Positions 1 through 64,000 of a stretch of 64,000 nucleotides of DNA are shown piece after piece. The stretch comes from Tissierellia bacterium (GTDB lineage: Bacteria; Bacillota; Clostridia; Tissierellales; Peptoniphilaceae). Where the stretch lies: the NCBI GenBank assembly GCA_030529425.1, contig JAUMWX010000001.1:310001-374000 (forward strand), given 5' to 3'. The notes beneath the pieces were generated by a model, which searched no databases, was not told the origin of the DNA, and worked only from the letters and a program-made list of their open reading frames with translations. How positions within the stretch are numbered: the stretch's first letter is position 1; the number at the start of each line of letters is the position of its first letter. The translations under genes and the position numbers were made by a program.

Positions 1-780
1 AAAGCATTTCTAAATTTTGCGATGAGTCTCGGAGCCGATTATATTGCAACGGGACATTATGCGAGGATTAAAAGAGAGGAAGACGGCTCCGTTACAATGC
101 TTAGAGGTGTTGACCAAAATAAAGATCAGACTTACTTTTTGAGTCAGTTATCTCAGGAACAAATTAAAGATGTCCTGTTTCCGATCGGTGAATTGAACAA
201 GGGAGAGGTTAGAGAAATAGCTAAAAAATATGATTTGGCAACTGCAAATAAAAAGGATTCAACGGGAATTTGTTTTATCGGAGAAAGAAATTTTAAAGAA
301 TTTTTATCAAATTATCTTCCTGCAAAACCGGGGGACATCGTGGATCCGAGCGGAAATAAATTGGGCGAACATTATGGTCTTATGTATCATACTATAGGTC
401 AAAGGAGAGGTTTGGGTATAGGCGGAGAAGGCGAAGCTTGGTTTGTATATGGAAAGGATCTGGAGAAAAATCAATTGCTTGTTTGTCAGGGGGAGGACAA
501 TGAGGAACTTTTTTCAAATCGTCTCTTAGCCTCCGAATTTTCAACAACATTGAACGGGACTTTGGAAAAGGAATTTGATTGTGTCGCAAAATTCAGGTAC
601 AGACAAAAAGATATACCTGTGCATGTTAGATTTTTGGATGATACACATGTAGAGATAACTTACAATCATGTTAAGGCAGTCACTCCCGGACAGGCCGCGG
701 TTCTTTATGACGGAGATATTTGTTTAGGTTCCGCCATAATCGACGAAGTGTACAGAGATGATAAAAAATTGAGAGTATAG
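1..780 (+). CDS. mnmA: tRNA-specific 2-thiouridylase MnmA (5' truncated)
   Basis: This is the C-terminal part of the enzyme that thiolates uridine-34 of tRNA-Lys, -Glu and -Gln, taking sulfur from a cysteine desulfurase relay. The reading frame is open from base 1, so the N-terminal PP-loop and the first catalytic Cys lie outside the window. Visible MnmA motifs are [12 protein letters not shown], the second catalytic Cys in [11 protein letters not shown] and the [10 protein letters not shown] loop, followed by the beta-barrel C-terminal domain. The ATG at base 22 is internal and not the true start. It stops 8 bases before the next gene, which suggests co-transcription. Confidence 0.93.
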
Positions 781-788
781 GAAAAATA

Positions 789-2069
789 ATGAGAATTTGG
801 ATAAAGGACATTATTGTAATTACGGTAAATGAAGATTTCGATATATTGGAAAATTCAAATGTATATATTGAGGGAAATAGAATTTATCATGTAGGCGGTA
901 GATTGGACGATTTCAATCCTGAAAAAATTATTGACGGAAAAGGAAAAGTGTGCATGCCCGGACTGATAAATGCGCACACTCATATAGGGATGAGCGTTTT
1001 TAGAAATTACGGAAATGATGTAAGTTTGGAAACATGGTTGAGAGAATTTATCTGGCCTATGGAGAAAAAATTGTCTTCAGAGGATATAAAAACATCCTCT
1101 GAATTGGCGATTGCGGAGATGATAGAAACGGGAACAACCACATTTGTGGACATGTATCTGAAGATGGATGAAGTTGCGGAATCTGTTGAAAAATACGGAC
1201 TTAGAGCCGTTTTAACAAAGGGGTTGATTCATCCTGACCAAAACACCTTGGAAAAAGAGACGGATTTTTATAAAAGATGGCATAACTCAGCCGATGGAAA
1301 AATTAAAGTAATGATTGCGCCTCATGCCGTTTATACGAATAGCAGGGAAGAGCTCATCCGGGAAAGCGAATTAGCTAAAAATTTAGATGTAGGAATTCAC
1401 ATACATTTAAATGAGTCTCAAATGGAGGTTGAAAATTCGATTCGGGAAAACGGTTTTTCTCCTCTTGAGTATGCTCACAGTTTGGGAATGATTGATGAGA
1501 AAACTATTGCCGCTCACTGTGTTTGGCTGAGCGAAAAAGAAATTGAAATAGCTAAAACTACCGGGATGACCATGGTTCATAACCCGGCGTCCAATATGAA
1601 ATTGGCTTCAGGCTTTATGAGAGCACAAGAATTATTGGATATGGAGATAAATGTCGCTCTCGGAACGGACGGAGTTTCTTCCAATAATGTTTTAGATATG
1701 TTTGAAGAGATGAAATTGGCTTCCCTTATAGCCAAGGGAAGTACCTTAAATCCGAAAGTCCTAAATGCGAAAACCGTAATAGAAATGGCAACGATTAACG
1801 GAGCCAAGGCTATCGGAATGGAACGAGAGTTGGGCAGGATTAAGAAGGGATATTTGGCGGATTTAATAATTGTTGATTTGGATAATATCAGACATACTCC
1901 AAATACTGATGTGGTAGCATCGATGGTTTACTCAACCTGTGGAAATGATGTAGATACCACAATTGTCGACGGAAAAATATTATATGAGAATAAACGACAT
2001 TGTAAATTGGATGTGAAAAAGCTCATGAGTGAGGTATCTGAAATATTTGATAAATTGAGGAAATCATGA
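789..2069 (+). CDS. Amidohydrolase, MtaD-like (5-methylthioadenosine/SAH deaminase family)
   Basis: A 426-residue metal-dependent deaminase of the amidohydrolase superfamily, probably acting on 5'-methylthioadenosine or S-adenosylhomocysteine in the cytoplasm. Metal-ligand motifs are in the expected order: PGLINAHTHIGM, then HIHLNES, then AAHCVWLSEKEI, then LGTDGVSSNN. Length and the ETWL and GTTTFVDMY segments fit the MtaD/SsnA group. Its stop overlaps the start of the next gene by 4 bases (ATGA). Chlorohydrolase-type or guanine deaminase activity cannot be excluded from sequence alone. Confidence 0.82.
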   Translation: MRIWIKDIIVITVNEDFDILENSNVYIEGNRIYHVGGRLDDFNPEKIIDGKGKVCMPGLINAHTHIGMSVFRNYGNDVSLETWLREFIWPMEKKLSSEDIKTSSELAIAEMIETGTTTFVDMYLKMDEVAESVEKYGLRAVLTKGLIHPDQNTLEKETDFYKRWHNSADGKIKVMIAPHAVYTNSREELIRESELAKNLDVGIHIHLNESQMEVENSIRENGFSPLEYAHSLGMIDEKTIAAHCVWLSEKEIEIAKTTGMTMVHNPASNMKLASGFMRAQELLDMEINVALGTDGVSSNNVLDMFEEMKLASLIAKGSTLNPKVLNAKTVIEMATINGAKAIGMERELGRIKKGYLADLIIVDLDNIRHTPNTDVVASMVYSTCGNDVDTTIVDGKILYENKRHCKLDVKKLMSEVSEIFDKLRKS

Positions 2070-3289
2070 TAGGAATTGATATATTTGAAGTTAAACGGGT
2101 TGAAAAACTTCTGAAAAGAAAGAATTTTTTGAATAGATTTTTTTCTGAAAGTGAAATAAAATATATTTATTCAAAAAAATTTTCACACAATACCATTGCG
2201 GGTCTGATATCGGCAAAAGAAGCGGTATTAAAGGCTTTAGGAATAGGAATTTCCACTGAAATTTCTCTTAGAGATGTAGAAATATTGCACGACAAAGGAG
2301 TGCCTTTTGTAAATATAAAAAACAATTCAATGAGTAGATTGATGAAAAACAGAGATATTGGAAGCTTTGATCTCAGTATTTCTCATGACGGAGGATACGC
2401 AATTTCCGTATGTGAAACAAGGGAAGGCATATTTGTAACTGATGAGATGTTTAAGGAGTTTTTGCCCTTGAGAAGAATTGATTTTCATAAGGGTGATTAT
2501 GGAAAGGTTTTGATTATAGGAGGAAGTTTCGGGCTTACGGGTTCAATTTTAATGTCGTCTATGGCGGCACTAAGATGTGGAACCGGACTTGTATATGTTT
2601 TGCCTCCAAGCATTTTTGCGGACTCAGTACAAAGCAGGACTTATGAACAGATTGTTTTAAGTGTTGATGATGACGGAGAAAAGTTTTTTGGAAATTTTTC
2701 TGAAAAAAAATTATTAAATCATCTTAAAAACATGGATTCCGTGGCTATCGGGATGGGAATGGGAACCGGAGAAAATTCGTTTAGAATGTTGGAAACGGTA
2801 ATTGAAAACTTTGAAGGACCGATTGTAATTGATGCCGACGGGATAAATTGTCTTGTGGAAAAAATTGAAATTTTAAAGAACAGGAAGAACATATACTTAA
2901 CTCCTCATGAGATGGAGTTCTCGAGAATTTCGGGTTGTGACTTGGAGTATATCAAAAACAACAGAGAAGAAACTGCAAAGAATTTTGTAAAAAAATTCGG
3001 GGTTAATTTAGTATTAAAAGGAAATAAAACTATAGTTGTAAACAGAGATGAAATGTATGTGAACAACTCCGGAGATGATTCTTTGGCAACTGCGGGAGCC
3101 GGAGATGTATTGTCCGGGATGTTGGCATCATTCTTGGCTAAAAAACCAAACTTGAACTCCGCAAAATTGGCTGTATATATTCACGGTGTTTCAGGTGAAA
3201 TTTCAGGAAAAAAAATTGGAAAGGATTCTGTTATTGCAAGAGATATAATTGAAAATATATCCGAGGCGATAAAAATATTGAGAAAATGA
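2066..3289 (+). CDS. AcpS-NnrD fusion: holo-ACP synthase plus ADP-dependent NAD(P)H-hydrate dehydratase
   Basis: Two enzymes in one 407-residue chain. Residues 1-118 are AcpS, which transfers 4'-phosphopantetheine to acyl carrier protein: Mg-binding Asp in MIGIDIFEVKRV, FSESEIKY, and the SAKEAVLKALG signature with its Glu near residue 52. Residues about 140-407 are the ribokinase-like NnrD domain that repairs hydrated NAD(P)H: GKVLIIGGS, VIDADGIN, LTPHEMEFSR and the nucleotide/catalytic loop ATAGAGDVLSG near 341-351. No NnrE epimerase domain is present. It overlaps both neighbours by 4 bases. In many Firmicutes acpS and nnr genes are adjacent; here they are fused. Confidence 0.9.
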   Translation: MIGIDIFEVKRVEKLLKRKNFLNRFFSESEIKYIYSKKFSHNTIAGLISAKEAVLKALGIGISTEISLRDVEILHDKGVPFVNIKNNSMSRLMKNRDIGSFDLSISHDGGYAISVCETREGIFVTDEMFKEFLPLRRIDFHKGDYGKVLIIGGSFGLTGSILMSSMAALRCGTGLVYVLPPSIFADSVQSRTYEQIVLSVDDDGEKFFGNFSEKKLLNHLKNMDSVAIGMGMGTGENSFRMLETVIENFEGPIVIDADGINCLVEKIEILKNRKNIYLTPHEMEFSRISGCDLEYIKNNREETAKNFVKKFGVNLVLKGNKTIVVNRDEMYVNNSGDDSLATAGAGDVLSGMLASFLAKKPNLNSAKLAVYIHGVSGEISGKKIGKDSVIARDIIENISEAIKILRK

Positions 3290-4386
3290 GCAATACGAAC
3301 AGACTGATAGTCGATTCAAAAAAAGTTAATAGAAATATAGAAATACTTAAGTCGAAATGCCCGAATTCAGAGTTTTTTGCGGTTATTAAGGCGGATGCAT
3401 ACGGGATGGGTGCCGTTGAATTTGTAAGGCATATGGATCCAATTGTATCGGGATACTGTGTTGCAAATATCGAGGAAGCTATAGAACTTAGGAAATCGGG
3501 AACCAAGAAGGATATTTTGGTTTTGGGCTATATTCATCCCGAAGATATATCAATAGCTTATGAGAATAATATTATGCTTACGATATATGATATTGATATG
3601 GCGAAAAAGATTAATTCCGTATTGGAAGGAGGAAAAATAAGGGTTCACATCAAAATAGATACGGGGCATGGAAGAATTGGATTTTCGACAACGCATGAAG
3701 ATTTGAAAAACATAAAAAGTATATTTGAGTTACAAAATCTTCAAGTGGACGGAGTTTTTTCACATTTTGCAACTGCGGATGAAGAAGATGATTCTTACAC
3801 ATTGATTCAAAAGTCAAAATTCGATTATGTAATTGACAAGCTTGGAAATTTGACCGACGGCATGAGAATTCATCTTTCAAACGATGCCGGAATAATAAAG
3901 CACGGTTTTTGTTACAATATGGTCAGGTCGGGAATTTCTTTACATGGAGTATATCCGTCCGAGTATGTTGAAAAAAGTTGTAACATAGGGCTGGAACCTA
4001 CATTTGAATGGAAAACCAAAATTTCAAAAATTAAATTTCTTGAAAAAGGAGAAAGCATATCTTACGGAAGGACTTTTATTTGTGATAAAAGAATGAAGAT
4101 TGCAACTCTTGCAATCGGTTATGCCGATGGATATAAGCGAGGCCTTTCAAATATAGGATATGTGTTGATAAAAGGTAAAAAAGCTCGAATTTTGGGTAAT
4201 ATTACAATGGATCAGATGATGGTTGATGTGACCGGAATTGATGTTGAAGCAAATGATGATGTGACCTTAATAGGCAGTTCCGAGGGAGAGTACATTGATG
4301 TTAATCAAGTGGCTAAGTGGGCAAATACCATTTCGTATGAGATTTTAACATCTATTTCCAAACGAGTTAAAAGAGAGTGGATATAA
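3286..4386 (+). CDS. alr: Alanine racemase
   Basis: A PLP-dependent enzyme that makes D-alanine for peptidoglycan in the cytoplasm. The PLP lysine lies in FFAVIKADAYGMG near residue 35, the catalytic tyrosine in SISYGRTF, and GYADGYKR and NITMDQMMVDVT are typical of Alr. Full length at 366 residues. The ATG overlaps the preceding stop as ATGA, so it is probably translationally coupled to the AcpS-NnrD fusion. The order acpS-alr-mazF follows the Bacillus arrangement. Confidence 0.95.
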   Translation: MSNTNRLIVDSKKVNRNIEILKSKCPNSEFFAVIKADAYGMGAVEFVRHMDPIVSGYCVANIEEAIELRKSGTKKDILVLGYIHPEDISIAYENNIMLTIYDIDMAKKINSVLEGGKIRVHIKIDTGHGRIGFSTTHEDLKNIKSIFELQNLQVDGVFSHFATADEEDDSYTLIQKSKFDYVIDKLGNLTDGMRIHLSNDAGIIKHGFCYNMVRSGISLHGVYPSEYVEKSCNIGLEPTFEWKTKISKIKFLEKGESISYGRTFICDKRMKIATLAIGYADGYKRGLSNIGYVLIKGKKARILGNITMDQMMVDVTGIDVEANDDVTLIGSSEGEYIDVNQVAKWANTISYEILTSISKRVKREWI

Positions 4387-4397
4387 GAACTATAAAA

Positions 4398-4427
4398 TTG
4401 ACAGAAACTTGACTAATATTATATAAT
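4398..4427 (+). promoter_or_regulatory. Promoter of mazF
   Basis: TTGACA at 4398-4403, an 18-bp spacer and TATAAT at 4422-4427, just after the alr stop. It gives mazF its own transcription start about 20 bases before the SD (AGGGAG). The sequence matches the sigma-A consensus. Confidence 0.8.
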
Positions 4428-4454
4428 TGTTTCATAATTAAAGGGAGTGGATCA

Positions 4455-4802
4455 ATGAAAGTTAAGCGTGGTGATGTGTTTTATGCAGATCTTAGTCCCG
4501 TTGTTGGATCGGAACAAGGAGGTGTAAGGCCGGTATTAATTGTTCAAAATGACATGGGGAATAAGTATAGTCCAACGGTAATAATTGCAGCCATCACATC
4601 TCAAACAAATAAAACCAAACTGCCTACGCATGTTAGTATTGACCCGAATATAGGGTTGCCCAAAAACTCTGTCGTTTTAATGGAACAGGTTAGAACTATA
4701 GATAAAAAGAGGTTACGGGACAAAGTTGGAAGTTTTAATGAGGATACAATGGTCAAGGTGGATCAGGCACTGATGTTATCGGTTGGGCTCAAATGTACAT
4801 AG
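4455..4802 (+). CDS. mazF: MazF/NdoA-type endoribonuclease toxin, no antitoxin gene adjacent
   Basis: A 115-residue sequence-specific mRNA interferase very close to Bacillus NdoA throughout. Visible are the N-terminal [21 protein letters not shown], the catalytic Arg in [10 protein letters not shown], the Thr/Ser region AAITSQTNK, and [12 protein letters not shown]. It looks intact. In Bacillus the order is alr-ndoAI(antitoxin)-ndoA; here only 68 bases separate alr from mazF and they contain a promoter rather than an antitoxin ORF. A hairpin terminator follows directly, so it is a single-gene unit. Confidence 0.93.
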
Positions 4803-4829
4803 GAGAAGTGGATTGCTTCTCCCTTTTTT
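4802..4829 (+). terminator. Terminator after mazF
   Basis: Stem GGAGAAG (4802-4808) pairs with CTTCTCC (4816-4822) and is followed by a T-run. The stem begins at the last base of the mazF stop codon. Confidence 0.85.
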
Positions 4830-4830
4830 A

Positions 4831-4839
4831 TGATATAAT
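4831..4839 (+). promoter_or_regulatory. Extended -10 promoter of the DJ-1/MATE/CDF operon
   Basis: TGATATAAT (extended -10) lies right after the mazF terminator and 20 bases before the DJ-1 gene. No good -35 is visible, because that region is the terminator stem, so the extended -10 probably carries the promoter. Confidence 0.6.
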
Positions 4840-4859
4840 GTTCAAAAGCGAGGTGTGAT

Positions 4860-5429
4860 ATGAAGACATATGTATTACTTAAAAACGGCTTCGAAGAGGT
4901 TGAAGCATTAACTGTTGTTGATTACTTAAGAAGAGCGGACATATCGGTAAAAACAGTGTCCATGGAAAGAGATTTAGAGGTTACGGGAAGTCATCAAATC
5001 AAAATTTTGGCGGATATGCTTTTTGAAAATTTAGATTTTGAAGAAGTTGAATTATTGTTTATCCCGGGCGGAATGCCTGCTGCTGAAGATTTAAGTAATG
5101 ATGCCAAAGTTGTAGAATTGGTTAAATATCTTGATAAAAGAGGAAGAGCTCTCGCATCAATATGTGCAGGTCCGATTGTTTTTGGAAAATCTGATATAAT
5201 AAAAGATAAGAAGATTACTTCATACCCGAGCTTTGAGGAAAAAATTCCAAACTTGGGAGAATACGGCGAAGATCTTGTAGTAGTGTGCGAAAATGTCATT
5301 ACATCACGAGGACCTGCTACTGCGGTTCTTTTAGCCTTGGAATTGATTGAGCTTATAAAGGGAAACAGGATTAGAAATCAAGTTGAAAAGGATATTCTGC
5401 TTGATTTGGTGAGAGGTAAGATTTGTTAA
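4860..5429 (+). CDS. DJ-1/PfpI family protein (YajL/ThiJ type)
   Basis: A 189-residue glutamine-amidotransferase-like fold protein of the DJ-1 family. It has the start YVLLKNGFEEVEAL with the conserved Glu, LFIPGGMP, and the nucleophile elbow SICAGP with the reactive Cys. Such proteins are credited with chaperone, glyoxalase or deglycase roles; the exact activity cannot be read from sequence. SD GAGGTG precedes the ATG. The stop overlaps the TTG start of the MATE gene, so the two are coupled. Confidence 0.85.
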   Translation: MKTYVLLKNGFEEVEALTVVDYLRRADISVKTVSMERDLEVTGSHQIKILADMLFENLDFEEVELLFIPGGMPAAEDLSNDAKVVELVKYLDKRGRALASICAGPIVFGKSDIIKDKKITSYPSFEEKIPNLGEYGEDLVVVCENVITSRGPATAVLLALELIELIKGNRIRNQVEKDILLDLVRGKIC

Positions 5430-6790
5430 AATTAAAAGAATACAGAGTTGAGAGTAAAAATCTTTGGAAGATTTCGTATCCTACCATGATATCCATAGCA
5501 TTGCAAAGCATTTATGACATTGTGGATATTGCGTGGGTTGGACAAATTTCAAAAGAAGCTACCGCCGCTATCACAATTTATTCCGTAATATTTTGGTTAT
5601 TTGCGGTCACTAACGATATCATCGCAAGTTCATCAGTATCTATGCTGTCTCAGGCGTATGGAAAAAATGACTACAGGAGATATCGATATATCTCGGAGCA
5701 AAATTTCGGATTTAAATCCCTGATGGGTATATTGACGGGATTGATTTTGTTGTTAATACAAAAACCGTTGATGATGTTTTTCTTAAATGATTCGTTTTCT
5801 ACAAATTTAGCAATGAAATATGGAGTTGCAAGAACCGTGTTTATGCCGGCGCTGTTTCTTTCATATTCAATAAATACCATTATCAGAGCAACGGGCGATT
5901 CCAAAACGCCTATGAAGATTATGGTTGTTTCCACATTGATGAATTTGATATTGGATCCGATATTTATGTTTGATAAATTCAATATTTTGGGCATGAATTT
6001 TTCAGGTTTCGGAATGGGAATTTTCGGAGCGGCATTGGCTACCAATATTTCCATAATGACTACTATCATATTGGGAATAATTCATCTCAAAAAATTGCCC
6101 AGATATCTTGCACCCGAATATAAAAATATATTTAAGACAAATTGGGATATTGCTTTAGATTTTTTGAAAATCGGACTTCCAAGCGGAATAGAAGGGCTTT
6201 TTAGAAATTTTTCAATGGCGGTATTGATGAAATTTATCACTGCCTACGGAACGGTTGCCGTATCTGCGGCGGGAATAGGTTCAAAATTATTTGCTATAGC
6301 TTTTATGCCGGTTTATGGTTTTTTGATGGGAGGTTCCACTCTCATAGGACAGTATTTAGGTAAGGATGATGTCGAAAAGGCTCAATTGGTGGCGAAGGCA
6401 TCTTCTTACAACAGTGTGGCGTTTCTGTCATTTTTGGTAGGATTTGCATTTATGTTTCCGAGATATTTGATGGGAACATTTATAAAAGATGCTGAAGTAA
6501 TAGAATTAGGGGTTTCTATGATAAGAATTGTAGGACCCGCATTAATTATTTCGGCATTCATATTTGGAAGAGCGGTAGTATTTATAGGTTCGGGATATAA
6601 TAAACCTTTATTGGTGGCTTCTATAATAGCTCGATGGGGGGTTCAGGTTCCTGCATTATTCTTGTTTGTAAATATTTTAGAATTGGAAATAAATGCGATT
6701 TGGTTTACCTTTATCATGGCGGAAGTTGCTGATTTTGTCATATTATACTATTACTATAAATTGGGTAAATGGAAAAAAATGAGGGTATGA
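5423..6790 (+). CDS. MATE family multidrug/Na+ efflux transporter
   Basis: A 455-residue membrane protein with about 12 hydrophobic segments in two similar halves, typical of MATE antiporters that export cationic compounds in exchange for Na+ or H+. Marker stretches are SYPTMISIALQSIYDIVDI, the RATGDSKTPM loop in the first half and GFLMGGSTLIGQYLGK in the second. The start is TTG at 5423, chosen because GAGAGG lies 6 bases upstream and the chain begins like other MATEs. It overlaps the DJ-1 gene by 7 bases. Confidence 0.9.
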   Translation: MLKLKEYRVESKNLWKISYPTMISIALQSIYDIVDIAWVGQISKEATAAITIYSVIFWLFAVTNDIIASSSVSMLSQAYGKNDYRRYRYISEQNFGFKSLMGILTGLILLLIQKPLMMFFLNDSFSTNLAMKYGVARTVFMPALFLSYSINTIIRATGDSKTPMKIMVVSTLMNLILDPIFMFDKFNILGMNFSGFGMGIFGAALATNISIMTTIILGIIHLKKLPRYLAPEYKNIFKTNWDIALDFLKIGLPSGIEGLFRNFSMAVLMKFITAYGTVAVSAAGIGSKLFAIAFMPVYGFLMGGSTLIGQYLGKDDVEKAQLVAKASSYNSVAFLSFLVGFAFMFPRYLMGTFIKDAEVIELGVSMIRIVGPALIISAFIFGRAVVFIGSGYNKPLLVASIIARWGVQVPALFLFVNILELEINAIWFTFIMAEVADFVILYYYYKLGKWKKMRV

Positions 6791-6791
6791 C

Positions 6792-8021
6792 ATGAGCGAA
6801 AAAAAAATTTCAAAAATTCACTGTCCTGAATGTGAAGAGGAATTGTTAAAAAAATTGAGCGCAAAAACAGGACAGGAAATTGTATATGACAAGGAAGAAA
6901 ACAAAATTATTTTTCCTGAATTTGTTGAGGAGGATGTAAAGACCATACTTAAAGCTGAAAAAATATTCTTTTTGGACGAGGATGATTGTTGTTGTGATCA
7001 TGAGCATGAAGATGAATGCTATGAACACGATCATCATAATCACGGAGATTGTTGTGTTGCAGAACACCATGACCATGGTCATCATCATGATCATAAACAC
7101 CACCACCATCATGACCACGGGCATCATCACGGACATCACCATGGGCATCATCACCATCATCATTCTCACGGGAGCAGTTCAAAAAACATCGGGATAGTAT
7201 TTTTGTTGAACTTATGTTTTTCAATAGCGGAATTTGTTTTTGGAAGCATATTCAACTCGACGGCGATAATGTCCGATGCGGTGCATGATTTGGGAGATGC
7301 TTCAAGCATGGGGGTTGCGTGGTATTTCGAAAAAATCAGCATGAAGCATGCCGATTCTGAATATACATTTGGAAAGAGAAGATATTCTTTAGTGGGGGCA
7401 TTAATAACAAATATTATTTTGATAGTGGGTTCGACACTGGTTGTAATTGAATCCGTTCCGAGATTGATTAATCCCGAAGAAGTTTCATATGAAGGAATGT
7501 TTTGGATGGCGATAGTTGCCATCGGAGTGAACGGACTTGCAGCTTGGGTTTTAAGAGATTCATCTTCTAAAAATGAAAAAAGTATGAACCTGCACATGTT
7601 GGAAGATATGCTCGGATGGATTGCGATACTTGTGATGAGTATAATTTTAAGATATAAGCCTTGGTATATTTTGGACTCAATAGTCTCCATTTTTATAGCG
7701 GGATTTATTTTAAAATCGAGTATTCCACTATTTTTGTCAACCGTAAAAATATTTTTGGAAGTCGTTCCTGAAGGAGTAAATATTGAGGAACTCAAGAGGG
7801 AGATTTTGAGTATTGAAAATGTCCACGGAATATCTCATTTACATTATTGGTCACTTGACGGCGAAAAAAATAATTTTGCAGTTACGATATTTACAGATAA
7901 CGACTCAGTTGTTGAACATGAGAGAATAAAAGACGAAATTAATGATTTAGTCAAGAAAAACAATTTAACATGTTCTACGATTCAAGTGGATTTCGATCCT
8001 AAAAAATTATTGGAAAACTGA
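6792..8021 (+). CDS. Cation diffusion facilitator with Cys/His-rich N-terminal extension
   Basis: A 409-residue CDF (ZnT/CzcD-like) metal/proton antiporter. Residues 1-60 form a small domain with a CPEC motif (HCPECEEELLKKL) resembling an HMA-type metal domain. Residues 66-127 are extremely His-rich (about 30 His, plus Cys pairs), presumably a metal buffer. From about 133 follow six membrane segments with the Zn-type HxxxD pairs, HDLGD in TM2 and HMLED in TM5, then a cytoplasmic C-terminal domain. It starts 1 base after the MATE gene. Zn is the likeliest substrate; Ni or Co are possible. Confidence 0.9.
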   Translation: MSEKKISKIHCPECEEELLKKLSAKTGQEIVYDKEENKIIFPEFVEEDVKTILKAEKIFFLDEDDCCCDHEHEDECYEHDHHNHGDCCVAEHHDHGHHHDHKHHHHHDHGHHHGHHHGHHHHHHSHGSSSKNIGIVFLLNLCFSIAEFVFGSIFNSTAIMSDAVHDLGDASSMGVAWYFEKISMKHADSEYTFGKRRYSLVGALITNIILIVGSTLVVIESVPRLINPEEVSYEGMFWMAIVAIGVNGLAAWVLRDSSSKNEKSMNLHMLEDMLGWIAILVMSIILRYKPWYILDSIVSIFIAGFILKSSIPLFLSTVKIFLEVVPEGVNIEELKREILSIENVHGISHLHYWSLDGEKNNFAVTIFTDNDSVVEHERIKDEINDLVKKNNLTCSTIQVDFDPKKLLEN

Positions 8022-8022
8022 T

Positions 8023-8859
8023 ATGGAGTGGATTATTGTAATATTTTTGTTGGCGACGGCATTTTTTATATATGTAATTTATGAGAATGAAAATCCGATA
8101 CTGGAAGAGATAAATTTATACTCAAAAAAAGCATGTAAAAAGATAACCATACTTCATATTTCCGATTTGCACAGTAAATTATTCGGACATAATCAAAAAA
8201 GGTTAATAAAATTGATTCCCGGTGATATTGATTTGATACTTTTGACGGGAGATTTGGTGGACAGAAGACTTAAAAATACTGAAAACCCGTTAAAATTGAT
8301 AGAAAATTTGAGGGATATACCTAAGATTTACATCCGAGGCAACCACGAAAAAGGAATAGAGAATTACGGAGCATTCAAATCTGAAATGGAAAGGCTGGGG
8401 GTCTCAGTCCTTCAAAATCAAATTTTGGAAATAGAAATACAGGGAAATAAATTATCTGTAATAGGGCTTGATGATCCCAGAGAATATAAAAATCTGAAAA
8501 AAGTAAAGGATATAGATGAGAAAGCAGTTCTCGAAAGTAATCTTTCAAGACTTCTAAGGGATGCCAAGTCGGATTTTAAAATCTTGCTGTCTCACAGACC
8601 TGAGTTTTTTGACATGTATGTTGAAAGCGGAGTAGATTATGTTTTTTCAGGACATGCTCACGGTGGATATGTGCAAATATTCGGCAGGGGATTATTTGCG
8701 GCTGAACAGGGTTTTTTCGCCAAATATGCGGGCGGAGTATTTAAAAAACAATCTACTACAATGATTAACAGCAGAGGGCTTGGAAATAACTTTGCATTTG
8801 TTAAGAGGGTATTTAACAGACCTCATATTACAAAGGTTAATATTTACGCAGAGAAATAG
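8023..8859 (+). CDS. Membrane-anchored metallophosphoesterase (YkuE-like)
   Basis: A 278-residue calcineurin-like phosphoesterase. One N-terminal hydrophobic segment (residues 3-20) anchors it. The five metal motifs are in order: HISDLHS, TGDLVDR, RGNHEKG, LSHRPEF and SGHAHGG. Members of this group act on phospholipid headgroups or UDP-diacylglucosamine-like lipids, or have unknown substrates. It is the last gene of the MATE-CDF operon, beginning 1 base after the CDF stop. Confidence 0.87.
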   Translation: MEWIIVIFLLATAFFIYVIYENENPILEEINLYSKKACKKITILHISDLHSKLFGHNQKRLIKLIPGDIDLILLTGDLVDRRLKNTENPLKLIENLRDIPKIYIRGNHEKGIENYGAFKSEMERLGVSVLQNQILEIEIQGNKLSVIGLDDPREYKNLKKVKDIDEKAVLESNLSRLLRDAKSDFKILLSHRPEFFDMYVESGVDYVFSGHAHGGYVQIFGRGLFAAEQGFFAKYAGGVFKKQSTTMINSRGLGNNFAFVKRVFNRPHITKVNIYAEK

Positions 8860-8890
8860 AAATGTGGTGTGATGCCATATTTCTATTTTT
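8856..8890 (+). terminator. Terminator after the phosphoesterase gene
   Basis: ATAGAAATGTGG (8856-8867) pairs with CCATATTTCTAT (8875-8886), 12 bp with one G-T, followed by T-rich sequence. The stop codon lies in the left arm. Confidence 0.82.
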
Positions 8891-8965
8891 TATATATGAT
8901 TTTGTCGCAATTTTTAAAATATTTATTGTATTGTGTTAATGACTTTCTATGATTCAACTATTTTG

Positions 8966-8974
8966 TGATATAAT
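8966..8974 (+). promoter_or_regulatory. Extended -10 promoter of the apt-aro operon
   Basis: TGATATAAT 36 bases before the apt ATG, with no convincing -35. It is the same extended -10 seen before several other operons in the window. No T-box or other leader RNA fits in the short 5' region. Confidence 0.65.
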
Positions 8975-9010
8975 ATAATAGAATATGTTTTCAGATTAGC
9001 GGAGGAAAGT

Positions 9011-9529
9011 ATGGATTTAAAATCTAAAATCAGAATTATCGAAAATTTTCCAAAAGAAGGGATTAGTTTTAAGGATATTACAACTCTATTGAAAGATAAG
9101 GATGCACTTGCAGAGATGATTGATCAGATGTGCGATAGAGTAAAAGACTTAGAATTTGATTATATAGCCGGAATTGAAGCGAGAGGATTTATTGTTGGAA
9201 CTCCAATGGCAATAAAACTGGGAAAGGGATTTATTCCTGTAAGAAAACCGGGAAAATTGCCAGGAAATATAATAAGAGAAAGCTATGATTTGGAATATGG
9301 ACAAAATGAAATTGAGATGGATGCTGATGTATTGAAAAAAGGAGACAGAGTACTATTGGTGGACGACTTATTAGCTACCGGAGGTACCGCAAAGGCGGCT
9401 GCAAATCTTATAACAAAGGCGGGAGCCGAGGTTGCCGGAGTGGGATTTTTGGTGGAATTAACAAGTTTGGAAGGAATGAAAATGTTGGATGAATTTGAAA
9501 CCTTCTCATTGGTACAATATGAAAAATAA
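9011..9529 (+). CDS. apt: Adenine phosphoribosyltransferase
   Basis: A 172-residue purine salvage enzyme (adenine + PRPP to AMP). Visible are the N-terminal FPKEGISFKDIT, GIEARGFI, the flexible-loop region KPGKLPG and the PRPP-binding VLLVDDLLATGGTAKA. SD GGAGGA precedes the ATG. Its TAA overlaps the next ATG (TAATG), so this salvage gene is the first gene of the aromatic-amino-acid operon. Confidence 0.96.
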   Translation: MDLKSKIRIIENFPKEGISFKDITTLLKDKDALAEMIDQMCDRVKDLEFDYIAGIEARGFIVGTPMAIKLGKGFIPVRKPGKLPGNIIRESYDLEYGQNEIEMDADVLKKGDRVLLVDDLLATGGTAKAAANLITKAGAEVAGVGFLVELTSLEGMKMLDEFETFSLVQYEK

Positions 9530-10287
9530 TGGGAAAAATAGAAGAAATTATTAATTCAAACCAAGCCATTTTAATTGCAGGTCCCTGTTCAATCGAGTCG
9601 AAAGAACACATAATGGATATTGCGCAAGAGGTCAAAAAATCCGGTGCTAACATACTTCGAGGGGGAGCATTTAAACCGAGAACATCTCCATATACATTTC
9701 AGGGGCTGGGTGCAAAAGCAGTTTCATATCTTGTTGAAGCAGGAAAAAATTTCGGGTTACCAACGGTCAGTGAAGTTGTAGATATAAGAGATATAGACCT
9801 GTTTAAGGATGTGGATATGATTCAAGTTGGTGCAAGAAATATGCAGAATTTTTCTCTTTTAAGAGAGCTTGGGAAACTTGATAAATATATCCTTCTTAAA
9901 AGAAATATGGGCTCTACCGTAGAAGAATTACTTTTGGCTGCCGAATATATAAGAAGCGAGGGCAATGAAAAGATAATTCTTTGTGAGAGAGGAATAAGAA
10001 CTTTTGAAAATTCTACGAGATATACATTGGATTTGAACATGATTCCTGTAATTCATCAAAATACAAAATACAAAGTTTTGGTGGATCCTTCACATGGAAC
10101 GGGAGACAGAAAATATGTAGAGTCCATGACCTATGCCGGAATGGCGGCAGGGGCGGACGGATTCATTATAGAAGTGGCAAGAATTCCTGAAAAGGCATTG
10201 ACGGATGCTCAACAGGCTTTGGAGACTGATAAACTTAAGAGGGTAGTAGAAAAATCAAAAAACATATATAAATTAATAAGGGAATAA
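9529..10287 (+). CDS. aroF: 3-deoxy-7-phosphoheptulonate synthase (core-only type I-beta)
   Basis: First step of the shikimate pathway: PEP + erythrose-4-phosphate to DAHP. A 252-residue TIM barrel with AGPCSIES, GGAFKPRTSPYTFQG, the metal Cys/His/Glu residues (ILCERGIRTFE, VDPSHGTGDR) and GADGFIIE. It lacks the N-terminal ferredoxin-like regulatory domain found in Thermotoga-type enzymes (about 340 residues) and carries no fused chorismate mutase, so on its own it is probably feedback-insensitive. It overlaps apt by 1 base. Confidence 0.94.
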   Translation: MGKIEEIINSNQAILIAGPCSIESKEHIMDIAQEVKKSGANILRGGAFKPRTSPYTFQGLGAKAVSYLVEAGKNFGLPTVSEVVDIRDIDLFKDVDMIQVGARNMQNFSLLRELGKLDKYILLKRNMGSTVEELLLAAEYIRSEGNEKIILCERGIRTFENSTRYTLDLNMIPVIHQNTKYKVLVDPSHGTGDRKYVESMTYAGMAAGADGFIIEVARIPEKALTDAQQALETDKLKRVVEKSKNIYKLIRE

Positions 10288-10289
10288 AA

Positions 10290-11405
10290 ATGAAAACTAG
10301 TATTTACAAAATCATAAATATAGATTTATCGAAGCAATATCAATTTATTTTAGGAAAAAATTTGATATTTGAAATTGCTAATCACATAAATCTGAAAGCC
10401 AATCAGAAGGTGTTAATTGTGTCGGATGAAGTAGTGTGGTCTATTTATGGAATGATGGTTGATGCTAGTTTTTCGAATTTTAAAAACAAGGTATTCACTC
10501 ATATATTAAAATCGGGAGAGGTCGAAAAAAATTATAAAAATCTTTTTGAAATTTTAAATAAATTGGGTGAAAACGGGTTTAGCAAAACGGATTTAATCTT
10601 AAGTATCGGTGGCGGAGTTATAGGAGATATATCAGGATTGGCAGCCGGACTTTATCAAAGAGGGATTTATCATGTAATGGTTGCGACCACTGTTCTAAGT
10701 GCGGTAGATTCAAGTGTAGGGGGAAAAACTGCAATAAATTTGGACTGTGGGAAAAATATTGTCGGAATGATTAATCAGCCGAACAGAGTAATATGTGATA
10801 TTTCGGTATTTAATACACTCAGCGACAGATTGTTTTATGAAGGAATAGTGGAGAGTATAAAGTATGCCATGATATATGATCCGTCAATGTTGGAGTTGTT
10901 CAATAATGATGTAAGAAATCCCAAATACATATACCAAATAATAGATCGTTCGGTTACTTCAAAATATAATATTGTAAAAATGGATGAATATGATGACGGG
11001 ATAAGAAAAATATTGAATTTTGGACATACATTGGGACATGCAATAGAGATTTTATCAGGATTTGATTTAAGGCATGGCGAAGCGGTCGGAATAGGTATGT
11101 TGATTATGACCAAATTATCGGAAAAGTTAGGCTATTTAAAAAACGATTTTGACAGAGGAAGCAAAATTAATAGATTACTAAACGGAAAAATGCCCGGGGA
11201 ATATTTAAAGACTTTGCTTAGAAAGTATGGTTTGCCGACCGAATTGTCCTATGGAATAGGGGATTTGATGCAATATATTTCGGTTGATAAGAAAATAAGA
11301 GAAGATTATATTTCTTTAATCTTACTGGAAAATTTAGGTAAGGCCCGAATAGAAAATATTGCAAAGGATGAATTGGAGGGTTTTTTAAATGAGATTAAGT
11401 ATTAA
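10290..11405 (+). CDS. aroB: 3-dehydroquinate synthase
   Basis: Second shikimate-pathway enzyme, NAD- and metal-dependent, 371 residues. The NAD-binding GGGVIGDISG, DSSVGGKTAIN, KNIVGMINQP and the metal histidines in NFGHTLGHAIE and RHGEAVGIGM are all present. It starts 2 bases after aroF and overlaps aroA by 17 bases. Confidence 0.95.
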   Translation: MKTSIYKIINIDLSKQYQFILGKNLIFEIANHINLKANQKVLIVSDEVVWSIYGMMVDASFSNFKNKVFTHILKSGEVEKNYKNLFEILNKLGENGFSKTDLILSIGGGVIGDISGLAAGLYQRGIYHVMVATTVLSAVDSSVGGKTAINLDCGKNIVGMINQPNRVICDISVFNTLSDRLFYEGIVESIKYAMIYDPSMLELFNNDVRNPKYIYQIIDRSVTSKYNIVKMDEYDDGIRKILNFGHTLGHAIEILSGFDLRHGEAVGIGMLIMTKLSEKLGYLKNDFDRGSKINRLLNGKMPGEYLKTLLRKYGLPTELSYGIGDLMQYISVDKKIREDYISLILLENLGKARIENIAKDELEGFLNEIKY

Positions 11406-12642
11406 AGGTGAGAGAATAATCGGGGAAATAGAGGCGATTTCTTCAAAATCCATTTTTCACAGAGCCCTTATATTGGCATCATTTTCGGAAAAAAAAATTA
11501 AGATCAGTTTTAACGCACTCTCCAAAGATATTTTAAAGACTTTGGAGATTCTTAATTCATTGGGGACGAAATTAACCGTTAAAAAACAATATGTAGAGAT
11601 ATGTAAAGGAAATCCGATTTGTGATGTCGATATCAATTTTGGAGAGTCCGGATCTTCCTTGAGATTTTTATTGCCGTATATATTTTTACATGATAGAAAA
11701 GCCGTTTTTTCAGCTGAGGGCAGATTATCGGAAAGACCGATAAAGGATTTGGTTGAGCAAATTTCTAAAAATGGAGTAAATCTAAGTTCAAAAAAGCTTC
11801 CGTTCACAGGGCGGGGAAGTTTTTATCAAGAAGATAAAGTATTCAGATTTCCGGGAAATATTTCAAGTCAATATATTTCCGGAATATTGATGATTGCACC
11901 ATTTATGAAAGGAAAAACCCGGATAACAATTGAGGGAAAGCTTGAATCCAAGCCATATGTTGATATGACAATCAAAATTATGAAGGATTTCGGATTGATT
12001 GTATCTGAAAATGATTTTGGATATGAAGTGTGTGGGGAGCAAAAAATAAAAGACATCCGTACATATACTATTGAGGGCGATTATTCCAATTCGGCTACAT
12101 TTATCGCATCGGGAATTATCGGCGGTGAAATAATTATAAGAAATTTAAATTATCCGAGTATTCAAGGCGACTCAAAAATAATAGAGGAGATACTGAAGTC
12201 GGGGGGAAATATCGAAATTTTCAAGGATTACGTAATAGTTAAGAAGAGCGATATAAAAGGATTTGATATAGATTGTTCCGACATTCCGGACTTGGTCCCG
12301 GTTTTAAGTGTTCTGGCACATTATTCAACAGAAAAATCCATCCTTAGAAATGTGAACAGATTGAGATTGAAAGAATCGGACAGAATAGAAAGTCTTTTAA
12401 ATTTGTTTGAAAGAGTGGGCGGAGACTGTAAATATATAAACGGAGATTTACATATAGAACCCGCTCGATTACATGGAAACAGGATAGAGTCTTTCAATGA
12501 CCACAGAATAGTAATGGCGGCTACCGTGGTTGCCGTTTTATCTCAAGAAGAGGTCGAAATAGACGGTTTTGAAGCAATTGAAAAATCATATCCCGATTAT
12601 GTTGAAAAGTTGAAAAAAATAGGAATGGAGGTGATCGATTGA
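11389..12642 (+). CDS. aroA: 3-phosphoshikimate 1-carboxyvinyltransferase (EPSP synthase)
   Basis: Sixth shikimate-pathway step, joining PEP to shikimate-3-phosphate. 417 residues with the N-terminal substrate motif SSKSIFHRALILA, signature NFGESGSSLRFLLPY and the second signature RLKESDRIES, ending with FNDHRIVMA. The ATG is preceded by GGAGGG inside the aroB 3' end. It overlaps the TTG of the following fusion gene. Confidence 0.95.
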   Translation: MRLSIKGERIIGEIEAISSKSIFHRALILASFSEKKIKISFNALSKDILKTLEILNSLGTKLTVKKQYVEICKGNPICDVDINFGESGSSLRFLLPYIFLHDRKAVFSAEGRLSERPIKDLVEQISKNGVNLSSKKLPFTGRGSFYQEDKVFRFPGNISSQYISGILMIAPFMKGKTRITIEGKLESKPYVDMTIKIMKDFGLIVSENDFGYEVCGEQKIKDIRTYTIEGDYSNSATFIASGIIGGEIIIRNLNYPSIQGDSKIIEEILKSGGNIEIFKDYVIVKKSDIKGFDIDCSDIPDLVPVLSVLAHYSTEKSILRNVNRLRLKESDRIESLLNLFERVGGDCKYINGDLHIEPARLHGNRIESFNDHRIVMAATVVAVLSQEEVEIDGFEAIEKSYPDYVEKLKKIGMEVID

Positions 12643-15197
12643 AGAGAGATATTAAATTTAGAGTTGAGGGATTTTCTCACGGAAAGGAAATAAGGTTCGA
12701 GTTGGAGAATATTCCTGCCGGAGAGAAAATAAATATGGAAAAATTGCAGGAATATATTGATTTCAGGGCGTCAAAAAATAAAAAATTCGCTACCAAAAGA
12801 CATGAAAATGATATTGTAAATATCGATTCCGGAATAATAAACGGCTATACAACCGGAGAGAAAATAGTCGGATATTTCACCAATTCAGATACCAATTCCA
12901 AAGACTATGGAATTTTTAACGAAATTCCAAGACCGTCACATATTGACTATGTCGCAAAAATTAAATACGGTGATGATTTTGATCTTTCGGGTTCATCGCT
13001 GTTTTCAGGTAGGCTGACTGTGGGATTTGTCGCTATGGGCGGCATAGTAAAACAGATATTGGAGAGAAAAAAAATCTATATTTCAAGTCATATAAAAAGA
13101 CTATTTAATGTAGAAGACAAAAGTTTTGACGAGGTAAATCTTACTTTAGGGGACTTTAGTGAAATCGACAAAAATTTTCCGGTAATAGATGAAGTGAAAA
13201 GAGAAAAAATGGAAGAATTACTGCATGAAATAAGTGTGCAAAATGATTCTGTGGGAGGAGTTGTTGAAGTTGCGGTATTGGGAGAAATAAAGGGCTTTGG
13301 AGGTCCATATGCGGAAAGGTTGGAGTCTAAGATTTCGAAAAATATTTTTTCGATTCCAGGAATAAGAGCCTTGGAATTCGGAAACGGAATAGATGCAAGT
13401 TCAAAGAAAGGCTCGGAGAATAATGACTTATTTGTTGAAAGAAATGGGGAAATATCGACTTCCACCAATAATAGCGGAGGAATAAACGGAGGAATAGCTA
13501 ACGGCATGCCCATAATAATAAGGGCATTTGTGAAGCCGACAGCATCAATAAAAAAGGTTCAAAGAACTTTGAATATAAAAACTAATGAATTTGAAGATTT
13601 GGTAATTGAGGGAAGGCATGATCCGGCATTTATTGTGAGAATAAGCACCGTAATAGAATCTATGCTGGCTTTATCACTTATCAGGGAATTAGATTTTGAA
13701 GAAAAAAGCAATAGAGAAAAAATTGATGAAATAGACAATCAAATAAGAAATCTTATGAGAGAAAGATTTGAGATAACGGATGAGATAGGAAGGCTTAAGG
13801 CATTAAACAGACTGGAGATTTTAGACAGGGAAAGAGAAAAAACAATAATTGAAAGATTGTCTGATGACGGTAATGATACATGGATTCCAAATATTTATAA
13901 TACGATTTTTTTGATAAGCAGAAATCGTCAAAATTTGATAAAAAAAAGGTACAGTGCAAGTTACGGCTTGATTGGAGAAAAGTTGAAGCATAGTTATTCT
14001 CCCGAAATTCATAAAGAATTGGGCGGGTATTTTTACTCATTATTCGAATTAAAAGAAAATGAGTTGGAAAAATTTTTAAGCTATAACTATAAGGGATTAA
14101 ATGTCACAATCCCTTATAAGGAAAAAGTAATTAAATATTTGGACGGACTGTCCGATCAGGCAAAGGAAATAGGAGCTGTAAATACGATACAATTTGTGAA
14201 GGGGAAAAAATACGGATTTAATACGGATTACTATGGATTTTTGAATATTTTAAAAAGAAAAAAAATTGAAATAGAAGGCAAAAAGGTTTTGATATTGGGA
14301 ACCGGAGCAAGCAGTAAGACCGTAGAATTCGTAATAAAAAAATTAAAAGCTCAAAGTATTGATTTTGTATCAAGAAGTGGAGATTTAAATTATTTAAATG
14401 TATATGATAAGGGAGATATTCAGGTAATTGTAAACACAACTCCTGTGGGAATGTATCCGAATAACGGAGTCAGTCTTTTGGATCTGGACAGGTTTCCATA
14501 TTTGGAAAGCGTGGTGGATTTGGTTTACAATCCTCACTACTCAAAATTGATTTTAGATGCAATGAAAAAAGGAATAAAACATTCCACGGGATTACCGATG
14601 CTTGTTTACCAGGCAAAAAAAAGTATAGAAATATTTAACGGAAAGAAGATTCAATTTGAACTTGCCGAAAAACTAATAGACAAATTGATTAGATCTAAAG
14701 TTAATATAGTGTTGGTCGGAATGCCGGGTTCGGGAAAGACGACCATAGGGAGAAGACTGTCATATAGATTGGGTAAAAAACACATAGATTTGGACATCCA
14801 TTTCAAGAAAACATACAATATTTTACCTTCAGAGGCACTTAAACTTTATGGGGAAAAGCGTTTTAGGGATATGGAAGAAAAAGTTGCCGAAGCTGTCGGT
14901 AAAATGACGAATTTGGTAATATCCACCGGCGGAGGAGTGGTTACAAGAAAGAATAATTATTACAGTTTGAAACAAAATTCAATTATATTCAATATTGAAA
15001 GAAAGGTTGAAAATTTATCAACGAGAAACAGACCTCTTTCTCAAGGAGGCATAGAACACCTGTTTAAGTTGAAAGAAAGCAGAGAAGAACTGTATAAATT
15101 TTTTGCCGATTATGAGGTTATAAACGACGATGTGTTTGAATATGCGGTGAAGAAAATTTCAGAGATTTATAAAAATATCAGGTTTAATGAATTATAA
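12639..15197 (+). CDS. Four-domain aromatic enzyme: chorismate synthase-chorismate mutase-shikimate dehydrogenase-shikimate kinase
   Basis: A single 852-residue chain without an internal stop. Residues 1-350: chorismate synthase (GFSHG, SGRLTVGFVAMGG, RHDPAFIVRIST). Residues 356-435: AroQ-type chorismate mutase with its Arg/Lys/Glu set (R359, R376, K387, DRERE at 396-400, Q431). Residues 438-682: shikimate dehydrogenase (HSYSPEIH, NVTIPYKEK, NTDYYGF, GTGASSK, NTTPVGMYP). Residues 686-852: shikimate kinase (Walker A GMPGSGKT 694-701, DLD, FRDMEE, STGGGV, NRPL). All catalytic motifs look intact. The TTG start is supported by GGAGGTGATC 7 bases upstream, overlapping the aroA stop. It covers shikimate formation, phosphorylation, chorismate and prephenate steps; 3-dehydroquinate dehydratase is missing from the operon. 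Confidence 0.95.
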   Translation: MKRDIKFRVEGFSHGKEIRFELENIPAGEKINMEKLQEYIDFRASKNKKFATKRHENDIVNIDSGIINGYTTGEKIVGYFTNSDTNSKDYGIFNEIPRPSHIDYVAKIKYGDDFDLSGSSLFSGRLTVGFVAMGGIVKQILERKKIYISSHIKRLFNVEDKSFDEVNLTLGDFSEIDKNFPVIDEVKREKMEELLHEISVQNDSVGGVVEVAVLGEIKGFGGPYAERLESKISKNIFSIPGIRALEFGNGIDASSKKGSENNDLFVERNGEISTSTNNSGGINGGIANGMPIIIRAFVKPTASIKKVQRTLNIKTNEFEDLVIEGRHDPAFIVRISTVIESMLALSLIRELDFEEKSNREKIDEIDNQIRNLMRERFEITDEIGRLKALNRLEILDREREKTIIERLSDDGNDTWIPNIYNTIFLISRNRQNLIKKRYSASYGLIGEKLKHSYSPEIHKELGGYFYSLFELKENELEKFLSYNYKGLNVTIPYKEKVIKYLDGLSDQAKEIGAVNTIQFVKGKKYGFNTDYYGFLNILKRKKIEIEGKKVLILGTGASSKTVEFVIKKLKAQSIDFVSRSGDLNYLNVYDKGDIQVIVNTTPVGMYPNNGVSLLDLDRFPYLESVVDLVYNPHYSKLILDAMKKGIKHSTGLPMLVYQAKKSIEIFNGKKIQFELAEKLIDKLIRSKVNIVLVGMPGSGKTTIGRRLSYRLGKKHIDLDIHFKKTYNILPSEALKLYGEKRFRDMEEKVAEAVGKMTNLVISTGGGVVTRKNNYYSLKQNSIIFNIERKVENLSTRNRPLSQGGIEHLFKLKESREELYKFFADYEVINDDVFEYAVKKISEIYKNIRFNEL

Positions 15198-15262
15198 TCT
15201 TTCCAATATTTGAAAAAGAGCAAAACTTAAGGTTAAAATGGCTAAAAATGTGGAAAATATTC

Positions 15263-15291
15263 TTGACGAATTGAAAAAAGTAATATAAAAT
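15263..15291 (+). promoter_or_regulatory. Promoter of the rpmG-secE-nusG-rplKA operon
   Basis: TTGACG (15263-15268), 17-bp spacer, TAAAAT (15286-15291), about 50 bases before rpmG. Confidence 0.7.
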
Positions 15292-15341
15292 ATATTGATG
15301 TATCAGCATGCCGACTGATAATTAAACGTAGGAGGTAGAAC

Positions 15342-15491
15342 ATGAGAGATAAGGTAAAGCTTGCATGTACTGAATGCAAGAACAGAAACTACGATACTAT
15401 GAAAAACAAAAAAAATACTTCTGAAAGAATCGAATTAAAGAAGTATTGTAAATTCTGTAAAACACATACAGTTCACAGAGAAACAAAGTAG
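15342..15491 (+). CDS. rpmG: 50S ribosomal protein L33
   Basis: A 49-residue zinc-ribbon ribosomal protein: CTEC near the N-terminus and CKFC near residue 36, four Cys in the Zn-dependent form, then the typical HTVHRETK end. SD GGAGG precedes the ATG, and secE follows after 9 bases. The order rpmG-secE-nusG is the conserved Firmicutes arrangement. Confidence 0.95.
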
Positions 15492-15500
15492 GAGGTAAAC

Positions 15501-15689
15501 ATGAGCGAAAAGAAAGCTAAAACAGGCTTGTTTAAGGGAATTAAAAAAGAGTTCAAGAAGATTGTTTGGCCTACAAAGAGTGAGTTGTTAAATTCTACTA
15601 TAGTTGTAATAGTTTCATTAATAGCAGTTTCTGTTGTCGTAAAATTAATCGATATAGGATTAAAATCTTTACTTAAGCTAATTGTCTAA
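15501..15689 (+). CDS. secE: Preprotein translocase subunit SecE
   Basis: A 62-residue single-span subunit of the SecYEG channel. The amphipathic helix with the conserved KKIVWPTKSELL precedes one membrane helix (residues about 30-52). SD GGAGG. It lies between L33 and NusG as in most Firmicutes. Confidence 0.95.
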   Translation: MSEKKAKTGLFKGIKKEFKKIVWPTKSELLNSTIVVIVSLIAVSVVVKLIDIGLKSLLKLIV

Positions 15690-15705
15690 TTGAAAGGAGT
15701 ATTTC

Positions 15706-16266
15706 ATGGACAAGGATAATAAACTGAACGAAGATAACGCTAAATGGTATGTAGTACACACTTATTCAGGTTATGAAAACAAAGTAAAAGAGAAAATTGA
15801 AAGTATGATTGAAAACGGGAAAGCGGCAGGAGTATTTAAGGCGGCAGTCCCAATGGAAGAGTATGAAGAGATTAAAGGCGGAAAAAAAGTTAATAAAGAA
15901 AGAAAAATTTTTCCAGGATATGTGCTAATAAAAATGATTATCGACCCTAAAAACTGGTTTTTAATAAGAAATACAAGGGGAGTTACAGGTTTTGTAGGTC
16001 CTGATTCAGAGCCGGTTGCTTTAACAAAGAGAGAAATAAAAGAGTTTGGAGTTGAAAACAATCAAGTTATTTCAAACGCTATCAAACCAGAAGATTTAGG
16101 ATTTGAAGTCGGGGATATAATCAATATAGTATCAGGAAGCTTTGAAGGCTTCGAGGCAGAGGTAAAAGAGATAAACTTTGAAAAAGGTTTGGTAAGAGCT
16201 ACTATTAATATGTTTGGTAGAGATACTGCTGCGGAAATTGATTTTAATGATATAGAAAAAAATTAA
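15706..16266 (+). CDS. nusG: Transcription termination/antitermination protein NusG
   Basis: 186 residues. The NGN domain starts with AKWYVVHTYSGYENKV and contains PGYVLIKM and RNTRGVTGFVGP. The C-terminal KOW domain has VGDIINIVSGSFEGFEAEVKEI. NusG binds RNA polymerase and couples transcription to Rho or ribosomes. Full length. Confidence 0.97.
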   Translation: MDKDNKLNEDNAKWYVVHTYSGYENKVKEKIESMIENGKAAGVFKAAVPMEEYEEIKGGKKVNKERKIFPGYVLIKMIIDPKNWFLIRNTRGVTGFVGPDSEPVALTKREIKEFGVENNQVISNAIKPEDLGFEVGDIINIVSGSFEGFEAEVKEINFEKGLVRATINMFGRDTAAEIDFNDIEKN

Positions 16267-16298
16267 TTGGAATACGAGTTAAATTAACATATATTGTA

Positions 16299-16324
16299 GT
16301 GGGAGGTAAAACCGCCAAAACCAC
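16299..16324 (+). promoter_or_regulatory. L1-binding 23S rRNA mimic upstream of rplK
   Basis: GTGGGAGG (16299-16306), a short loop, CCGCC, then AAAACCAC. The outer stem GTGG pairs with CCAC and an inner GG/CC closes a small loop, leaving an asymmetric internal loop. The two arms resemble the L1-stalk base of 23S rRNA (GUGGGAGG...CCG...ACCAC). It is likely the autogenous repressor site for ribosomal protein L1 in the rplK leader. Confidence 0.65.
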
Positions 16325-16346
16325 ATTAGTTATTTAGGAGGAAATA

Positions 16347-16772
16347 ATGGCTAAGAAAGTACAAGCACTAGTTAAATTACAAATACCAGCAGGTAAGGCT
16401 ACACCGGCACCTCCAGTAGGTACTGCGTTAGGACCTCATGGTATCAATATTATGGAGTTTACAAAAGCATTTAACGCAAAGACTCAAGATCAAATGGGAT
16501 TGATTATTCCGGTAGTAATTACAATTTACGCCGACAGATCATTTACATTTATTTTAAAAACTCCACCGGCTCCGGTTCTTATTAAGAAAGCATTGGGTAT
16601 GGAATCCGGTTCTGCTGAACCTAATAAGAAAAAAGTTGGTAAATTATCAAAAGAACAATTAAGACAAATTGCTGAAACAAAAATGCCTGATTTAAATGCT
16701 GCAAGCATTGAAGCGGCAGAAAGAATGATTGCTGGAACTGCAAGATCAATGGGAGTTACAGTAGAAGATTAG
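16347..16772 (+). CDS. rplK: 50S ribosomal protein L11
   Basis: A 141-residue ribosomal GTPase-centre protein. It has the N-terminal [21 protein letters not shown], the hinge, and the RNA-binding C-domain ([27 protein letters not shown]). SD GGAGG. The L1-type RNA element lies before and after it. Confidence 0.97.
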
Positions 16773-16796
16773 TGGGAGGATATCCGCTATTACCAC
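16772..16796 (+). promoter_or_regulatory. Second L1-binding 23S rRNA mimic, upstream of rplA
   Basis: GTGGGAGG (16772-16779), CCGC (16784-16787) and ACCAC (16792-16796), the same arrangement as the element before rplK. It starts at the last base of the rplK stop and ends just before the rplA SD (AAGGAGG), so L1 bound here could block initiation of its own gene. Confidence 0.65.
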
Positions 16797-16808
16797 AAGG
16801 AGGAAAAA

Positions 16809-17507
16809 ATGCCAAAATTAGGAAAAAGATATCAAGAAGTAACAAAATTAGTTGAAAAAGATAAATTATACGAATTGGATGAAGCTGTATCTTTAGTAAA
16901 GCAAACAGCTAAGGCTAAATTTGATGAAACTGTTGAATTGCATATTAAATTAGGGGTTGACTCAAGACATGCGGACCAACAAGTTAGAAATACGGTAGTA
17001 CTTCCGAACGGAACAGGTAAGACAGTTAGAGTTGTCGTATTTGCAAAGGGAGAAAAAGTACAAGAGGCATTGGATGCAGGTGCGGACTTTGCCGGAGAGG
17101 ACCTTGTAGACAAGGTACAAAAAGAAGGTTGGTTGGAATTTGATACTGCCATTGCAACACCTGATATGATGGGACAAGTTGGTAGAATCGGTAGAGTATT
17201 GGGACCTAGAGGGCTTATGCCGAACCCTAAGACAGGTACAGTTACATTTGATGTGGCAAAAGCTGTTCAAGAAGCTAAATCAGGTAAAGTTGAATACAGA
17301 ACCGATAAGCAAAATATCGTTCACGTTGCAGTTGGTAAAGCAAGTTTCGGTGAAAAAGAACTAGCTGAAAATATTTCAACTTTATTAAAGGCTGTAATTA
17401 AAGATAAGCCTGCATCAGCTAAAGGTAAGTATTTAAGATCAGTAACATTGACAAGTACAATGGGCCCTGGAATTAAATTAAACGGTGCAAAATTAATGGA
17501 ATTATAA
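16809..17507 (+). CDS. rplA: 50S ribosomal protein L1
   Basis: A 232-residue L1-stalk protein and translational repressor. It has the typical start [53 protein letters not shown] and the C-terminal [22 protein letters not shown]. Confidence 0.97.
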
Positions 17508-17508
17508 T

Positions 17509-17537
17509 TTGCAATTTGGCAAATATAATGATATAAT
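17509..17537 (+). promoter_or_regulatory. Promoter of rplJ-rplL
   Basis: TTGCAA (17509-17514), 17-bp spacer, TGATATAAT (extended -10, TATAAT at 17532-17537). It lies directly before the L10 leader. Confidence 0.8.
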
Positions 17538-17555
17538 CTGAGCGTTAATTAAATA

Positions 17556-17676
17556 GGCTACCAAAGACCGTAGGGGGGAAACCTTAATAATCCTACAGAG
17601 GTAAAGAAAATGTGACTTCGATCTCCTTGCGTCTTTGTGAGGAGATTTTATTTTATATAAGTCTTAACAGTAGCCA
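17556..17676 (+). ncRNA. Ribosomal protein L10 leader
   Basis: Leader RNA that binds L10 (with L12) for autogenous control. It begins GGCTACCAAAGACCGTAG and closes with CAGTAGCC, so GGCTA (17556-17560) pairs with TAGCC (17671-17675). Inside, ATCTCC (17621-17626) pairs with GGAGAT (17641-17646) followed by a T-rich stretch, which looks like the attenuator hairpin. The position between a strong promoter and rplJ matches the known family. Confidence 0.9.
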
Positions 17677-17690
17677 AACGGAGGTGAAAA

Positions 17691-18224
17691 GTGAAAGAAT
17701 CAAAATTAGCTCTTAAACAACAGATAGTTAATGAGATTAAAGAAGCTGTTCAAAACTCTAAATCCGTTACCATTGTAGAATATCGCGGACTAAATGTAGA
17801 GCAAGTTACTGACTTGAGAAATCAATTCAGAGCTACAAACACAAGTTACAAGATTTACAAGAATACAATGGTATCTCTAGCATTGCAAGAGCTAGGTTTC
17901 GAAGGATACGAAGAATATCTTAAAGGACCTAACGGGTTTGTATTCAGTAATGAAGACATGGTTCAAGGACCAAAGGTTGCTACTGAGTATGCAAAGAAGA
18001 ATGACAAGCTGGTAATCAAAGCAGGACTATTGGATGGAAAGGTTCTTAGCGTGGAAGAAGTTAATGCATTAGCTAAGTTACCATCAAGAGAAGTATTAGT
18101 GGCAATGGCTCTAGGTGGATTGAATGCACCTATCAGCGGATTTGCAAATGTATTACAAGGAGTTATTAGAAAACTTGTATACGCAATCGATGCAATAAAA
18201 GACAAACAAGAAGCAAACGCTTAA
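17691..18224 (+). CDS. rplJ: 50S ribosomal protein L10
   Basis: A 177-residue protein that anchors L7/L12 dimers to the ribosome and represses its own mRNA. The start is GTG at 17691, with SD GGAGGTG 5-10 bases upstream. Features are [31 protein letters not shown] and the C-terminal helix that binds L12. Confidence 0.96.
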
Positions 18225-18252
18225 TAAGAGAAAAGAATATCGGAGGAATAAA

Positions 18253-18633
18253 ATGTCTGAAAAAGTATTAAATTTAGTAGAAGAAGTAAAAGCACTTACA
18301 GTATTAGAATTATCTGAATTAGTAAAAGCATTAGAAGAAGAATTTGGTGTTTCTGCAGCAGCTCCTGCAGTAGCAGTAGCAGCAGCTCCGGCAGCAGCTG
18401 AAGCAGCAGTTGAAGTTGAACAAACTGAATTTGATGTAGTTCTTGAATCAGCTGGCGCTGGTAAAATCAATGTAATCAAAGTTGTAAAAGAAGCTTTGGG
18501 ATTGGGCTTAAAAGAAGCTAAGGCAGCAGTAGATGGAGCACCTGGAACATTGAAAGAAAAAGCAACTAAAGAAGAAGCTGAAGCATTAAAGGCTAAGTTA
18601 GAAGAAGCTGGAGCTACAGTTACTATTAAGTAA
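18253..18633 (+). CDS. rplL: 50S ribosomal protein L7/L12
   Basis: A 126-residue stalk protein. An N-terminal dimerisation region ([16 protein letters not shown]) is followed by an Ala-rich hinge (residues about 34-57) and the factor-binding C-domain ([20 protein letters not shown]). A terminator follows directly; the usual rpoB/rpoC neighbours are not here. Confidence 0.97.
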
Positions 18634-18653
18634 TTTCACTCTGAATTAACATT

Positions 18654-18682
18654 AAGACTTCCATTAGGAAGTCTTTTTTTTT
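18654..18682 (+). terminator. Terminator after rplL
   Basis: AAGACTTCC (18654-18662), loop ATTA, GGAAGTCTT (18667-18675) and a T-run. Strong. Confidence 0.92.
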
Positions 18683-18765
18683 GTATAAATTAAAATCTAT
18701 TATTTCTAAAATATAATGTTAAAGGGTATAATAGAGTTGTTATAGTGAAATAAAGGGAGAAATGT

Positions 18766-20586
18766 ATGGAAGATAAGGTTAAGATTTCTATTTTGGGCAC
18801 CAGTGATGTACATGGATATTACATGCCCTGGGATTATTCCAAGGACGAGTTGGCCAAAAAGGGAGGCCTGTCCAGAGTAAGTACCGTGGTTAAAAGAATA
18901 AGACAGGAAAATCCTACTATACTGATTGATTGCGGAGATATAATACAGGGAAACAGTGCCGAGGTTTTTATTGATAGGGAGAATTTTCCGGGAATGCAGG
19001 TTGCAAATGCGATGAAATATGAAATAATCAATATGGGAAATCATGAGTTTAACTTCGGTATGGATAAATTACAAAATGTCATGGAACAATTTAAGGGAAT
19101 TACCATGATGGGAAATTTATACAGAAAAAATGGAAACAGACTCATGAACGGATATTATATTAAGCATATTGAAGGTCTGAAGATTGGATTTATAGGACTT
19201 AATACACCTTTGGTGCGCCATTTTGAAGAAAAAAGAGGAAATTTAAAAGATCACACGATAACAGATGCGGACGAAGAATTGAAAAAACTTTTAGATGAAA
19301 TAGGGGAAGTTGATGCTCTTATAGGCGTTTTTCACATGGGTTATAAAAATGAAAACAATATACCGAATACCGGTGTGATAGATGTCCTTGAATCTGTTCC
19401 TAATTCTGATAAAATAAATGTTATATTCGGTGGACATATGCACCAAGTTATTGAAGGTATGAAAATCAAAAACTCAATTTTTGTACAGCCCGGAGTATTT
19501 GGGGAGGTTGTAAACAAAGTTGATTTATATTTTGACAAATCAAAGAAAGATAAACTTGAGAAAATTGAGACAAGCGTGATAAAAATTGATGAAACTATAG
19601 AATCCGATAAAGAAATTGAAAAAATATTGGAGCCTTATCATGAAGAACTGAGAGGTTATGCGAATGAGGTAGTAGGGTACATTGAAAAGAGTGATTTATA
19701 TGAAAGGGATTTAATCACGGGAATTCCTCAGTCGAGAGTCGCTCAAACGAGGGTGGTGGAATTTTTCCTGGAGGTAATGAAACATTACAGTCAAGCCGAT
19801 GTGGTTGCCACTCATATGGATAATGCATACCCGATGATGCCGAAGGGAGAAGTGAAGCGAAAGCATATTTATAACTCCTACAGATATGCAGGGGGAGACA
19901 TAAGTAATTATAAGATTACCGGTAAGGAATTGAAAATTTATATGGAATGGTCCGCCGGATATTTTAATCAAAGCGAACAGGGAGATATAAATATAAGTTT
20001 TGACAAAAAAAGAGCCGAATTCAAGTATTCCACATTTGACATATTCGGAAACATAAAGTATGTTATCGATATTACAAAACCCATGGGTACGAGAATAAAA
20101 GATCTTAAATATATGGATGGACGAGAAATCAAGGATGATGATGAAATCATACTTGGCGTGAACAAATACAGGATGGATTTTTTATTATCCGAGCTTGGTC
20201 CTCTTCATGGGCATGACATTCATCAGTTTTGGACATCTATGACTGAACCGAGTTTTGAAGTTAGGGGAACAATCAGAAATCTTGCGATGAAATTTTTTGA
20301 AGAATGCAAGGATATGACTTATTGCCCTGTCGATTCGGTCAGATGGTATGTAAAGACGGCTCCTACCAACCAAATGTTGAGATATAAGGCGATAGAGCTT
20401 ATTAACAGGGGGATTTTGGATCTTCACAAGAAACCTAACGGTGAAATTGATTTGTCAAGGTCACTTAATCTGTTTGATGAAGTAACCGAAGAGCAATATA
20501 AAAAATTTGTAAATGCATATCCATTTTTATATCCTAGATTAGAGGAAGATATGATGATAATGGATTTAATTGAAAAGGTGATGTAA
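18766..20586 (+). CDS. Cytoplasmic 5'-nucleotidase/cyclic phosphodiesterase family protein (UshA/YfkN type)
   Basis: 606 residues: an N-terminal metallophosphatase domain (LGTSDVHGYYMPW, DCGDIIQGN, NMGNHEFNFG, GVFHMGY, GGHMHQ) and a C-terminal 5'-nucleotidase domain from about 310 (GGDISNYKITGKELK, VNKYRMDF). Unlike the usual exported family members, it begins MEDKVKISIL with no signal peptide, so it probably acts inside the cell on nucleotides or 2',3'-cyclic nucleotides. A TATAAT at 18727-18732 may serve as the -10. YibE/F follows with an overlap of 1 base. Confidence 0.85.
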   Translation: MEDKVKISILGTSDVHGYYMPWDYSKDELAKKGGLSRVSTVVKRIRQENPTILIDCGDIIQGNSAEVFIDRENFPGMQVANAMKYEIINMGNHEFNFGMDKLQNVMEQFKGITMMGNLYRKNGNRLMNGYYIKHIEGLKIGFIGLNTPLVRHFEEKRGNLKDHTITDADEELKKLLDEIGEVDALIGVFHMGYKNENNIPNTGVIDVLESVPNSDKINVIFGGHMHQVIEGMKIKNSIFVQPGVFGEVVNKVDLYFDKSKKDKLEKIETSVIKIDETIESDKEIEKILEPYHEELRGYANEVVGYIEKSDLYERDLITGIPQSRVAQTRVVEFFLEVMKHYSQADVVATHMDNAYPMMPKGEVKRKHIYNSYRYAGGDISNYKITGKELKIYMEWSAGYFNQSEQGDINISFDKKRAEFKYSTFDIFGNIKYVIDITKPMGTRIKDLKYMDGREIKDDDEIILGVNKYRMDFLLSELGPLHGHDIHQFWTSMTEPSFEVRGTIRNLAMKFFEECKDMTYCPVDSVRWYVKTAPTNQMLRYKAIELINRGILDLHKKPNGEIDLSRSLNLFDEVTEEQYKKFVNAYPFLYPRLEEDMMIMDLIEKVM

Positions 20587-21674
20587 TGAAAAATTTGAAG
20601 AAGTTGTTCAGTTGGATTTTTGTGACGATAGTTATTTTGGGGCTTTCAGGAAATGTATATGCCCAGAGAAACATAAAAAAAGAATATTACAGAGCAAAAA
20701 TTCTAAGCGTTGTTGAACATGAAAATGACAAAAAAGACAGAACCAGAAAAATATTGGTGCAAGTTTCCGAAAAGGAATTAAAGAATGAAATTATCGAAAT
20801 AAATGAGAAGATTATAGATGATAATCAGTTTCATCACGACTATAAAGCGGGAGATAATATAATCATATTCAGTCAAGATATAAACGGAGTCAAAACATAT
20901 GCAATTCATGACTATTACAGAATGACTTGGGTGTATTACCTTATAATTTTATTTGTGGTGGTTTTGTTCGTAATAGGGAAAAAGTCGGGAATTAAGGCTA
21001 TACTGTCAATGATTTTTTCAATATTGACAGTTGTGATTATGATTCCTCTGATAGTAAAGGGATACCCTCCTATTTTGTTGGCGGCGAGTTTGGGAGCACT
21101 GAATACCATAATTACGATATTGGTTGTAGCAGGTAAAAGTAAAAAAAGTGCGGCATCCATTGTCGGAACAATATCCGGTATAGTATTATCGTTTGTCATA
21201 GCATATATATTCGGAACCAATTCTTATATAACGGGAATCACTCCTGAAGAGACCGCAATGTTAAGTTTTCTTCCGGGAAATTTAAAAAACACGGCACACT
21301 CACTTCTTTATGCAGGGGTGTTACTGGGGTCTTTAGGAGCTGTAATGGATGTTACGATGAGCATATCGTCATCAATTGAGGAAGTCAGCAATGCTGATCC
21401 GAGCTTCGGATTTAAACAATTATATATATCGGGAATGAATGTGGGAAGAGATATAATGGGAACGATGACCAATACCCTTGTATTGGCGTATATGGCATCT
21501 TCATTGCCTTTATTGGTTTTGATATACAGTTACAATTCATCTCTGCCTGTATTCTATAATATGGACATAATCGTTTCCGAGATAGTCAGAACCATTGCAG
21601 GAAGTATCGGAATAATAGTATCCATACCTATTACATGCCTTGTAGCGGCAATATTATTTAAAAGTAAGGAGTAA
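20586..21674 (+). CDS. YibE/F family membrane protein
   Basis: 362 residues. A cleavable signal or first helix (residues about 7-26, ending VYA) is followed by an extracytoplasmic beta domain of about 85 residues, then seven or so membrane helices. GKSKKSAASIVGTISG, the DVTMSISSSIEEV segment and GRDIMGTMTNTLVLAY are diagnostic for YibE/F. Its function is unknown; a transport or permease role has been suggested from topology. It is coupled to the preceding nucleotidase gene (TAATG) and 2 bases from the peptidase gene. Confidence 0.85.
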   Translation: MKNLKKLFSWIFVTIVILGLSGNVYAQRNIKKEYYRAKILSVVEHENDKKDRTRKILVQVSEKELKNEIIEINEKIIDDNQFHHDYKAGDNIIIFSQDINGVKTYAIHDYYRMTWVYYLIILFVVVLFVIGKKSGIKAILSMIFSILTVVIMIPLIVKGYPPILLAASLGALNTIITILVVAGKSKKSAASIVGTISGIVLSFVIAYIFGTNSYITGITPEETAMLSFLPGNLKNTAHSLLYAGVLLGSLGAVMDVTMSISSSIEEVSNADPSFGFKQLYISGMNVGRDIMGTMTNTLVLAYMASSLPLLVLIYSYNSSLPVFYNMDIIVSEIVRTIAGSIGIIVSIPITCLVAAILFKSKE

Positions 21675-21676
21675 AT

Positions 21677-23374
21677 ATGAAATTTAATGAAATAAAGTAT
21701 GAAAGTCCGGATTTTGAAGGATTATTAAAATTAATGAAAACAAAATTGGATGAACTTGAAAATGCAAACAGTAAGGAAGAATATTTCGCTTTATTAAAAG
21801 ACATAAGCGATAAATCTGCCGAATTTGAAGAACAATATGTGTTGGCATATATTAGAAATACAATAAACAAAAAAGATGAATTTTACGAAAAAGAGATAGA
21901 GATGTTTGACGAGCAATTACCTAAATTCAGCGAGTTGGATAACAGATTGAAAAATATAAGGCTCGGCAGCAAATTCAGAGCTGATTTTGAAAAAGAATTC
22001 GGTAAAATGGTGACTGCAAAAGATGAATTACAAAAAGATATATTTAAGCCCAGCATAATTGAAGACAGGATTAATGAAAATAAGCTTACAAATGAGTACC
22101 AAAAACTTATGGGAACTGCAATTATAGAGTTTGACGGAGAATCAAAGAATCTTTCACAAATGGTTTATTATACACAAAGCAAGGACAGAGAAGTCAGAAA
22201 GTCCGCTTTTCAAAAAGTGAGTGATTGGTTTGTGGAAAACAAAGATAAGCTTGACAGGATATATGACGAGCTTGTAAAAATTAGACATGAAATAGCAAAA
22301 AAGCTTGGATTTGAATCATATGCTGAAGTCGCATACAGATCTATGGGAAGAGTTGATTGGGACAGAAATGATGCAAAAAAATATAGGGATCAAATTGCCG
22401 AATGCATCGTTCCCTTAAACCAAAAACTTTATAAGGAACAATCTGAAAGAATAGGAATCAAGGAATTGAAATACTATGATATTCCATTGATGTTTTTATC
22501 AGGAAATCCAACTCCTGTAGGAGAAGAAAAAGAACTTGTTGAAGCGGCAAAAGTCATGTATAAAGAATTATCACCTGAAACTCATGAATTTTTCACTGAA
22601 ATGACTGAAAAAGACATGATGGATTTAACTGCAAAAGATGGTAAAGTTCCGGGAGGTTACATGACGTTTTTACCGATAACGAAGTTGCCTTTTATCTTTT
22701 CAAATTTTAACGGGACATCGGGGGATGTTGATGTTTTAACTCATGAAGCCGGACATGCATTCCAAGGATATGTCACAAGAGATATTTATCCGAGAGAAAA
22801 TGCAAATGCGGGCATGGAAATTATGGAAACACATTCCATGAGTATGGAGTATTTTACTCACCCTTGGATGCATTCTTTCTTTGGCGAAGATACTGAAAAG
22901 TATTTCTACTCGCATGTGGTTTCTTCACTGTACTTTTTGCCATATGGAGCGAGCATAGACGAATTCCAAGAATTTGTTTACGATAATCCGAATGCAACTC
23001 CTGAAGAAAGAAATGCAAAATACAGAGAAATTGAGAAAAAGTATCTTCCTCATATTGATTATGACGGAAATGAGTATTTAGAGAGCGGGGCGAAATGGCA
23101 AAGACAAGGGCATGTATATGAAATTCCTTTCTACTATCTTGATTACACTATAGCTCAAATTAATGCATTCCAATTCTTTATAAAGGACATGGAGAATCAT
23201 CAGGAAGCATGGGATAGATATCTTGAATTGTGTAAATTGGGCGGAAGCATAGGAACCAAGGAGATAATTCAAAAAGTAGGTTTAAATAATCCTTTTGAAG
23301 AAGGGACTATATCCAAAATTACAAAAGAACTTGAGAAATATTTGGACAGTCTTGATAAAGAGAAAATTAAATAA
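21677..23374 (+). CDS. M3 family oligoendopeptidase (PepF-like)
   Basis: A 565-residue cytoplasmic zinc metallopeptidase that degrades short peptides. The HEXXH motif is HEAGHAFQGY near residue 356, with a third ligand Glu in METHSMSMEYF downstream. The N-terminal helical part and length match oligoendopeptidase F/M3 members of Firmicutes. Confidence 0.93.
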   Translation: MKFNEIKYESPDFEGLLKLMKTKLDELENANSKEEYFALLKDISDKSAEFEEQYVLAYIRNTINKKDEFYEKEIEMFDEQLPKFSELDNRLKNIRLGSKFRADFEKEFGKMVTAKDELQKDIFKPSIIEDRINENKLTNEYQKLMGTAIIEFDGESKNLSQMVYYTQSKDREVRKSAFQKVSDWFVENKDKLDRIYDELVKIRHEIAKKLGFESYAEVAYRSMGRVDWDRNDAKKYRDQIAECIVPLNQKLYKEQSERIGIKELKYYDIPLMFLSGNPTPVGEEKELVEAAKVMYKELSPETHEFFTEMTEKDMMDLTAKDGKVPGGYMTFLPITKLPFIFSNFNGTSGDVDVLTHEAGHAFQGYVTRDIYPRENANAGMEIMETHSMSMEYFTHPWMHSFFGEDTEKYFYSHVVSSLYFLPYGASIDEFQEFVYDNPNATPEERNAKYREIEKKYLPHIDYDGNEYLESGAKWQRQGHVYEIPFYYLDYTIAQINAFQFFIKDMENHQEAWDRYLELCKLGGSIGTKEIIQKVGLNNPFEEGTISKITKELEKYLDSLDKEKIK

Positions 23375-23581
23375 TTTTTAGAGCAGAGAATATTATAAGT
23401 GAAACTCATATTTTTTCGGAATTTGTAGGATCATTTAGTTAAATATTCTCTATTTTATTTATAGTATGTAAATTATTTGCAAATTTTTATCAAAGATGTC
23501 CTATAAAATGACAAATATTTAATCATCAATTGTGATATTATTATTAGGCATAACTAATTTAAATTATTTAGAGGTAAAATT
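23375..23581 (+). other. Intergenic region with a long-range inverted repeat
   Basis: AGAGAATATT (23385-23394) is complementary to AATATTCTCT (23442-23451) across a 47-base loop, followed by T-rich sequence. It may be the terminator of the peptidase gene or a small structured RNA. The right half must hold the promoter of the lipoprotein operon, but no strong consensus is visible. Confidence 0.4.
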
Positions 23582-24241
23582 ATGAAGAAAAGAATTATTT
23601 TAATTTTTCTTTTAACGGCACTTTTAGCAAGTGCTTGTGGGAAAAACAATGAAACAAACAAGGACAAAGATAAAAATATCGTTCATGAAAAAGAAAAGAA
23701 TAAAATGGAAAAAGAAAAAAATGATCATCAAGACGAAAAGAGTAAACAGGAAGGAAATGTAAATGAAAAAGATGATGATGATTTATTTCCGGATATTGAC
23801 GAAATTAAGGATGTTGATTTTAAAAAATTGACAACTTCAAGTGAAATCAAGGATGTGATAAACGGAATTTACGGGAAAGCCAAATTGGATAAGTCATTTT
23901 TAGACGGTCTTAAATCAACTCATATGTTGACGGATTTAACTAAGGCGGATAAAGATCTCTTAATCAGTTACCTTGGAAAGGAATATAAAGTAAAAGAGGG
24001 ATATGTTTCAGAAAGCGGAATCAGCTCCAAAGCGTATTTGACTATTGTGTTGAGAGGACAAAATTCCGAGGATGCTGAAAAATTGGCTACGGATCTTAAA
24101 GGAAGCTTCAATAAAGAAAGATGGGTATGTGTAACGCCGGAATCTGTTAAGATTTCATCCAAAGGAGATTTGGTAATTTTATCGGCGGGAGAAAAAAAAG
24201 TTGCGGACGAAATTGTAAAAGCGTTTGAAATGTTAAAATAG
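23582..24241 (+). CDS. Lipoprotein with C-terminal DUF4358-like domain
   Basis: 219 residues. A lipoprotein signal (hydrophobic residues 4-17, lipobox LASAC with Cys at 19) is followed by a very charged Lys/Glu/Asp linker (about 22-72) and a compact C-terminal domain of about 145 residues. That domain resembles DUF4358 proteins, which are often encoded beside MBOAT and DHHW genes in Firmicutes; this assignment is tentative. The MBOAT gene begins 1 base after its stop, so a role in the same surface-modification process is likely. Confidence 0.65.
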   Translation: MKKRIILIFLLTALLASACGKNNETNKDKDKNIVHEKEKNKMEKEKNDHQDEKSKQEGNVNEKDDDDLFPDIDEIKDVDFKKLTTSSEIKDVINGIYGKAKLDKSFLDGLKSTHMLTDLTKADKDLLISYLGKEYKVKEGYVSESGISSKAYLTIVLRGQNSEDAEKLATDLKGSFNKERWVCVTPESVKISSKGDLVILSAGEKKVADEIVKAFEMLK

Positions 24242-24242
24242 T

Positions 24243-25610
24243 ATGGTTTTTTCAAGCTTGATTTTTATATATTACTTTTTACCGCTTTCAGTAATCAGCT
24301 ACTATGCTGTGGGAAATAAATATAAAAATGCCGTAATTGCATTTTACAGTTTATTGTTCTTTTTTCTGGGAGAGCCCAAGTATGTCTGGTTATTACTAAC
24401 TGTAGTGGCAATCAGTTACATATATGGAATAATTTATTTAAAATCAAATGATTTTGTAAGAAAATTTACAAAATATATTGCAATTGTCGGAATTTTCCTT
24501 TTTCTTTTGTACTATAAATATTTTGATTTTATGATAGAACAACTGAATTTGGCATTCGGTTTAAATATAGATTTATTCAAAATATCTTTGCCTTTGGGAA
24601 TCAGTTTTTATGTGTTTCAGGCTACAAGTTATGTTTTGGATGTCTATAGAAAGGATATCGCCCCTGAGAGAAGCATTATAAATTACATTTCTTATCTAAC
24701 ATTTTTTCCTCAACTTATTGCAGGACCCATTGTAAGATACAAGGATGTACAGTACAACATATACCACAAAGAAGTTGATTTTGAGAAGATATCGAGAGGT
24801 ATATACAGATTCATTTTGGGACTTGGAAAAAAGGTTCTGCTGGCAAACCAGTTGGGCATGATTTCAAGCATTGATAATCATGGAAGTACTCTTATCTTTT
24901 GGCTAAAATCAATAGCCTTTACACTACAGATTTATTTTGATTTTTCCGGATATTCGGATATGGCGGTAGGAATGGGGCAAATGTTCGGGTATGATTTCCC
25001 GGAAAACTTTAACTATCCTTTCATTTCCAAGAGTGTAACTGAGTTTTGGAAAAGATGGCATATGACACTGAGTATTTGGTTTAGAGAATATTTATACATT
25101 CCTTTGGGCGGAAATAAGGTGTCGATAGGGAGATGGATATTAAATATAATTGTTGTCTGGATTTTTACAGGATTGTGGCATGGTGCCGGATGGAATTTTA
25201 TCGTTTGGGGATTGATTATGGCGATTATGATTATCATGGAGAAAATCTTTAATAAATATTTAGATAGAATGCCCGATTTTATAAGAATTTTCTTTACATT
25301 TATTTTCATAAACATATCCTTTGTCATATTTGAAAGCAACACTTTGACAGAGGCAATATATTCCTTGAAAACTATGTTTTTGTTGGAAAATTTGGAATTC
25401 AGCAATCCGTTAACAGTCTTTTATTTAAAGGATAATTGGTTTTTGATTGTGATATCTTTAATATTTTCAATGCCGATTACTTCGAAAGTAAAATTAAACG
25501 AAAGATTAGAGAAACTTGTGATATTGGTAATATCTGTCATTATTTTATATCTTTCAACTGCGAGTTTGGTTGGAGATTCATTTAATCCGTTTCTTTATTT
25601 CAGATTCTAG
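24243..25610 (+). CDS. MBOAT family O-acyltransferase (AlgI/DltB-like)
   Basis: 455 residues with about 10 membrane helices. Diagnostic are the N-terminal VFSSLIFIYYFLPL, YFFPQLIAGPIVRY-like TFFPQLIAGPIVRY, the FWKRWHMTLSIWFREYLYIPLGG signature and the catalytic His in TGLWHGAGWNF. Proteins of this type move acyl groups across the membrane for O-acetylation of secreted polysaccharides or wall polymers. It pairs with the DHHW protein encoded 9 bases downstream. Confidence 0.92.
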   Translation: MVFSSLIFIYYFLPLSVISYYAVGNKYKNAVIAFYSLLFFFLGEPKYVWLLLTVVAISYIYGIIYLKSNDFVRKFTKYIAIVGIFLFLLYYKYFDFMIEQLNLAFGLNIDLFKISLPLGISFYVFQATSYVLDVYRKDIAPERSIINYISYLTFFPQLIAGPIVRYKDVQYNIYHKEVDFEKISRGIYRFILGLGKKVLLANQLGMISSIDNHGSTLIFWLKSIAFTLQIYFDFSGYSDMAVGMGQMFGYDFPENFNYPFISKSVTEFWKRWHMTLSIWFREYLYIPLGGNKVSIGRWILNIIVVWIFTGLWHGAGWNFIVWGLIMAIMIIMEKIFNKYLDRMPDFIRIFFTFIFINISFVIFESNTLTEAIYSLKTMFLLENLEFSNPLTVFYLKDNWFLIVISLIFSMPITSKVKLNERLEKLVILVISVIILYLSTASLVGDSFNPFLYFRF

Positions 25611-25619
25611 GGAGAAAAT

Positions 25620-26708
25620 ATGAAATATTTGTATGAAAAAATTTATATAGTGTTGATATTCCTAACGGTAATAATTATCTCAATCTTATTAATATTCTTA
25701 CCTAAACAGGAATTATCTAAAAGTGAAAGGAGAAAACTAGCGGATATTCCGAATATTTCAGTTGAAAATATTTTAAATGGGAAAATTTTGAAAGATTTGG
25801 ATACCTATGTTCAGGACCACTTTCCACTTCGAGATGTTTTTAGAAATCATAAATTTAAATATGATATCCATGTTATGCAAAAACTTCAAAGTGGAGGTTA
25901 TGTTTATGTGCAGGGGCATCTGTCAAAAATAAATTTGAACGCCAAAGATGAGGCTTATAGGAAATCGGCAAGATATTTTAGGAGTATTTTGGAAAGACTC
26001 TTTAAGGATGGTAATAGGTATTATGCAATAATCCCTACTAAAAACTACTATTTCAAAGATTCATCTTATTCTAATTATGATATGGTTGAAGAAATCTTTA
26101 GTCAGGAACTTAAAAATGTGAAAAAAATTGATATTTCGTCAAAATTAAGCCTTGAAGACTATTATAAATCAGACTTACATTGGGATATAGTGAAGATTGA
26201 TAAAGTATCTGATTTAATGCTTGAAAGTTTAAATCGAAAAAGTTCAGGCGAAGAAAAAAGGATAATAAGTATTGGAAAGTTTTACGGTTCATATTCATCC
26301 GCACTCGGGGAAACTTCGATTTATGATGAAATGCAATACATCGACTCTAAAGATTTGAGAAATTATATTGCAAAGGACTTAATAAGCAAAGAAGAAATAG
26401 AGATATTCAATCCAAAGGAAATTAACTCTAATGATTCATATAATGTTTTTTTAGGCGGACCGAGACCATTGATTGAAATAAAAAATAAAAAGTATTCCGA
26501 CGAAAAGACGCTTTATATCTTAAGGGATTCTTTTGCATCAAGCATCGTTCCAAGATTATTGGGAGGATATGATAGGATTGTTATGATAGATTTAAGGTAT
26601 ATATCACCTAAATTTTTGAGTAACTATATAAATATTAATGAAAAAGATGATATAGTTTTGCTTATTTCAGATGAAATAGTAAAAGATGTTAAAATATTTA
26701 AAAAATAA
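25620..26708 (+). CDS. DHHW family protein (AlgJ/AlgX SGNH-like)
   Basis: 362 residues with one N-terminal membrane anchor (residues about 9-27) and an extracytoplasmic SGNH-hydrolase-like domain. The signature DHHW appears as SDLHWD near residue 182, and a GDSF-like nucleophile motif appears as LRDSFASS near 299. Such proteins complete O-acetylation with MBOAT partners. It is the last gene of the cluster and is followed by a terminator. Confidence 0.85.
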   Translation: MKYLYEKIYIVLIFLTVIIISILLIFLPKQELSKSERRKLADIPNISVENILNGKILKDLDTYVQDHFPLRDVFRNHKFKYDIHVMQKLQSGGYVYVQGHLSKINLNAKDEAYRKSARYFRSILERLFKDGNRYYAIIPTKNYYFKDSSYSNYDMVEEIFSQELKNVKKIDISSKLSLEDYYKSDLHWDIVKIDKVSDLMLESLNRKSSGEEKRIISIGKFYGSYSSALGETSIYDEMQYIDSKDLRNYIAKDLISKEEIEIFNPKEINSNDSYNVFLGGPRPLIEIKNKKYSDEKTLYILRDSFASSIVPRLLGGYDRIVMIDLRYISPKFLSNYININEKDDIVLLISDEIVKDVKIFKK

Positions 26709-26709
26709 G

Positions 26710-26740
26710 GAGATGAGTATACTTTTTACTCATCTCTTTT
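26710..26740. terminator. Bidirectional terminator
   Basis: GAGATGAGT (26710-26718) pairs with ACTCATCTC (26728-26736), with T-runs on both strands. It separates the convergent DHHW and CPBP genes. Confidence 0.85.
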
Positions 26741-27641
26741 AAGTGAATGAAAAAATAATAACTAAAGGTACCAATATCAGCAAAATTAAATATAAACCAT
26801 AATTTTTGAAATAAGATTTGAAATGCAATTTATCCGAATGACTCAATTTTAGATTTTCTTTTATATTTTTAAATTTTATGAAAATATAAATCAAGCCTAA
26901 AATTATAAGAACTACCAATATATATGAGAAAAAACTCATAAAGTCTTCTCCTAATCGCGTCATGCTGATAGCTAAAATATTATTAATTACATGCAGCAGT
27001 ATAGATACTTTAAGTGAATAAAAGTAAGCATAGTAACCGAAAACTATACCTAATCCGATAGTTGAAATGCTTTGCTGAATGTTTAGGTGGAATAATCCAA
27101 ATAATAATGCGCTCGACAATATACTCAACAATGCACCATATTTTCTTGTAATCGAGAGAATGACGCCTCTGAACAAAATTTCCTCAATTATCGGTCCGAT
27201 TATAACGGCATATACGGCAATCCACAAATCCAAGTTGAAACTTATTAATTGTGTAACATTCTTAGTATCATAAGGAAGTCGCTCAACAATGAAATTTGAT
27301 ATTAAACCAAAAATTAGAGCAAAAAGATACATTGTTCCCACGGCGGGAATTATTTGTAAAAGTGAAAGTTTTTTTCTCTCTGAAAAAATGTTGACCCCTT
27401 TTAATTTATTTCTTTTCATATAAGAATACATCGTATATGTACAAAATAAAGCAGCGACGGACAAACTCAGCCCCGACGGCAATTTCAAAGCAATCATAAT
27501 CCAAGACAATGAATTAAAAGCTAAAAGATAAACAGCCACAAATAAAAATGAAGAATTAAAAGCTTTTTTTTCATTTGTATAGGAATACACCGGATCTTCT
27601 ATATCTTGATTATTTATATCTTCATAGGATTTATTTTCCAT
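26739..27641 (-). CDS. CPBP family intramembrane metalloprotease
   Basis: 300 residues with about eight membrane segments. The CAAX-protease/bacteriocin-processing (Abi) motifs are GPIIEEILFRG (Glu-Glu and Arg), LLFGLFHLN (His) and HVINNILA. The start is set at the ATG at 27641 because GGAGG (27650-27654) lies 8 bases upstream; the ATG 15 bases further out overlaps that SD. The charged N-terminus is cytoplasmic. The substrate is unknown. Confidence 0.87.
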   Translation of the reverse strand: MENKSYEDINNQDIEDPVYSYTNEKKAFNSSFLFVAVYLLAFNSLSWIMIALKLPSGLSLSVAALFCTYTMYSYMKRNKLKGVNIFSERKKLSLLQIIPAVGTMYLFALIFGLISNFIVERLPYDTKNVTQLISFNLDLWIAVYAVIIGPIIEEILFRGVILSITRKYGALLSILSSALLFGLFHLNIQQSISTIGLGIVFGYYAYFYSLKVSILLHVINNILAISMTRLGEDFMSFFSYILVVLIILGLIYIFIKFKNIKENLKLSHSDKLHFKSYFKNYGLYLILLILVPLVIIFSFT

Positions 27642-27740
27642 CAAATTTTCCTCCATGAGTTAAAGTTAGTACAACAAATTATATCATTTATTCATTTTGC
27701 TTGTAAAATAAAAAAAATTATCAAATCCCGTGTTAGTCTA

Positions 27741-27768
27741 TTTGGATAATAAATTTTTATGTTATAAT
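27741..27768 (+). promoter_or_regulatory. Promoter of the nqrBCDEF operon
   Basis: TTTGGA (27741-27746), 16-bp spacer, TATAAT (27763-27768). An SD perfect for the 16S tail, GGAGGTGATG, follows at 27777. No gene lies between this promoter and nqrB, so the operon really begins with nqrB. Confidence 0.65.
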
Positions 27769-27790
27769 GTAAAAATGGAGGTGATGAACG

Positions 27791-28774
27791 ATGTTTTCAT
27801 TTTATGACAAACTTTTTCAAAAACAGAAAATGATGAGAACAGTTTTAATTGCGCTTGCACCTATTATAATTTATTCAGTTTATTTGTATGGGTGGAGAGC
27901 GTTGGCTTTAGTGGCGTTTAATATGCTTGTCGCTACTATAGTAGAATATTTATCTGAAACAAAAATTTACAAAAGAAAGAAGGTTACTGAAGCTGTTTTA
28001 GTAACGGCTGTATTGTTCACTCTTACTTTACCGCCCGCTATACCGTTTTGGATTTCTGCGGTAGGTATTTCATTTGGAGTTTTTTTCGGTAAAATGTTAT
28101 TTGGCGGATTCGGTAAAAATGTTTTTAATCCGGCTCTTGTAGGTAGAGCATTTATCTATGTAAATTTTCCGCTTCATTTAACAATTTATTGGAATCAGGC
28201 AATGAACGGAACGAAGCTTTTTAATGGTTTGGGCGGTTTCACACATTGGTTGACACCTATGATTGATGATGTAAGTTCGGCAACGCCTATGATGGCATTC
28301 AGAAATTTAGGTGAATCTTTGAACAATATTCAATTATTGTTTGGCAATATTCCCGGAGCTGTGGGAGAAACCTCAAAGGTTTTAATTTTGCTTGCAGCGG
28401 CATATCTGATATATAAAAAGGTTGCCTCATGGGAAATTATGCTTGCGAATGTGGTAGGATTTACTGCATTAACACTTATATTTAATTTAATGGGAGTGTC
28501 ATCAATACCTAATCCGATTGAAGGGATGCTGATGGGAGGCTTCCTATTCGGCGCCGTATTTATGGCTACGGATCCGATATCCGCTCCAAAGACAAAGATC
28601 GCAAAGTGGTTATACGGTATACTTATCGGTTGTGTAGTAGTTATAATCAGAGGTTTTGCTCTATTTTCGGGCGGTATGATGTTTGCCGTTTTGATAGGAA
28701 ATACATTTGGACCTATAATTGATTATGTTGCAAACAAGGTGAAACAAAACAAAAAGAATAAGGCGGTGGCATAA
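27791..28774 (+). CDS. nqrB: Na+-translocating NADH:quinone oxidoreductase-type subunit B
   Basis: A 327-residue integral membrane flavoprotein of the NQR/RNF pump. NqrB-like stretches include TLPPAIPFWISAVGISFGV, FGGFGKNVFNPALVGRAF, IPGAVGETSK, FMATDPISAPKT and GGMMFAVLIGN. The covalent-FMN threonine is probably T165 in DDVSSATP (the usual SGAT has Ser for Gly). It is shorter than canonical NqrB (about 410 residues) at the N-terminus and near RnfD in length, but the sequence reads as NqrB. First gene of the operon; no nqrA precedes it. Confidence 0.9.
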   Translation: MFSFYDKLFQKQKMMRTVLIALAPIIIYSVYLYGWRALALVAFNMLVATIVEYLSETKIYKRKKVTEAVLVTAVLFTLTLPPAIPFWISAVGISFGVFFGKMLFGGFGKNVFNPALVGRAFIYVNFPLHLTIYWNQAMNGTKLFNGLGGFTHWLTPMIDDVSSATPMMAFRNLGESLNNIQLLFGNIPGAVGETSKVLILLAAAYLIYKKVASWEIMLANVVGFTALTLIFNLMGVSSIPNPIEGMLMGGFLFGAVFMATDPISAPKTKIAKWLYGILIGCVVVIIRGFALFSGGMMFAVLIGNTFGPIIDYVANKVKQNKKNKAVA

Positions 28775-29382
28775 TGAAAAAGAAGAAATCATTGATTTAC
28801 CCAACATTTTTTATGCTGGCTTTATCATTTATATTAACTTTTGTGTTGGCATATTTAAATAATTTAACTACTCCGATAATCAGGTTTAATTCGGAAATAG
28901 AACTGAAACAAAAGATTCTATATGTTTTTGAAATTAAACCCCAGTCAAATAAAGCTGAAGATATAGACAAAGCTTTTACGGAGAATGTTAAAGAAAGCGA
29001 ATTCGAGGGAGAAAAGCTTTTTGAATATGTAAAAGACGGAAAATCACTGGGTTATGCCGTTCCGTTTTCAGGACCGGGACTTTGGGGAGGAATCAACGGA
29101 TATATAGGCTTAAGTGCAGACCTTAAAACTGTATTGGGAGTTGATTTTATAAAACAGGATGAAACACCGGGACTTGGCGGCAGAATTGTGGAGGCTTTTT
29201 ATAAGGAGCAATATAGAAAACTTGATGTGTCAAATCCTAAGGATGGAAAATTGGTGATAAATAGACCTGCGCCCGGCGGCAATATTGATGCGATAGCGGG
29301 TGCAACTCAGACATCTACATTTGTTGTAAAGATGATAAATGAGGACTTGATGAGATTTATTTCTACGAAAGGAGCTAACTGA
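28774..29382 (+). CDS. nqrC: NQR-type subunit C (FMN-binding)
   Basis: 202 residues. One N-terminal membrane helix (residues about 8-28) is followed by a periplasmic-side FMN-binding domain with GPGLWGGINGYIG, DETPGLGGRI and the flavinylation site IAGATQTS, where T178 would carry FMN. The usual Ser/Thr before GAT is Ala here. It is shorter than canonical NqrC (about 255) and close to RnfG in size. It is coupled to nqrB through TAATG. Confidence 0.88.
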   Translation: MKKKKSLIYPTFFMLALSFILTFVLAYLNNLTTPIIRFNSEIELKQKILYVFEIKPQSNKAEDIDKAFTENVKESEFEGEKLFEYVKDGKSLGYAVPFSGPGLWGGINGYIGLSADLKTVLGVDFIKQDETPGLGGRIVEAFYKEQYRKLDVSNPKDGKLVINRPAPGGNIDAIAGATQTSTFVVKMINEDLMRFISTKGAN

Positions 29383-29987
29383 TGAAAAAGTACATTAAAA
29401 TTCTAAAAAACGGAATTATTTTTGACAATCCTGTTCTTATACAGGTAATAGGAATTTGTTCAGCTCTTGCAGTTACGAACTTAGCCATGAACTCATTGAT
29501 AATGGGATTGGCTCTAACATTTACAACTGCTTTGTCTTCTTTATTTATTTCTTTATTAAAAGATGTTACTCCGAAGCATATCAGAATGGTTGTACAGGTA
29601 TTTATAATTTCATTCTTCGTAATAATAGTAGACATTTTCTTAAAGGCATATATGCCTGATATGAGTAAGACATTGGGACCATATGTAGGTCTTATAATCA
29701 CCAACTGTATAATAATGGGTAGAGCCGAAGGGTTCGCAATTTCCAATAAACCGATTGCGTCATTTGTGGACGGAGCAGCAGCCGGTTTGGGGTACACTCT
29801 TGTATTATTATCGGTTGCCGTTATTAGAGAAATACTTGGATTTGGAGCAATTTTCGGAATCAGAATCATGCCTCAGGGATTTACACCTTGGACAATGATG
29901 GTAATGCCTCCGGGAGCATTCTTCATATTGCCAATCATAATGTGGATTGTTTACAATAGTGTTGTTAAGAAAAAGGAGGCTAAATAA
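29382..29987 (+). CDS. nqrD: NQR-type subunit D
   Basis: 201 residues, six membrane helices. The sequence is NqrD-like rather than RnfE-like: DNPVLIQVIGICSALAVT, VDIFLKAYMPDMSKTLG, GLIITNCIIMGRAEGFA and FVDGAAAGLGY. Together with NqrE it forms the inverted-topology pair that holds the membrane iron site. It starts on the nqrC stop (TGATG) and its own stop overlaps nqrE (TAATG). Confidence 0.92.
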   Translation: MKKYIKILKNGIIFDNPVLIQVIGICSALAVTNLAMNSLIMGLALTFTTALSSLFISLLKDVTPKHIRMVVQVFIISFFVIIVDIFLKAYMPDMSKTLGPYVGLIITNCIIMGRAEGFAISNKPIASFVDGAAAGLGYTLVLLSVAVIREILGFGAIFGIRIMPQGFTPWTMMVMPPGAFFILPIIMWIVYNSVVKKKEAK

Positions 29988-30571
29988 TGAATGTACATCC
30001 TTTAGTAATATTTTTTGCATCGATATTTACAAGTAATATGATATTCAGCAACTTCCTTGGAATGTGCTCATTTATAGCGGTAAGTAAGGAAGTAGAGACT
30101 GCAACGGGACTGGGAATCGCGGTTACATTCGTACTGTCGGTTACGACCGTTTTGAATTATTTCATTTATAAATTGTTGGTATATTTCAATATTGAGTATC
30201 TGAGATTTATTATTTTTATAATAGTAATTGCGGCATTTGTTCAAGTTCTTGAGATGATTTTAGAGAGATATGTACCGAATCTGTATTATGCGTTGGGTAT
30301 TTTTCTGCCATTGATTACAGTTAACTGTGCAATCCTTGGGGTTTCACTATTTATGGTAATAAGAAATTATAACCTTATGCAATCTGTAGGTTTCGGTATA
30401 GGTTCAGGTCTTGGATGGGCTTTGGCAATAATTTCAATGGCGGGAATAAGATCCAGAATAAATGAAAACAATTTACCTGAAGGCTTGAGAGGAGCGCCTA
30501 TTACATTAATCATAACAGGAATAATGGCTATGGCATTCATCGGTTTTTCCGGCATCGTACAAATATCATAG
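29987..30571 (+). CDS. nqrE: NQR-type subunit E
   Basis: 194 residues, six membrane helices. It has NFLGMCSFIAVSKEVETATGLG, LGIFLPLITVNCAILG, GIGSGLGWALAI and GLRGAPITLII, all typical of NqrE and including the Cys residues that bind the NqrD/E iron centre. Full length. Confidence 0.93.
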   Translation: MNVHPLVIFFASIFTSNMIFSNFLGMCSFIAVSKEVETATGLGIAVTFVLSVTTVLNYFIYKLLVYFNIEYLRFIIFIIVIAAFVQVLEMILERYVPNLYYALGIFLPLITVNCAILGVSLFMVIRNYNLMQSVGFGIGSGLGWALAIISMAGIRSRINENNLPEGLRGAPITLIITGIMAMAFIGFSGIVQIS

Positions 30572-30580
30572 GAGATTAAA

Positions 30581-31696
30581 ATGGGAGAAATATTAACTAC
30601 GACTATGGTCGTTACAGCCATTTCCGTGGTATTTGCGATCATATTGACCATTGCGGATAAGTTTATAGCAGACTATGGTGAAGTAAAACTTACCATAAAC
30701 GGTGAAAAAGAATATATAATTGACGGCGGTAACTCTTTACTAAGTTCTCTTGTGGGAGAAAAGATATTTATTCCTTCCGCATGCGGGGGAAAAGGGTCTT
30801 GCGGTTACTGTAAATGTAAAGTTTTGGATGGTGCGGGACCGGTTATTGCAACGGAAAAACCGTGGTTGTCCGAACAAGAGCTTAAGGATAATGTAAGACT
30901 TTCCTGTCAGGTTAAAGTTAAATCCGACATGAAAATACAAATACCGGAAGAATTGTTCAATGTAAAAGAGTACCACACAAAACTTGTTGAAAAAATTCCT
31001 GTTACAGACAGGATTGTGAAGGTAAGATTTGAACTGCCCGAAGGGGAAACAATAAACTTTAAACCGGGACAATTCATCCAATTAAAAACTAAACCTTACA
31101 AGGGTGGGGACGGTTACGAAGGCTATGATGAGGAAGTATTCAGAGCATATTCGGTTGCCTCTTCAATAAAGGATGAAAAACATATCGAACTTTTAATCGG
31201 TTATACAAAAGGAATATGCTCAACATATGTGCACAAGGTTTTACAAGTCGGAGATGATGTTATTATCAACGGTCCATATGGAGATTTCTATTATAAAGAT
31301 GATTCCAATCAGGAAATTGTTATGGTTGCAGCCGGAACCGGATTTGCACCGATCAGATCAATTCTATATCACATGCTTGATAATGATATAAAAAAGAAGG
31401 CAAGATTTTACTTTGGAGCAAGAACCAAGAGTGACTTATTCCTTTTAGATGAAATGAGGATGTTTGAAGAAAAATTATATGATTTCAAATTCATGCCGAC
31501 TCTTTCAAAGGTAACCGAAGAGGAAGAATGGGCAGGGGACAGAGGTCGTGTAAACAAGTCAATCGACACATATGTAATGGAAGACATAACATATTCAGCA
31601 TATTTGTGCGGTAATCCTGTTATGATCGAAGGTATCGTTAAATCGCTTGAAGCAAAGAATGTAAGTAGAGATTTCATATTCTTCGATGAATTTTAG
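30581..31696 (+). CDS. nqrF: NQR-type subunit F (NADH-oxidising, 2Fe-2S/FAD)
   Basis: 371 residues. A membrane anchor (about 6-28) is followed by a plant-type 2Fe-2S ferredoxin domain with SACGGKGSCGYCKC and a fourth Cys in RLSCQV. Next come an FAD domain (RAYSVAS) and an NADH domain (AAGTGFAPIRS, YLCGNPVMIEG). This is the NADH entry subunit specific to NQR, not the ferredoxin-oxidising RnfB/RnfC pair. It ends the operon, before a strong terminator. Confidence 0.93.
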   Translation: MGEILTTTMVVTAISVVFAIILTIADKFIADYGEVKLTINGEKEYIIDGGNSLLSSLVGEKIFIPSACGGKGSCGYCKCKVLDGAGPVIATEKPWLSEQELKDNVRLSCQVKVKSDMKIQIPEELFNVKEYHTKLVEKIPVTDRIVKVRFELPEGETINFKPGQFIQLKTKPYKGGDGYEGYDEEVFRAYSVASSIKDEKHIELLIGYTKGICSTYVHKVLQVGDDVIINGPYGDFYYKDDSNQEIVMVAAGTGFAPIRSILYHMLDNDIKKKARFYFGARTKSDLFLLDEMRMFEEKLYDFKFMPTLSKVTEEEEWAGDRGRVNKSIDTYVMEDITYSAYLCGNPVMIEGIVKSLEAKNVSRDFIFFDEF

Positions 31697-31742
31697 GATA
31701 AAAAGGTTGTGCTTGGGTAAAGCAAAATAAAAATTTAAATTT

Positions 31743-31777
31743 ATACCGGAGATAAATATTTATCTCCGGTATTTTTG
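31743..31777 (+). terminator. Terminator after nqrF
   Basis: ATACCGGAGATA (31743-31754) pairs with TATCTCCGGTAT (31761-31772), a 12-bp perfect stem with a T-run. Confidence 0.93.
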
Positions 31778-31841
31778 TAATGATAAAAATCACTGTAATC
31801 GATCATGAGAATAAAATTATGAATCTTATAGTAAAAATAAA

Positions 31842-31881
31842 AAAGTCGGCAAGGTATATATGTTTATACCTAGCGGACTTT
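31842..31881 (-). terminator. Terminator of the minus-strand gene at 31979
   Basis: On the minus strand AAAGTC...GGTATA...TATACC...GACTTT forms a stem with one internal loop, followed by TTTTTATTTTTA. The rest of the 282-base gap between nqrF and the next gene shows nothing else clear. Confidence 0.65.
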
Positions 31882-31978
31882 CTCATTTAATCGTAAAAAT
31901 TTTCTGCAACTCGGATTTTATCCGTCTTTGACCTAAGCATATTTTAGGGATATATTTTGAATGTAATAAAATATCAAA

Positions 31979-32401
31979 TTAATTCATATAACTTATCAAT
32001 CTGTCTCTGATAAATTCAATTTTTTGAATGGCATGCTCCAAATCGTTACGAAATCTGTTTATTTTTCCTTGAGCAATTATATCTGAAAACACATTGTCGA
32101 AAAATATGTCTGAAACATCGAGTATAATTCCCACATTTATATCAATATCCATTATTTCGCTTATATCTGAAAGTTCACTTTTTAAATTGACCAATGCAGA
32201 TTTTGCCATATCGATTTCGTGTTGAGCATTGGACATCTTGTTTCTCTTAATAATTGAAGTAATCAAGCCGCCGGCTATAATATCAAATATTCCCCAATTT
32301 TTAGCGCTTGATATATATTTTTTTGATGCATACATATGATTAAGTACTTGGTCACAGGCTTCGATAGCTTCTTGGATCTCAATATTTATATCTTTGTTCA
32401 T
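31979..32401 (-). CDS. Uncharacterised helical protein
   Basis: 140 residues, mostly predicted alpha-helix. A segment near residues 31-58 (AKNWGIFDIIAGGLITSIIK) is recalled from other small Firmicutes proteins of unknown role and could form a glycine-rich hairpin between two helices. No signal peptide and no clear membrane span. SD GGAGGTGA precedes the ATG. It has its own terminator, so it is a single-gene unit. Confidence 0.7.
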   Translation of the reverse strand: MNKDINIEIQEAIEACDQVLNHMYASKKYISSAKNWGIFDIIAGGLITSIIKRNKMSNAQHEIDMAKSALVNLKSELSDISEIMDIDINVGIILDVSDIFFDNVFSDIIAQGKINRFRNDLEHAIQKIEFIRDRLISYMN

Positions 32402-32439
32402 AAAATCACCTCCGTATCATTATACCATTTTTAGAACAA

Positions 32440-32471
32440 AAAAAATCAATTGAATATTCAATTGATTTTTT
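32440..32471 (-). terminator. Terminator of the FMN reductase gene
   Basis: Perfect 30-bp palindrome at 32441-32470 (arms AAAAATCAATTGAAT and its complement), flanked by A-run and T-run, just after the minus-strand stop at 32485. Confidence 0.85.
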
Positions 32472-32484
32472 GGATATATTAATA

Positions 32485-33030
32485 TTATTCGCCTATAAAC
32501 CCTAAAAATGCTTTAATTTGAGCTTCTATATATTTTTCTACTGATGTCAAATCCAATTTTCTTTCGCTATTCACCAATTGAGAAGCGTTGGGAATTCTGA
32601 CTCTCGGATTATTCATAACCTTCATATTTACTATTGTAAGAAGACCGACAAGTGAAGTTTGAGACGGAGCTGTTCCGAAACCTCCTACAGTAATTCCGCT
32701 TACGGCAGCCGGTTTATTCACTAATAAATCTTTGCTTTCAACCGGAATAGGTCTTGATATCCAGTCGATAATATTCTTCAAAGGACCTGAGAAAAAACTG
32801 TTATACTCAGGAGAGAAGAACCAAATTGCATCAGCTTCTTTAACCTTGTCTCTGACTCTTTTGAGTTGCGGCAGTTCAGGTAATTCCAAATCCTGGTTGA
32901 ACATAGGTACATCAGAATAGTCCAAAACTTCAAATTCCGCTCTGTCACCAATCATTTCCTTAGTTTTTAATGCCAGTTGTAAATTGTAAGAATCCTTCCT
33001 TAAAGATCCAATAATTGCAAGTATTTTCAT
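32485..33030 (-). CDS. NAD(P)H-dependent FMN reductase family protein
   Basis: A 181-residue flavodoxin-fold oxidoreductase (NADPH_FMN_red family). Features are the phosphate loop IIGSLRKDSYN, PMFNQDLE and WFFSPEYNSFFSGPLKNIIDW. The start is placed at the ATG at 33030, with GGAGGA at 33034-33039; the frame is open further upstream but without an SD. Likely a quinone or azo/flavin reductase in the cytoplasm. Confidence 0.9.
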   Translation of the reverse strand: MKILAIIGSLRKDSYNLQLALKTKEMIGDRAEFEVLDYSDVPMFNQDLELPELPQLKRVRDKVKEADAIWFFSPEYNSFFSGPLKNIIDWISRPIPVESKDLLVNKPAAVSGITVGGFGTAPSQTSLVGLLTIVNMKVMNNPRVRIPNASQLVNSERKLDLTSVEKYIEAQIKAFLGFIGE

Positions 33031-33038
33031 AATTCCTC

Positions 33039-33593
33039 CTAAAACTCTTTTGGTATTGTTACCCAATTTTTGAAAAATATATAATTTTTAATTTTTTCCA
33101 AATTAGAAAATAAATCATTATATTTATTTTTATTTCTATCATAAGATATCAAAGAAAAAACGATAAATTCATCAATTATGTCCGAAAATATCTCGTTTTC
33201 ATCGACCAAATCAAAATTATCACACCAAATTGATATACTTGTTCCTTTGATAATAGGATCGGAGTCTTCCAACATGTAGCCGCTGAATTTTCCTACAGAC
33301 CATTCGTCAAATATTTCCCGTGATGCATTTTTGAAATTCCAAGAGTTTTGTTTTCTGCCGTCATCCGGAATAGATTCTCTCAATACATAATATAAATAGT
33401 CGGAGTTTGAATTATAGATATTGGTATAGCCGTTTTTTAAAATAATATCCAAAGAGGCTACATTGGATGTCCATCCCATAATACACCAATAATCAATACC
33501 TATACTCTTATCAAGTTGGATTAATTGTTTCGGTATATCAGGTTTATTTTCGCCATAAAATAAGCCATCATTCCAAATTCTCGGTTTAAATCC
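33039..33593 (-). pseudogene. C-terminal remnant of a GH20 beta-N-acetylhexosaminidase (StrH-like)
   Basis: The minus-strand frame is open for 184 codons from a TGA at 33594-33596 to a stop at 33039. It reads as the last part of a GH20 catalytic domain: PRIWNDGLFYG, DYWCIMGW, LKNGYTNIYNSNSDYLYYVL and GTSISIWCD. The only ATG (33479) lies inside the domain. The catalytic Asp-Glu part, signal peptide and wall anchor are missing and a terminator lies immediately upstream. It is therefore a decayed surface glycosidase that would have removed GlcNAc from host glycans. Confidence 0.8.
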
Positions 33594-33636
33594 TCAACTT
33601 AAGTATAATTTTATTTATAAAAATTATATCAAAAAT

Positions 33637-33662
33637 AAAACTCTCCATTTAAGGAGAGTTTT
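33637..33662. terminator. Bidirectional terminator downstream of the feo operon
   Basis: AAAACTCTCC (33637-33646), loop ATTTAA, GGAGAGTTTT (33653-33662). It closes the minus-strand feo operon. Confidence 0.88.
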
Positions 33663-33834
33663 ATTTTTGAGTTTTATCATTTTCTTCGTCAATACAACAG
33701 GATTTTGCTGAATGACAGGCAGAACATCCCGAGCATCCGTTGGGATTATTCTTTTTATCTCTTATAACTTTTATTAGTACCGCTACAAATGCGATAACTA
33801 CAAAAGCTATTATAATTATATCAATAGGTTTCAT
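33661..33834 (-). CDS. FeoB-associated Cys-rich membrane protein
   Basis: 57 residues: one membrane helix (residues about 4-23), a basic stretch, then a Cys-rich tail containing CSGCSACHSAKSCC. This is the size and layout of the FeoB-associated Cys-rich family. Its ATG overlaps the feoB stop as ATGA. It probably helps FeoB-mediated ferrous iron entry or sensing; its mechanism is not established. Confidence 0.85.
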   Translation of the reverse strand: MKPIDIIIIAFVVIAFVAVLIKVIRDKKNNPNGCSGCSACHSAKSCCIDEENDKTQK

Positions 33835-35987
33835 TGTTTAACGCTCTTTTCTCTCTTAAAGATCAGATTGTAAATTATGAATAACACTGATACAGCTAGA
33901 AGTCCTAAAACTACATAACCGAATATATCACCTCTTATAATGTCAAATTCTTCTGCATCATTAAATTCTCCGATGGTGTTATAGTCAAGGGCAATCTTTT
34001 TCATCGCTGAAGTGCCTTTCAATACTATTGATCCGATCTGATTTGTTAGTGTTGCAAGTACATAAGCAAGACCTGTTTGGAAAAGCATCGCAAAAGCTGT
34101 AAATTTGAAATTATTAAATTCTCTTCTCATAGCACCGATTGCTGCAAAACAAGGAGATGCAAAAATTGTAAATATTATAAATGAAAATGCTGAAACTTGA
34201 GTAAATTCAAGCGGAGCAACCGCACCGACAGTTGCGAAAGTTGAAACTACCATTTCTTTAGCGATAAATCCTGTAAATGTGGCAACGGATGCAGCCCAGT
34301 TATCTCCAAATCCAAGCGGTTTGAATAAGAACTTAATGCTGTTTCCGATATATGCTAAAATAGAGTTTGCAATTTCTTCATCAGCCAAATAATTGAAACT
34401 GAAGTCAAAGTGCATTAATGTCCAAATTATCAGGTTGCATAGGAATATGATAGTTCCGGCTTTTTTGATAAATCCCTTTGCTCTGTCCCACATGTGTAAC
34501 AATATACCTTTTATGGTAGGTACGGTATATGGAGGCAATTCCATAATAAATGGCGCAGGTTCTCCGGCAAACCATTTTGTTTTCTTTAATAAAATACCAG
34601 AGGTTACGATACCGATAAATGCTATTAAATATATACTTGGTCCCACCCAAGAAGCTTCAGGGAACATAAATGCTATAAACATGGCAAATACAGGTAATTT
34701 TGCAGAACATGGGACAAAAGGTGTAAGAAGTATGGTCATTTTCTTGTCCGCTTCGTTTTCTATAGTTCTTGTTGCCATAATTCCAGGAATTGAACAACCT
34801 GTACCTATTATCATCGGGATGAATGATTTTCCTGAAAGACCGAATTTTCTGAAAATTCTGTCCATGATAAAAGCAACTCTTGCCATGTATCCGCTGTCTT
34901 CCAATATAGAAAGGAATAAGAACAAAATCATCAATTGCGGAACGAATGTAAATATTGCTCCAAGACTTCCAATTATACCGTCATTAATCATGCTTATAAC
35001 AATTTCGGAAGCACCTTGAGAAGTTAGAGCCGATTCAACGACACCTTGTAACCATTCAACACCTTGTTCTACCCAACCGATTGTTTTATCGCCTATGGTT
35101 TGTATTGAAACATAGTATACAAACCACATAATACCGAAGAATATCGGCAATCCAAGCCATTTATTTGTAATTACCTTGTCTATTTTGTCCGATGTTGTAA
35201 GGACTTTTTCCACTTTCTTCTTATATATGCCTTTTATCATTTTGCTGATTGCTTCATATTTTTCGTTGATAATGATGGATTCACCGTCATCATCCATATT
35301 CTTTTTGAAGGCGTCAATTTTGTTTTTAATTTCTTGGTTTAGATATTTTTCGTATTCATATTTTTTGAAAGCATCTTTGTCATTTTCAAAAACTTTAATA
35401 CTGTGGAATAACTTATTATCTTCCAAACCGTTTTTTAGAAGTGTTCCTATTTCGTCCAATAATTCATTTAATTCTTTGGTATAATACTCTTTGTGATTCA
35501 TGGACCTTTTAGCCATATGAATCGCTTTGCTCATCAATTCGGCGATTTGGTATTTTTTTGTTGCTATAATAGGTACCACTGGAACACCAAGTCTTTTTTC
35601 AAGCTCTTTTTCATTGATGGTTGAATTTTTATCATCAAGCATATCTATACGGTTAAGAGCTATGACAGTTGGAATGTTCATATCCAATACCTGTGTCGTC
35701 AAATATAAGTTTCTCTCAAGGTTTGTTGCGTCAATTATGTTTATGATTACATCGGGTTTATCGTTTAGCAGATAATCCCTTGTAATTACTTCTTCTGAAG
35801 TATAAGGTGACAGGGAGTATACTCCAGGTAAATCCATTATATGTACTTTTTTATCTTTTTTGTATTTTCCTTCTTTTTTTTCAACTGTTACGCCGGGCCA
35901 GTTTCCAACATATTGACTACTTTCGGTATAAGCATTGAAAAGAGTTGTTTTACCACAATTCGGATTTCCGACTAATGCGATTTTCAT
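33831..35987 (-). CDS. feoB: Ferrous iron transporter FeoB
   Basis: 718 residues. An N-terminal G domain has GNPNCGKTTLF (G1), the PGVTVEKK region (G2), DLPGVYSL (G3) and NRIDM (G4), followed by a helical GDI-like domain. The membrane domain begins near residue 270 with two Gate motifs, including IIGTGCSIPG. It imports Fe2+ under anaerobic conditions. SD AGGAGG. Third gene of the feo operon. Confidence 0.96.
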   Translation of the reverse strand: MKIALVGNPNCGKTTLFNAYTESSQYVGNWPGVTVEKKEGKYKKDKKVHIMDLPGVYSLSPYTSEEVITRDYLLNDKPDVIINIIDATNLERNLYLTTQVLDMNIPTVIALNRIDMLDDKNSTINEKELEKRLGVPVVPIIATKKYQIAELMSKAIHMAKRSMNHKEYYTKELNELLDEIGTLLKNGLEDNKLFHSIKVFENDKDAFKKYEYEKYLNQEIKNKIDAFKKNMDDDGESIIINEKYEAISKMIKGIYKKKVEKVLTTSDKIDKVITNKWLGLPIFFGIMWFVYYVSIQTIGDKTIGWVEQGVEWLQGVVESALTSQGASEIVISMINDGIIGSLGAIFTFVPQLMILFLFLSILEDSGYMARVAFIMDRIFRKFGLSGKSFIPMIIGTGCSIPGIMATRTIENEADKKMTILLTPFVPCSAKLPVFAMFIAFMFPEASWVGPSIYLIAFIGIVTSGILLKKTKWFAGEPAPFIMELPPYTVPTIKGILLHMWDRAKGFIKKAGTIIFLCNLIIWTLMHFDFSFNYLADEEIANSILAYIGNSIKFLFKPLGFGDNWAASVATFTGFIAKEMVVSTFATVGAVAPLEFTQVSAFSFIIFTIFASPCFAAIGAMRREFNNFKFTAFAMLFQTGLAYVLATLTNQIGSIVLKGTSAMKKIALDYNTIGEFNDAEEFDIIRGDIFGYVVLGLLAVSVLFIIYNLIFKREKSVKQ

Positions 35988-35995
35988 AAGACCTC

Positions 35996-36217
35996 CTAAA
36001 AAATTTCAACTTGTTCGGCTTCTTCTTTTCTTATTGAAAGTAAATAACCTCTTAACTTTAATTCGATGGGATCTCCCAAAGGTGCAAATTTTATCACTTC
36101 AACATCCACATTTTTTGTGATTCCCATATCCATAATTCTTCTTTTCAGCATAGAACTTCCATGGATTTGTTTAACTTTTGCAATTTCACCGATTTTTACG
36201 CTAGCTAATGTTTTCAA
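35996..36217 (-). CDS. feoA: FeoA family protein (copy next to feoB)
   Basis: 73 residues with the SH3-like FeoA fold: LASVKIGEIAKVKQI, RRIMDMGIT, VEVIKFAPLGDPIELKLRGY and LSIRKEEA. It is a cytoplasmic partner of FeoB. Its ATG overlaps the upstream FeoA-like gene by 4 bases. Confidence 0.92.
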   Translation of the reverse strand: MKTLASVKIGEIAKVKQIHGSSMLKRRIMDMGITKNVDVEVIKFAPLGDPIELKLRGYLLSIRKEEAEQVEIF

Positions 36218-36435
36218 TTTAGTTCCTCCACTATTATTTTATTCGCTAATTTTCTGTCTATTGCGATTCTGGAATTATCTATAGAAATAATAAAACCAGC
36301 GCCGCTGGATGAAATTATACATATTTTTTTGTTTTCAACTATTCCTAATCTCATCAGAAAAGTAGTTGATTCTTCATTTCCAGTAATTTTTTTTACTATG
36401 TAGTCTTTATTTACTTCTGTAAATGCTAACGGCAT
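36214..36435 (-). CDS. FeoA family protein (first gene of feo operon)
   Basis: 73 residues, a second and more diverged FeoA-like SH3 domain (PLAFTEVNKDYIVKKI, FLMRLGIVENKKI, FIISIDNSRIAID). The start is set at the ATG at 36435, preceded by GGGAGG at the right distance; an ATG 12 bases upstream overlaps this SD. Paired FeoA proteins before FeoB are common in Firmicutes. Confidence 0.88.
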   Translation of the reverse strand: MPLAFTEVNKDYIVKKITGNEESTTFLMRLGIVENKKICIISSSGAGFIISIDNSRIAIDRKLANKIIVEELN

Positions 36436-36467
36436 GATTCCTCCCATAAACCACCTCTAATCAATTA

Positions 36468-36498
36468 TTAGTTTACGCTTACTAACTATTAATGTCAA
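36468..36498 (-). promoter_or_regulatory. feo promoter with DtxR/IdeR-like operator
   Basis: Minus strand: TTGACA (36498-36493), 17-bp spacer, TAAACT (36475-36470). The quasi-palindrome TTAGTTTACGCTTACTAA (36468-36485) covers the -10 and part of the spacer. Its arms TTAG...CTAA and length resemble DtxR-family boxes (TTAGGTTAGCCTAACCTAA). A near copy lies over the DUF3793-flavodoxin promoter. Confidence 0.7.
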
Positions 36499-36590
36499 AT
36501 TATTATTAATACAAAGTATTTTTATTTTAGCCTGAATAATCATTGGTTTTTACACTTTTATTGTGATAAAATATCGCTTAAGGTGATTAT

Positions 36591-37286
36591 ATGGAAGAAA
36601 AATTTATAGAAGAGAATTTAGTTAACGAAAAAATAGAAGTATTCAATTTGGAAATTTTTCAAGATCCGAGGTTTTTCAAATTTGGTGTAGATGCAGTATG
36701 TTTGGCGAGGTTTGCAAGCAAGTTTAAAAAAATAAAAAAACCGAAATATATAGATTTGTGTTCGGGAACGGGAATTGTCGGACTTGTTTATTCAAGATTG
36801 AACGATCTTAATTATGTAGAATTTTTAGAAAAAACGGAATTTGCAACTAAAATAAATATCAAAAATGCATTGCATAACAATGTAAACCATAAAATTTATA
36901 CAATGGACTTGGAAGATGCAAGTTCCAATATTTCAAATTATTCTTATGACTACATTACCGTTAATCCTCCATACATGAAAAATAACAGCGGGTTGAATAC
37001 CAATTCTTTCCTAAAGGATGTAGCTAAAATTGAACAAAACGAAAACTTTTTAGAAAGGATTTTTGAACAATCAAGGTTATTGTTAAAAGATAAGGGGGAA
37101 TTGTACATGGTTCATAAAGTCGAGAGATTGGCGGATATATTTTCATCATGCAGAAAGCAAAAAATGGAAGCTAAAACTATACAATTCATTCGAAATAAAG
37201 GGTCCAAAAAATCTTCGCTCGTACTTTTACGATTTGTTAAAAATTCAAATTCTTATTTGGAAGTTATGGAAGACATGGAAATTTAA
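36591..37286 (+). CDS. TrmN6/YfiC-like tRNA1(Val) adenine-N6 methyltransferase
   Basis: A 231-residue SAM-dependent N6-adenine methyltransferase. SAM motif I is DLCSGTGIVG and the catalytic NPPY sits in YITVNPPYMKN; the start resembles the YfiC family (EVFNLEIFQDPRFFKFGVDAV). It likely methylates A37 of tRNA-Val. It is transcribed divergently from feo. Confidence 0.86.
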   Translation: MEEKFIEENLVNEKIEVFNLEIFQDPRFFKFGVDAVCLARFASKFKKIKKPKYIDLCSGTGIVGLVYSRLNDLNYVEFLEKTEFATKINIKNALHNNVNHKIYTMDLEDASSNISNYSYDYITVNPPYMKNNSGLNTNSFLKDVAKIEQNENFLERIFEQSRLLLKDKGELYMVHKVERLADIFSSCRKQKMEAKTIQFIRNKGSKKSSLVLLRFVKNSNSYLEVMEDMEI

Positions 37287-37295
37287 AAATAAAAG

Positions 37296-37366
37296 AGGCT
37301 ATTTTAATGAACCGATATTATTCAAATTGGTTTTCATAACCAATGAAAAGCTCATTATAATAGCCT
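37296..37366. terminator. Branched hairpin between convergent genes
   Basis: AGGCTATTTTAATGA (37296-37310) matches TCATTATAATAGCCT (37352-37366) as an inverted repeat, and the loop holds a second hairpin ATTGGTT/AACCAAT (37326-37344). T-rich flanks suggest bidirectional termination for the methyltransferase gene and nagB. Confidence 0.65.
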
Positions 37367-37371
37367 ATTTT

Positions 37372-38091
37372 CTATTCTGCCGCCTCTTCATCCATTATTA
37401 TTGTAACATTCGGATGAAGTTTCAATAAACTTGCCGGAATAAGGGGAGTAATTTTAGAATCTTTAAATGTTTTCATTATCAAAGCCTTTTTCTTTCCAGT
37501 AGCTATCAATACGATGTGCTTTGCTTTAAAAATGCTTCCTATCCCCATAGATATCGCACGGGTGGGAACTTCATCAATTGTATTGAAGAATCTTGCATTT
37601 GCAGATATCGTGGACTGTGTTAAATCTTCGGTATGTGTGTATAATTCAAGAACTTCCGCAGGTTCATTAAAGCCGATATGTCCATTTTCTCCAATTCCAA
37701 GGATTTGAATGTCCTGTCCTCCCAAATCATCAATCAACTTTTCATAATTTTTTGCTTCTAGTTCCAAATCTTCGGCAATACCACTTTCTATATATGTATT
37801 GTTTTTATCGATATCTATATGGTTAAAAAAATTTTCGTTCATGAAATATCTGTAACTTTGATTGTGGTTTCCATCCAAACCAATGTATTCATCCAAATTG
37901 ACGGTTTTTACATTTTTAAAACTTATCTCATTATTTTTATTCATTTTAATCAATTCATTATACATTCCGATAGGAGTTGACCCGGTTGCCAAACCCAAAA
38001 CGGCATCATCTTTTTTTTGTAATAATTCTTTTACTATATTTGCAGCTTCCAAACTGGCTTCCTGATAGTTTTTCTTTACAATTATCTTCAT
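37372..38091 (-). CDS. nagB: Glucosamine-6-phosphate deaminase
   Basis: 239 residues; converts GlcN-6-P to fructose-6-P and ammonia. It has MKIIVKKNYQEAS, GLATGSTPIGMY, NLDEYIGL, GIGENGHIGFNEP and the Firmicutes-type short C-terminus. The start is set at the ATG at 38091 (SD GGAGG 5 bases upstream); an ATG further out lacks an SD. No nagA or nag transporter is adjacent, but the GH20 remnant nearby also concerns amino sugars. Confidence 0.94.
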   Translation of the reverse strand: MKIIVKKNYQEASLEAANIVKELLQKKDDAVLGLATGSTPIGMYNELIKMNKNNEISFKNVKTVNLDEYIGLDGNHNQSYRYFMNENFFNHIDIDKNNTYIESGIAEDLELEAKNYEKLIDDLGGQDIQILGIGENGHIGFNEPAEVLELYTHTEDLTQSTISANARFFNTIDEVPTRAISMGIGSIFKAKHIVLIATGKKKALIMKTFKDSKITPLIPASLLKLHPNVTIIMDEEAAE

Positions 38092-38100
38092 ATCGCCTCC

Positions 38101-38132
38101 ACTAATAATTAGTACTTGGAACAATTATATCA
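38101..38132 (-). promoter_or_regulatory. nagB promoter and palindrome
   Basis: Minus-strand TGATATAAT (extended -10; plus-strand 38124-38132). Immediately downstream, ACTAATAATTAGT (38101-38113) is a perfect palindrome about 4-16 bases after the expected start site, suitable for a repressor. Confidence 0.55.
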
Positions 38133-38140
38133 TATTAGAT

Positions 38141-38154
38141 TTGTCTTGAGACAA
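38141..38154. promoter_or_regulatory. Palindrome between divergent nagB and symporter genes
   Basis: TTGTCTTGAGACAA (6-bp arms, 2-bp centre). It lies at the -35 position of a possible plus-strand promoter (TTGTCT-16-TATTAT at 38163) and just upstream of the nagB -10. Candidate operator; the regulator is unknown. Confidence 0.4.
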
Positions 38155-38230
38155 AATTTTGGTATTATATAAAAAAATGGGTATAAAAGAACGAACACTA
38201 ATAAATGTGTTTATATAACAAGGAGGAATT

Positions 38231-39643
38231 ATGACAACAAACAGCTTTTTTACTGGTTTTTTGAAAATCAGCACATATCAAACATTTATAGCGATTGTTG
38301 CAATATTGGTTTCAATCGGAATTATGATTGTTTTAAAAAATAAAAAAGTATCTTTCTCGGCGAGGATGATCATAGGTTTACTTATAGGGGTTTCAATAGG
38401 AGTAGGTATAGACCTTCTATTTAAAGGATCTGATATTTATAAGAGTGTATCAAGAGGAGAAATTACTCTTTGGTATTCACTGCTGGGTTCTACATTTGTT
38501 AAACTTATTCAGTTAATGGCTGTACCGGTGGTATTTTTCTCAATATTTTTTGTAATACTTGACTTCAAAGGAAAGAATTTAAAATCTTTTACTTTCAAAA
38601 CGTTGACTTTATTATTGGGAACCACAGCTATAGCGGCTTTAATAGGAGTTTTGGTTACGAACTTGTTTAATTTGACAAACTCTAATTTGGCGGGACAAAT
38701 CGCGGACAAAAAAGTTGACCAAATAGCAAAAATTTCCGGCAAGAGTTTTCCGCAAATTTTTGCAGAACTTATACCGAATAATATTTTTCAAACATTTACA
38801 TCAAATTCGGCAATTATATCTGTTGTAGTTATATCAGTATTGTTTGCAAAATCGGCAAAATTATTAAGGAATAAAAAACCTGAAAAGATTGTGCCTGTAA
38901 TATCCGTTTTTGAAGGATTAAAAACATTGATTAACTCAGTTTTGGTCAATATTATCAAAATGATGCCTTATGCGGTAATAGCTTTGGTCTCAAATACTTT
39001 GATTTCAAACGGAATAGATGCCCTTTTATCCGTATTGAATTTTATATTTGCACTTCATGTGGCGGTTATAATTATGTTAATGGTATATATACCTCTTCTA
39101 CTTATGGTAGGTGTAAATCCTGTGACTTTTTATAAAAAAGCTTTGCCTACGCTGGTATTTGCATTTTCTTCAAGATCAAGCGTGGGAACATTACCATATA
39201 CACTTGATACATTGGAAAATAAAATGGGAGTTTCAAATAAAACTGCAAACTTCATCGGAAGCTTATCCACAACTGTGGGGATGAACGGCTGTGCAGGGGT
39301 ATTTCCGGCCATGTTGGGCGTGATTGTTGCAGGCGCTGCAGGGGTTGAATTGAGCTTACAGTTTTATCTGCTTGTCGTTATAGTTGTCACTCTTGGATCC
39401 GTAGGAATCGCAGGTGTTCCGGGAACTGCAACGGTGGCTGCAACGGTTACACTGAACGGTTTGGGCTTAGGAAAATATTTTGATTCTATAGGAGCCATAT
39501 TCGGTATAGATCCTTTAATCGACATGGCGAGAACTATGCTTAATGTATGTGGAGCTATGGTTTCAGCAGTTGTTGTAGATAATTGGGAAAATACATTTGA
39601 TAAGGAAAAATTCAATAGTGAGATTGTAGAATATGAACAATGA
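38231..39643 (+). CDS. Dicarboxylate/amino acid:cation symporter (DAACS; TcyP/cystine-like)
   Basis: 470 residues with about eight to nine membrane helices and re-entrant loops of the SLC1 family. Typical are LGSTFVKLIQLMAVPVVFFSI, the Ser-rich loop FAFSSRSSVGTLPYT, TVGMNGCAGVFPAMLG and GVPGTATVAATV. The overall layout resembles L-cystine transporter TcyP more than glutamate carriers, so substrate assignment is tentative. It overlaps the next gene by 11 bases. Confidence 0.87.
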   Translation: MTTNSFFTGFLKISTYQTFIAIVAILVSIGIMIVLKNKKVSFSARMIIGLLIGVSIGVGIDLLFKGSDIYKSVSRGEITLWYSLLGSTFVKLIQLMAVPVVFFSIFFVILDFKGKNLKSFTFKTLTLLLGTTAIAALIGVLVTNLFNLTNSNLAGQIADKKVDQIAKISGKSFPQIFAELIPNNIFQTFTSNSAIISVVVISVLFAKSAKLLRNKKPEKIVPVISVFEGLKTLINSVLVNIIKMMPYAVIALVSNTLISNGIDALLSVLNFIFALHVAVIIMLMVYIPLLLMVGVNPVTFYKKALPTLVFAFSSRSSVGTLPYTLDTLENKMGVSNKTANFIGSLSTTVGMNGCAGVFPAMLGVIVAGAAGVELSLQFYLLVVIVVTLGSVGIAGVPGTATVAATVTLNGLGLGKYFDSIGAIFGIDPLIDMARTMLNVCGAMVSAVVVDNWENTFDKEKFNSEIVEYEQ

Positions 39644-40541
39644 TTATCAACACTTTACCGGAAAAGATGGAAAACTTATATTTTATTTGGAATGGATGAT
39701 TCCGAATCCAAAAGCAAATATATGTATTATTCACGGTATGAGTGATCATATAGCAAGGTATGAACATTTTGCTAAAGCATTGAACGAGCAGGGATATTCT
39801 GTTTACGGGCTGGATATGAGGGGACACGGAATGACGGGACTTACTCATAATGAACTCTCACATTATTACGGGAAAGACGGTTTTGAAAGTATAAAGAGTG
39901 ATATTCTCAAACTTGTGGAATTGCAAAATGCAAAAAAATCTTCCTCAAAAACCTTCATTATAGCTCACAGCATGGGAACTTTTGTTGCAAGAGATTTGGT
40001 AAATTCATTTCCGGAGAGATTCAGCGGAGCGGTTTTTATGGGAACTGCGAAATATAGACCGATATTGGACAAGAAATTGACCGATTTTTTAGCTAAAGGT
40101 GTTAATGAGGACAGATTGGCAAAACAGCTATTCAGCGTGAGTTTGAAGATTGCAAACATGAAAAATGAACATAAAACCGACTTTGATTGGGTTTCCAGAG
40201 ATGATGAGTACATTAAAGATTTTTTATCGGATAATTTAGTCGGATACGCTCCACATTTTAATTCCGTGTTGGAGGTGTTGAATGAATTAAGAATTCTTTA
40301 TGATCTGGAAAAATCAAATGTTCCGATAGATATTCCGATATTATTTATTTCGGGTACAAATGATCCCGTCGGAGAGTATGGAAAGGGAGTTTTCAGTGTA
40401 TATAAAACTTATAAAAAAAGAAATTGTAAAGATGTTAAAATTATTTTGTTAAAAGATATGAGACATGAGATTATAAACGAAATAAATAAGGAAAGAGTTC
40501 ACAAAACTATTATCGATTGGATAAACAGCAAAAATATATAG
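39633..40541 (+). CDS. Alpha/beta hydrolase (monoacylglycerol lipase/lysophospholipase-like)
   Basis: A 302-residue serine hydrolase. The oxyanion region is IIHGMSDHIARYEHFA and YGLDMRGHGMTG follows. The nucleophile is Ser in IAHSMGTFVAR, the acid is Asp in ISGTNDPVG and the His is in DMRHEIINE. These features match cytosolic MGL/lysophospholipase (Hydrolase_4) proteins. It is coupled to the symporter gene. Confidence 0.88.
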   Translation: MNNDYQHFTGKDGKLIFYLEWMIPNPKANICIIHGMSDHIARYEHFAKALNEQGYSVYGLDMRGHGMTGLTHNELSHYYGKDGFESIKSDILKLVELQNAKKSSSKTFIIAHSMGTFVARDLVNSFPERFSGAVFMGTAKYRPILDKKLTDFLAKGVNEDRLAKQLFSVSLKIANMKNEHKTDFDWVSRDDEYIKDFLSDNLVGYAPHFNSVLEVLNELRILYDLEKSNVPIDIPILFISGTNDPVGEYGKGVFSVYKTYKKRNCKDVKIILLKDMRHEIINEINKERVHKTIIDWINSKNI

Positions 40542-40626
40542 TATTACAATTTTGTAAAACAAGCTCATATTTCTAGACTTTAAACCGGGCATAATGTAAA
40601 ATAACCTAGTAAAAGAAGGAGGAAAT

Positions 40627-41370
40627 ATGAGCTATTTTTTTAGAGGTATAGAAGATGGATACAAACTTCCGTTATTTGGCAAAGTTCATATCACTTTGTT
40701 GTTTGTATGGTTAATAGGAATGATACTTATTTCAGTTTTTTCTGAAAAAATTAGGTTAAAATTCAAAAACAATTTATTTTTGAAATTATTAGTTGGCATA
40801 TTGTTGGTAGATCAAATAGTTCTTTACGCATGGCAATTTGGATCGGGCTTCTTTAGATTTGATATTTCTTTACCATTATACCATTGTAGAATTTCAGTGT
40901 TTTTAATGATAATTGGAGTATTTTTTGATAAAAAATGGGCTAAATCCGTTGGATTATACTGGGGAATATTAGGAACGGTGATGGCGATGATTTTACCGGA
41001 TTTATATAAATTCAGCTATCCGCATTATACGAATTTTCAATTTTTTATAGTTCATATTCTATTGGGATATGTTTCAATGTATATAATCGCGGTTGAAATG
41101 TATAATTTTCCAAAAAAAGATTTGAAGTTTGTACTTATATTTACAAACATATTCAATATATCGGTAACAGCATTTAATTTAATATTCCTAAAGACAAATC
41201 CGGAGATTAATTATGGGTATTTAATTGCACCTCCAAAGATGTTGGAGAGCGTAATGAATTTAAATATGTGGATGTATATCTTGTTGATTTTTGTTCTATA
41301 CAATTTGATTATCTGTCTACTATACTTTTTAGGAAGAGGATTGTATAGAATTGCGAGCAAAGGTGAGTAA
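40627..41370 (+). CDS. YwaF/TMEM164-type integral membrane protein
   Basis: 247 residues with seven or so membrane helices. The conserved core LPLYHCRISVF (with the Cys/His typical of the family) and the TIGR02206-like pattern identify YwaF-type proteins, related to TMEM164 acyltransferases. Function in bacteria is unknown. Its TAA overlaps the next ATG (TAATG). Confidence 0.78.
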   Translation: MSYFFRGIEDGYKLPLFGKVHITLLFVWLIGMILISVFSEKIRLKFKNNLFLKLLVGILLVDQIVLYAWQFGSGFFRFDISLPLYHCRISVFLMIIGVFFDKKWAKSVGLYWGILGTVMAMILPDLYKFSYPHYTNFQFFIVHILLGYVSMYIIAVEMYNFPKKDLKFVLIFTNIFNISVTAFNLIFLKTNPEINYGYLIAPPKMLESVMNLNMWMYILLIFVLYNLIICLLYFLGRGLYRIASKGE

Positions 41371-42047
41371 TGAAAACTTTTATTTATAAATTGAAAGAAA
41401 GATTTAAAAGAGAACCTAAAAAAATATTATTGATAATTGCATTTTTCTTGTTTTCGGCATTGACTTTCGGGCTTATAAACAGACCCTGGGGAGAAGTCAC
41501 GAGCTTAAAAATGCCGATAGATGACATGATTCCTTTCATGCCTCAATTTATAATTATCTATAATCTTTTCGGACCTTTCTTCTTGCTTTCCGGGATAATA
41601 TTTTATGCTTTTGAAGAGGATGAAGTTTATTATAAATATACTTTGGCTTTATTCACAGGTCAGATAATAGGATATATCATATTTTATTTTTATCAGACGG
41701 AGATACCAAGACCGGATATGACCCTTTATCCGAACGGAATATTTGAAAATATGGTTAGATTTACCTATTCTATAGATAATAATTTTGCAGGTTTTCCGTC
41801 GCTTCATGTGACGGATATGTTGATATTGATAATTGCGACTTTAAAAACAAAATTTTCAAACTCTGCCAAAACATGGATGACCATGCTTGCGACATTGATT
41901 GCAATTACTACAGTTTTGGTAAAACAGCATGTCTTTATAGATATACCTGGAGGAATTTTAAACGGAATTATATCCTTTGCAATTGCATCATATATTGTTG
42001 AACATTTTAAGAAAAAACAAAAAAGATTGAAAGGACTACATTCGTAG
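41370..42047 (+). CDS. PAP2-like membrane phosphatase/phosphotransferase
   Basis: 225 residues, about six membrane helices. The PAP2-type residues appear as PRPD, GFPSLHV (Ser-His of the second motif) and VKQHVFIDIPGG (catalytic His). The layout is closer to the Aur1/Ipt1-like PAP2 group than to soluble acid phosphatases. A lipid-phosphate substrate is likely. It is coupled to the YwaF-like gene. Confidence 0.8.
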   Translation: MKTFIYKLKERFKREPKKILLIIAFFLFSALTFGLINRPWGEVTSLKMPIDDMIPFMPQFIIIYNLFGPFFLLSGIIFYAFEEDEVYYKYTLALFTGQIIGYIIFYFYQTEIPRPDMTLYPNGIFENMVRFTYSIDNNFAGFPSLHVTDMLILIIATLKTKFSNSAKTWMTMLATLIAITTVLVKQHVFIDIPGGILNGIISFAIASYIVEHFKKKQKRLKGLHS

Positions 42048-42060
42048 TCCTTATTTATTT
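42031..42060 (+). terminator. Terminator after the PAP2 gene
   Basis: AAGGACTAC (42031-42039) pairs with GTAGTCCTT (42044-42052), T-rich tail. The stop codon is in the stem. Confidence 0.82.
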
Positions 42061-42075
42061 ATCCTTCGTTTTTGT

Positions 42076-42081
42076 TATAAT
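42076..42081 (+). promoter_or_regulatory. -10 element before yvcK
   Basis: TATAAT at 42076-42081, 25 bases before the yvcK ATG and right after a terminator. The -35 is weak. Confidence 0.55.
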
Positions 42082-42105
42082 AGAATAAAGAATGCGAGGG
42101 AAAAC

Positions 42106-43083
42106 ATGACTACTAAGATTTGGCCTGAGAAAAAGATTGTAGCTATAGGTGGAGGAAGCGGAATTTCTACCATCCTTTCAGGAATAAAAAAATATACGAG
42201 CAAGGTTTCTGCAATTATATCGGTATCCGACAATGGCGGTTCGACGGGAAGACTGAGAAATGATTTGGGAATCATAGCGCCCGGAGATATAAGAAATTGC
42301 TTAGTGTCATTGGCAAACACCGACACATATATGAAGAAGCTTTTTGATTACAGGTTTCCGGAAGGAGAACTTAAAGGTCATTGCTTCGGAAATATTTTTC
42401 TTGCAGCCTTGGATGGAGTGTTTAATGATTTCGGGAAAGCGATTTATAAAACCGGAGAAATACTTTCAATTACCGGCAAAGTATACCCATTAACATTAGA
42501 AAACACTTCATTGATAGCTCAGTTGGAAAATGGAATGATAGTCAGAGGAGAATCGCAAATACCGGAATTCTCCCAAGAACAGAAATCTAGGATTTCCAGA
42601 GTTTTTTTAGATCCTTATGAAGTTGAACTTTACGAAGATTCAAAAAAAGACATCGAGAGGGCAGACTTAATAGTATTGGGCCCGGGGAGTTTATACACAT
42701 CAATTTTACCTAATTTATTGGCGAAAGATATGGTGAATCTGATAGAAAAATCTTCTGCAAAAGTTGTTTATGTTGTTAATGTGGTTACCCAAAAAGGAGA
42801 AACCGGAGGTTACTCCGTTAAAGATCATTATGATGCGGTAATTAAACATTCAAAAAAGAATATTGTTGACGCCATAATAGTGAATAATGGAAAGGTTGAT
42901 AAAGAACTTGTTGATAAATATGAAAAAACAGGAGGAGAATTACTATATCTAAATGATGAGGAGAGAAAGTTTTTTAAAGAAAACAATATTGATATTATAG
43001 AGGATGATTTTATAAGAATTATAGACAATCAAATCAGACACAATGCAGATAAGCTTTCAGAAATGTTAATCAATTATATTTAG
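42106..43083 (+). CDS. yvcK: YvcK/CofD family gluconeogenesis factor
   Basis: 325 residues, nucleotide-sugar-binding Rossmann-like protein needed for carbon-flux and wall homeostasis in Bacillus. It has VAIGGGSGISTILSG, SVSDNGGSTGRLR, APGDIRNCLVSLA, GHCFGNIF and GPGSLYTSILPNLL. In most Firmicutes it sits between rapZ and whiA; here it is followed by a PH-domain gene and a gene I cannot place. Confidence 0.93.
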   Translation: MTTKIWPEKKIVAIGGGSGISTILSGIKKYTSKVSAIISVSDNGGSTGRLRNDLGIIAPGDIRNCLVSLANTDTYMKKLFDYRFPEGELKGHCFGNIFLAALDGVFNDFGKAIYKTGEILSITGKVYPLTLENTSLIAQLENGMIVRGESQIPEFSQEQKSRISRVFLDPYEVELYEDSKKDIERADLIVLGPGSLYTSILPNLLAKDMVNLIEKSSAKVVYVVNVVTQKGETGGYSVKDHYDAVIKHSKKNIVDAIIVNNGKVDKELVDKYEKTGGELLYLNDEERKFFKENNIDIIEDDFIRIIDNQIRHNADKLSEMLINYI

Positions 43084-43091
43084 GAGGGAAT

Positions 43092-43439
43092 ATGGATATT
43101 ATATGGAAAGACAGAAAGAGAATATTGGGGATGCCTATAAGTTTTACGAAATATTCTTTAACTGAGGACAGATTTTTTACTACAAAGGGATTGTTTTCGA
43201 GCGTTGAAGATCAATTAAACTTATACATGGTGAAAGATATTACGCTTAGAAGATCATTTTTTCAAAAAATGTTTGGATTGGGAACTATAGAATTGGTAAC
43301 CAGTGATCCCAGCGAACCGAATGTTTTGATCCAAAATATTCCTAGGTCAAAAGAAATTAAAGAGAAAATTAATGAATTAATCAATAAGCAAAAAAGAGAA
43401 AGAAATGTACTTTACTACGAAAATTTTGGAGATAAATAA
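43092..43439 (+). CDS. Bacterial PH-domain protein
   Basis: 115 residues, no membrane span. A single bacterial PH (DUF304-like) domain: WKDRKRILGMPISFTKYSLT, LYMVKDITLRRSFFQKMFG and GTIELVTSD. This soluble type is common in Firmicutes with no known ligand. SD GGAGG. Overlaps the next start by 1 base (TAATG). Confidence 0.82.
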   Translation: MDIIWKDRKRILGMPISFTKYSLTEDRFFTTKGLFSSVEDQLNLYMVKDITLRRSFFQKMFGLGTIELVTSDPSEPNVLIQNIPRSKEIKEKINELINKQKRERNVLYYENFGDK

Positions 43440-44074
43440 TGAAAAAACCGTTAAAGTCCCAAAAATTCAGGGATCTGTATAAGAATCTAATCTTTATCAG
43501 AGACATGAGGACCGTTTCCATAATAAAAAACGGCTATGGTATCGATGTCGGTGATGATGAGGGAATTTTAGCTTATGGATATATAAATGAACTTGGGGAA
43601 TTGGCTTTTTCTATTATGACAACCGTAAAATTTGTGGACGGGGCGGCTGTTTTTAATGATGAAGTTACTAAAAGAAAATTAAAGCATAAAATAAAAATTG
43701 GAGATGTGGAAAATTTGGAATCTGAAATTTTAGAGATAGATCCCGATTATTTGCAGAGATTTTTACCGCATGCGATGGAGATTAATAAGCAATATATCAC
43801 ATCTTATGAATTAGAAACGGTCAGAGCGAACGAGCAATTGGATAATTTCAGACATTTCGACAATCCGGATGATTTGGAGGCTTTTGTTTACCATAGTGAT
43901 ACAAATAGATTGGAAGGATTGTGGGTTAGATCTAAATCGATGACCAAGAGTGGAATAAATGCTATTGTTTTAACACCGGTAAGTTCGATTTTCGGGATTG
44001 AATTAGGTGATGAAATAGAGTTTCAACTCTATGAAATAAATGCCGGAATACGATTGATGAAAATAGTTAAATAA
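43439..44074 (+). CDS. Uncharacterised protein downstream of yvcK
   Basis: 211 residues, soluble, no motif I recognise. The N-terminal half is beta-rich (IKNGYGIDVGDDEGILAYGYI), the middle is acidic and helical, and the C-terminus ends in a beta-rich stretch (INAIVLTPVSSIFGIELGDEIEFQLYEI) that could be a small barrel. It is translationally coupled to the PH-domain gene, so a linked role is likely. Confidence 0.7.
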   Translation: MKKPLKSQKFRDLYKNLIFIRDMRTVSIIKNGYGIDVGDDEGILAYGYINELGELAFSIMTTVKFVDGAAVFNDEVTKRKLKHKIKIGDVENLESEILEIDPDYLQRFLPHAMEINKQYITSYELETVRANEQLDNFRHFDNPDDLEAFVYHSDTNRLEGLWVRSKSMTKSGINAIVLTPVSSIFGIELGDEIEFQLYEINAGIRLMKIVK

Positions 44075-44077
44075 TAA

Positions 44078-44111
44078 AAAATGTGTAAAATTGATGAATT
44101 TTACACATTTT
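44078..44111. terminator. Bidirectional terminator
   Basis: AAAATGTGTAAAATT (44078-44092), loop GATG, AATTTTACACATTTT (44097-44111). A perfect 15-bp stem between convergent genes. Confidence 0.92.
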
Positions 44112-44516
44112 TTATCTTTTTTTTGAAGTTTTCTTTAATTCATTCAAAAAAGCTTCATATGTATTTTTGTCCAAGATATTACAATTTATGATATCGCTTC
44201 CGACATAAATTTTATATTCAAGATAACCGCCGGGACCGGCAGATTTTTTTTCTTCTATTTTTTTTCCTCTCAAATCATACTCTGAAACTACTTTTCTTCC
44301 TTTGAAGAAATAAAGGGTGGAATCCTCTATACCAAATCTTATATCGTCTTTAACAAAGGTCATATACATCAATACCGAATAAATAATAAATGAAACAATG
44401 ATTCCGTAAAACATGTCCAAAGCACTTCCGACAATCAGAAAAATGACCAGGGTTGCAAGTATGTTTTGTACTACTGATTTCACAATAGAGCTGTTTTTTC
44501 TCTTAAAAAATCGCAT
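44112..44516 (-). CDS. Small membrane protein with PH-like C-terminal domain
   Basis: 134 residues. Two adjacent membrane helices (residues about 15-52) are followed by a cytoplasmic beta-rich domain (DDIRFGIEDSTLYFFKGRKV) resembling YcxB/bPH-type domains. A basic, Ser/Lys-rich N-terminus. Function unknown. Single gene, convergent with the yvcK cluster. Confidence 0.7.
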   Translation of the reverse strand: MRFFKRKNSSIVKSVVQNILATLVIFLIVGSALDMFYGIIVSFIIYSVLMYMTFVKDDIRFGIEDSTLYFFKGRKVVSEYDLRGKKIEEKKSAGPGGYLEYKIYVGSDIINCNILDKNTYEAFLNELKKTSKKR

Positions 44517-44570
44517 AAAATCTCCCTAATTTGTTTTTTTTATTATATCATAAAAAAAGAAAAAATACTC

Positions 44571-44599
44571 TTGACATCTCGTTAGGTATAGCTTACTAT
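44571..44599 (+). promoter_or_regulatory. Promoter of DUF3793-flavodoxin with DtxR/IdeR-like operator
   Basis: TTGACA (44571-44576), 17-bp spacer, TACTAT (44594-44599). The 18-mer TTAGGTATAGCTTACTAT (44582-44599) lies over spacer and -10 and matches the feo operator at 13 of 18 positions, with the same placement. A second repeat GTTAG-N6-CTAAC follows at 44607-44622. Confidence 0.7.
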
Positions 44600-44636
44600 A
44601 TATGTAGTTAGATTGTGCTAACATTTCGAGGTAGAT

Positions 44637-45185
44637 ATGAATCTAAAGGAATTATTTGTAACACATTGCAGTCCTACTTTTGCAGGTCTCAAACCATCAA
44701 ATCTGTTTACCATTAACGCCAATGACATAAATAATAATATTGGTGAGTTGAGAATGATTATTCGACAAATTAAATCTTCGGGATTGTCTGTCAGGATGAT
44801 TTGTAAGTGTAGGGACAGGGTGCTGGTTCTGGTTTACAGGAAGGAAATGTTGGAAAAATCAATCGACATAGAGAAAAGAAATTTTTTACATACCATGGAT
44901 TATCCTAAGTCTGATGATTTGGAAATTTACATAAATTATTTGGCTAAAAAGCTGAAAAGGGAGGACTCATTTCCTCACGAGATAGGCGTATTTTTAGGAA
45001 TTCCGTTGGAAGATATTCACGGTTATATTGAAAATAGGGGGCAGAGTTTTAAGCATTGCGGCTATTGGAAAGTATACGGTGATTGCGAAGGATGTAAGAA
45101 ATTATTCTCTGACTTTAGGAATTCGTTTATCGAAAATATTAACAAAATAAGGAATGGGGCTGAAATAGAAGAACTTATCAGCTAA
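44637..45185 (+). CDS. DUF3793 family protein
   Basis: 182 residues, soluble. It begins HCSPTFAGLKPSNLF and has the family core FPHEIGVFLGIPLEDIHGYI and CGYWKVYGD with conserved Cys residues (CEGCKKLF). DUF3793 genes commonly sit next to flavodoxin genes; here a flavodoxin follows after 13 bases. The function is unknown; the iron-type operator upstream suggests a role when iron is scarce. Confidence 0.85.
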   Translation: MNLKELFVTHCSPTFAGLKPSNLFTINANDINNNIGELRMIIRQIKSSGLSVRMICKCRDRVLVLVYRKEMLEKSIDIEKRNFLHTMDYPKSDDLEIYINYLAKKLKREDSFPHEIGVFLGIPLEDIHGYIENRGQSFKHCGYWKVYGDCEGCKKLFSDFRNSFIENINKIRNGAEIEELIS

Positions 45186-45198
45186 CCTAGGAGGAATT

Positions 45199-45618
45199 AT
45201 GAGTATAGCAGTAATTTATTGGAGTCAAACAGGTAACACTGAAGCTATGGCTAACGCAATCTTTGAAGGTGCTAAATCAGCAGGAAAAGAAGTTGAATTA
45301 TTCAATGTTGCAGATATTGATGCAGCAAAAGCTTTAGAATTTGACGTATTGGCATTAGGTTGCCCATCAATGGGAGTTGAAGTTTTAGAAGAAGCTGAAT
45401 TTGAACCTTTTATGGAATCAATTGAAAGCGGGTTGGCAGGCAAAAAAGTAGTCTTATTCGGATCATATGGCTGGGGAGACGGTCAATGGATGAGAGACTG
45501 GGAAGAAAGAGTTAAAGAAGCTAAGGCTGAATTGGTGAACGGAGAAGGTTACATCGTAAACGAAACTCCTGAAGAAGATGCGATTGCCGAGTTAAAGGAA
45601 TTAGGCGCATCATTATAA
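45199..45618 (+). CDS. Flavodoxin
   Basis: 139 residues, FMN-binding electron carrier. The phosphate loop is SQTGNTEAMA (residues 9-18), followed by ALGCPSMGVE and the FMN loop GSYGWGDGQWMRDWEER. Acidic and short-chain. Flavodoxin usually replaces ferredoxin when iron is low, in line with the operator upstream of the operon. SD GGAGG. Confidence 0.94.
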   Translation: MSIAVIYWSQTGNTEAMANAIFEGAKSAGKEVELFNVADIDAAKALEFDVLALGCPSMGVEVLEEAEFEPFMESIESGLAGKKVVLFGSYGWGDGQWMRDWEERVKEAKAELVNGEGYIVNETPEEDAIAELKELGASL

Positions 45619-45674
45619 TTTAGAAATTTGCAAAAAATTAATAAATCCTCAATAATATATAACTTAACAGTAAG

Positions 45675-45705
45675 AACGGGAGCTTAGGCTTCCGTTTTTA
45701 TTTTT
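45675..45705 (+). terminator. Terminator after flavodoxin
   Basis: AACGGGAGC (45675-45683), loop TTAG, GCTTCCGTT (45688-45696; one G-T), then a T-run. Confidence 0.88.
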
Positions 45706-45849
45706 CGTGATTTTATTAAAATATTTTTTGATACTGTTTATAAAATATCAAGAGTTTGTCCTTTTATCAAATAGTCTTGATTAAGATTATTCTTCACCAA
45801 TACTGTTTATTGCAGAGCCAAAAGTTTAAGTAAATATGATTGTTCTGAT

Positions 45850-45878
45850 TTGCTTATTTTTTTAATGAAGACTATAAT
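45850..45878 (+). promoter_or_regulatory. Promoter of the ABC-F gene
   Basis: TTGCTT (45850-45855), 17-bp spacer, TATAAT (45873-45878). Confidence 0.75.
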
Positions 45879-45910
45879 ATACTAGAATATGAATATGGAG
45901 TGTGATTATT

Positions 45911-47509
45911 TTGATTTCAGTAAATGACGTTAGTTTAATTTTTCCGGATAAAAAATTATTTGAAGATGTTAACTTGATTTTTACCCCGGGAAATTGTTAT
46001 GGAATAATTGGGGCAAACGGTGCCGGCAAATCTACTTTTTTGAAACTGTTATCGGGAGAAAAGGAACCTACAAGGGGCAATATTGCGATAGACAAAAATG
46101 CGAGGATGAGTAAATTAAATCAGGACCACTATGCTCATGAAGAAGATGTGGTACTTGATACGGTTATGATGGGCAATAAAAAACTTTATGAAATTGCTAA
46201 AGAAAAGGATGCAATATATGCTAAATCCGACTTTAGTGATGAGGACGGAATGAGGGCTGCGGAGCTTGAGTCCGAATTTGCGGAAATGGGCGGATATGAG
46301 GCGGAAGCAGGTGCATCCTCATTGCTACAAGGTTTGGGAATTGATACTTCCAAACATTATTTACAAATGAAAGAATTGAAAGAGTCGGACAAAATTAAAG
46401 TTTTGTTGGCTCAAGCATTATTTGATAAACCGGATATCTTGTTATTGGATGAGCCCACAAACGGTATTGATTTAAGGGCGGTTCTGTGGTTACAAGAATT
46501 TCTTGCAAATTTTGAAGGAATTGTTATCATAGTTTCGCATGACAGATATTTTTTAAATGAAGTATGTACTCAAATGGTTGATATAGATTTCGGGAAAATA
46601 AATATGTTCGTAGGAAATTATGATTTCTGGTATGCATCTTCTCAATTGGCTTTAAAGATGGCGAAGGAGCAAAACAAGAAGAAGGAAGAAAAGGTTAAAG
46701 AGTTGAAGGAATTTATTCAGAGATTTTCAGCGAATAAATCAAAATCCAAACAGGCTACGAGCAGAAAGAAATTGCTTGATAAGATTACTCTTGATGACAT
46801 TCAACCGTCAACCAGAAGATATCCTTTTGTCGGATTTGCACTTTCCAGAGAACCGGGCAATGAGATTTTAAATGTTGATAATCTGACACTTTCCGAAAAT
46901 GGAAAGACATTATTGAAAAATATGTCATTTAGAGTTAATAAAAATGACAAAATAGGTTTCATAGGAAATGAAATAGCAATTACTAAGTTTTTTGAAACTA
47001 TAAATGGAGTAAATACTGACTATAAAGGTGAATTCAAATGGGGACAAACCATCACAAGTGAGTATTTTCCTAAAGATAACACAAAGTTTTTTGAAAATGT
47101 AGACATGAATCTGGTTGACTGGTTGAGACAATATTCAAAAGAACAATCTGAAATATTTGTGAGAGGATTTTTAGGAAAAATGTTGTTTTCAGGGGATGAA
47201 GTTCTTAAAAATGCAAAGGTACTTTCCGGTGGAGAAAAGGTAAGAATGATGTTTTCAAAGATGATGGTGGAACCTACAAATTGTCTTACATTTGATCAAC
47301 CTACAAATCACTTGGATCTTGAGAGCATTGAAGCTGTAAATAACGGATTGATAGAATATAAAGGAAATATTTTATTTACATCTCTGGATCACCAATTTGT
47401 TTCATCAGTTGCAAACAGAATTATCGAAATATTTGACGATGGAACTTATAGGGACGAGTTGATGGGATATGAAGACTATATAGAAAAATATGTGGTAAAT
47501 GAAAAATAA
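45911..47509 (+). CDS. ABC-F family ATPase (YkpA/YbiT-like)
   Basis: 532 residues with two ABC ATPase domains and no membrane part, a ribosome-associated translation factor type. The first Walker A is GANGAGKST with DEPTNGIDLRA; the inter-domain linker is Lys-rich (about 250-290). The second domain is degenerate, with GNEIAIT in place of Walker A and TFDQPTNHLDLES in place of the usual Walker B. The start is set at TTG 45911 (GGAG 10 bases upstream), which gives MISVNDVSL as in homologues; a GTG 9 bases earlier is too close to the SD. Confidence 0.9.
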   Translation: MISVNDVSLIFPDKKLFEDVNLIFTPGNCYGIIGANGAGKSTFLKLLSGEKEPTRGNIAIDKNARMSKLNQDHYAHEEDVVLDTVMMGNKKLYEIAKEKDAIYAKSDFSDEDGMRAAELESEFAEMGGYEAEAGASSLLQGLGIDTSKHYLQMKELKESDKIKVLLAQALFDKPDILLLDEPTNGIDLRAVLWLQEFLANFEGIVIIVSHDRYFLNEVCTQMVDIDFGKINMFVGNYDFWYASSQLALKMAKEQNKKKEEKVKELKEFIQRFSANKSKSKQATSRKKLLDKITLDDIQPSTRRYPFVGFALSREPGNEILNVDNLTLSENGKTLLKNMSFRVNKNDKIGFIGNEIAITKFFETINGVNTDYKGEFKWGQTITSEYFPKDNTKFFENVDMNLVDWLRQYSKEQSEIFVRGFLGKMLFSGDEVLKNAKVLSGGEKVRMMFSKMMVEPTNCLTFDQPTNHLDLESIEAVNNGLIEYKGNILFTSLDHQFVSSVANRIIEIFDDGTYRDELMGYEDYIEKYVVNEK

Positions 47510-47552
47510 TTTTGACATTATCGCAGAAAGTAATTAACATATTTAATATTAC

Positions 47553-47640
47553 AGGGTAGGTCATTTGCGTTAAGTGATTGAAGATGGAACGTTGCTTCAA
47601 TACGAAAAGTATTTGCGATGAATGACTGCGTTCACTGCTT
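47553..47640 (+). ncRNA. THF (tetrahydrofolate) riboswitch
   Basis: GGGTAGGTCATTTGCGTTAAGTG near the start matches the THF-I pattern. GTCATT (47560-47565) pairs with AATGAC (47621-47626). ATTGAAG (47577-47583) pairs with CTTCAAT (47595-47601), with GAACG in its loop (47587-47591) able to form the family pseudoknot with CGTTC (47629-47633). Downstream, AATCCTC (47644-47650) is complementary to GAGGATT (47671-47677), which contains the folT SD. Translational control by folate is therefore likely. Confidence 0.85.
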
Positions 47641-47679
47641 AAGAATCCTCTTAAGTAGATTAAAAAAAAGGAGGATTAT

Positions 47680-48588
47680 ATGAAAAATTATGATTTTAAA
47701 CCAAGGGATATTTTAATTGTTCTTATACTGTCTGTAATCGGTATACTTTCAATTAGGTACAATGCGGTTCCTAAAATTTATTACGGATATTTGTTTTCGC
47801 TGTTCATAATATTTTTGATAGGGACATATACAAACAAATGGATTGGAGGAGTGTCGGGACTTATTATCGTGTCTTTGGGACTTTATTCCAGGGTATTATT
47901 TCCTGTAATGGAAAAATTGAAAGGAAAAAAGCTTGAGAGTTTCATGGTAAATTTCAAAGAATACGAGTATTTTATTTCCAAGTATTTTGTTTTAATGATT
48001 TTGCTTGGCGTATTTTTAGGAATTGTCGGTGGAACGGTAGGAAATATTTTTAGAAAAGACAGATTTGTCGGAAAGATATTCACGGTAAAGGGAATAACAT
48101 ATATGTCAATAATGATAGCCATAGGTGTTATGATTAACAGTTTAAGAATCGGAGAACTGAGTTTCGGAGGATTCCCTATAATTTTGTCAGGATACCTTTT
48201 CGGACCTATATCGGGATTTGTGGTTGGTGCAATAACCGATGTGGTTGCATTTATGGTTAGACCGTCCGCATTCAGTTTCAATATTTTATTCGTGCTGACA
48301 TCGGGATTGACAGGGCTTATTCCGGTATTGATTACAAGTGTTTTGGGGGACAAATATCCTAAATATAGCTTTATTAAGATTTTAATAGGTATATTTGTAG
48401 GACAAATGTTGACATCGGTTATTATGGTTCCGATATTTCAAACTATATTTTACGGAAAGGTGTCATTCTATGTTTATGCCTCAAGAGCATTTTTGAAACA
48501 AATAGTTTCGATTCCGGTATACGCATTCCTTGTGACATCTTTAAGTGACAGATTTTCAAAAGTGATAAAATTCGATCAAATTTTTTAA
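47680..48588 (+). CDS. folT: Folate-family ECF transporter S component with N-terminal membrane extension
   Basis: 302 residues. The C-terminal part (from about residue 135) is a folate-type ECF substrate-binding membrane subunit: GGFPIILSGYLFGPISGFVVGAITDVVAFMVRP and ILFVLTSGLTGLIP. Typical FolT is about 170 residues; the extra 130 N-terminal residues contain three or four predicted helices, and I do not recognise them. The THF riboswitch upstream supports the folate assignment. The energy-coupling EcfAA'T genes are not in this window. Confidence 0.85.
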   Translation: MKNYDFKPRDILIVLILSVIGILSIRYNAVPKIYYGYLFSLFIIFLIGTYTNKWIGGVSGLIIVSLGLYSRVLFPVMEKLKGKKLESFMVNFKEYEYFISKYFVLMILLGVFLGIVGGTVGNIFRKDRFVGKIFTVKGITYMSIMIAIGVMINSLRIGELSFGGFPIILSGYLFGPISGFVVGAITDVVAFMVRPSAFSFNILFVLTSGLTGLIPVLITSVLGDKYPKYSFIKILIGIFVGQMLTSVIMVPIFQTIFYGKVSFYVYASRAFLKQIVSIPVYAFLVTSLSDRFSKVIKFDQIF

Positions 48589-48610
48589 TTATTAGTGCTT
48601 AAACAAAGAA

Positions 48611-48660
48611 AAAAGCTTGAAAAACAGGATTTTAAAATCGTTTTTTAGGCTTTTGTTTTT
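48611..48660 (+). terminator. Terminator after folT
   Basis: AAAAGC (48611-48616) pairs with GCTTTT (48649-48654), enclosing A-rich/T-rich arms and an inner palindrome GATTTTAAAATC (48628-48639), then T-run. Confidence 0.75.
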
Positions 48661-48768
48661 TATTCTTTTAATTGATTTTTGCCTTTAAATTGAATATGAT
48701 TAATATGGATTTGAATCAGATTTATTAGCGAGGCATATCTTTGCTTTTGTTTTATAACGGGAGATTAT

Positions 48769-50259
48769 ATGAAGAAAATATCATTTGATAATGCAAAATA
48801 TATCCGAATGCAGTCGGAACATATTTTGGAGAGAATAAAAAAATTTGACAATAAGCTATACTTGGAATTTGGAGGGAAGCTATTTGATGATGCACATGCT
48901 TCGAGAGTTTTGCCGGGATTTAAGCCTGACAGTAAACTTGAAATGTTGCTTCAACTTAAGGAACAGTCGGAGATAATTATAGTAATAAGCGCTTGTGACA
49001 TCGAGGCAAATAAAGTTAGGGGAGATTCCGAGATCAGCTATGACGGCGAGGTTTTAAGACTTATTGATGCATATACCCAAATCGGGCTTTATGTGGGAAG
49101 TGTCATAATTTCACAGTTTGAAAACCAACAGGGAGCAATCAAATTTAGAGAGTATTTAAATGACAGAGGAATAAAAAATTTTGTCAGTTATAAAATTCCG
49201 GGATATCCCAATGATATTCCATATATTTTGAGCGACGAAGGTTTTGGTAAAAATGAGTTCATAGAAACCGAGCGACCTTTGGTTATAGTTACGGCACCGG
49301 GACCTGGAAGCGGCAAGCTTTCGACATGTCTTTCCCAAATGTACCATGAGCAAAAGAGAGGCGTAAGAGCCGGATATGCAAAATTTGAAACCTTTCCTAT
49401 TTGGAATTTGCCTTTGAAGCATCCGGTAAATGTAGCATATGAGGCTGCAACCGCCGATTTGAATGATGTTAATATGATAGATCCGTTTCATTTGGAAGCG
49501 TATAATATAACAACCGTAAACTATAATCGTGATGTTGAAGCTTTTCCGGTTTTGAAGGCAATGTTTGAAAAGATTATGGGATGTTGCCCATATAAATCTC
49601 CTACCGATATGGGCGTTAATATGGTGGGAAATTGCATTATTGATGATGAAGCTGCCAGCGAAGCCAGTAAACAAGAAGTTATCAGGAGGTACTTCAACGC
49701 TTTATGTGAAAACAAAGCGGGCAATATCGGGATCGAAGTTGTAAATAAAATAGAATTCTTAATGACACAATTGGGAATTAAAGTCGAAGACAGAAGAGTT
49801 GTAGTTGCAGCAAGAGAGAAAGCGGCTCAGGGATATGAGTCTACATTTGCGATTGAATTGCCGAACGGAGACCTGGTTACGGGGAGACGCTCAGAATTGC
49901 TTGGCGCACCTGCCGCATGTATGTTGAATGCATTAAAGGCATTGGCGAATATTAATGACGAAATTCCTTTGATTTCGCCGCAAATTATCGAACCGATCAC
50001 AAAATTAAAAACCGAGATTTTACACGGAAGAAATCCAAGACTTCATTTGGACGAGGTTTTGATTGCTCTTACAATGAGCGCAACAACAAATCCGGTATCA
50101 CATCTTGCGTTGACACAGATTAAAAAATTGGAACAGTGTGAAGCCCACTCAACTTTGATATTAGATCCTATAGACAAAAATATTTTAAGAAAATTGGGAA
50201 TTAATTTTACATCTTCTCCGAAATTTAAAACAAAATCATTGTATAGGAGTCAGATATAA
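48769..50259 (+). CDS. DUF1846 family protein
   Basis: 496 residues, cytoplasmic. It starts with ISFDNAKYIRMQSEHILERI and has FDDAHASRVLPGF and a P-loop-like APGPGSGKLSTCLSQMYHE, all typical of DUF1846. Structures of the family are known but a reaction is not established. It is flanked by terminators and so transcribed alone. Confidence 0.92.
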   Translation: MKKISFDNAKYIRMQSEHILERIKKFDNKLYLEFGGKLFDDAHASRVLPGFKPDSKLEMLLQLKEQSEIIIVISACDIEANKVRGDSEISYDGEVLRLIDAYTQIGLYVGSVIISQFENQQGAIKFREYLNDRGIKNFVSYKIPGYPNDIPYILSDEGFGKNEFIETERPLVIVTAPGPGSGKLSTCLSQMYHEQKRGVRAGYAKFETFPIWNLPLKHPVNVAYEAATADLNDVNMIDPFHLEAYNITTVNYNRDVEAFPVLKAMFEKIMGCCPYKSPTDMGVNMVGNCIIDDEAASEASKQEVIRRYFNALCENKAGNIGIEVVNKIEFLMTQLGIKVEDRRVVVAAREKAAQGYESTFAIELPNGDLVTGRRSELLGAPAACMLNALKALANINDEIPLISPQIIEPITKLKTEILHGRNPRLHLDEVLIALTMSATTNPVSHLALTQIKKLEQCEAHSTLILDPIDKNILRKLGINFTSSPKFKTKSLYRSQI

Positions 50260-50264
50260 ATTAT

Positions 50265-50288
50265 GGGGGAATTACCCCCCTTTTTTTA
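50265..50288 (+). terminator. Terminator after the DUF1846 gene
   Basis: GGGGG (50265-50269), loop AATTA, CCCCC, then seven T's. Confidence 0.88.
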
Positions 50289-50310
50289 TTTTAAACCGAA
50301 ATCATGTATT

Positions 50311-50319
50311 TGATATAAT
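50311..50319 (+). promoter_or_regulatory. Extended -10 promoter of the P-type ATPase gene
   Basis: TGATATAAT 17 bases before the ATG, too close to leave a normal leader; transcription would start almost at the SD. Confidence 0.5.
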
Positions 50320-50335
50320 TAACTTGAGGTGTATT

Positions 50336-52381
50336 ATGAAAAAAGTCTACAAATTAAAAAATTTGACATGTGCTAATTGTGCAAAAAAATTCGAAAACAA
50401 ATTAAAAACGATCAATTCCGTAAGCGACGCCAAGGTTAATTTCACTACAGGGAAATTGGAAATATTTGGAGATATAACCATAGAACAAATAGAAAAGGCA
50501 GGAGATTTTGATAACATTAAAGTTGTTTTGAATGATTTTGAGACTGAGAGGAAGTATGAAAAGATAAAGTTGTTATTTTCAACAGTATTGTTTTTATCTG
50601 CAATAATCTTAGGAAAACATAGTGAGATCGGAATAATACTATTATTGTCATCTACAATTTTGAGCGGGTATAAACTTTTCTTACAAGGAATTAAAGGATT
50701 GATAAAGTTGAATTTTGAAATGAAAACATTGATGACTATTGCAATATCGGGAGCAATCATAATAGGTGAGTATAGTGAAGCCGCAATGGTAATAATATTG
50801 TTTTCAATAAGCGAGTATTTGGAAAGCAAATCAACAGACAGTGCGAGAAATTCAATTAAAGATATTTTGAACTTAAAACCTTTGAAGGCTTTGATAAAAG
50901 ATAAAGATGAGTTTATTTTTAAAAATATTGAGGATATCGAAATTGGAGACATAGCAGTTGTTAAAGCGGGGGAACAAATCCCTGTAGACGGATATATAAT
51001 AAGAGGGAGTTCATCAATTGATGAAAAAGTTATAACGGGAGAGAGCAAACCCAAATTTAAAAGTCCGGGAGATTATGTATTTGCCGCAACTTTGAATTTG
51101 GATGGGGCAATTGAAGTTGATGTGATAAAAAAGCATGAGGATAATACAATTTCAAAGATAATTGAGCTTGTTGAAAATGCACAAAACAAAGAATCTAAGG
51201 CGCAGAGGTTTATTGATTCTTTTGCAGGAATTTATACTCCATTTATAATACTCATATCTTTACTGATAGCTTTTGTTCCAATTTTATTAGGACAAGATCC
51301 CTATAAGTGGATTTATCAGGCTTTATCGGTATTGGTTGTAGGATGTCCATGTGCACTTGTAATTTCAACGCCAATCAGTGTTGTTTCGGCAATAGGAAAT
51401 GCGGCAAGAAAAGGAATTTTGGTTAAAGGAGGAATATATATGGAGGAATTATCAAAAATAAAATCAATTGCATTTGATAAAACTGCCACTTTAACCGAAG
51501 GAAAGTTTAAAGTTAATGAAATATATAATTTTAATGAATACGATTTTAAGATTTTATATTCAATTGAAAGAAACAGCAATCATCCGATTTCTAAAGCTAT
51601 AATTGAATATGGAAAAATAAATAAAATAGAAGATTTATTCGAATTCGAAAGTATTACAGAAATTCCGGGAAAAGGTTTGATTGCACAAAAAGACGGCATA
51701 AAGTATTATGTCGGAAATTATGCGTTGATTTCCGAAAATGAGATTTATTTTTCTGAAAAAGCGAGAAAAAAAATGGAGGAATTTTATGAATTCGGATATA
51801 CGAATATACTGTTTGCGTACGATAATGAAATTAAACTGATTTTAGGAATATCGGATAATTTAAGATCAGATTCAAAGGATTTGATTGAAGAATTGTCAAG
51901 TATCGGAATTCGAAGTGCCATATTAACAGGCGATAACCACAGATCTGCAAATTCAATAGCGACAAAGTTGAAAATAGACCTCTTATATTCTCAATTGCTT
52001 CCTCAAGATAAGCTGAAAACATTAAACGCATTAAAGAAAGATTATGGTAAGATTGCCATGGTCGGAGACGGAATAAATGATGCTCCGGCTCTTGCAGCGG
52101 CTGACATAGGAATATCGATGGGAAGAGGTGCAACAGATATTGCAAACAAGACATCGGATATTATATTGATGAATGAAGAGCTGAAGAACATTCCTTACAT
52201 AATAAAACTCAGCAAAAAGATGATTAGGATAATTAAGGAAAATATCACTTTGGCTTTACTGTTTAAAATTTTTGCATTGTTACTTGTGATTCCGGGACTT
52301 CTTACAATGTGGATTGCGGTGTTGGCAGATGTGGGGACGACTATATTGGTTACATTAAACAGCCTGAGGTTGAGAAAATAA
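50336..52381 (+). CDS. P1B-type heavy-metal ATPase (Zn/Cd/Pb exporter, ZntA/CadA type)
   Basis: 681 residues. An N-terminal HMA domain has LTCANCAKKFE (CxxC). The TGES loop, membrane metal motif GCPCALVISTP (CPC), HP motif SNHPISKA and hinge GDGINDAPALAAAD are present. The last helix has ADVGTTILVTLNSLRL, the Zn/Cd-type Asp. The phosphorylation motif reads DKTAT (Asp 381), not the near-invariant DKTGT. The start is set at the ATG with SD GAGGTG; a TTG 12 bases upstream overlaps the SD. Confidence 0.93.
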   Translation: MKKVYKLKNLTCANCAKKFENKLKTINSVSDAKVNFTTGKLEIFGDITIEQIEKAGDFDNIKVVLNDFETERKYEKIKLLFSTVLFLSAIILGKHSEIGIILLLSSTILSGYKLFLQGIKGLIKLNFEMKTLMTIAISGAIIIGEYSEAAMVIILFSISEYLESKSTDSARNSIKDILNLKPLKALIKDKDEFIFKNIEDIEIGDIAVVKAGEQIPVDGYIIRGSSSIDEKVITGESKPKFKSPGDYVFAATLNLDGAIEVDVIKKHEDNTISKIIELVENAQNKESKAQRFIDSFAGIYTPFIILISLLIAFVPILLGQDPYKWIYQALSVLVVGCPCALVISTPISVVSAIGNAARKGILVKGGIYMEELSKIKSIAFDKTATLTEGKFKVNEIYNFNEYDFKILYSIERNSNHPISKAIIEYGKINKIEDLFEFESITEIPGKGLIAQKDGIKYYVGNYALISENEIYFSEKARKKMEEFYEFGYTNILFAYDNEIKLILGISDNLRSDSKDLIEELSSIGIRSAILTGDNHRSANSIATKLKIDLLYSQLLPQDKLKTLNALKKDYGKIAMVGDGINDAPALAAADIGISMGRGATDIANKTSDIILMNEELKNIPYIIKLSKKMIRIIKENITLALLFKIFALLLVIPGLLTMWIAVLADVGTTILVTLNSLRLRK

Positions 52382-52384
52382 TAT

Positions 52385-52414
52385 AAAAACCCGGTCAATA
52401 TTGACCGGGTTTTT
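52385..52414. terminator. Bidirectional terminator
   Basis: A perfect 30-bp palindrome (arm AAAAACCCGGTCAAT) between convergent ATPase and asnA genes. Confidence 0.93.
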
Positions 52415-52420
52415 AGTTGT

Positions 52421-53437
52421 TTACAGCAATAATATTCCATTTTTTTCACATTCCATTATCATTTCATCAGGCCAAATAGATGCCTGAACCTCGCCGATAT
52501 GAGCTTTCTGCAGGAAGAACATACATATTCTTGATTGACCGATTCCTCCGCCTATTGTAAGAGGCAGATGATGTTCAATTAACATTCTGTGGTAATCCAT
52601 ATTTATTCTTTCCATTTTATCCGCTTTTTCCAACTGTTCGACAAGTTTTTTGGAAGTTACCCTGATTCCCATGCTTGATAATTCCAAAGGGGCATTCAGA
52701 ACGGGATTCCACAGTATTATATCCCCGTTCAGACTCCAATCGTCATAGTCCGGAGATCTTTCTCCATGCTTTGAACCTGATTCCAATTCATCACCAATTT
52801 GCATGATAAAAACCGAGCCGAGTTCTTTGGCAATTTCATATTCTCTTTGCTCGGGAGTAAGGTTGGGAAATCTGTATTCAAGTTCTTGAGTTTTTACAAA
52901 GTGTATTTTTGGACCGAGCAATTTTTTGTAGTCCTTAATATTTCTGCTCAAATAGTCCTGTAATTCCAAGAAAGACTTATAAATATTTTCCACTGTTTCT
53001 TTAAGATAATCTTCATTTAGGTCATCTGTTGAAATAACTTTTTCCCAATCCCATTGATCCACATAGATTGAGTGAGTATTATCAAGAGTTTCAAAAGATC
53101 TGATAGCGTTCATGTCGGTATATATTCCGCTATATTTAGGTATATTATATTTCTTTAGCGCATATCGTTTCCACTTTGCCAGTGAATGCACAATTTCCAC
53201 CGTAGAGCTTATTTCATTGGTTTCATTAATTTGGAATTGAACAGGCTTTTCAATTCCGGTTAAATAATCATTCATTCCAGTAGTGTTTTTTACAAACATG
53301 GGAGCCGATATTCTCACCAAATTCAAATTTTTAGATAAAGATTTTTGAAAAAAATCTTTTATTTCTTTAATAAATAACTGTGTTTGTAATAAATTTAAGT
53401 CTGATTTATAGTTTTTTGGTATATATAATTCCGTCAT
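52421..53437 (-). CDS. asnA: Aspartate-ammonia ligase (asparagine synthetase A)
   Basis: 338 residues; makes asparagine from aspartate, ammonia and ATP with a class II tRNA-synthetase-like fold. It has VRISAPMFVKNTTGMNDYL, YTDMNAIRSFE, WDWEKVI, SGSKHGERSPDYDDW and LTIGGGIGQSRICMFFL. SD GAGGTGA. It faces the mevalonate operon with about 100 bases between. Confidence 0.96.
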   Translation of the reverse strand: MTELYIPKNYKSDLNLLQTQLFIKEIKDFFQKSLSKNLNLVRISAPMFVKNTTGMNDYLTGIEKPVQFQINETNEISSTVEIVHSLAKWKRYALKKYNIPKYSGIYTDMNAIRSFETLDNTHSIYVDQWDWEKVISTDDLNEDYLKETVENIYKSFLELQDYLSRNIKDYKKLLGPKIHFVKTQELEYRFPNLTPEQREYEIAKELGSVFIMQIGDELESGSKHGERSPDYDDWSLNGDIILWNPVLNAPLELSSMGIRVTSKKLVEQLEKADKMERINMDYHRMLIEHHLPLTIGGGIGQSRICMFFLQKAHIGEVQASIWPDEMIMECEKNGILLL

Positions 53438-53545
53438 AATTCACCTCTTTGGTATTATAGCATACAAAAGAAGGAATAGTTAGTCTGTTATGGTGGAATA
53501 TTCTTATATTTTCGAGTATCATATATTTAGAAAAAGAGGTAAGAA

Positions 53546-54448
53546 ATGGTAAAATCAGGCGGAAAAATAATATTAATGGGAGAGCATAGCGTAGTTTATT
53601 CAAAACCTGCCATAGCTATTCCTTTCAGAAGCGTTTATACAAAGGTAAAAATAAAAAAAAGCGATGAAGACATTGTTCATTCTGAGGTTTTCGACGGGAA
53701 AATTGAGGAGAGCGAAATAATGTTCGGGATATATAATTTACTTGAATATTTTAGACAACAGTATAAAATTCAAGAAAAATATGAAATAGATATAGAATCG
53801 ACCATTCCTCCGTATAGGGGAATGGGCTCCAGTGCTTCAGTTGCGGTATCACTTGCAAAAGAATTGTATTTATATCACAAGATTAAACACAAGATGGAAG
53901 ATATAGTAAAACTTGCGGGAGTTGCGGAAAAGATTGTCCATAAAAATCCCAGCGGAGTTGATGCAAATGTTATTGCAAATAATAAATCTATTTATTATAT
54001 AAAAGATAAGGTCATGAAAAAGATGGAGATCGTACTCGATGCATACCTAGTTATAGCCGATACCGGTATCATAGGAAAAACAAGAGAAACGGTACAGGCA
54101 GTCTCTAAACTAATCGAAAAATCTGAATATAAGAAAAAAATAGATGAACTTGGATATTTGACGGAATTGACCCAAAAAGCGATTAAAAAATCAGACTTGA
54201 AAGAAATGGGAAAGATTTTTAATCAGGCTCATAATTTACTCAATGAATTAAATGTCGGAGATGAGATTTTGGACAAATTTGTTAATATATCTATCGAAAA
54301 TGGAGCATTGGGTGCCAAATTGACAGGTTCGGGGCGAGGAGGATGCATGTTTGTATTAGCAGACAATAGGGAAACAGCTTGCAAGATTGAGCAGGAATTG
54401 ATAAAAAATGGAGCTAAAGAAACTTGGATTATGTATTTGGGAGAGTAA
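53546..54448 (+). CDS. mvk: Mevalonate kinase
   Basis: A 300-residue GHMP kinase, first phosphorylation of the lower mevalonate pathway. It has GKIILMGEHSVVYSKPAIA, PYRGMGSSASVAVSLA (ATP motif), NPSGVDANV and the C-terminal GAKLTGSGRGGCMFVL. mvaD follows after 1 base. Confidence 0.95.
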   Translation: MVKSGGKIILMGEHSVVYSKPAIAIPFRSVYTKVKIKKSDEDIVHSEVFDGKIEESEIMFGIYNLLEYFRQQYKIQEKYEIDIESTIPPYRGMGSSASVAVSLAKELYLYHKIKHKMEDIVKLAGVAEKIVHKNPSGVDANVIANNKSIYYIKDKVMKKMEIVLDAYLVIADTGIIGKTRETVQAVSKLIEKSEYKKKIDELGYLTELTQKAIKKSDLKEMGKIFNQAHNLLNELNVGDEILDKFVNISIENGALGAKLTGSGRGGCMFVLADNRETACKIEQELIKNGAKETWIMYLGE

Positions 54449-54449
54449 T

Positions 54450-55421
54450 ATGAAAAAAGTTGTTGCCAGAGCAAATTCAAATATTGCACTTGTTAAGTAT
54501 TGGGGTAAAAAAGACGAAAAACTAATAATTCCGCAGAACAGCAGCGTATCAATGACATTAGATGCTCTTTATACCATTACGGAAGTTGAATTCACGGATG
54601 AGAGAGATATGTATTTTTTGGACGGAGAGCTTCAAGACGATAAAGAGCATGCAAAGATATCCGAATATATTGATATCTTCAGAAAAAAATCAAAAATATT
54701 CAAGTATGTAAAGGTAAATAGCATAAATTATGTTCCGACCTCAGCAGGACTTGCTTCATCGGCTTCGGGATATGCCGCATTGGCGATGGCGCTGAATAAA
54801 CTGTTCGGATTAAACTATAATATGGAGAATGTTTCAAAAATGGCAAGACTCGGTTCGGGCTCCGCTTCACGAAGCATATTCGGAGGATTTGTAGAGTGGA
54901 AAAGAGGAGTTGATCACGACACTTCATTTTCTCATAAGATATGTGATAATGATTGGGATATTTCAATGATTGTAATAATTATAAATGCAAAGAAAAAGGA
55001 AATTTCCAGCAGGGACGGGATGAAGAGAACTGTTGAAACATCACCTTATTACAATGCTTGGATCGATAGTGCCGAAAGGGATGTAATCAGCATAAAGGAA
55101 GCCATCAATGACAGAGACTTTCAAAAAATGGGGGAAATAGCCGAATTATCCGCTATGAAAATGCATGCGACAATGATGTCTGCAAATCCGCCCATAATAT
55201 ATTTTAAAAGTGATTCGATAAAAGCTATAGAATTGGTGAAGAAAATTAGAAATGCAGGAATTCCCTGCTATTATACAATGGATGCGGGTCCGAATGTTAA
55301 AGTAATATGTGAGAGTAAAAATGCCGATATTATAGCCGATGAATTTAGAAAATATATAAAAAATGATATAATAATATCTAAAATAGGTACGGATGCTAAG
55401 ATATTAGAGGAAATAAAATGA
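54450..55421 (+). CDS. mvaD: Diphosphomevalonate decarboxylase
   Basis: 323 residues; ATP-driven decarboxylation of mevalonate diphosphate to IPP. It has ANSNIALVKYWGKKD, PQNSSVSMTLD, TSAGLASSASGYAALA and LGSGSASRSIFGGFVEW. The start is the ATG at 54450 with GGGAGAG upstream; the frame is open into mvk but without homology. Overlaps pmk by 4 bases. Confidence 0.95.
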   Translation: MKKVVARANSNIALVKYWGKKDEKLIIPQNSSVSMTLDALYTITEVEFTDERDMYFLDGELQDDKEHAKISEYIDIFRKKSKIFKYVKVNSINYVPTSAGLASSASGYAALAMALNKLFGLNYNMENVSKMARLGSGSASRSIFGGFVEWKRGVDHDTSFSHKICDNDWDISMIVIIINAKKKEISSRDGMKRTVETSPYYNAWIDSAERDVISIKEAINDRDFQKMGEIAELSAMKMHATMMSANPPIIYFKSDSIKAIELVKKIRNAGIPCYYTMDAGPNVKVICESKNADIIADEFRKYIKNDIIISKIGTDAKILEEIK

Positions 55422-56461
55422 CAGAAATTAAAGTCCCCGGAAAGCTTTATATTTCCGGCGAATATGCCATATTGGAACCGAATAGAAAAGCACTGATAAT
55501 GGCTGTTGATAAATTTATTAAATTTAATATAACTCCATCTGAGCATTTTGGGAGATTAAAAACTTTTTCAGGATTTGAAACCAAGTGGATAAGAAAATCA
55601 AAAATTACTTTTGACATTTATGACAAAAGATTGAACTTGTTAAAAAGTGCAATTGAAGTAACCGAGAGTTTTTTAGTCGAGAAAGGATATAAACCGCAAT
55701 ATTTTGATATGGATATAATTACCGAACTTGAAAGAGGCGGTAAAAAGTATGGCTTCGGTTCAAGTGCGGCTGTGGTTGTAGGGACGGTAAAATCCATATT
55801 AAAACTATACGGTTATAATCTGGATAGAACGAGGATTTTCAAATTGGCGGCAATTTCAAGTATTTTGGTAAATCCTAAAGGCTCTTGCGGGGACATTGCA
55901 GCGTCCGCTTATGGAGGAATAATAGAATTTACATCTTTTTCCAGAAAGGACATTTTGGAAAGGTTAAAATCTGAAAAAATTTCGGATTTGGTTGAAAGTG
56001 ATTGGAATTATTTAAATATTTCCGAGATTGAAATAAACTCGATTATAAATTTTATAATTGTTTGGTCTAAAAGTGTAGCTTTAACGGATCAATTAATTAA
56101 TAAGGAACAGGTAAAAAGTTTTAGTTATGAAGATTTTTTGGTATGTAGCGATGAAACGGTCGAAGTAATTAGAAAATCCTACAATAAAGAAGACATTGAA
56201 ACATTGATTTCTTCCATCAGAAATAACAGAAAAAATCTTAAAAGTTTTGCAAAAAGTAGAGATATTATTTTGGAAACTGAAGAGCTTAAAAGATTTTGTG
56301 ATTTGATTGAAAATTATGGTGGAGGGGCTAAAACTTCAGGAGCAGGCGGAGGGGACTGTGCCATAGGAGTTGTCAAAAATTTTTCAGACAGTCTGAAATA
56401 TGAGATAATTAAAACGGGAGTTGAAATATTGGATGTAAAAATATGGAGGGAAAATGAATAA
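55418..56461 (+). CDS. pmk: Phosphomevalonate kinase
   Basis: A 347-residue GHMP kinase converting phosphomevalonate to the diphosphate. It has VPGKLYISGEYAILEPNRKA, the ATP loop KYGFGSSAAVVVGTVKS, GSCGDIAASAYGG and KTSGAGGGDCAIGV. ATGA overlap with mvaD and 8-base overlap with fni. Confidence 0.93.
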   Translation: MTEIKVPGKLYISGEYAILEPNRKALIMAVDKFIKFNITPSEHFGRLKTFSGFETKWIRKSKITFDIYDKRLNLLKSAIEVTESFLVEKGYKPQYFDMDIITELERGGKKYGFGSSAAVVVGTVKSILKLYGYNLDRTRIFKLAAISSILVNPKGSCGDIAASAYGGIIEFTSFSRKDILERLKSEKISDLVESDWNYLNISEIEINSIINFIIVWSKSVALTDQLINKEQVKSFSYEDFLVCSDETVEVIRKSYNKEDIETLISSIRNNRKNLKSFAKSRDIILETEELKRFCDLIENYGGGAKTSGAGGGDCAIGVVKNFSDSLKYEIIKTGVEILDVKIWRENE

Positions 56462-57509
56462 GAAGGATGATCATGTTAATTTGGCATTAGAATTTTACAA
56501 AGATACTAAAATTTCTGATTTTGATAATATAGACTTTGTACATAAAGTATTGCCCGAGTTGAATATAGAGGATGTGGATATTTCTACAAGTTTTTGCGGA
56601 TTTGACTTTTCTCAACCGTTTCATATTAACGGAATGACCGGAGGAACTGAAAAAACTAAAGAATTCAACAGGAAAATAGCGATTTTGGCAAGAGAAACCG
56701 ACACTTTTATGGCAGCGGGCTCTCTGTCGGTGGCACTTAAAGACGAGTCGGTTGTGGATTCATTCAAAGTCATAAGAGAAGAAAATAAAAGCGGAATAGT
56801 TTTTGCGAATTTGGGAGCGGACAAGACTTTGGAGGATGCAAAGAGGGCGATAGACATCCTTGATGCTGACGGAATTCAAATACATATAAATGTTTGTCAA
56901 GAGATAGTTATGCCCGAGGGAGAAAGAAACTTTGAAGGGTGGTTAAGTAATATTTCAGAGATAGTTGAAAAATTGGGAAAACCGGTTTTAGTAAAAGAAG
57001 TCGGATTCGGAATGGACAGGTCCGCCATTAAAAAACTTAGAAAAATATGTGTAAATACAATAGATATATCCGGAAAAGGCGGAACGAATTTTGCCAGAAT
57101 AGAAAACTTCAGAAGAGAAAAATTCAAATATAATTTCTTGGAAAATTTTGGAAATTCAACTGTTGTATCAATGCTGGAAGCTCAGAACTATATATGTTCA
57201 AATGAGATAATTGCATCCGGAGGAATAAGAAACTCCATGGATATTGTAAAATCCTTGGCTCTTGGTGCAAAATCAGTTGGAATGGCAGCCGGAATATTAA
57301 ACTTGGTGAATGAAAACAGTATTGAAGATGCAATAGATACGGTAAACCATTGGAAATATGAAATAAAGGCTATAATGACTCTTTTGGGGGCAAAAAACAT
57401 AGGAGATCTTCTAAAGACGGATCTCATTTTCCGAAAAGATGTAAAAGATTGGTGTAAAACAAGGAATATAGACTATAAATCATTCGGAAACAGGAGTAAA
57501 ATATGTTAA
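56454..57509 (+). CDS. fni: Isopentenyl-diphosphate delta-isomerase, type II
   Basis: 351 residues; FMN- and NADPH-dependent interconversion of IPP and DMAPP. It has FHINGMTGGTEKTKEFN, MAAGSLSVAL, QIHINVCQEIVMPEG, VKEVGFGM, DISGKGGTNFARIE and the FMN loop IIASGGIRNSMD. It completes mvk-mvaD-pmk-fni. HMG-CoA synthase and reductase must lie elsewhere. Confidence 0.95.
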   Translation: MNKKDDHVNLALEFYKDTKISDFDNIDFVHKVLPELNIEDVDISTSFCGFDFSQPFHINGMTGGTEKTKEFNRKIAILARETDTFMAAGSLSVALKDESVVDSFKVIREENKSGIVFANLGADKTLEDAKRAIDILDADGIQIHINVCQEIVMPEGERNFEGWLSNISEIVEKLGKPVLVKEVGFGMDRSAIKKLRKICVNTIDISGKGGTNFARIENFRREKFKYNFLENFGNSTVVSMLEAQNYICSNEIIASGGIRNSMDIVKSLALGAKSVGMAAGILNLVNENSIEDAIDTVNHWKYEIKAIMTLLGAKNIGDLLKTDLIFRKDVKDWCKTRNIDYKSFGNRSKIC

Positions 57510-57537
57510 AAAAAACTGCATTGAAATGCAGTTTTTT
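57510..57537. terminator. Bidirectional terminator after fni
   Basis: AAAAAACTGCAT (57510-57521), loop TGAA, ATGCAGTTTTTT (57526-57537). Confidence 0.9.
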
Positions 57538-57542
57538 ATTTC

Positions 57543-58712
57543 TTATCTTGTATAAACATCCAAGTGATTGCCGTATGTTCCCCTGTCATAAACCTTTCCC
57601 ATATAACCGAAAGGTGTAGGTAGAATTGTACCAAGCGGTTTATCACTTGCCAAAACTATATATCCGTCCTCATCTGCAACATATCCGCCACTGTTTACAT
57701 GTCTTCCAGGTATATCAAGTCCTCCGCCCGGTAAAACACTTTCAGAGTAATATGTGTATTTGTATCCACCCCAGTAAATTACTCCGTGGAATTCCAAATC
57801 GCTAATTGAGTAGATATAAGATGAGCTTTGACTTACAACTCTTTCTTTAGTTCCCACTTCAACTATTCTCTTAGTAGGACTTTCAAGAGTTTTTGAACTT
57901 ATAAGCTCTCTATTTTTTCCGTCGTTTTTATATATTTTTTCAACGCTTCCTTCATTTCCGGATTGAATAACTTTTTCTTCATCTTCATACATTGAATCAT
58001 TATTTCTGTATTCAACTTGATTTTCAATGCTTTCGACAACAACTTCTTTGGTCCCTACCAATGTTACCTGCTCAATCGGTTTTTTAGTTACTGTTTCGCT
58101 TACTTTTTTGTCTGATATCAATTTTCCGTTTTTTAAAGCTTTTTCAAAGTTTAGCGTTTTTTCTCCATTCACACCTTTTACTTTTACTTTTTCACTTCCA
58201 TAGTTCATATCAAAAGAAAATTCTTTTTTTGAAGAGAACTTTACGATTTCTTTTTTTGTATACTTTTGAATGTCGTAGAAATCAACATTCACCTTATCTC
58301 CACTTTTAATTTTTGAATCTAATGAAGGTGTAACCAAATCATCACCGTCAACTTTTACATTTTGTTCATTCAAAAATTCTCTGACACTGTTGGCATGTGT
58401 TTTTGTGTTTAGTAATATGCCTGATTTTGTAAAACTAATGTCTTTTTGAGTGTCGATTTTAATGGACATATTATTTTGAATTTTTTCATCAAGGTTAAAG
58501 TTTATTTTAGAACCTTCTTCAAATTTATATCCGATGCCTTCAAGAACATCAGAAACTCTTTTTGCACTTGTTTCTAATGATACTAAGTTATTATCAATAG
58601 ATAAGCTAATGTTTTTCGGTTTTTGAGCAAGTGCCAAACTACTGGAAACAACACCAATTATAAATACGCTACCCGCAGCTGCAAGAGTCTTTTTTAATGA
58701 GTAATCTTTCAT
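57543..58712 (-). CDS. Exported G5/DUF348/3D-domain cell-wall protein (YabE-like)
   Basis: 389 residues. A signal-type helix (residues about 9-30, ending ALAQ) is followed by two DUF348 repeats (about 32-150), Lys/Glu-rich G5-type repeats (about 170-300, with VTLVGTKEVVVES and RIVEVGTKERVVS). The C-terminal domain of about 90 residues has SDKPLGT, VYDRGTYGN and LDVYT, as in 3D (MltA-barrel) hydrolases of the RpfB/YabE group. Such proteins act on peptidoglycan during growth or resuscitation. SD GGAGGAG. Confidence 0.87.
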   Translation of the reverse strand: MKDYSLKKTLAAAGSVFIIGVVSSSLALAQKPKNISLSIDNNLVSLETSAKRVSDVLEGIGYKFEEGSKINFNLDEKIQNNMSIKIDTQKDISFTKSGILLNTKTHANSVREFLNEQNVKVDGDDLVTPSLDSKIKSGDKVNVDFYDIQKYTKKEIVKFSSKKEFSFDMNYGSEKVKVKGVNGEKTLNFEKALKNGKLISDKKVSETVTKKPIEQVTLVGTKEVVVESIENQVEYRNNDSMYEDEEKVIQSGNEGSVEKIYKNDGKNRELISSKTLESPTKRIVEVGTKERVVSQSSSYIYSISDLEFHGVIYWGGYKYTYYSESVLPGGGLDIPGRHVNSGGYVADEDGYIVLASDKPLGTILPTPFGYMGKVYDRGTYGNHLDVYTR

Positions 58713-58735
58713 AACTCCTCCTTTAACTGTTGATA

Positions 58736-58764
58736 ATAATAATATTTCTTTAGTTCGATGTCAA
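58736..58764 (-). promoter_or_regulatory. Promoter of the G5/3D gene
   Basis: Minus strand TTGACA (58764-58759), 17-bp spacer, TATTAT (58741-58736). Near-consensus. Confidence 0.8.
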
Positions 58765-58918
58765 GAATTTTGTAATAATATTGTAACTAATTGTAATTTT
58801 TTTGTTTTTTTTGTTTATTTTATTTGCTGACAATGGCTATTTTACAGGCTTTTCTAAAATGTTACAAAAAAGTAACTTTATCTTTTTAACATTCTAAGAT
58901 TCAAAATCTGAGAAATAA

Positions 58919-58927
58919 TGATATAAT
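58919..58927 (+). promoter_or_regulatory. Extended -10 promoter for the zinc-ribbon and FUSC genes
   Basis: TGATATAAT 29 bases before the ATG. The upstream part of this 243-base divergent region also holds GTTAC-N6-GTAAC near 58861 but no other feature I can name. Confidence 0.6.
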
Positions 58928-58955
58928 CTATAGAAGATTAAATTGAGGAGAAGTT

Positions 58956-59351
58956 ATGAAAGATAAGTTAATGAAGTTTTTTTCGGGAAGATATGGAGCT
59001 GATAAGCTTACATACTATTTAATGTATTTTTCACTTGCGTTGTTGATAGTAGGGCAGATATCGGATAAAATTATTATCTCTTACATAGCCTTTGCTATTA
59101 TCATATATGCCAACTATAGAGTTTTATCAAAAAATATTTCTAAAAGAAGTAATGAAAATAGGATTTTTTTGGGAAAAACATATAAGATTAGGCACTTTTT
59201 TGCTAAAAAGTATTATCATATATTCGGTAAAGACGGATTCAAATATTTTACTTGCAATACCTGTAAGTCTGAGCTTAGAATCCCTAAAAATAAGGGCAAG
59301 ATAAGAGTAAGATGCCCTAAATGTAATACTGAATATATAAAAAGGACTTAG
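58956..59351 (+). CDS. Small membrane protein with C-terminal zinc ribbon
   Basis: 131 residues. Two membrane helices (about 20-55) are followed by a basic linker and a Cys4 zinc ribbon (CNTC...CPKC) at the C-terminus. The N-terminus (FFSGRYGADKLTYYL) recurs in a family of unnamed Firmicutes membrane proteins. Function unknown. The FUSC-type gene starts 1 base after its stop. Confidence 0.8.
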   Translation: MKDKLMKFFSGRYGADKLTYYLMYFSLALLIVGQISDKIIISYIAFAIIIYANYRVLSKNISKRSNENRIFLGKTYKIRHFFAKKYYHIFGKDGFKYFTCNTCKSELRIPKNKGKIRVRCPKCNTEYIKRT

Positions 59352-59352
59352 G

Positions 59353-60390
59353 ATGAAGGATATTTTAAAAAAAATGAAATTTAAAATGAATATTCAAATA
59401 GCAATTGCAGTTACAATTTCTATTTTTATAGCATATTCATTAAATTTAAAATACTATGCCTCAGCAGGAATTATTACATTACTTACGGTGCAGAATACCA
59501 AGAGAGATACTTTAAAATTTGCTATAAGGAGAATGTTTACATACATTATTACGCTATTATTATGTGTATTTTTGTATAATACTCTAGGTTATTCATTTTA
59601 TACTTTGGGTATATTCGTTCTGATAATCGGGTTGATCAGTTCATTTTACGGAATGGGATATGTACTGTCGGTAAACGTAGTTTTTGCAACCCATTTTTTG
59701 GATTCGCGCTCCATGGGTTTTGACTTGTTAATGAATGAGACCTATTTATTTTTAATAGGAGTTCTGATGGGTTTGATTATAAATCTTGTCACTCCGATGT
59801 TGTTTTTTGATTTTAGAAATGAAATCAGAGGAGTTGATGATGTCGTAAAAAATCTTCTTAGAGAAGTAAGCGGAAGATTGAGAGGCATATATTATATAGA
59901 AGATGTACAGACTACCAAAGAGATGAGTGATATATATATAAGCAATCAATTTAAAGAAATTAAGAAATATATATGGGATACTGAAAGTAAGCTCTTGGAA
60001 AATGCAAATAATATGATTTTTAAGGAAGAAAAATATTATCTGGACTATTTTATTATGAGAACTGCTCAAATAAATATAATTGAGGATATATTTGAAAGTT
60101 CGAAAAAATTGTATAAAACGATGAAACAAGCTCAACTTATTGCAGATTTTATGGATAACATTATTCTGCAATATCACGAGACAAATACGGTAGAGTATTT
60201 GAGTCTGAAAGCTGAAGAAATTCTTGAAATATACAGAAAACAACCTCTTCCGGTAACCAGAGAGGAATTTGAACACAGAGCCATGCTTTACTCAATAATG
60301 CACGATTTAATATTATTGATAAAAGAGAAGCGAAATTTTGTTATGGAACTTACCGAAGAAACCAGAAATAAATATTGGTCAAAAGAATAG
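59353..60390 (+). CDS. Aromatic acid exporter family protein (FUSC/DUF939 type)
   Basis: 345 residues. The N-terminal half has about five membrane helices with ASAGIITLLTVQNTKRDTLKFAIRR, typical of ArAE_1/DUF939. The C-terminal half is a cytoplasmic helical domain ending in a Lys/Glu-rich stretch. These proteins are thought to export aromatic acids; transport is not shown for most. It forms an operon with the zinc-ribbon gene. Confidence 0.85.
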   Translation: MKDILKKMKFKMNIQIAIAVTISIFIAYSLNLKYYASAGIITLLTVQNTKRDTLKFAIRRMFTYIITLLLCVFLYNTLGYSFYTLGIFVLIIGLISSFYGMGYVLSVNVVFATHFLDSRSMGFDLLMNETYLFLIGVLMGLIINLVTPMLFFDFRNEIRGVDDVVKNLLREVSGRLRGIYYIEDVQTTKEMSDIYISNQFKEIKKYIWDTESKLLENANNMIFKEEKYYLDYFIMRTAQINIIEDIFESSKKLYKTMKQAQLIADFMDNIILQYHETNTVEYLSLKAEEILEIYRKQPLPVTREEFEHRAMLYSIMHDLILLIKEKRNFVMELTEETRNKYWSKE

Positions 60391-60410
60391 TCCTTCGGGC
60401 TATTTTTTTT
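60386..60410 (+). terminator. Terminator after the FUSC-type gene
   Basis: AATAGTCC (60386-60393), loop TTC, GGGCTATT (60397-60404; one T-G pair), then T-run. The stop codon is in the left arm. Confidence 0.85.
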
Positions 60411-60425
60411 AATTGATTATTAATG

Positions 60426-60434
60426 TGATATAAT
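60426..60434 (+). promoter_or_regulatory. Extended -10 promoter of the tsaE-tsaB-rimI-tsaD operon
   Basis: TGATATAAT 19 bases before the tsaE ATG; no clear -35. Confidence 0.6.
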
Positions 60435-60452
60435 AAAATATTGAGGTGGAAC

Positions 60453-60914
60453 ATGAAAATAATTATTAAAAATTTGGAAGAAATGGAAAAATTCGGTAAA
60501 ATTATGGCTAAAAACTTGAAAGTAGGGGATGTGATTTCTCTAATAGGAGAGTTGGGAGCGGGAAAGACTACATTGGTACAATTTGCATGTAAGCAATTGG
60601 GAGTGGCTGACTATGTTACATCTCCTACATTTTCAATAGTTAATTTGTATGAGGGTGATGTTGATATTTATCATTTGGACTTATACAGATTGGAGCATCC
60701 TTCGGAGTTGGAGGCAATGGATTACGAGAGATATTTTTATCCGGACGGTATCAGCTTTATAGAGTGGGCTGAAAAAGGTGAGAATTATCTTCCGGACGAT
60801 ATGATTGAAATAAAGATAAACTATGATTTAGATGAAAGAACTATTGAAATAATTGAAAATAATGATAGGGCAAAGGAATTAGGAGAATTAATAAATGAAA
60901 ATTTTAGCGGTTGA
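60453..60914 (+). CDS. tsaE: tRNA N6-threonylcarbamoyladenosine ATPase TsaE
   Basis: 153 residues. Walker A is GELGAGKTTLVQ; switch-like TSPTFSIVNLYEG, YHLDLYRLEHPSE and FIEWAEKGE follow. Required with TsaB and TsaD for t6A37 in ANN-reading tRNAs. The ATG is chosen over a TTG 12 bases upstream that overlaps the SD GAGGTGG. Overlaps tsaB by 20 bases. Confidence 0.95.
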   Translation: MKIIIKNLEEMEKFGKIMAKNLKVGDVISLIGELGAGKTTLVQFACKQLGVADYVTSPTFSIVNLYEGDVDIYHLDLYRLEHPSELEAMDYERYFYPDGISFIEWAEKGENYLPDDMIEIKINYDLDERTIEIIENNDRAKELGELINENFSG

Positions 60915-61575
60915 TACCTCTACCATGATTACATCCATCGCTGTTTTGGAGGATGATCTGATAGTTGGAGAGTACAGTATTAATCAGTCAAAGACTCATT
61001 CAGAGATGTTGTTACCAATGATAGGGGATGTATTGGAAAGGCTTGGATTTAAATTGAAGGATATTGATGCGTTTGCGGTTGCAATAGGACCCGGCTCATT
61101 TACAGGGCTGAGAATTGGAGTTACGGCAGTAAAAACTATGGCTCAGGTTTTGGATAAACCGGTTATAGGGATTTCGACATTGGAAGCCTTGGCTTACGGA
61201 GTATATTCTGAAGCGATAATTGTTCCTGTTATTGATGCGAGGGGAAAAAGAATTTTTACAGCAGGATACAAATGGGAAAAAGATAAATTTATAAATATAA
61301 AAGAGGAAAGATTGACTACAGTTGATGAATTGTCAATAGATTTGAAAGATAATAATATAGTTTTGGTTGGAGATGCATTGGAAAAATTTTCGGATTTAGG
61401 AAGTAATGTAAGATTGGCTACACCGAATTTGAATAATTGTATATCAAAAAATATTGCGGTATTAGCAAAGAAAAGATTTGAAGATGGAGATTTTGATGAT
61501 TATTTCACTCTTTTACCGAACTACTTAAGAAAATCACAGGCGGAGATTGATTTTGGAAAGAAATTATGTAATTAG
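60895..61575 (+). CDS. tsaB: t6A biosynthesis protein TsaB
   Basis: 226 residues, ASKHA-fold scaffold of the t6A complex. It has ILAVDTSTMITSIAVL, the KTHSEMLLPMI stretch and the family motif AIGPGSFTGLRIGV. It lacks the metal-binding His pair of TsaD, as expected. Overlaps rimI by 23 bases. Confidence 0.95.
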   Translation: MKILAVDTSTMITSIAVLEDDLIVGEYSINQSKTHSEMLLPMIGDVLERLGFKLKDIDAFAVAIGPGSFTGLRIGVTAVKTMAQVLDKPVIGISTLEALAYGVYSEAIIVPVIDARGKRIFTAGYKWEKDKFINIKEERLTTVDELSIDLKDNNIVLVGDALEKFSDLGSNVRLATPNLNNCISKNIAVLAKKRFEDGDFDDYFTLLPNYLRKSQAEIDFGKKLCN

Positions 61576-61996
61576 AAGATTGGAACTTAGTGATGTCGAG
61601 AGCTTAACAAGACTTGACGAAGAAATATTCGAGCAACCTTGGGAGGAAGCGAGTTTTTATTTTTCTTTGGAAAATGAATTCACCTATGGGATAGGCATAG
61701 AAAAAGATGGAGAATTAGTAGGATATATGATTTTTTCATGTATTCTTGGAGATGCCAATTTGGATAATATAGCAATAAAAAAAGAGCACAGAAAATTGGG
61801 ATTGGCATCCGTTTTAATTGAAAAACTGATTAAAATAAGTGAAGAAAATGAATGGAATCAGATAATGCTTGAGGTTAGAAATTCAAATAAAGAAGCAATT
61901 TCTTTGTATGAAAAATTCGGATTCAGGTATATATCCACAAGAAAGAATTACTACGGTGAAGGCATTGATGCCGATATTATGATTAGAGTTGGATGA
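61553..61996 (+). CDS. rimI: Ribosomal-protein-alanine N-acetyltransferase RimI
   Basis: 147 residues, GNAT fold, acetylates N-termini (classically S18). It has LTRLDEEIFEQPWEEASF, the acetyl-CoA motif KKEHRKLGLASVLIEKL and LEVRNSNKEAISLYEKFGF. The start is set at TTG 61553 because GGAG at 61542-61545 is 7 bases upstream; a TTG two codons earlier is too close to that SD. It lies between tsaB and tsaD as in many Firmicutes. Confidence 0.9.
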   Translation: MERNYVIRRLELSDVESLTRLDEEIFEQPWEEASFYFSLENEFTYGIGIEKDGELVGYMIFSCILGDANLDNIAIKKEHRKLGLASVLIEKLIKISEENEWNQIMLEVRNSNKEAISLYEKFGFRYISTRKNYYGEGIDADIMIRVG

Positions 61997-62003
61997 GGGA
62001 AGT

Positions 62004-63032
62004 ATGGAATTATGCGTGATGGGAATTGAAACATCTTGTGACGAGACAAGTGTTTCAATAGTTAAGAATGGCAGAGAGGTTCTTTCAAATACAATATTGA
62101 GCCAAATAAAAACACATCAACTATATGGAGGAGTTGTACCGGAAATAGCATCCAGAGAGCATTTGGAAGCTATTAATTATGTTATAAAGCAATCCTTGGA
62201 GGAAGCAAAAAAAAGTTTTGATGATATAGATTTAATAGCGGTAACTAAGGGCCCCGGTTTGATAGGTGCCCTGTTGGTAGGAATTTCATCTGCAAAGGCA
62301 TTATCGCTTGCACTTGAAAAACCGTTGATAGGGGTAAACCACATGGAGGGGCATATATGTGCCAATTATCTGACTTTTAAGGATTTGGAACCGCCTTTAA
62401 TATCATTGGTCGTATCAGGAGGGCATACTTATCTGGTGGATGTGAAAAGTTATACAGAATATGAAGTTGTGGGACAAACAAGAGATGATGCGGCGGGAGA
62501 GAGTTTTGACAAGGTAGCCAGGTCGCTTGGATTGGGATATCCCGGTGGACCGGCAATCCAAAAGGCCGCTGAAAAGGGAGACAAAACGGCAATTGACTTC
62601 CCGAGAGTTACAATAAACAAAGATACCTATGATTTTAGTTTCAGCGGACTGAAAACAGCTGTATTAAATTATTTAAATTCACAGAAAATGGCTCAGAATG
62701 AAATTAATCCTTATGATGTTGCGGCAAGTTTTCAAGCTGCAGTTATAGATGTTTTGGTTGAAAAAAGTATAAGGCTGTTGAAAGAAAGAAATAGAGATAA
62801 AATTGTTTTATCCGGAGGAGTTGCCGCAAATAAGCCTTTAAGAGATTTAATGGAAGAAAAAATTAAGAATATGGGTATAAAGCTATATTATCCGCCTCTT
62901 GATTTATGTACGGATAATGCGGCAATGATTGCGTCTGCGGGGTATTATAATTACTTAAAAAGTGGAGGAGACTCTCTTTATTTAGATGTGTATCCGAACT
63001 TAGGATTGGAAAAGGGGAACAATGATAAGTAA
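62004..63032 (+). CDS. tsaD: tRNA N6-adenosine threonylcarbamoyltransferase TsaD
   Basis: 342 residues. It has GIETSCDETSVSIV, VVPEIASREHLEAI, the Fe-binding His pair in NHMEGHICANYL, VSGGHTYLV and the C-terminal CTDNAAMIASAGYY. It transfers threonylcarbamoyl to A37. The ATG at 62004 is preceded by GAGGGA; a TTG 15 bases upstream lacks an SD. Overlaps the helicase gene by 11 bases. Confidence 0.95.
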   Translation: MELCVMGIETSCDETSVSIVKNGREVLSNTILSQIKTHQLYGGVVPEIASREHLEAINYVIKQSLEEAKKSFDDIDLIAVTKGPGLIGALLVGISSAKALSLALEKPLIGVNHMEGHICANYLTFKDLEPPLISLVVSGGHTYLVDVKSYTEYEVVGQTRDDAAGESFDKVARSLGLGYPGGPAIQKAAEKGDKTAIDFPRVTINKDTYDFSFSGLKTAVLNYLNSQKMAQNEINPYDVAASFQAAVIDVLVEKSIRLLKERNRDKIVLSGGVAANKPLRDLMEEKIKNMGIKLYYPPLDLCTDNAAMIASAGYYNYLKSGGDSLYLDVYPNLGLEKGNNDK

Positions 63033-64000
63033 ATTGCTTAAGAATTTAAATAAAGAACAAAAAGAAGCTGTTTTACAAACAAATGGACCGATTTTGATAC
63101 TTGCCGGGGCAGGTTCGGGGAAAACCAGGGTTTTGACGACTAAGATAGCATATCTTGTAGAAGAAATGAATGTTAGAGAAGATAATATTTTGGCATTTAC
63201 ATTTACAAATAAAGCTGCTAAGGAAATGAAAGAGAGAATTTCTCTAACGCTTAATAAAAATGTAGATCATATGTGGATTGGAACATTTCATAGTATTTGC
63301 TCCAGAATACTTCGAAAAAATATTGAAAGAATAGGTTTTAAGTCTAATTTTACAATTTATGACACTCAGGATTCAAAAACTTTGATAAAAGAAATCATGA
63401 AGGATTTAAAAATTGATGAAAAAACTCTTTCCGTTTCAAATGTCATCGGTAAAGTTTCAGACTATAAAAATAGATTTGTAAACTGGGAAGAGGTAGCCGA
63501 AAATTCAATATATGAAAGCCAAAAAAATATAGCGGAAATATATAAGCAATATGAGAAAAGAAAAAAGGCGAACAATGCTCTTGACTTTGATGATTTAATA
63601 TTAAAAACATTGGAACTGCTGAGAAATTCACAGGATGTCAGAGAATATTATGCAGACTTGTTTGAATATGTGTTTGTAGATGAATATCAAGATACAAATA
63701 AATCTCAATATGAATTGATTAAATTATTGTCCTACAAATATAGAAATATTTGTGTCGTAGGTGACGGTGACCAATCAATCTATAGTTGGAGAGGTGCGGA
63801 TATAACCAATATATTGAATTTTGAGTCTGATTTCAAAAATGCAAGAATAATTTTATTGGAGCAAAATTATAGATCTACAACTAAAATTTTGGATGCTGCA
63901 AATCAACTTATCAGAAATAATATTGAAAGAAAAGATAAAAATCTGTGGACCGAAAATTCTAAAGGAAAGGATATAGTGTTCAGACTTTCCAAGAGTGAAT
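63022..64000 (+). CDS. UvrD/PcrA-family ATP-dependent helicase (3' truncated)
   Basis: The first 326 residues of a superfamily 1A DNA helicase. It begins MISKLLKNLNKEQKEAVL (Q-motif), with Walker A ILAGAGSGKTRVL, motif Ia TFTNKAAKEMKERI, motif II FVDEYQDTN, motif III VGDGDQSIYSWRGAD and motif IV EQNYRST. The order and spacing fit PcrA rather than AddA or RecB. The frame is open to the end of the window. SD GGGG lies 5 bases before the ATG. Confidence 0.95.
   Translation, partial: MISKLLKNLNKEQKEAVLQTNGPILILAGAGSGKTRVLTTKIAYLVEEMNVREDNILAFTFTNKAAKEMKERISLTLNKNVDHMWIGTFHSICSRILRKNIERIGFKSNFTIYDTQDSKTLIKEIMKDLKIDEKTLSVSNVIGKVSDYKNRFVNWEEVAENSIYESQKNIAEIYKQYEKRKKANNALDFDDLILKTLELLRNSQDVREYYADLFEYVFVDEYQDTNKSQYELIKLLSYKYRNICVVGDGDQSIYSWRGADITNILNFESDFKNARIILLEQNYRSTTKILDAANQLIRNNIERKDKNLWTENSKGKDIVFRLSKSE

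Follow-up and report, generated by a model that had tools for sequence, protein, structure and literature searches.

The window, a stretch of 64,000 nucleotides, carries on its forward strand a run of aro genes whose first member is an apt-like phosphoribosyltransferase gene (9011..9529; Pfam Pribosyltran). Its last base is shared with the start of aroF (9529..10287), which is predicted from Pfam DAHP_synth_1 and NCBIfam PRK08673 to encode a type I-beta DAHP synthase of 252 amino acids; this protein consists of the core only and lacks the N-terminal extension with which most relatives reach 324-369 amino acids. The run continues with aroB, for 3-dehydroquinate synthase (10290..11405; Pfam DHQ_synthase and DHQS_C), and aroA, for EPSP synthase (11389..12642; Pfam EPSP_synthase, with TIGR01356 above its cut-off), and is followed by a single unbroken open reading frame of 852 amino acids (12639-15197) in which aroC, a chorismate mutase (CM) gene, aroE and aroK are joined. 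This frame starts with a TTG codon overlapping the aroA stop (TTGA), and the Shine-Dalgarno sequence GGAGGTGAT and the start codon that it precedes can be read at 12626..12641. The overlap is of 4 nt both in the window's genome (G000) and in a genome of another genus (G059). Translation of the fusion would be coupled to that of aroA, the supplier of step 6, and the four activities would therefore be made in equal number. The fusion is single-copy in its genome, that of a Gram-positive bacterium with a small genome, and no comparable frame was found on the reverse strand of the region. Programmed readthrough or an alternative code is unneeded, since the frame is open.

Domain analysis of the translation revealed four successive regions, all encoded on the forward strand. 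Residues 1-350 (12639..13688) form a chorismate synthase (AroC) domain, recognized by Pfam PF01264 (residues 6-349, 312.6 bits against a cut-off of 27) and by a match to PDB 1um0, and residues 356-431 (13704..13931) an AroQ-type CM domain (PF01817, residues 358-431, 54.3 bits against 27). These are followed by a shikimate dehydrogenase (AroE) domain at residues 441-680 (13959..14678), recognized by PF08501 (residues 444-517, 68.8 bits against 27) and by PDB 5dzs and 3fbt, with SDH_C at residues 651-678 under its cut-off (19.8 bits), and by a shikimate kinase (AroK) domain at residues 688-845 (14700..15173), recognized by PF01202 (residues 696-840, 93.2 bits against 22.1) and by PDB 1kag among others. 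Of the NCBIfam models, TIGR00033 (aroC) was passed (278.1 against 212.2), the equivalog cut-off of TIGR00507 (aroE) was missed (155.1 against 200.2) and no shikimate kinase model was passed by the fusion, which indicates that the AroE and AroK domains are divergent.

Every catalytic residue checked by alignment is kept. In the AroC domain, H14, R43, R54, H101, S123, R125 and D328, among others, are invariant in an alignment of 18 rows. All eight active-site residues of the E. coli CM (R11, R28, K39, D48, R51, E52, S84 and Q88) have their counterparts in R359, R376, K387, D396, R399, E400, S427 and Q431 of the fusion. The AroE domain contains the catalytic K494 and D530, N515, Q658 and the NADP-binding glycine motif GTGASS, and the AroK domain contains the Walker A, DxD, FR..E, GGG, lid RPL and R..LY motifs. 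Profiles and residues together assign the four regions to AroC, AroQ-type CM, AroE and AroK, so that the claim of a sequence-only reading, that the 852-codon frame holds four complete domains with intact motifs, was borne out. The chain covers steps 4 (AroE), 5 (AroK) and 7 (AroC) of the shikimate pathway and, as that reading also held, reaches beyond chorismate to prephenate through its CM domain. Its description as "pentafunctional-style" needs correction to tetrafunctional, as AroA (step 6) is encoded by the separate gene upstream. An AlphaFold2 model of the whole chain, built with 34 sequences, had a mean pLDDT of 87.8 and TM scores, normalized by target, of 0.80 to chorismate synthase 1um0 and 0.85 to shikimate dehydrogenase 5dzs. 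All four sites are presumably active, and the chain would stay intact and assemble by the contacts that are usual for AroC tetramers and CM dimers.

The same four-domain layout was found in G059 as a chain of 858 amino acids with no stops and 50% identity to the window fusion. The alignment of the two runs through all three junctions without a frame shift, and their AroC domains are sisters with 100/100 support. The fusion is confirmed as real, since the join is present in a second, independently assembled genome from a different genus. Identity by domain was 51% for AroC, 32% for CM, 51% for AroE and 55% for AroK; despite the low value for CM, its eight active-site residues are kept in both genomes, which was counted in support of probable selection on this domain. 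As to phylogenetic spread, all four domains occur in one chain in two of the 249 genomes searched, each from a different genus. Full-length matches in G119 and G248 contained 12 and 17 stops, respectively, and represent separate genes. Long open frames (619-934 amino acids) around AroC or AroE-AroK were rejected as further four-domain fusions, because reading of the stretches in G079, G080, G093, G105, G107, G127, G132, G146, G148, G181, G187 and G247 revealed stop-separated neighbours or open extensions.

Comparison with relatives revealed the likely intermediates of the fusion. In other families of the order, aroC, CM, aroE and aroK are separate genes in the same order as in the fusion (L133), as are aroC, CM and aroE in three further loci (L134, L136 and L137). 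Most of the family carries an AroE-AroK fusion, and genera g3, g4, g18 and g36 carry CM-AroE-AroK fusions of 495-510 amino acids, co-linear with residues 356-847 of the window fusion at 42-45% identity; their AroC is encoded separately, usually by a gene overlapping by 13-29 nt in g4, g18 and g36, and elsewhere in g3. Adjoining aro genes in relatives usually overlap by 4-29 nt, and in G105 and G107 AroC and AroE-AroK share one frame, with a lone TAA between them. In G113 and G116, where no AroE lies beside CM-AroK, a pathway starting from imported shikimate was considered and set aside, as AroE may lie elsewhere; an open reading frame of 239-241 amino acids just upstream of aroA in these genomes resembles a type I dehydroquinase by eye. 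Since relatives show AroE-AroK, CM-AroE-AroK and separate genes in one order, the window fusion is best read as the co-linear joining of adjacent, overlapping genes: those of a clostridial-type aro operon would have fused in place and stepwise, aroE with aroK first, CM second and aroC last. A tetrafunctional enzyme of stepwise origin is very probable indeed.

AROM, the pentafunctional polypeptide of fungi and protists, joins AroB, AroA, AroK, AroD and AroE. It resembles the window fusion in carrying several shikimate-pathway enzymes, including AroK and AroE, on one chain, but the window fusion contains no AroB, AroA or AroD domain, adds AroC and CM, has another order, and arose from a bacterial operon, its intermediate stages still being seen in relatives. 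Because order and content differ, the fusion is independent of AROM, and to this extent the earlier idea of an independent invention holds; it is not an isolated one, given those intermediates. A CM/shikimate dehydrogenase fusion of Clostridium acetobutylicum (PDB 3fbt) has a homologous AroE and the same order, with CM directly followed by AroE as in residues 356-680 here, but has two domains instead of four, the window fusion being extended on both sides. AroE-AroK fusions, which occur in Methanomicrobiales (PMC11237513) as well as in most of the family, match the C-terminal half of the window fusion in both domains and their order but lack CM and AroC. A literature search found no described enzyme with the AroC-CM-AroE-AroK layout, in agreement with the sequence-only reading.

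The oddest point, which that reading passed over, is that each usual consumer of chorismate and prephenate that was searched for is missing. The search covered three families: prephenate dehydratase (PF00800), prephenate dehydrogenase (PF02153) and TrpE/PabB/MenF-type chorismate-binding enzymes (PF00425). No recognizable member of the three families was found in G000 or G059, while all 14 control genomes were positive for each; a sub-cut-off PF02153 match in G000 was identified as GpsA by position and sequence. Because these enzymes are lacking, prephenate is most likely the end point of the pathway, and the aromatic pathway of G000 appears, from its gene content, to stop at a compound with no known use there for amino acids or folate. 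This end is not common to all relatives, since the stretches read in g26, g27, g2 and g6 contain aroC without an adjoining CM.

A candidate user of prephenate is the peptidase-U32 family, with three genes each in G000 and G059. In both genomes, a U32 gene lies after a trmR-like methyltransferase gene; in the pair of the window's genome (L121, 7931-9166 and 9163-9822), the U32 gene encodes 411 amino acids with an intact E, C, C motif and follows the trmR-like gene directly. In E. coli, U32-dependent hydroxylation requires prephenate, and Clostridia carry PepU32#1 with trmR (PMC6599085). The likeness to this TrhP/RlhA-type prephenate-dependent RNA hydroxylation (PMC6599085) lies in the motif-bearing U32 gene beside a trmR-like gene, and we infer the tie to the window fusion. 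Prephenate may serve as cofactor for U32-family RNA hydroxylases, the most plausible known consumer, though this use is less likely than not. Presence of U32 does not track the aro and CM genes: U32 occurs in 126 of 130 family genomes and any match to the fusion in only 88, and G009 lacks aro genes and keeps the trmR-U32 pair. A stricter form, in which aromatic amino acids and folate are imported and the pathway is kept solely for U32 hydroxylation of wobble uridine (and rRNA), with prephenate as end product, is possible but somewhat doubtful. Taken as a whole, the explanation comprising a tetrafunctional enzyme, its stepwise origin, a pathway end at prephenate and U32 as the most plausible user is held with high confidence.

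Prephenate dehydrates spontaneously in acid. It might thus be converted, non-enzymatically or by an enzyme of another fold beyond the three families searched, to phenylpyruvate or arogenate products and still feed aromatic amino acids. We consider this possible though not probable, as the three families are jointly absent from both fusion genomes, prephenate dehydratase is readily found in the family (21 genomes above cut-off), and no T-box or other Rfam element was found upstream of the aro operon. CM might instead be an allosteric sensor for the separate DAHP synthase, and not a supplier of prephenate; an action of CM on DAHP synthase has precedents in B. subtilis and M. tuberculosis. In accordance with this, AroF is core-only (249-283 amino acids as read) in G000, G059, G043, G044, G114 and G119 but measures 324-369 amino acids in nearly all other genomes; a fusion of CM to AroE-AroK is present in five of these six genomes, the gene being broken up in G119. 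This role is nevertheless unlikely, because CM sits on the AroC-AroE-AroK chain and not on AroF, G070 combines a fused CM with a full-length AroF, and a pure sensor needs no full catalytic set, though the binding residues overlap that set. Slightly less likely still is a decaying pathway that has recently lost its usual users, with the fused enzyme on its way out: in sister genus g8, the CM and AroE domains next to an intact kinase have decayed and the search found no AroC, and many family members lack any aro genes. Against this, every catalytic residue is intact in both fusion-bearing genera, although their chains are only 50% identical, and 27 of the 70 aroC-bearing family genomes lack both prephenate dehydratase and PF00425, which makes this an old and widespread state. 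An explanation by faulty assembly or sequencing, or by a stop lost in one strain, with separate enzymes made in the cell, is almost certainly wrong: one indel would join neighbours that overlap by a few nucleotides, as they do in relatives, but a single error would not give three joins, and the layout is unbroken in G059.

The tetrafunctional fusion represents a second, bacterial and independent route to a multifunctional aromatic-pathway enzyme, one that includes chorismate synthase and chorismate mutase. Because the intermediates are kept in living relatives, the steps by which it was put together can be reconstructed and tested one domain at a time. The role of prephenate in RNA hydroxylation is poorly understood and, if the pathway truly ends at this compound, the organism would provide a natural system in which that role is separated from amino acid synthesis.

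Analysis of the frame at 12639-15197 (+ strand) revealed 852 open codons in which Pfam models detected, above their curated cut-offs, a chorismate synthase domain (AroC; residues 6-349), an AroQ-type chorismate mutase domain (CM; residues 358-431), a shikimate dehydrogenase substrate domain (AroE; residues 444-517) and a shikimate kinase domain (AroK; residues 696-840), the inter-domain segments being short (about 7-9 residues). The start codon is a TTG located 4 nt before the end of aroA (TTGA) and preceded by a strong ribosome-binding sequence, GGAGGTGAT. Upstream, apt, aroF, aroB and aroA form one run of genes, while downstream, past a gap, starts the rpmG-secE-nusG-rplK ribosomal region. 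The fusion gene is single-copy in its genome (G000; 1.57 Mb, 98.9% complete), and the same four-domain chain was found in one other of 130 family genomes, G059, which belongs to a different genus. The G059 chain has 858 amino acids, contains no stops and is 50% identical to that of G000, and both genes share the 4-nt overlap with aroA. Phylogenetic analysis placed the two AroC domains as sisters (100/100) and the two AroE-AroK portions in one clade with genus g8 (100/99). The four-domain fusion is therefore real, and the open frame, the four Pfam domains and the second genus confirm the single four-enzyme chain proposed by the sequence-only reading. A search of 249 genomes from 92 genera of the order found no third case; long open frames considered as further fusions turned out to be separate genes when read. 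A second unusual fusion in the window (2066-3289; 407 aa) joins holo-ACP synthase (ACPS) to NAD(P)H-hydrate dehydratase (Carb_kinase); the epimerase domain usually present is missing.

Alignment with solved structures and 33 relatives showed that every residue checked is present, in agreement with the intact catalytic motifs previously read in all four domains. These are H14, R43, R54, H101, S123, R125 and D328 in AroC; all eight E. coli active-site residues in CM (R359, R376, K387, D396, R399, E400, S427, Q431); K494, D530, N515, Q658 and the GTGASS loop in AroE; and Walker A (GSGKTT), D717/D719, F742/R743/E746, GGG764-766, R798-P799 and R815 in AroK. The AroE and AroK domains are somewhat divergent, since the fusion missed the NCBIfam aroE equivalog cut-off and no NCBIfam kinase model passed. 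The AlphaFold2 model of the whole chain had a mean pLDDT of 87.8 and a pTM of 0.65, the latter not firm on relative domain placement, and its best Foldseek matches in the PDB were chorismate synthase 1um0 (TM 0.80 by target) and shikimate dehydrogenases 5dzs (0.85) and 3fbt.

From these domains, the chain is predicted to perform shikimate steps 4 and 5; shikimate 3-phosphate would then pass to the translationally coupled AroA, EPSP would be taken back at the AroC domain, and the resulting chorismate would be turned into prephenate by CM. As one fused chain, the four activities are present in equal number; substrate channelling would be a guess, and we make no claim of it. AroC is usually a tetramer and AroQ-type CM usually a dimer, and thus the fusion likely assembles around AroC with its CM domains paired.

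Comparison with relatives indicated the origin of the fusion. Other families of the order have unfused genes, arranged as aroB/aroA-aroC-CM-aroE (loci L133, L134, L136, L137), with aroK next where read. Within the family, fusion of AroE with AroK is nearly universal, CM-AroE-AroK chains (495-510 aa) occur in four genera, and all four domains are joined in two. Overlaps of 4-29 nt are usual between neighbouring aro genes, and genomes G105 and G107 have AroC and AroE-AroK in one frame with a lone TAA between them. The ancestral order, the intermediate fusions and the overlaps argue for stepwise fusion in place, the protein domain order being that of the ancestral operon. Other rearrangements included further fusions from the same operon, namely a trifunctional AroE-AroK-AroD (type II) in G042 (L043:4309-6003, 564 aa) and CM-AroK proteins without intervening AroE in G113 and G116 (L058:5544-6299 and L059:5497-6285, 251-262 aa), where an ORF of 239-241 aa resembling type I dehydroquinase lies directly upstream of aroA; and, in G103 (L055:6286-7812), an AroC broken after ~219 residues that runs into RnlA-type RNase LS toxin domains, which looks like disruption by, or joining to, a toxin gene. 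Two-domain precedents are the CM-AroE of C. acetobutylicum (PDB 3fbt) and the AroE-AroK fusion of Methanomicrobiales (PMC11237513). No description of a four-domain enzyme was found in the literature searched, which is weak evidence of absence, subscription titles being mostly outside reach. With its evolutionary steps visible in relatives, the fusion is a new variant among multifunctional shikimate enzymes, unrelated in origin to the fungal and protist AROM, and the independence suggested earlier was borne out.

The route to chorismate is complete in G000 because a type I dehydroquinase is encoded elsewhere, fused to an O6-methylguanine-DNA methyltransferase (Ogt)-like domain (L077:1465-2592, contig C24, 375 aa); G059 has the same odd pairing of pathway and DNA repair (L076:1489-2652, 387 aa). 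Beyond chorismate, searches of G000 found no prephenate dehydratase (PF00800), no chorismate-binding enzyme of the TrpE/PabB/MenF kind (PF00425) and, for prephenate dehydrogenase (PF02153), a single sub-cut-off match that proved to be GpsA, while 14 of 14 control genomes were positive for each family. G059 likewise lacks all three. Neither the dehydratase nor PF00425 was found in 27 of 70 family genomes with a listed AroC match, a count resting on these two families, as the dehydrogenase was tested in five genomes; in some of the 27 (genera g26, g27, g2, g6) no CM was seen near aroC. At window 47550-48588, a tetrahydrofolate riboswitch precedes the gene for an ECF transporter S component, which suggests folate import, and a putative aromatic acid exporter (ArAE_1) is encoded at 59353-60390 of the same window.

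Among known processes, RNA hydroxylation is the best candidate consumer of prephenate. In E. coli, wobble uridine hydroxylation by the peptidase-U32 protein TrhP needs prephenate, as does its rRNA counterpart RlhA, and Clostridia carry PepU32#1 together with trmR (PMC6599085). Three U32 genes apiece are present in G000 and G059. One of those in G000, lying immediately after a trmR-like methyltransferase gene, encodes a 411-aa protein that has both U32 domains as well as the E, C, C motif, and this gene pair was also found in G059. Such use is possible but less likely than not, since 126 of the 130 family genomes have U32 genes, irrespective of whether aro genes were found, and G009, without aro genes, keeps the trmR-U32 pair. 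Alternatively, prephenate may be taken by a consumer outside the families searched, or CM may have a regulatory role on AroF (DAHP synthase), which here is core-only. Core-only enzymes (249-283 aa as read; window 9529-10287; L035:10706-11455; L049, L050, L052, L069) were found where CM is joined to AroE-AroK, and also in G119, which has that gene broken up; nearly all other genomes have an enzyme of 324-369 aa. Loss of the regulatory extension accompanies CM fusion, with G070 as an exception. Slow decay of the pathway is a further alternative and is seen in sister genus g8 (L063:4875-6371, L064:5089-6588, L065:4747-6237), where catalytic residues of CM and AroE are lost (e.g., D530 to E, K494 changed or the NADP loop lost) beside a largely intact kinase (GGG reads SGG) that may have another role, with no AroC match in those genomes. 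In G000 and G059, the CM domains are only 32% identical, yet both keep the full active site. With the usual users missing, this argues that prephenate, or ligand binding by CM, is under selection, and the pathway of these bacteria would end at prephenate, which is the aspect most surprising to a specialist.
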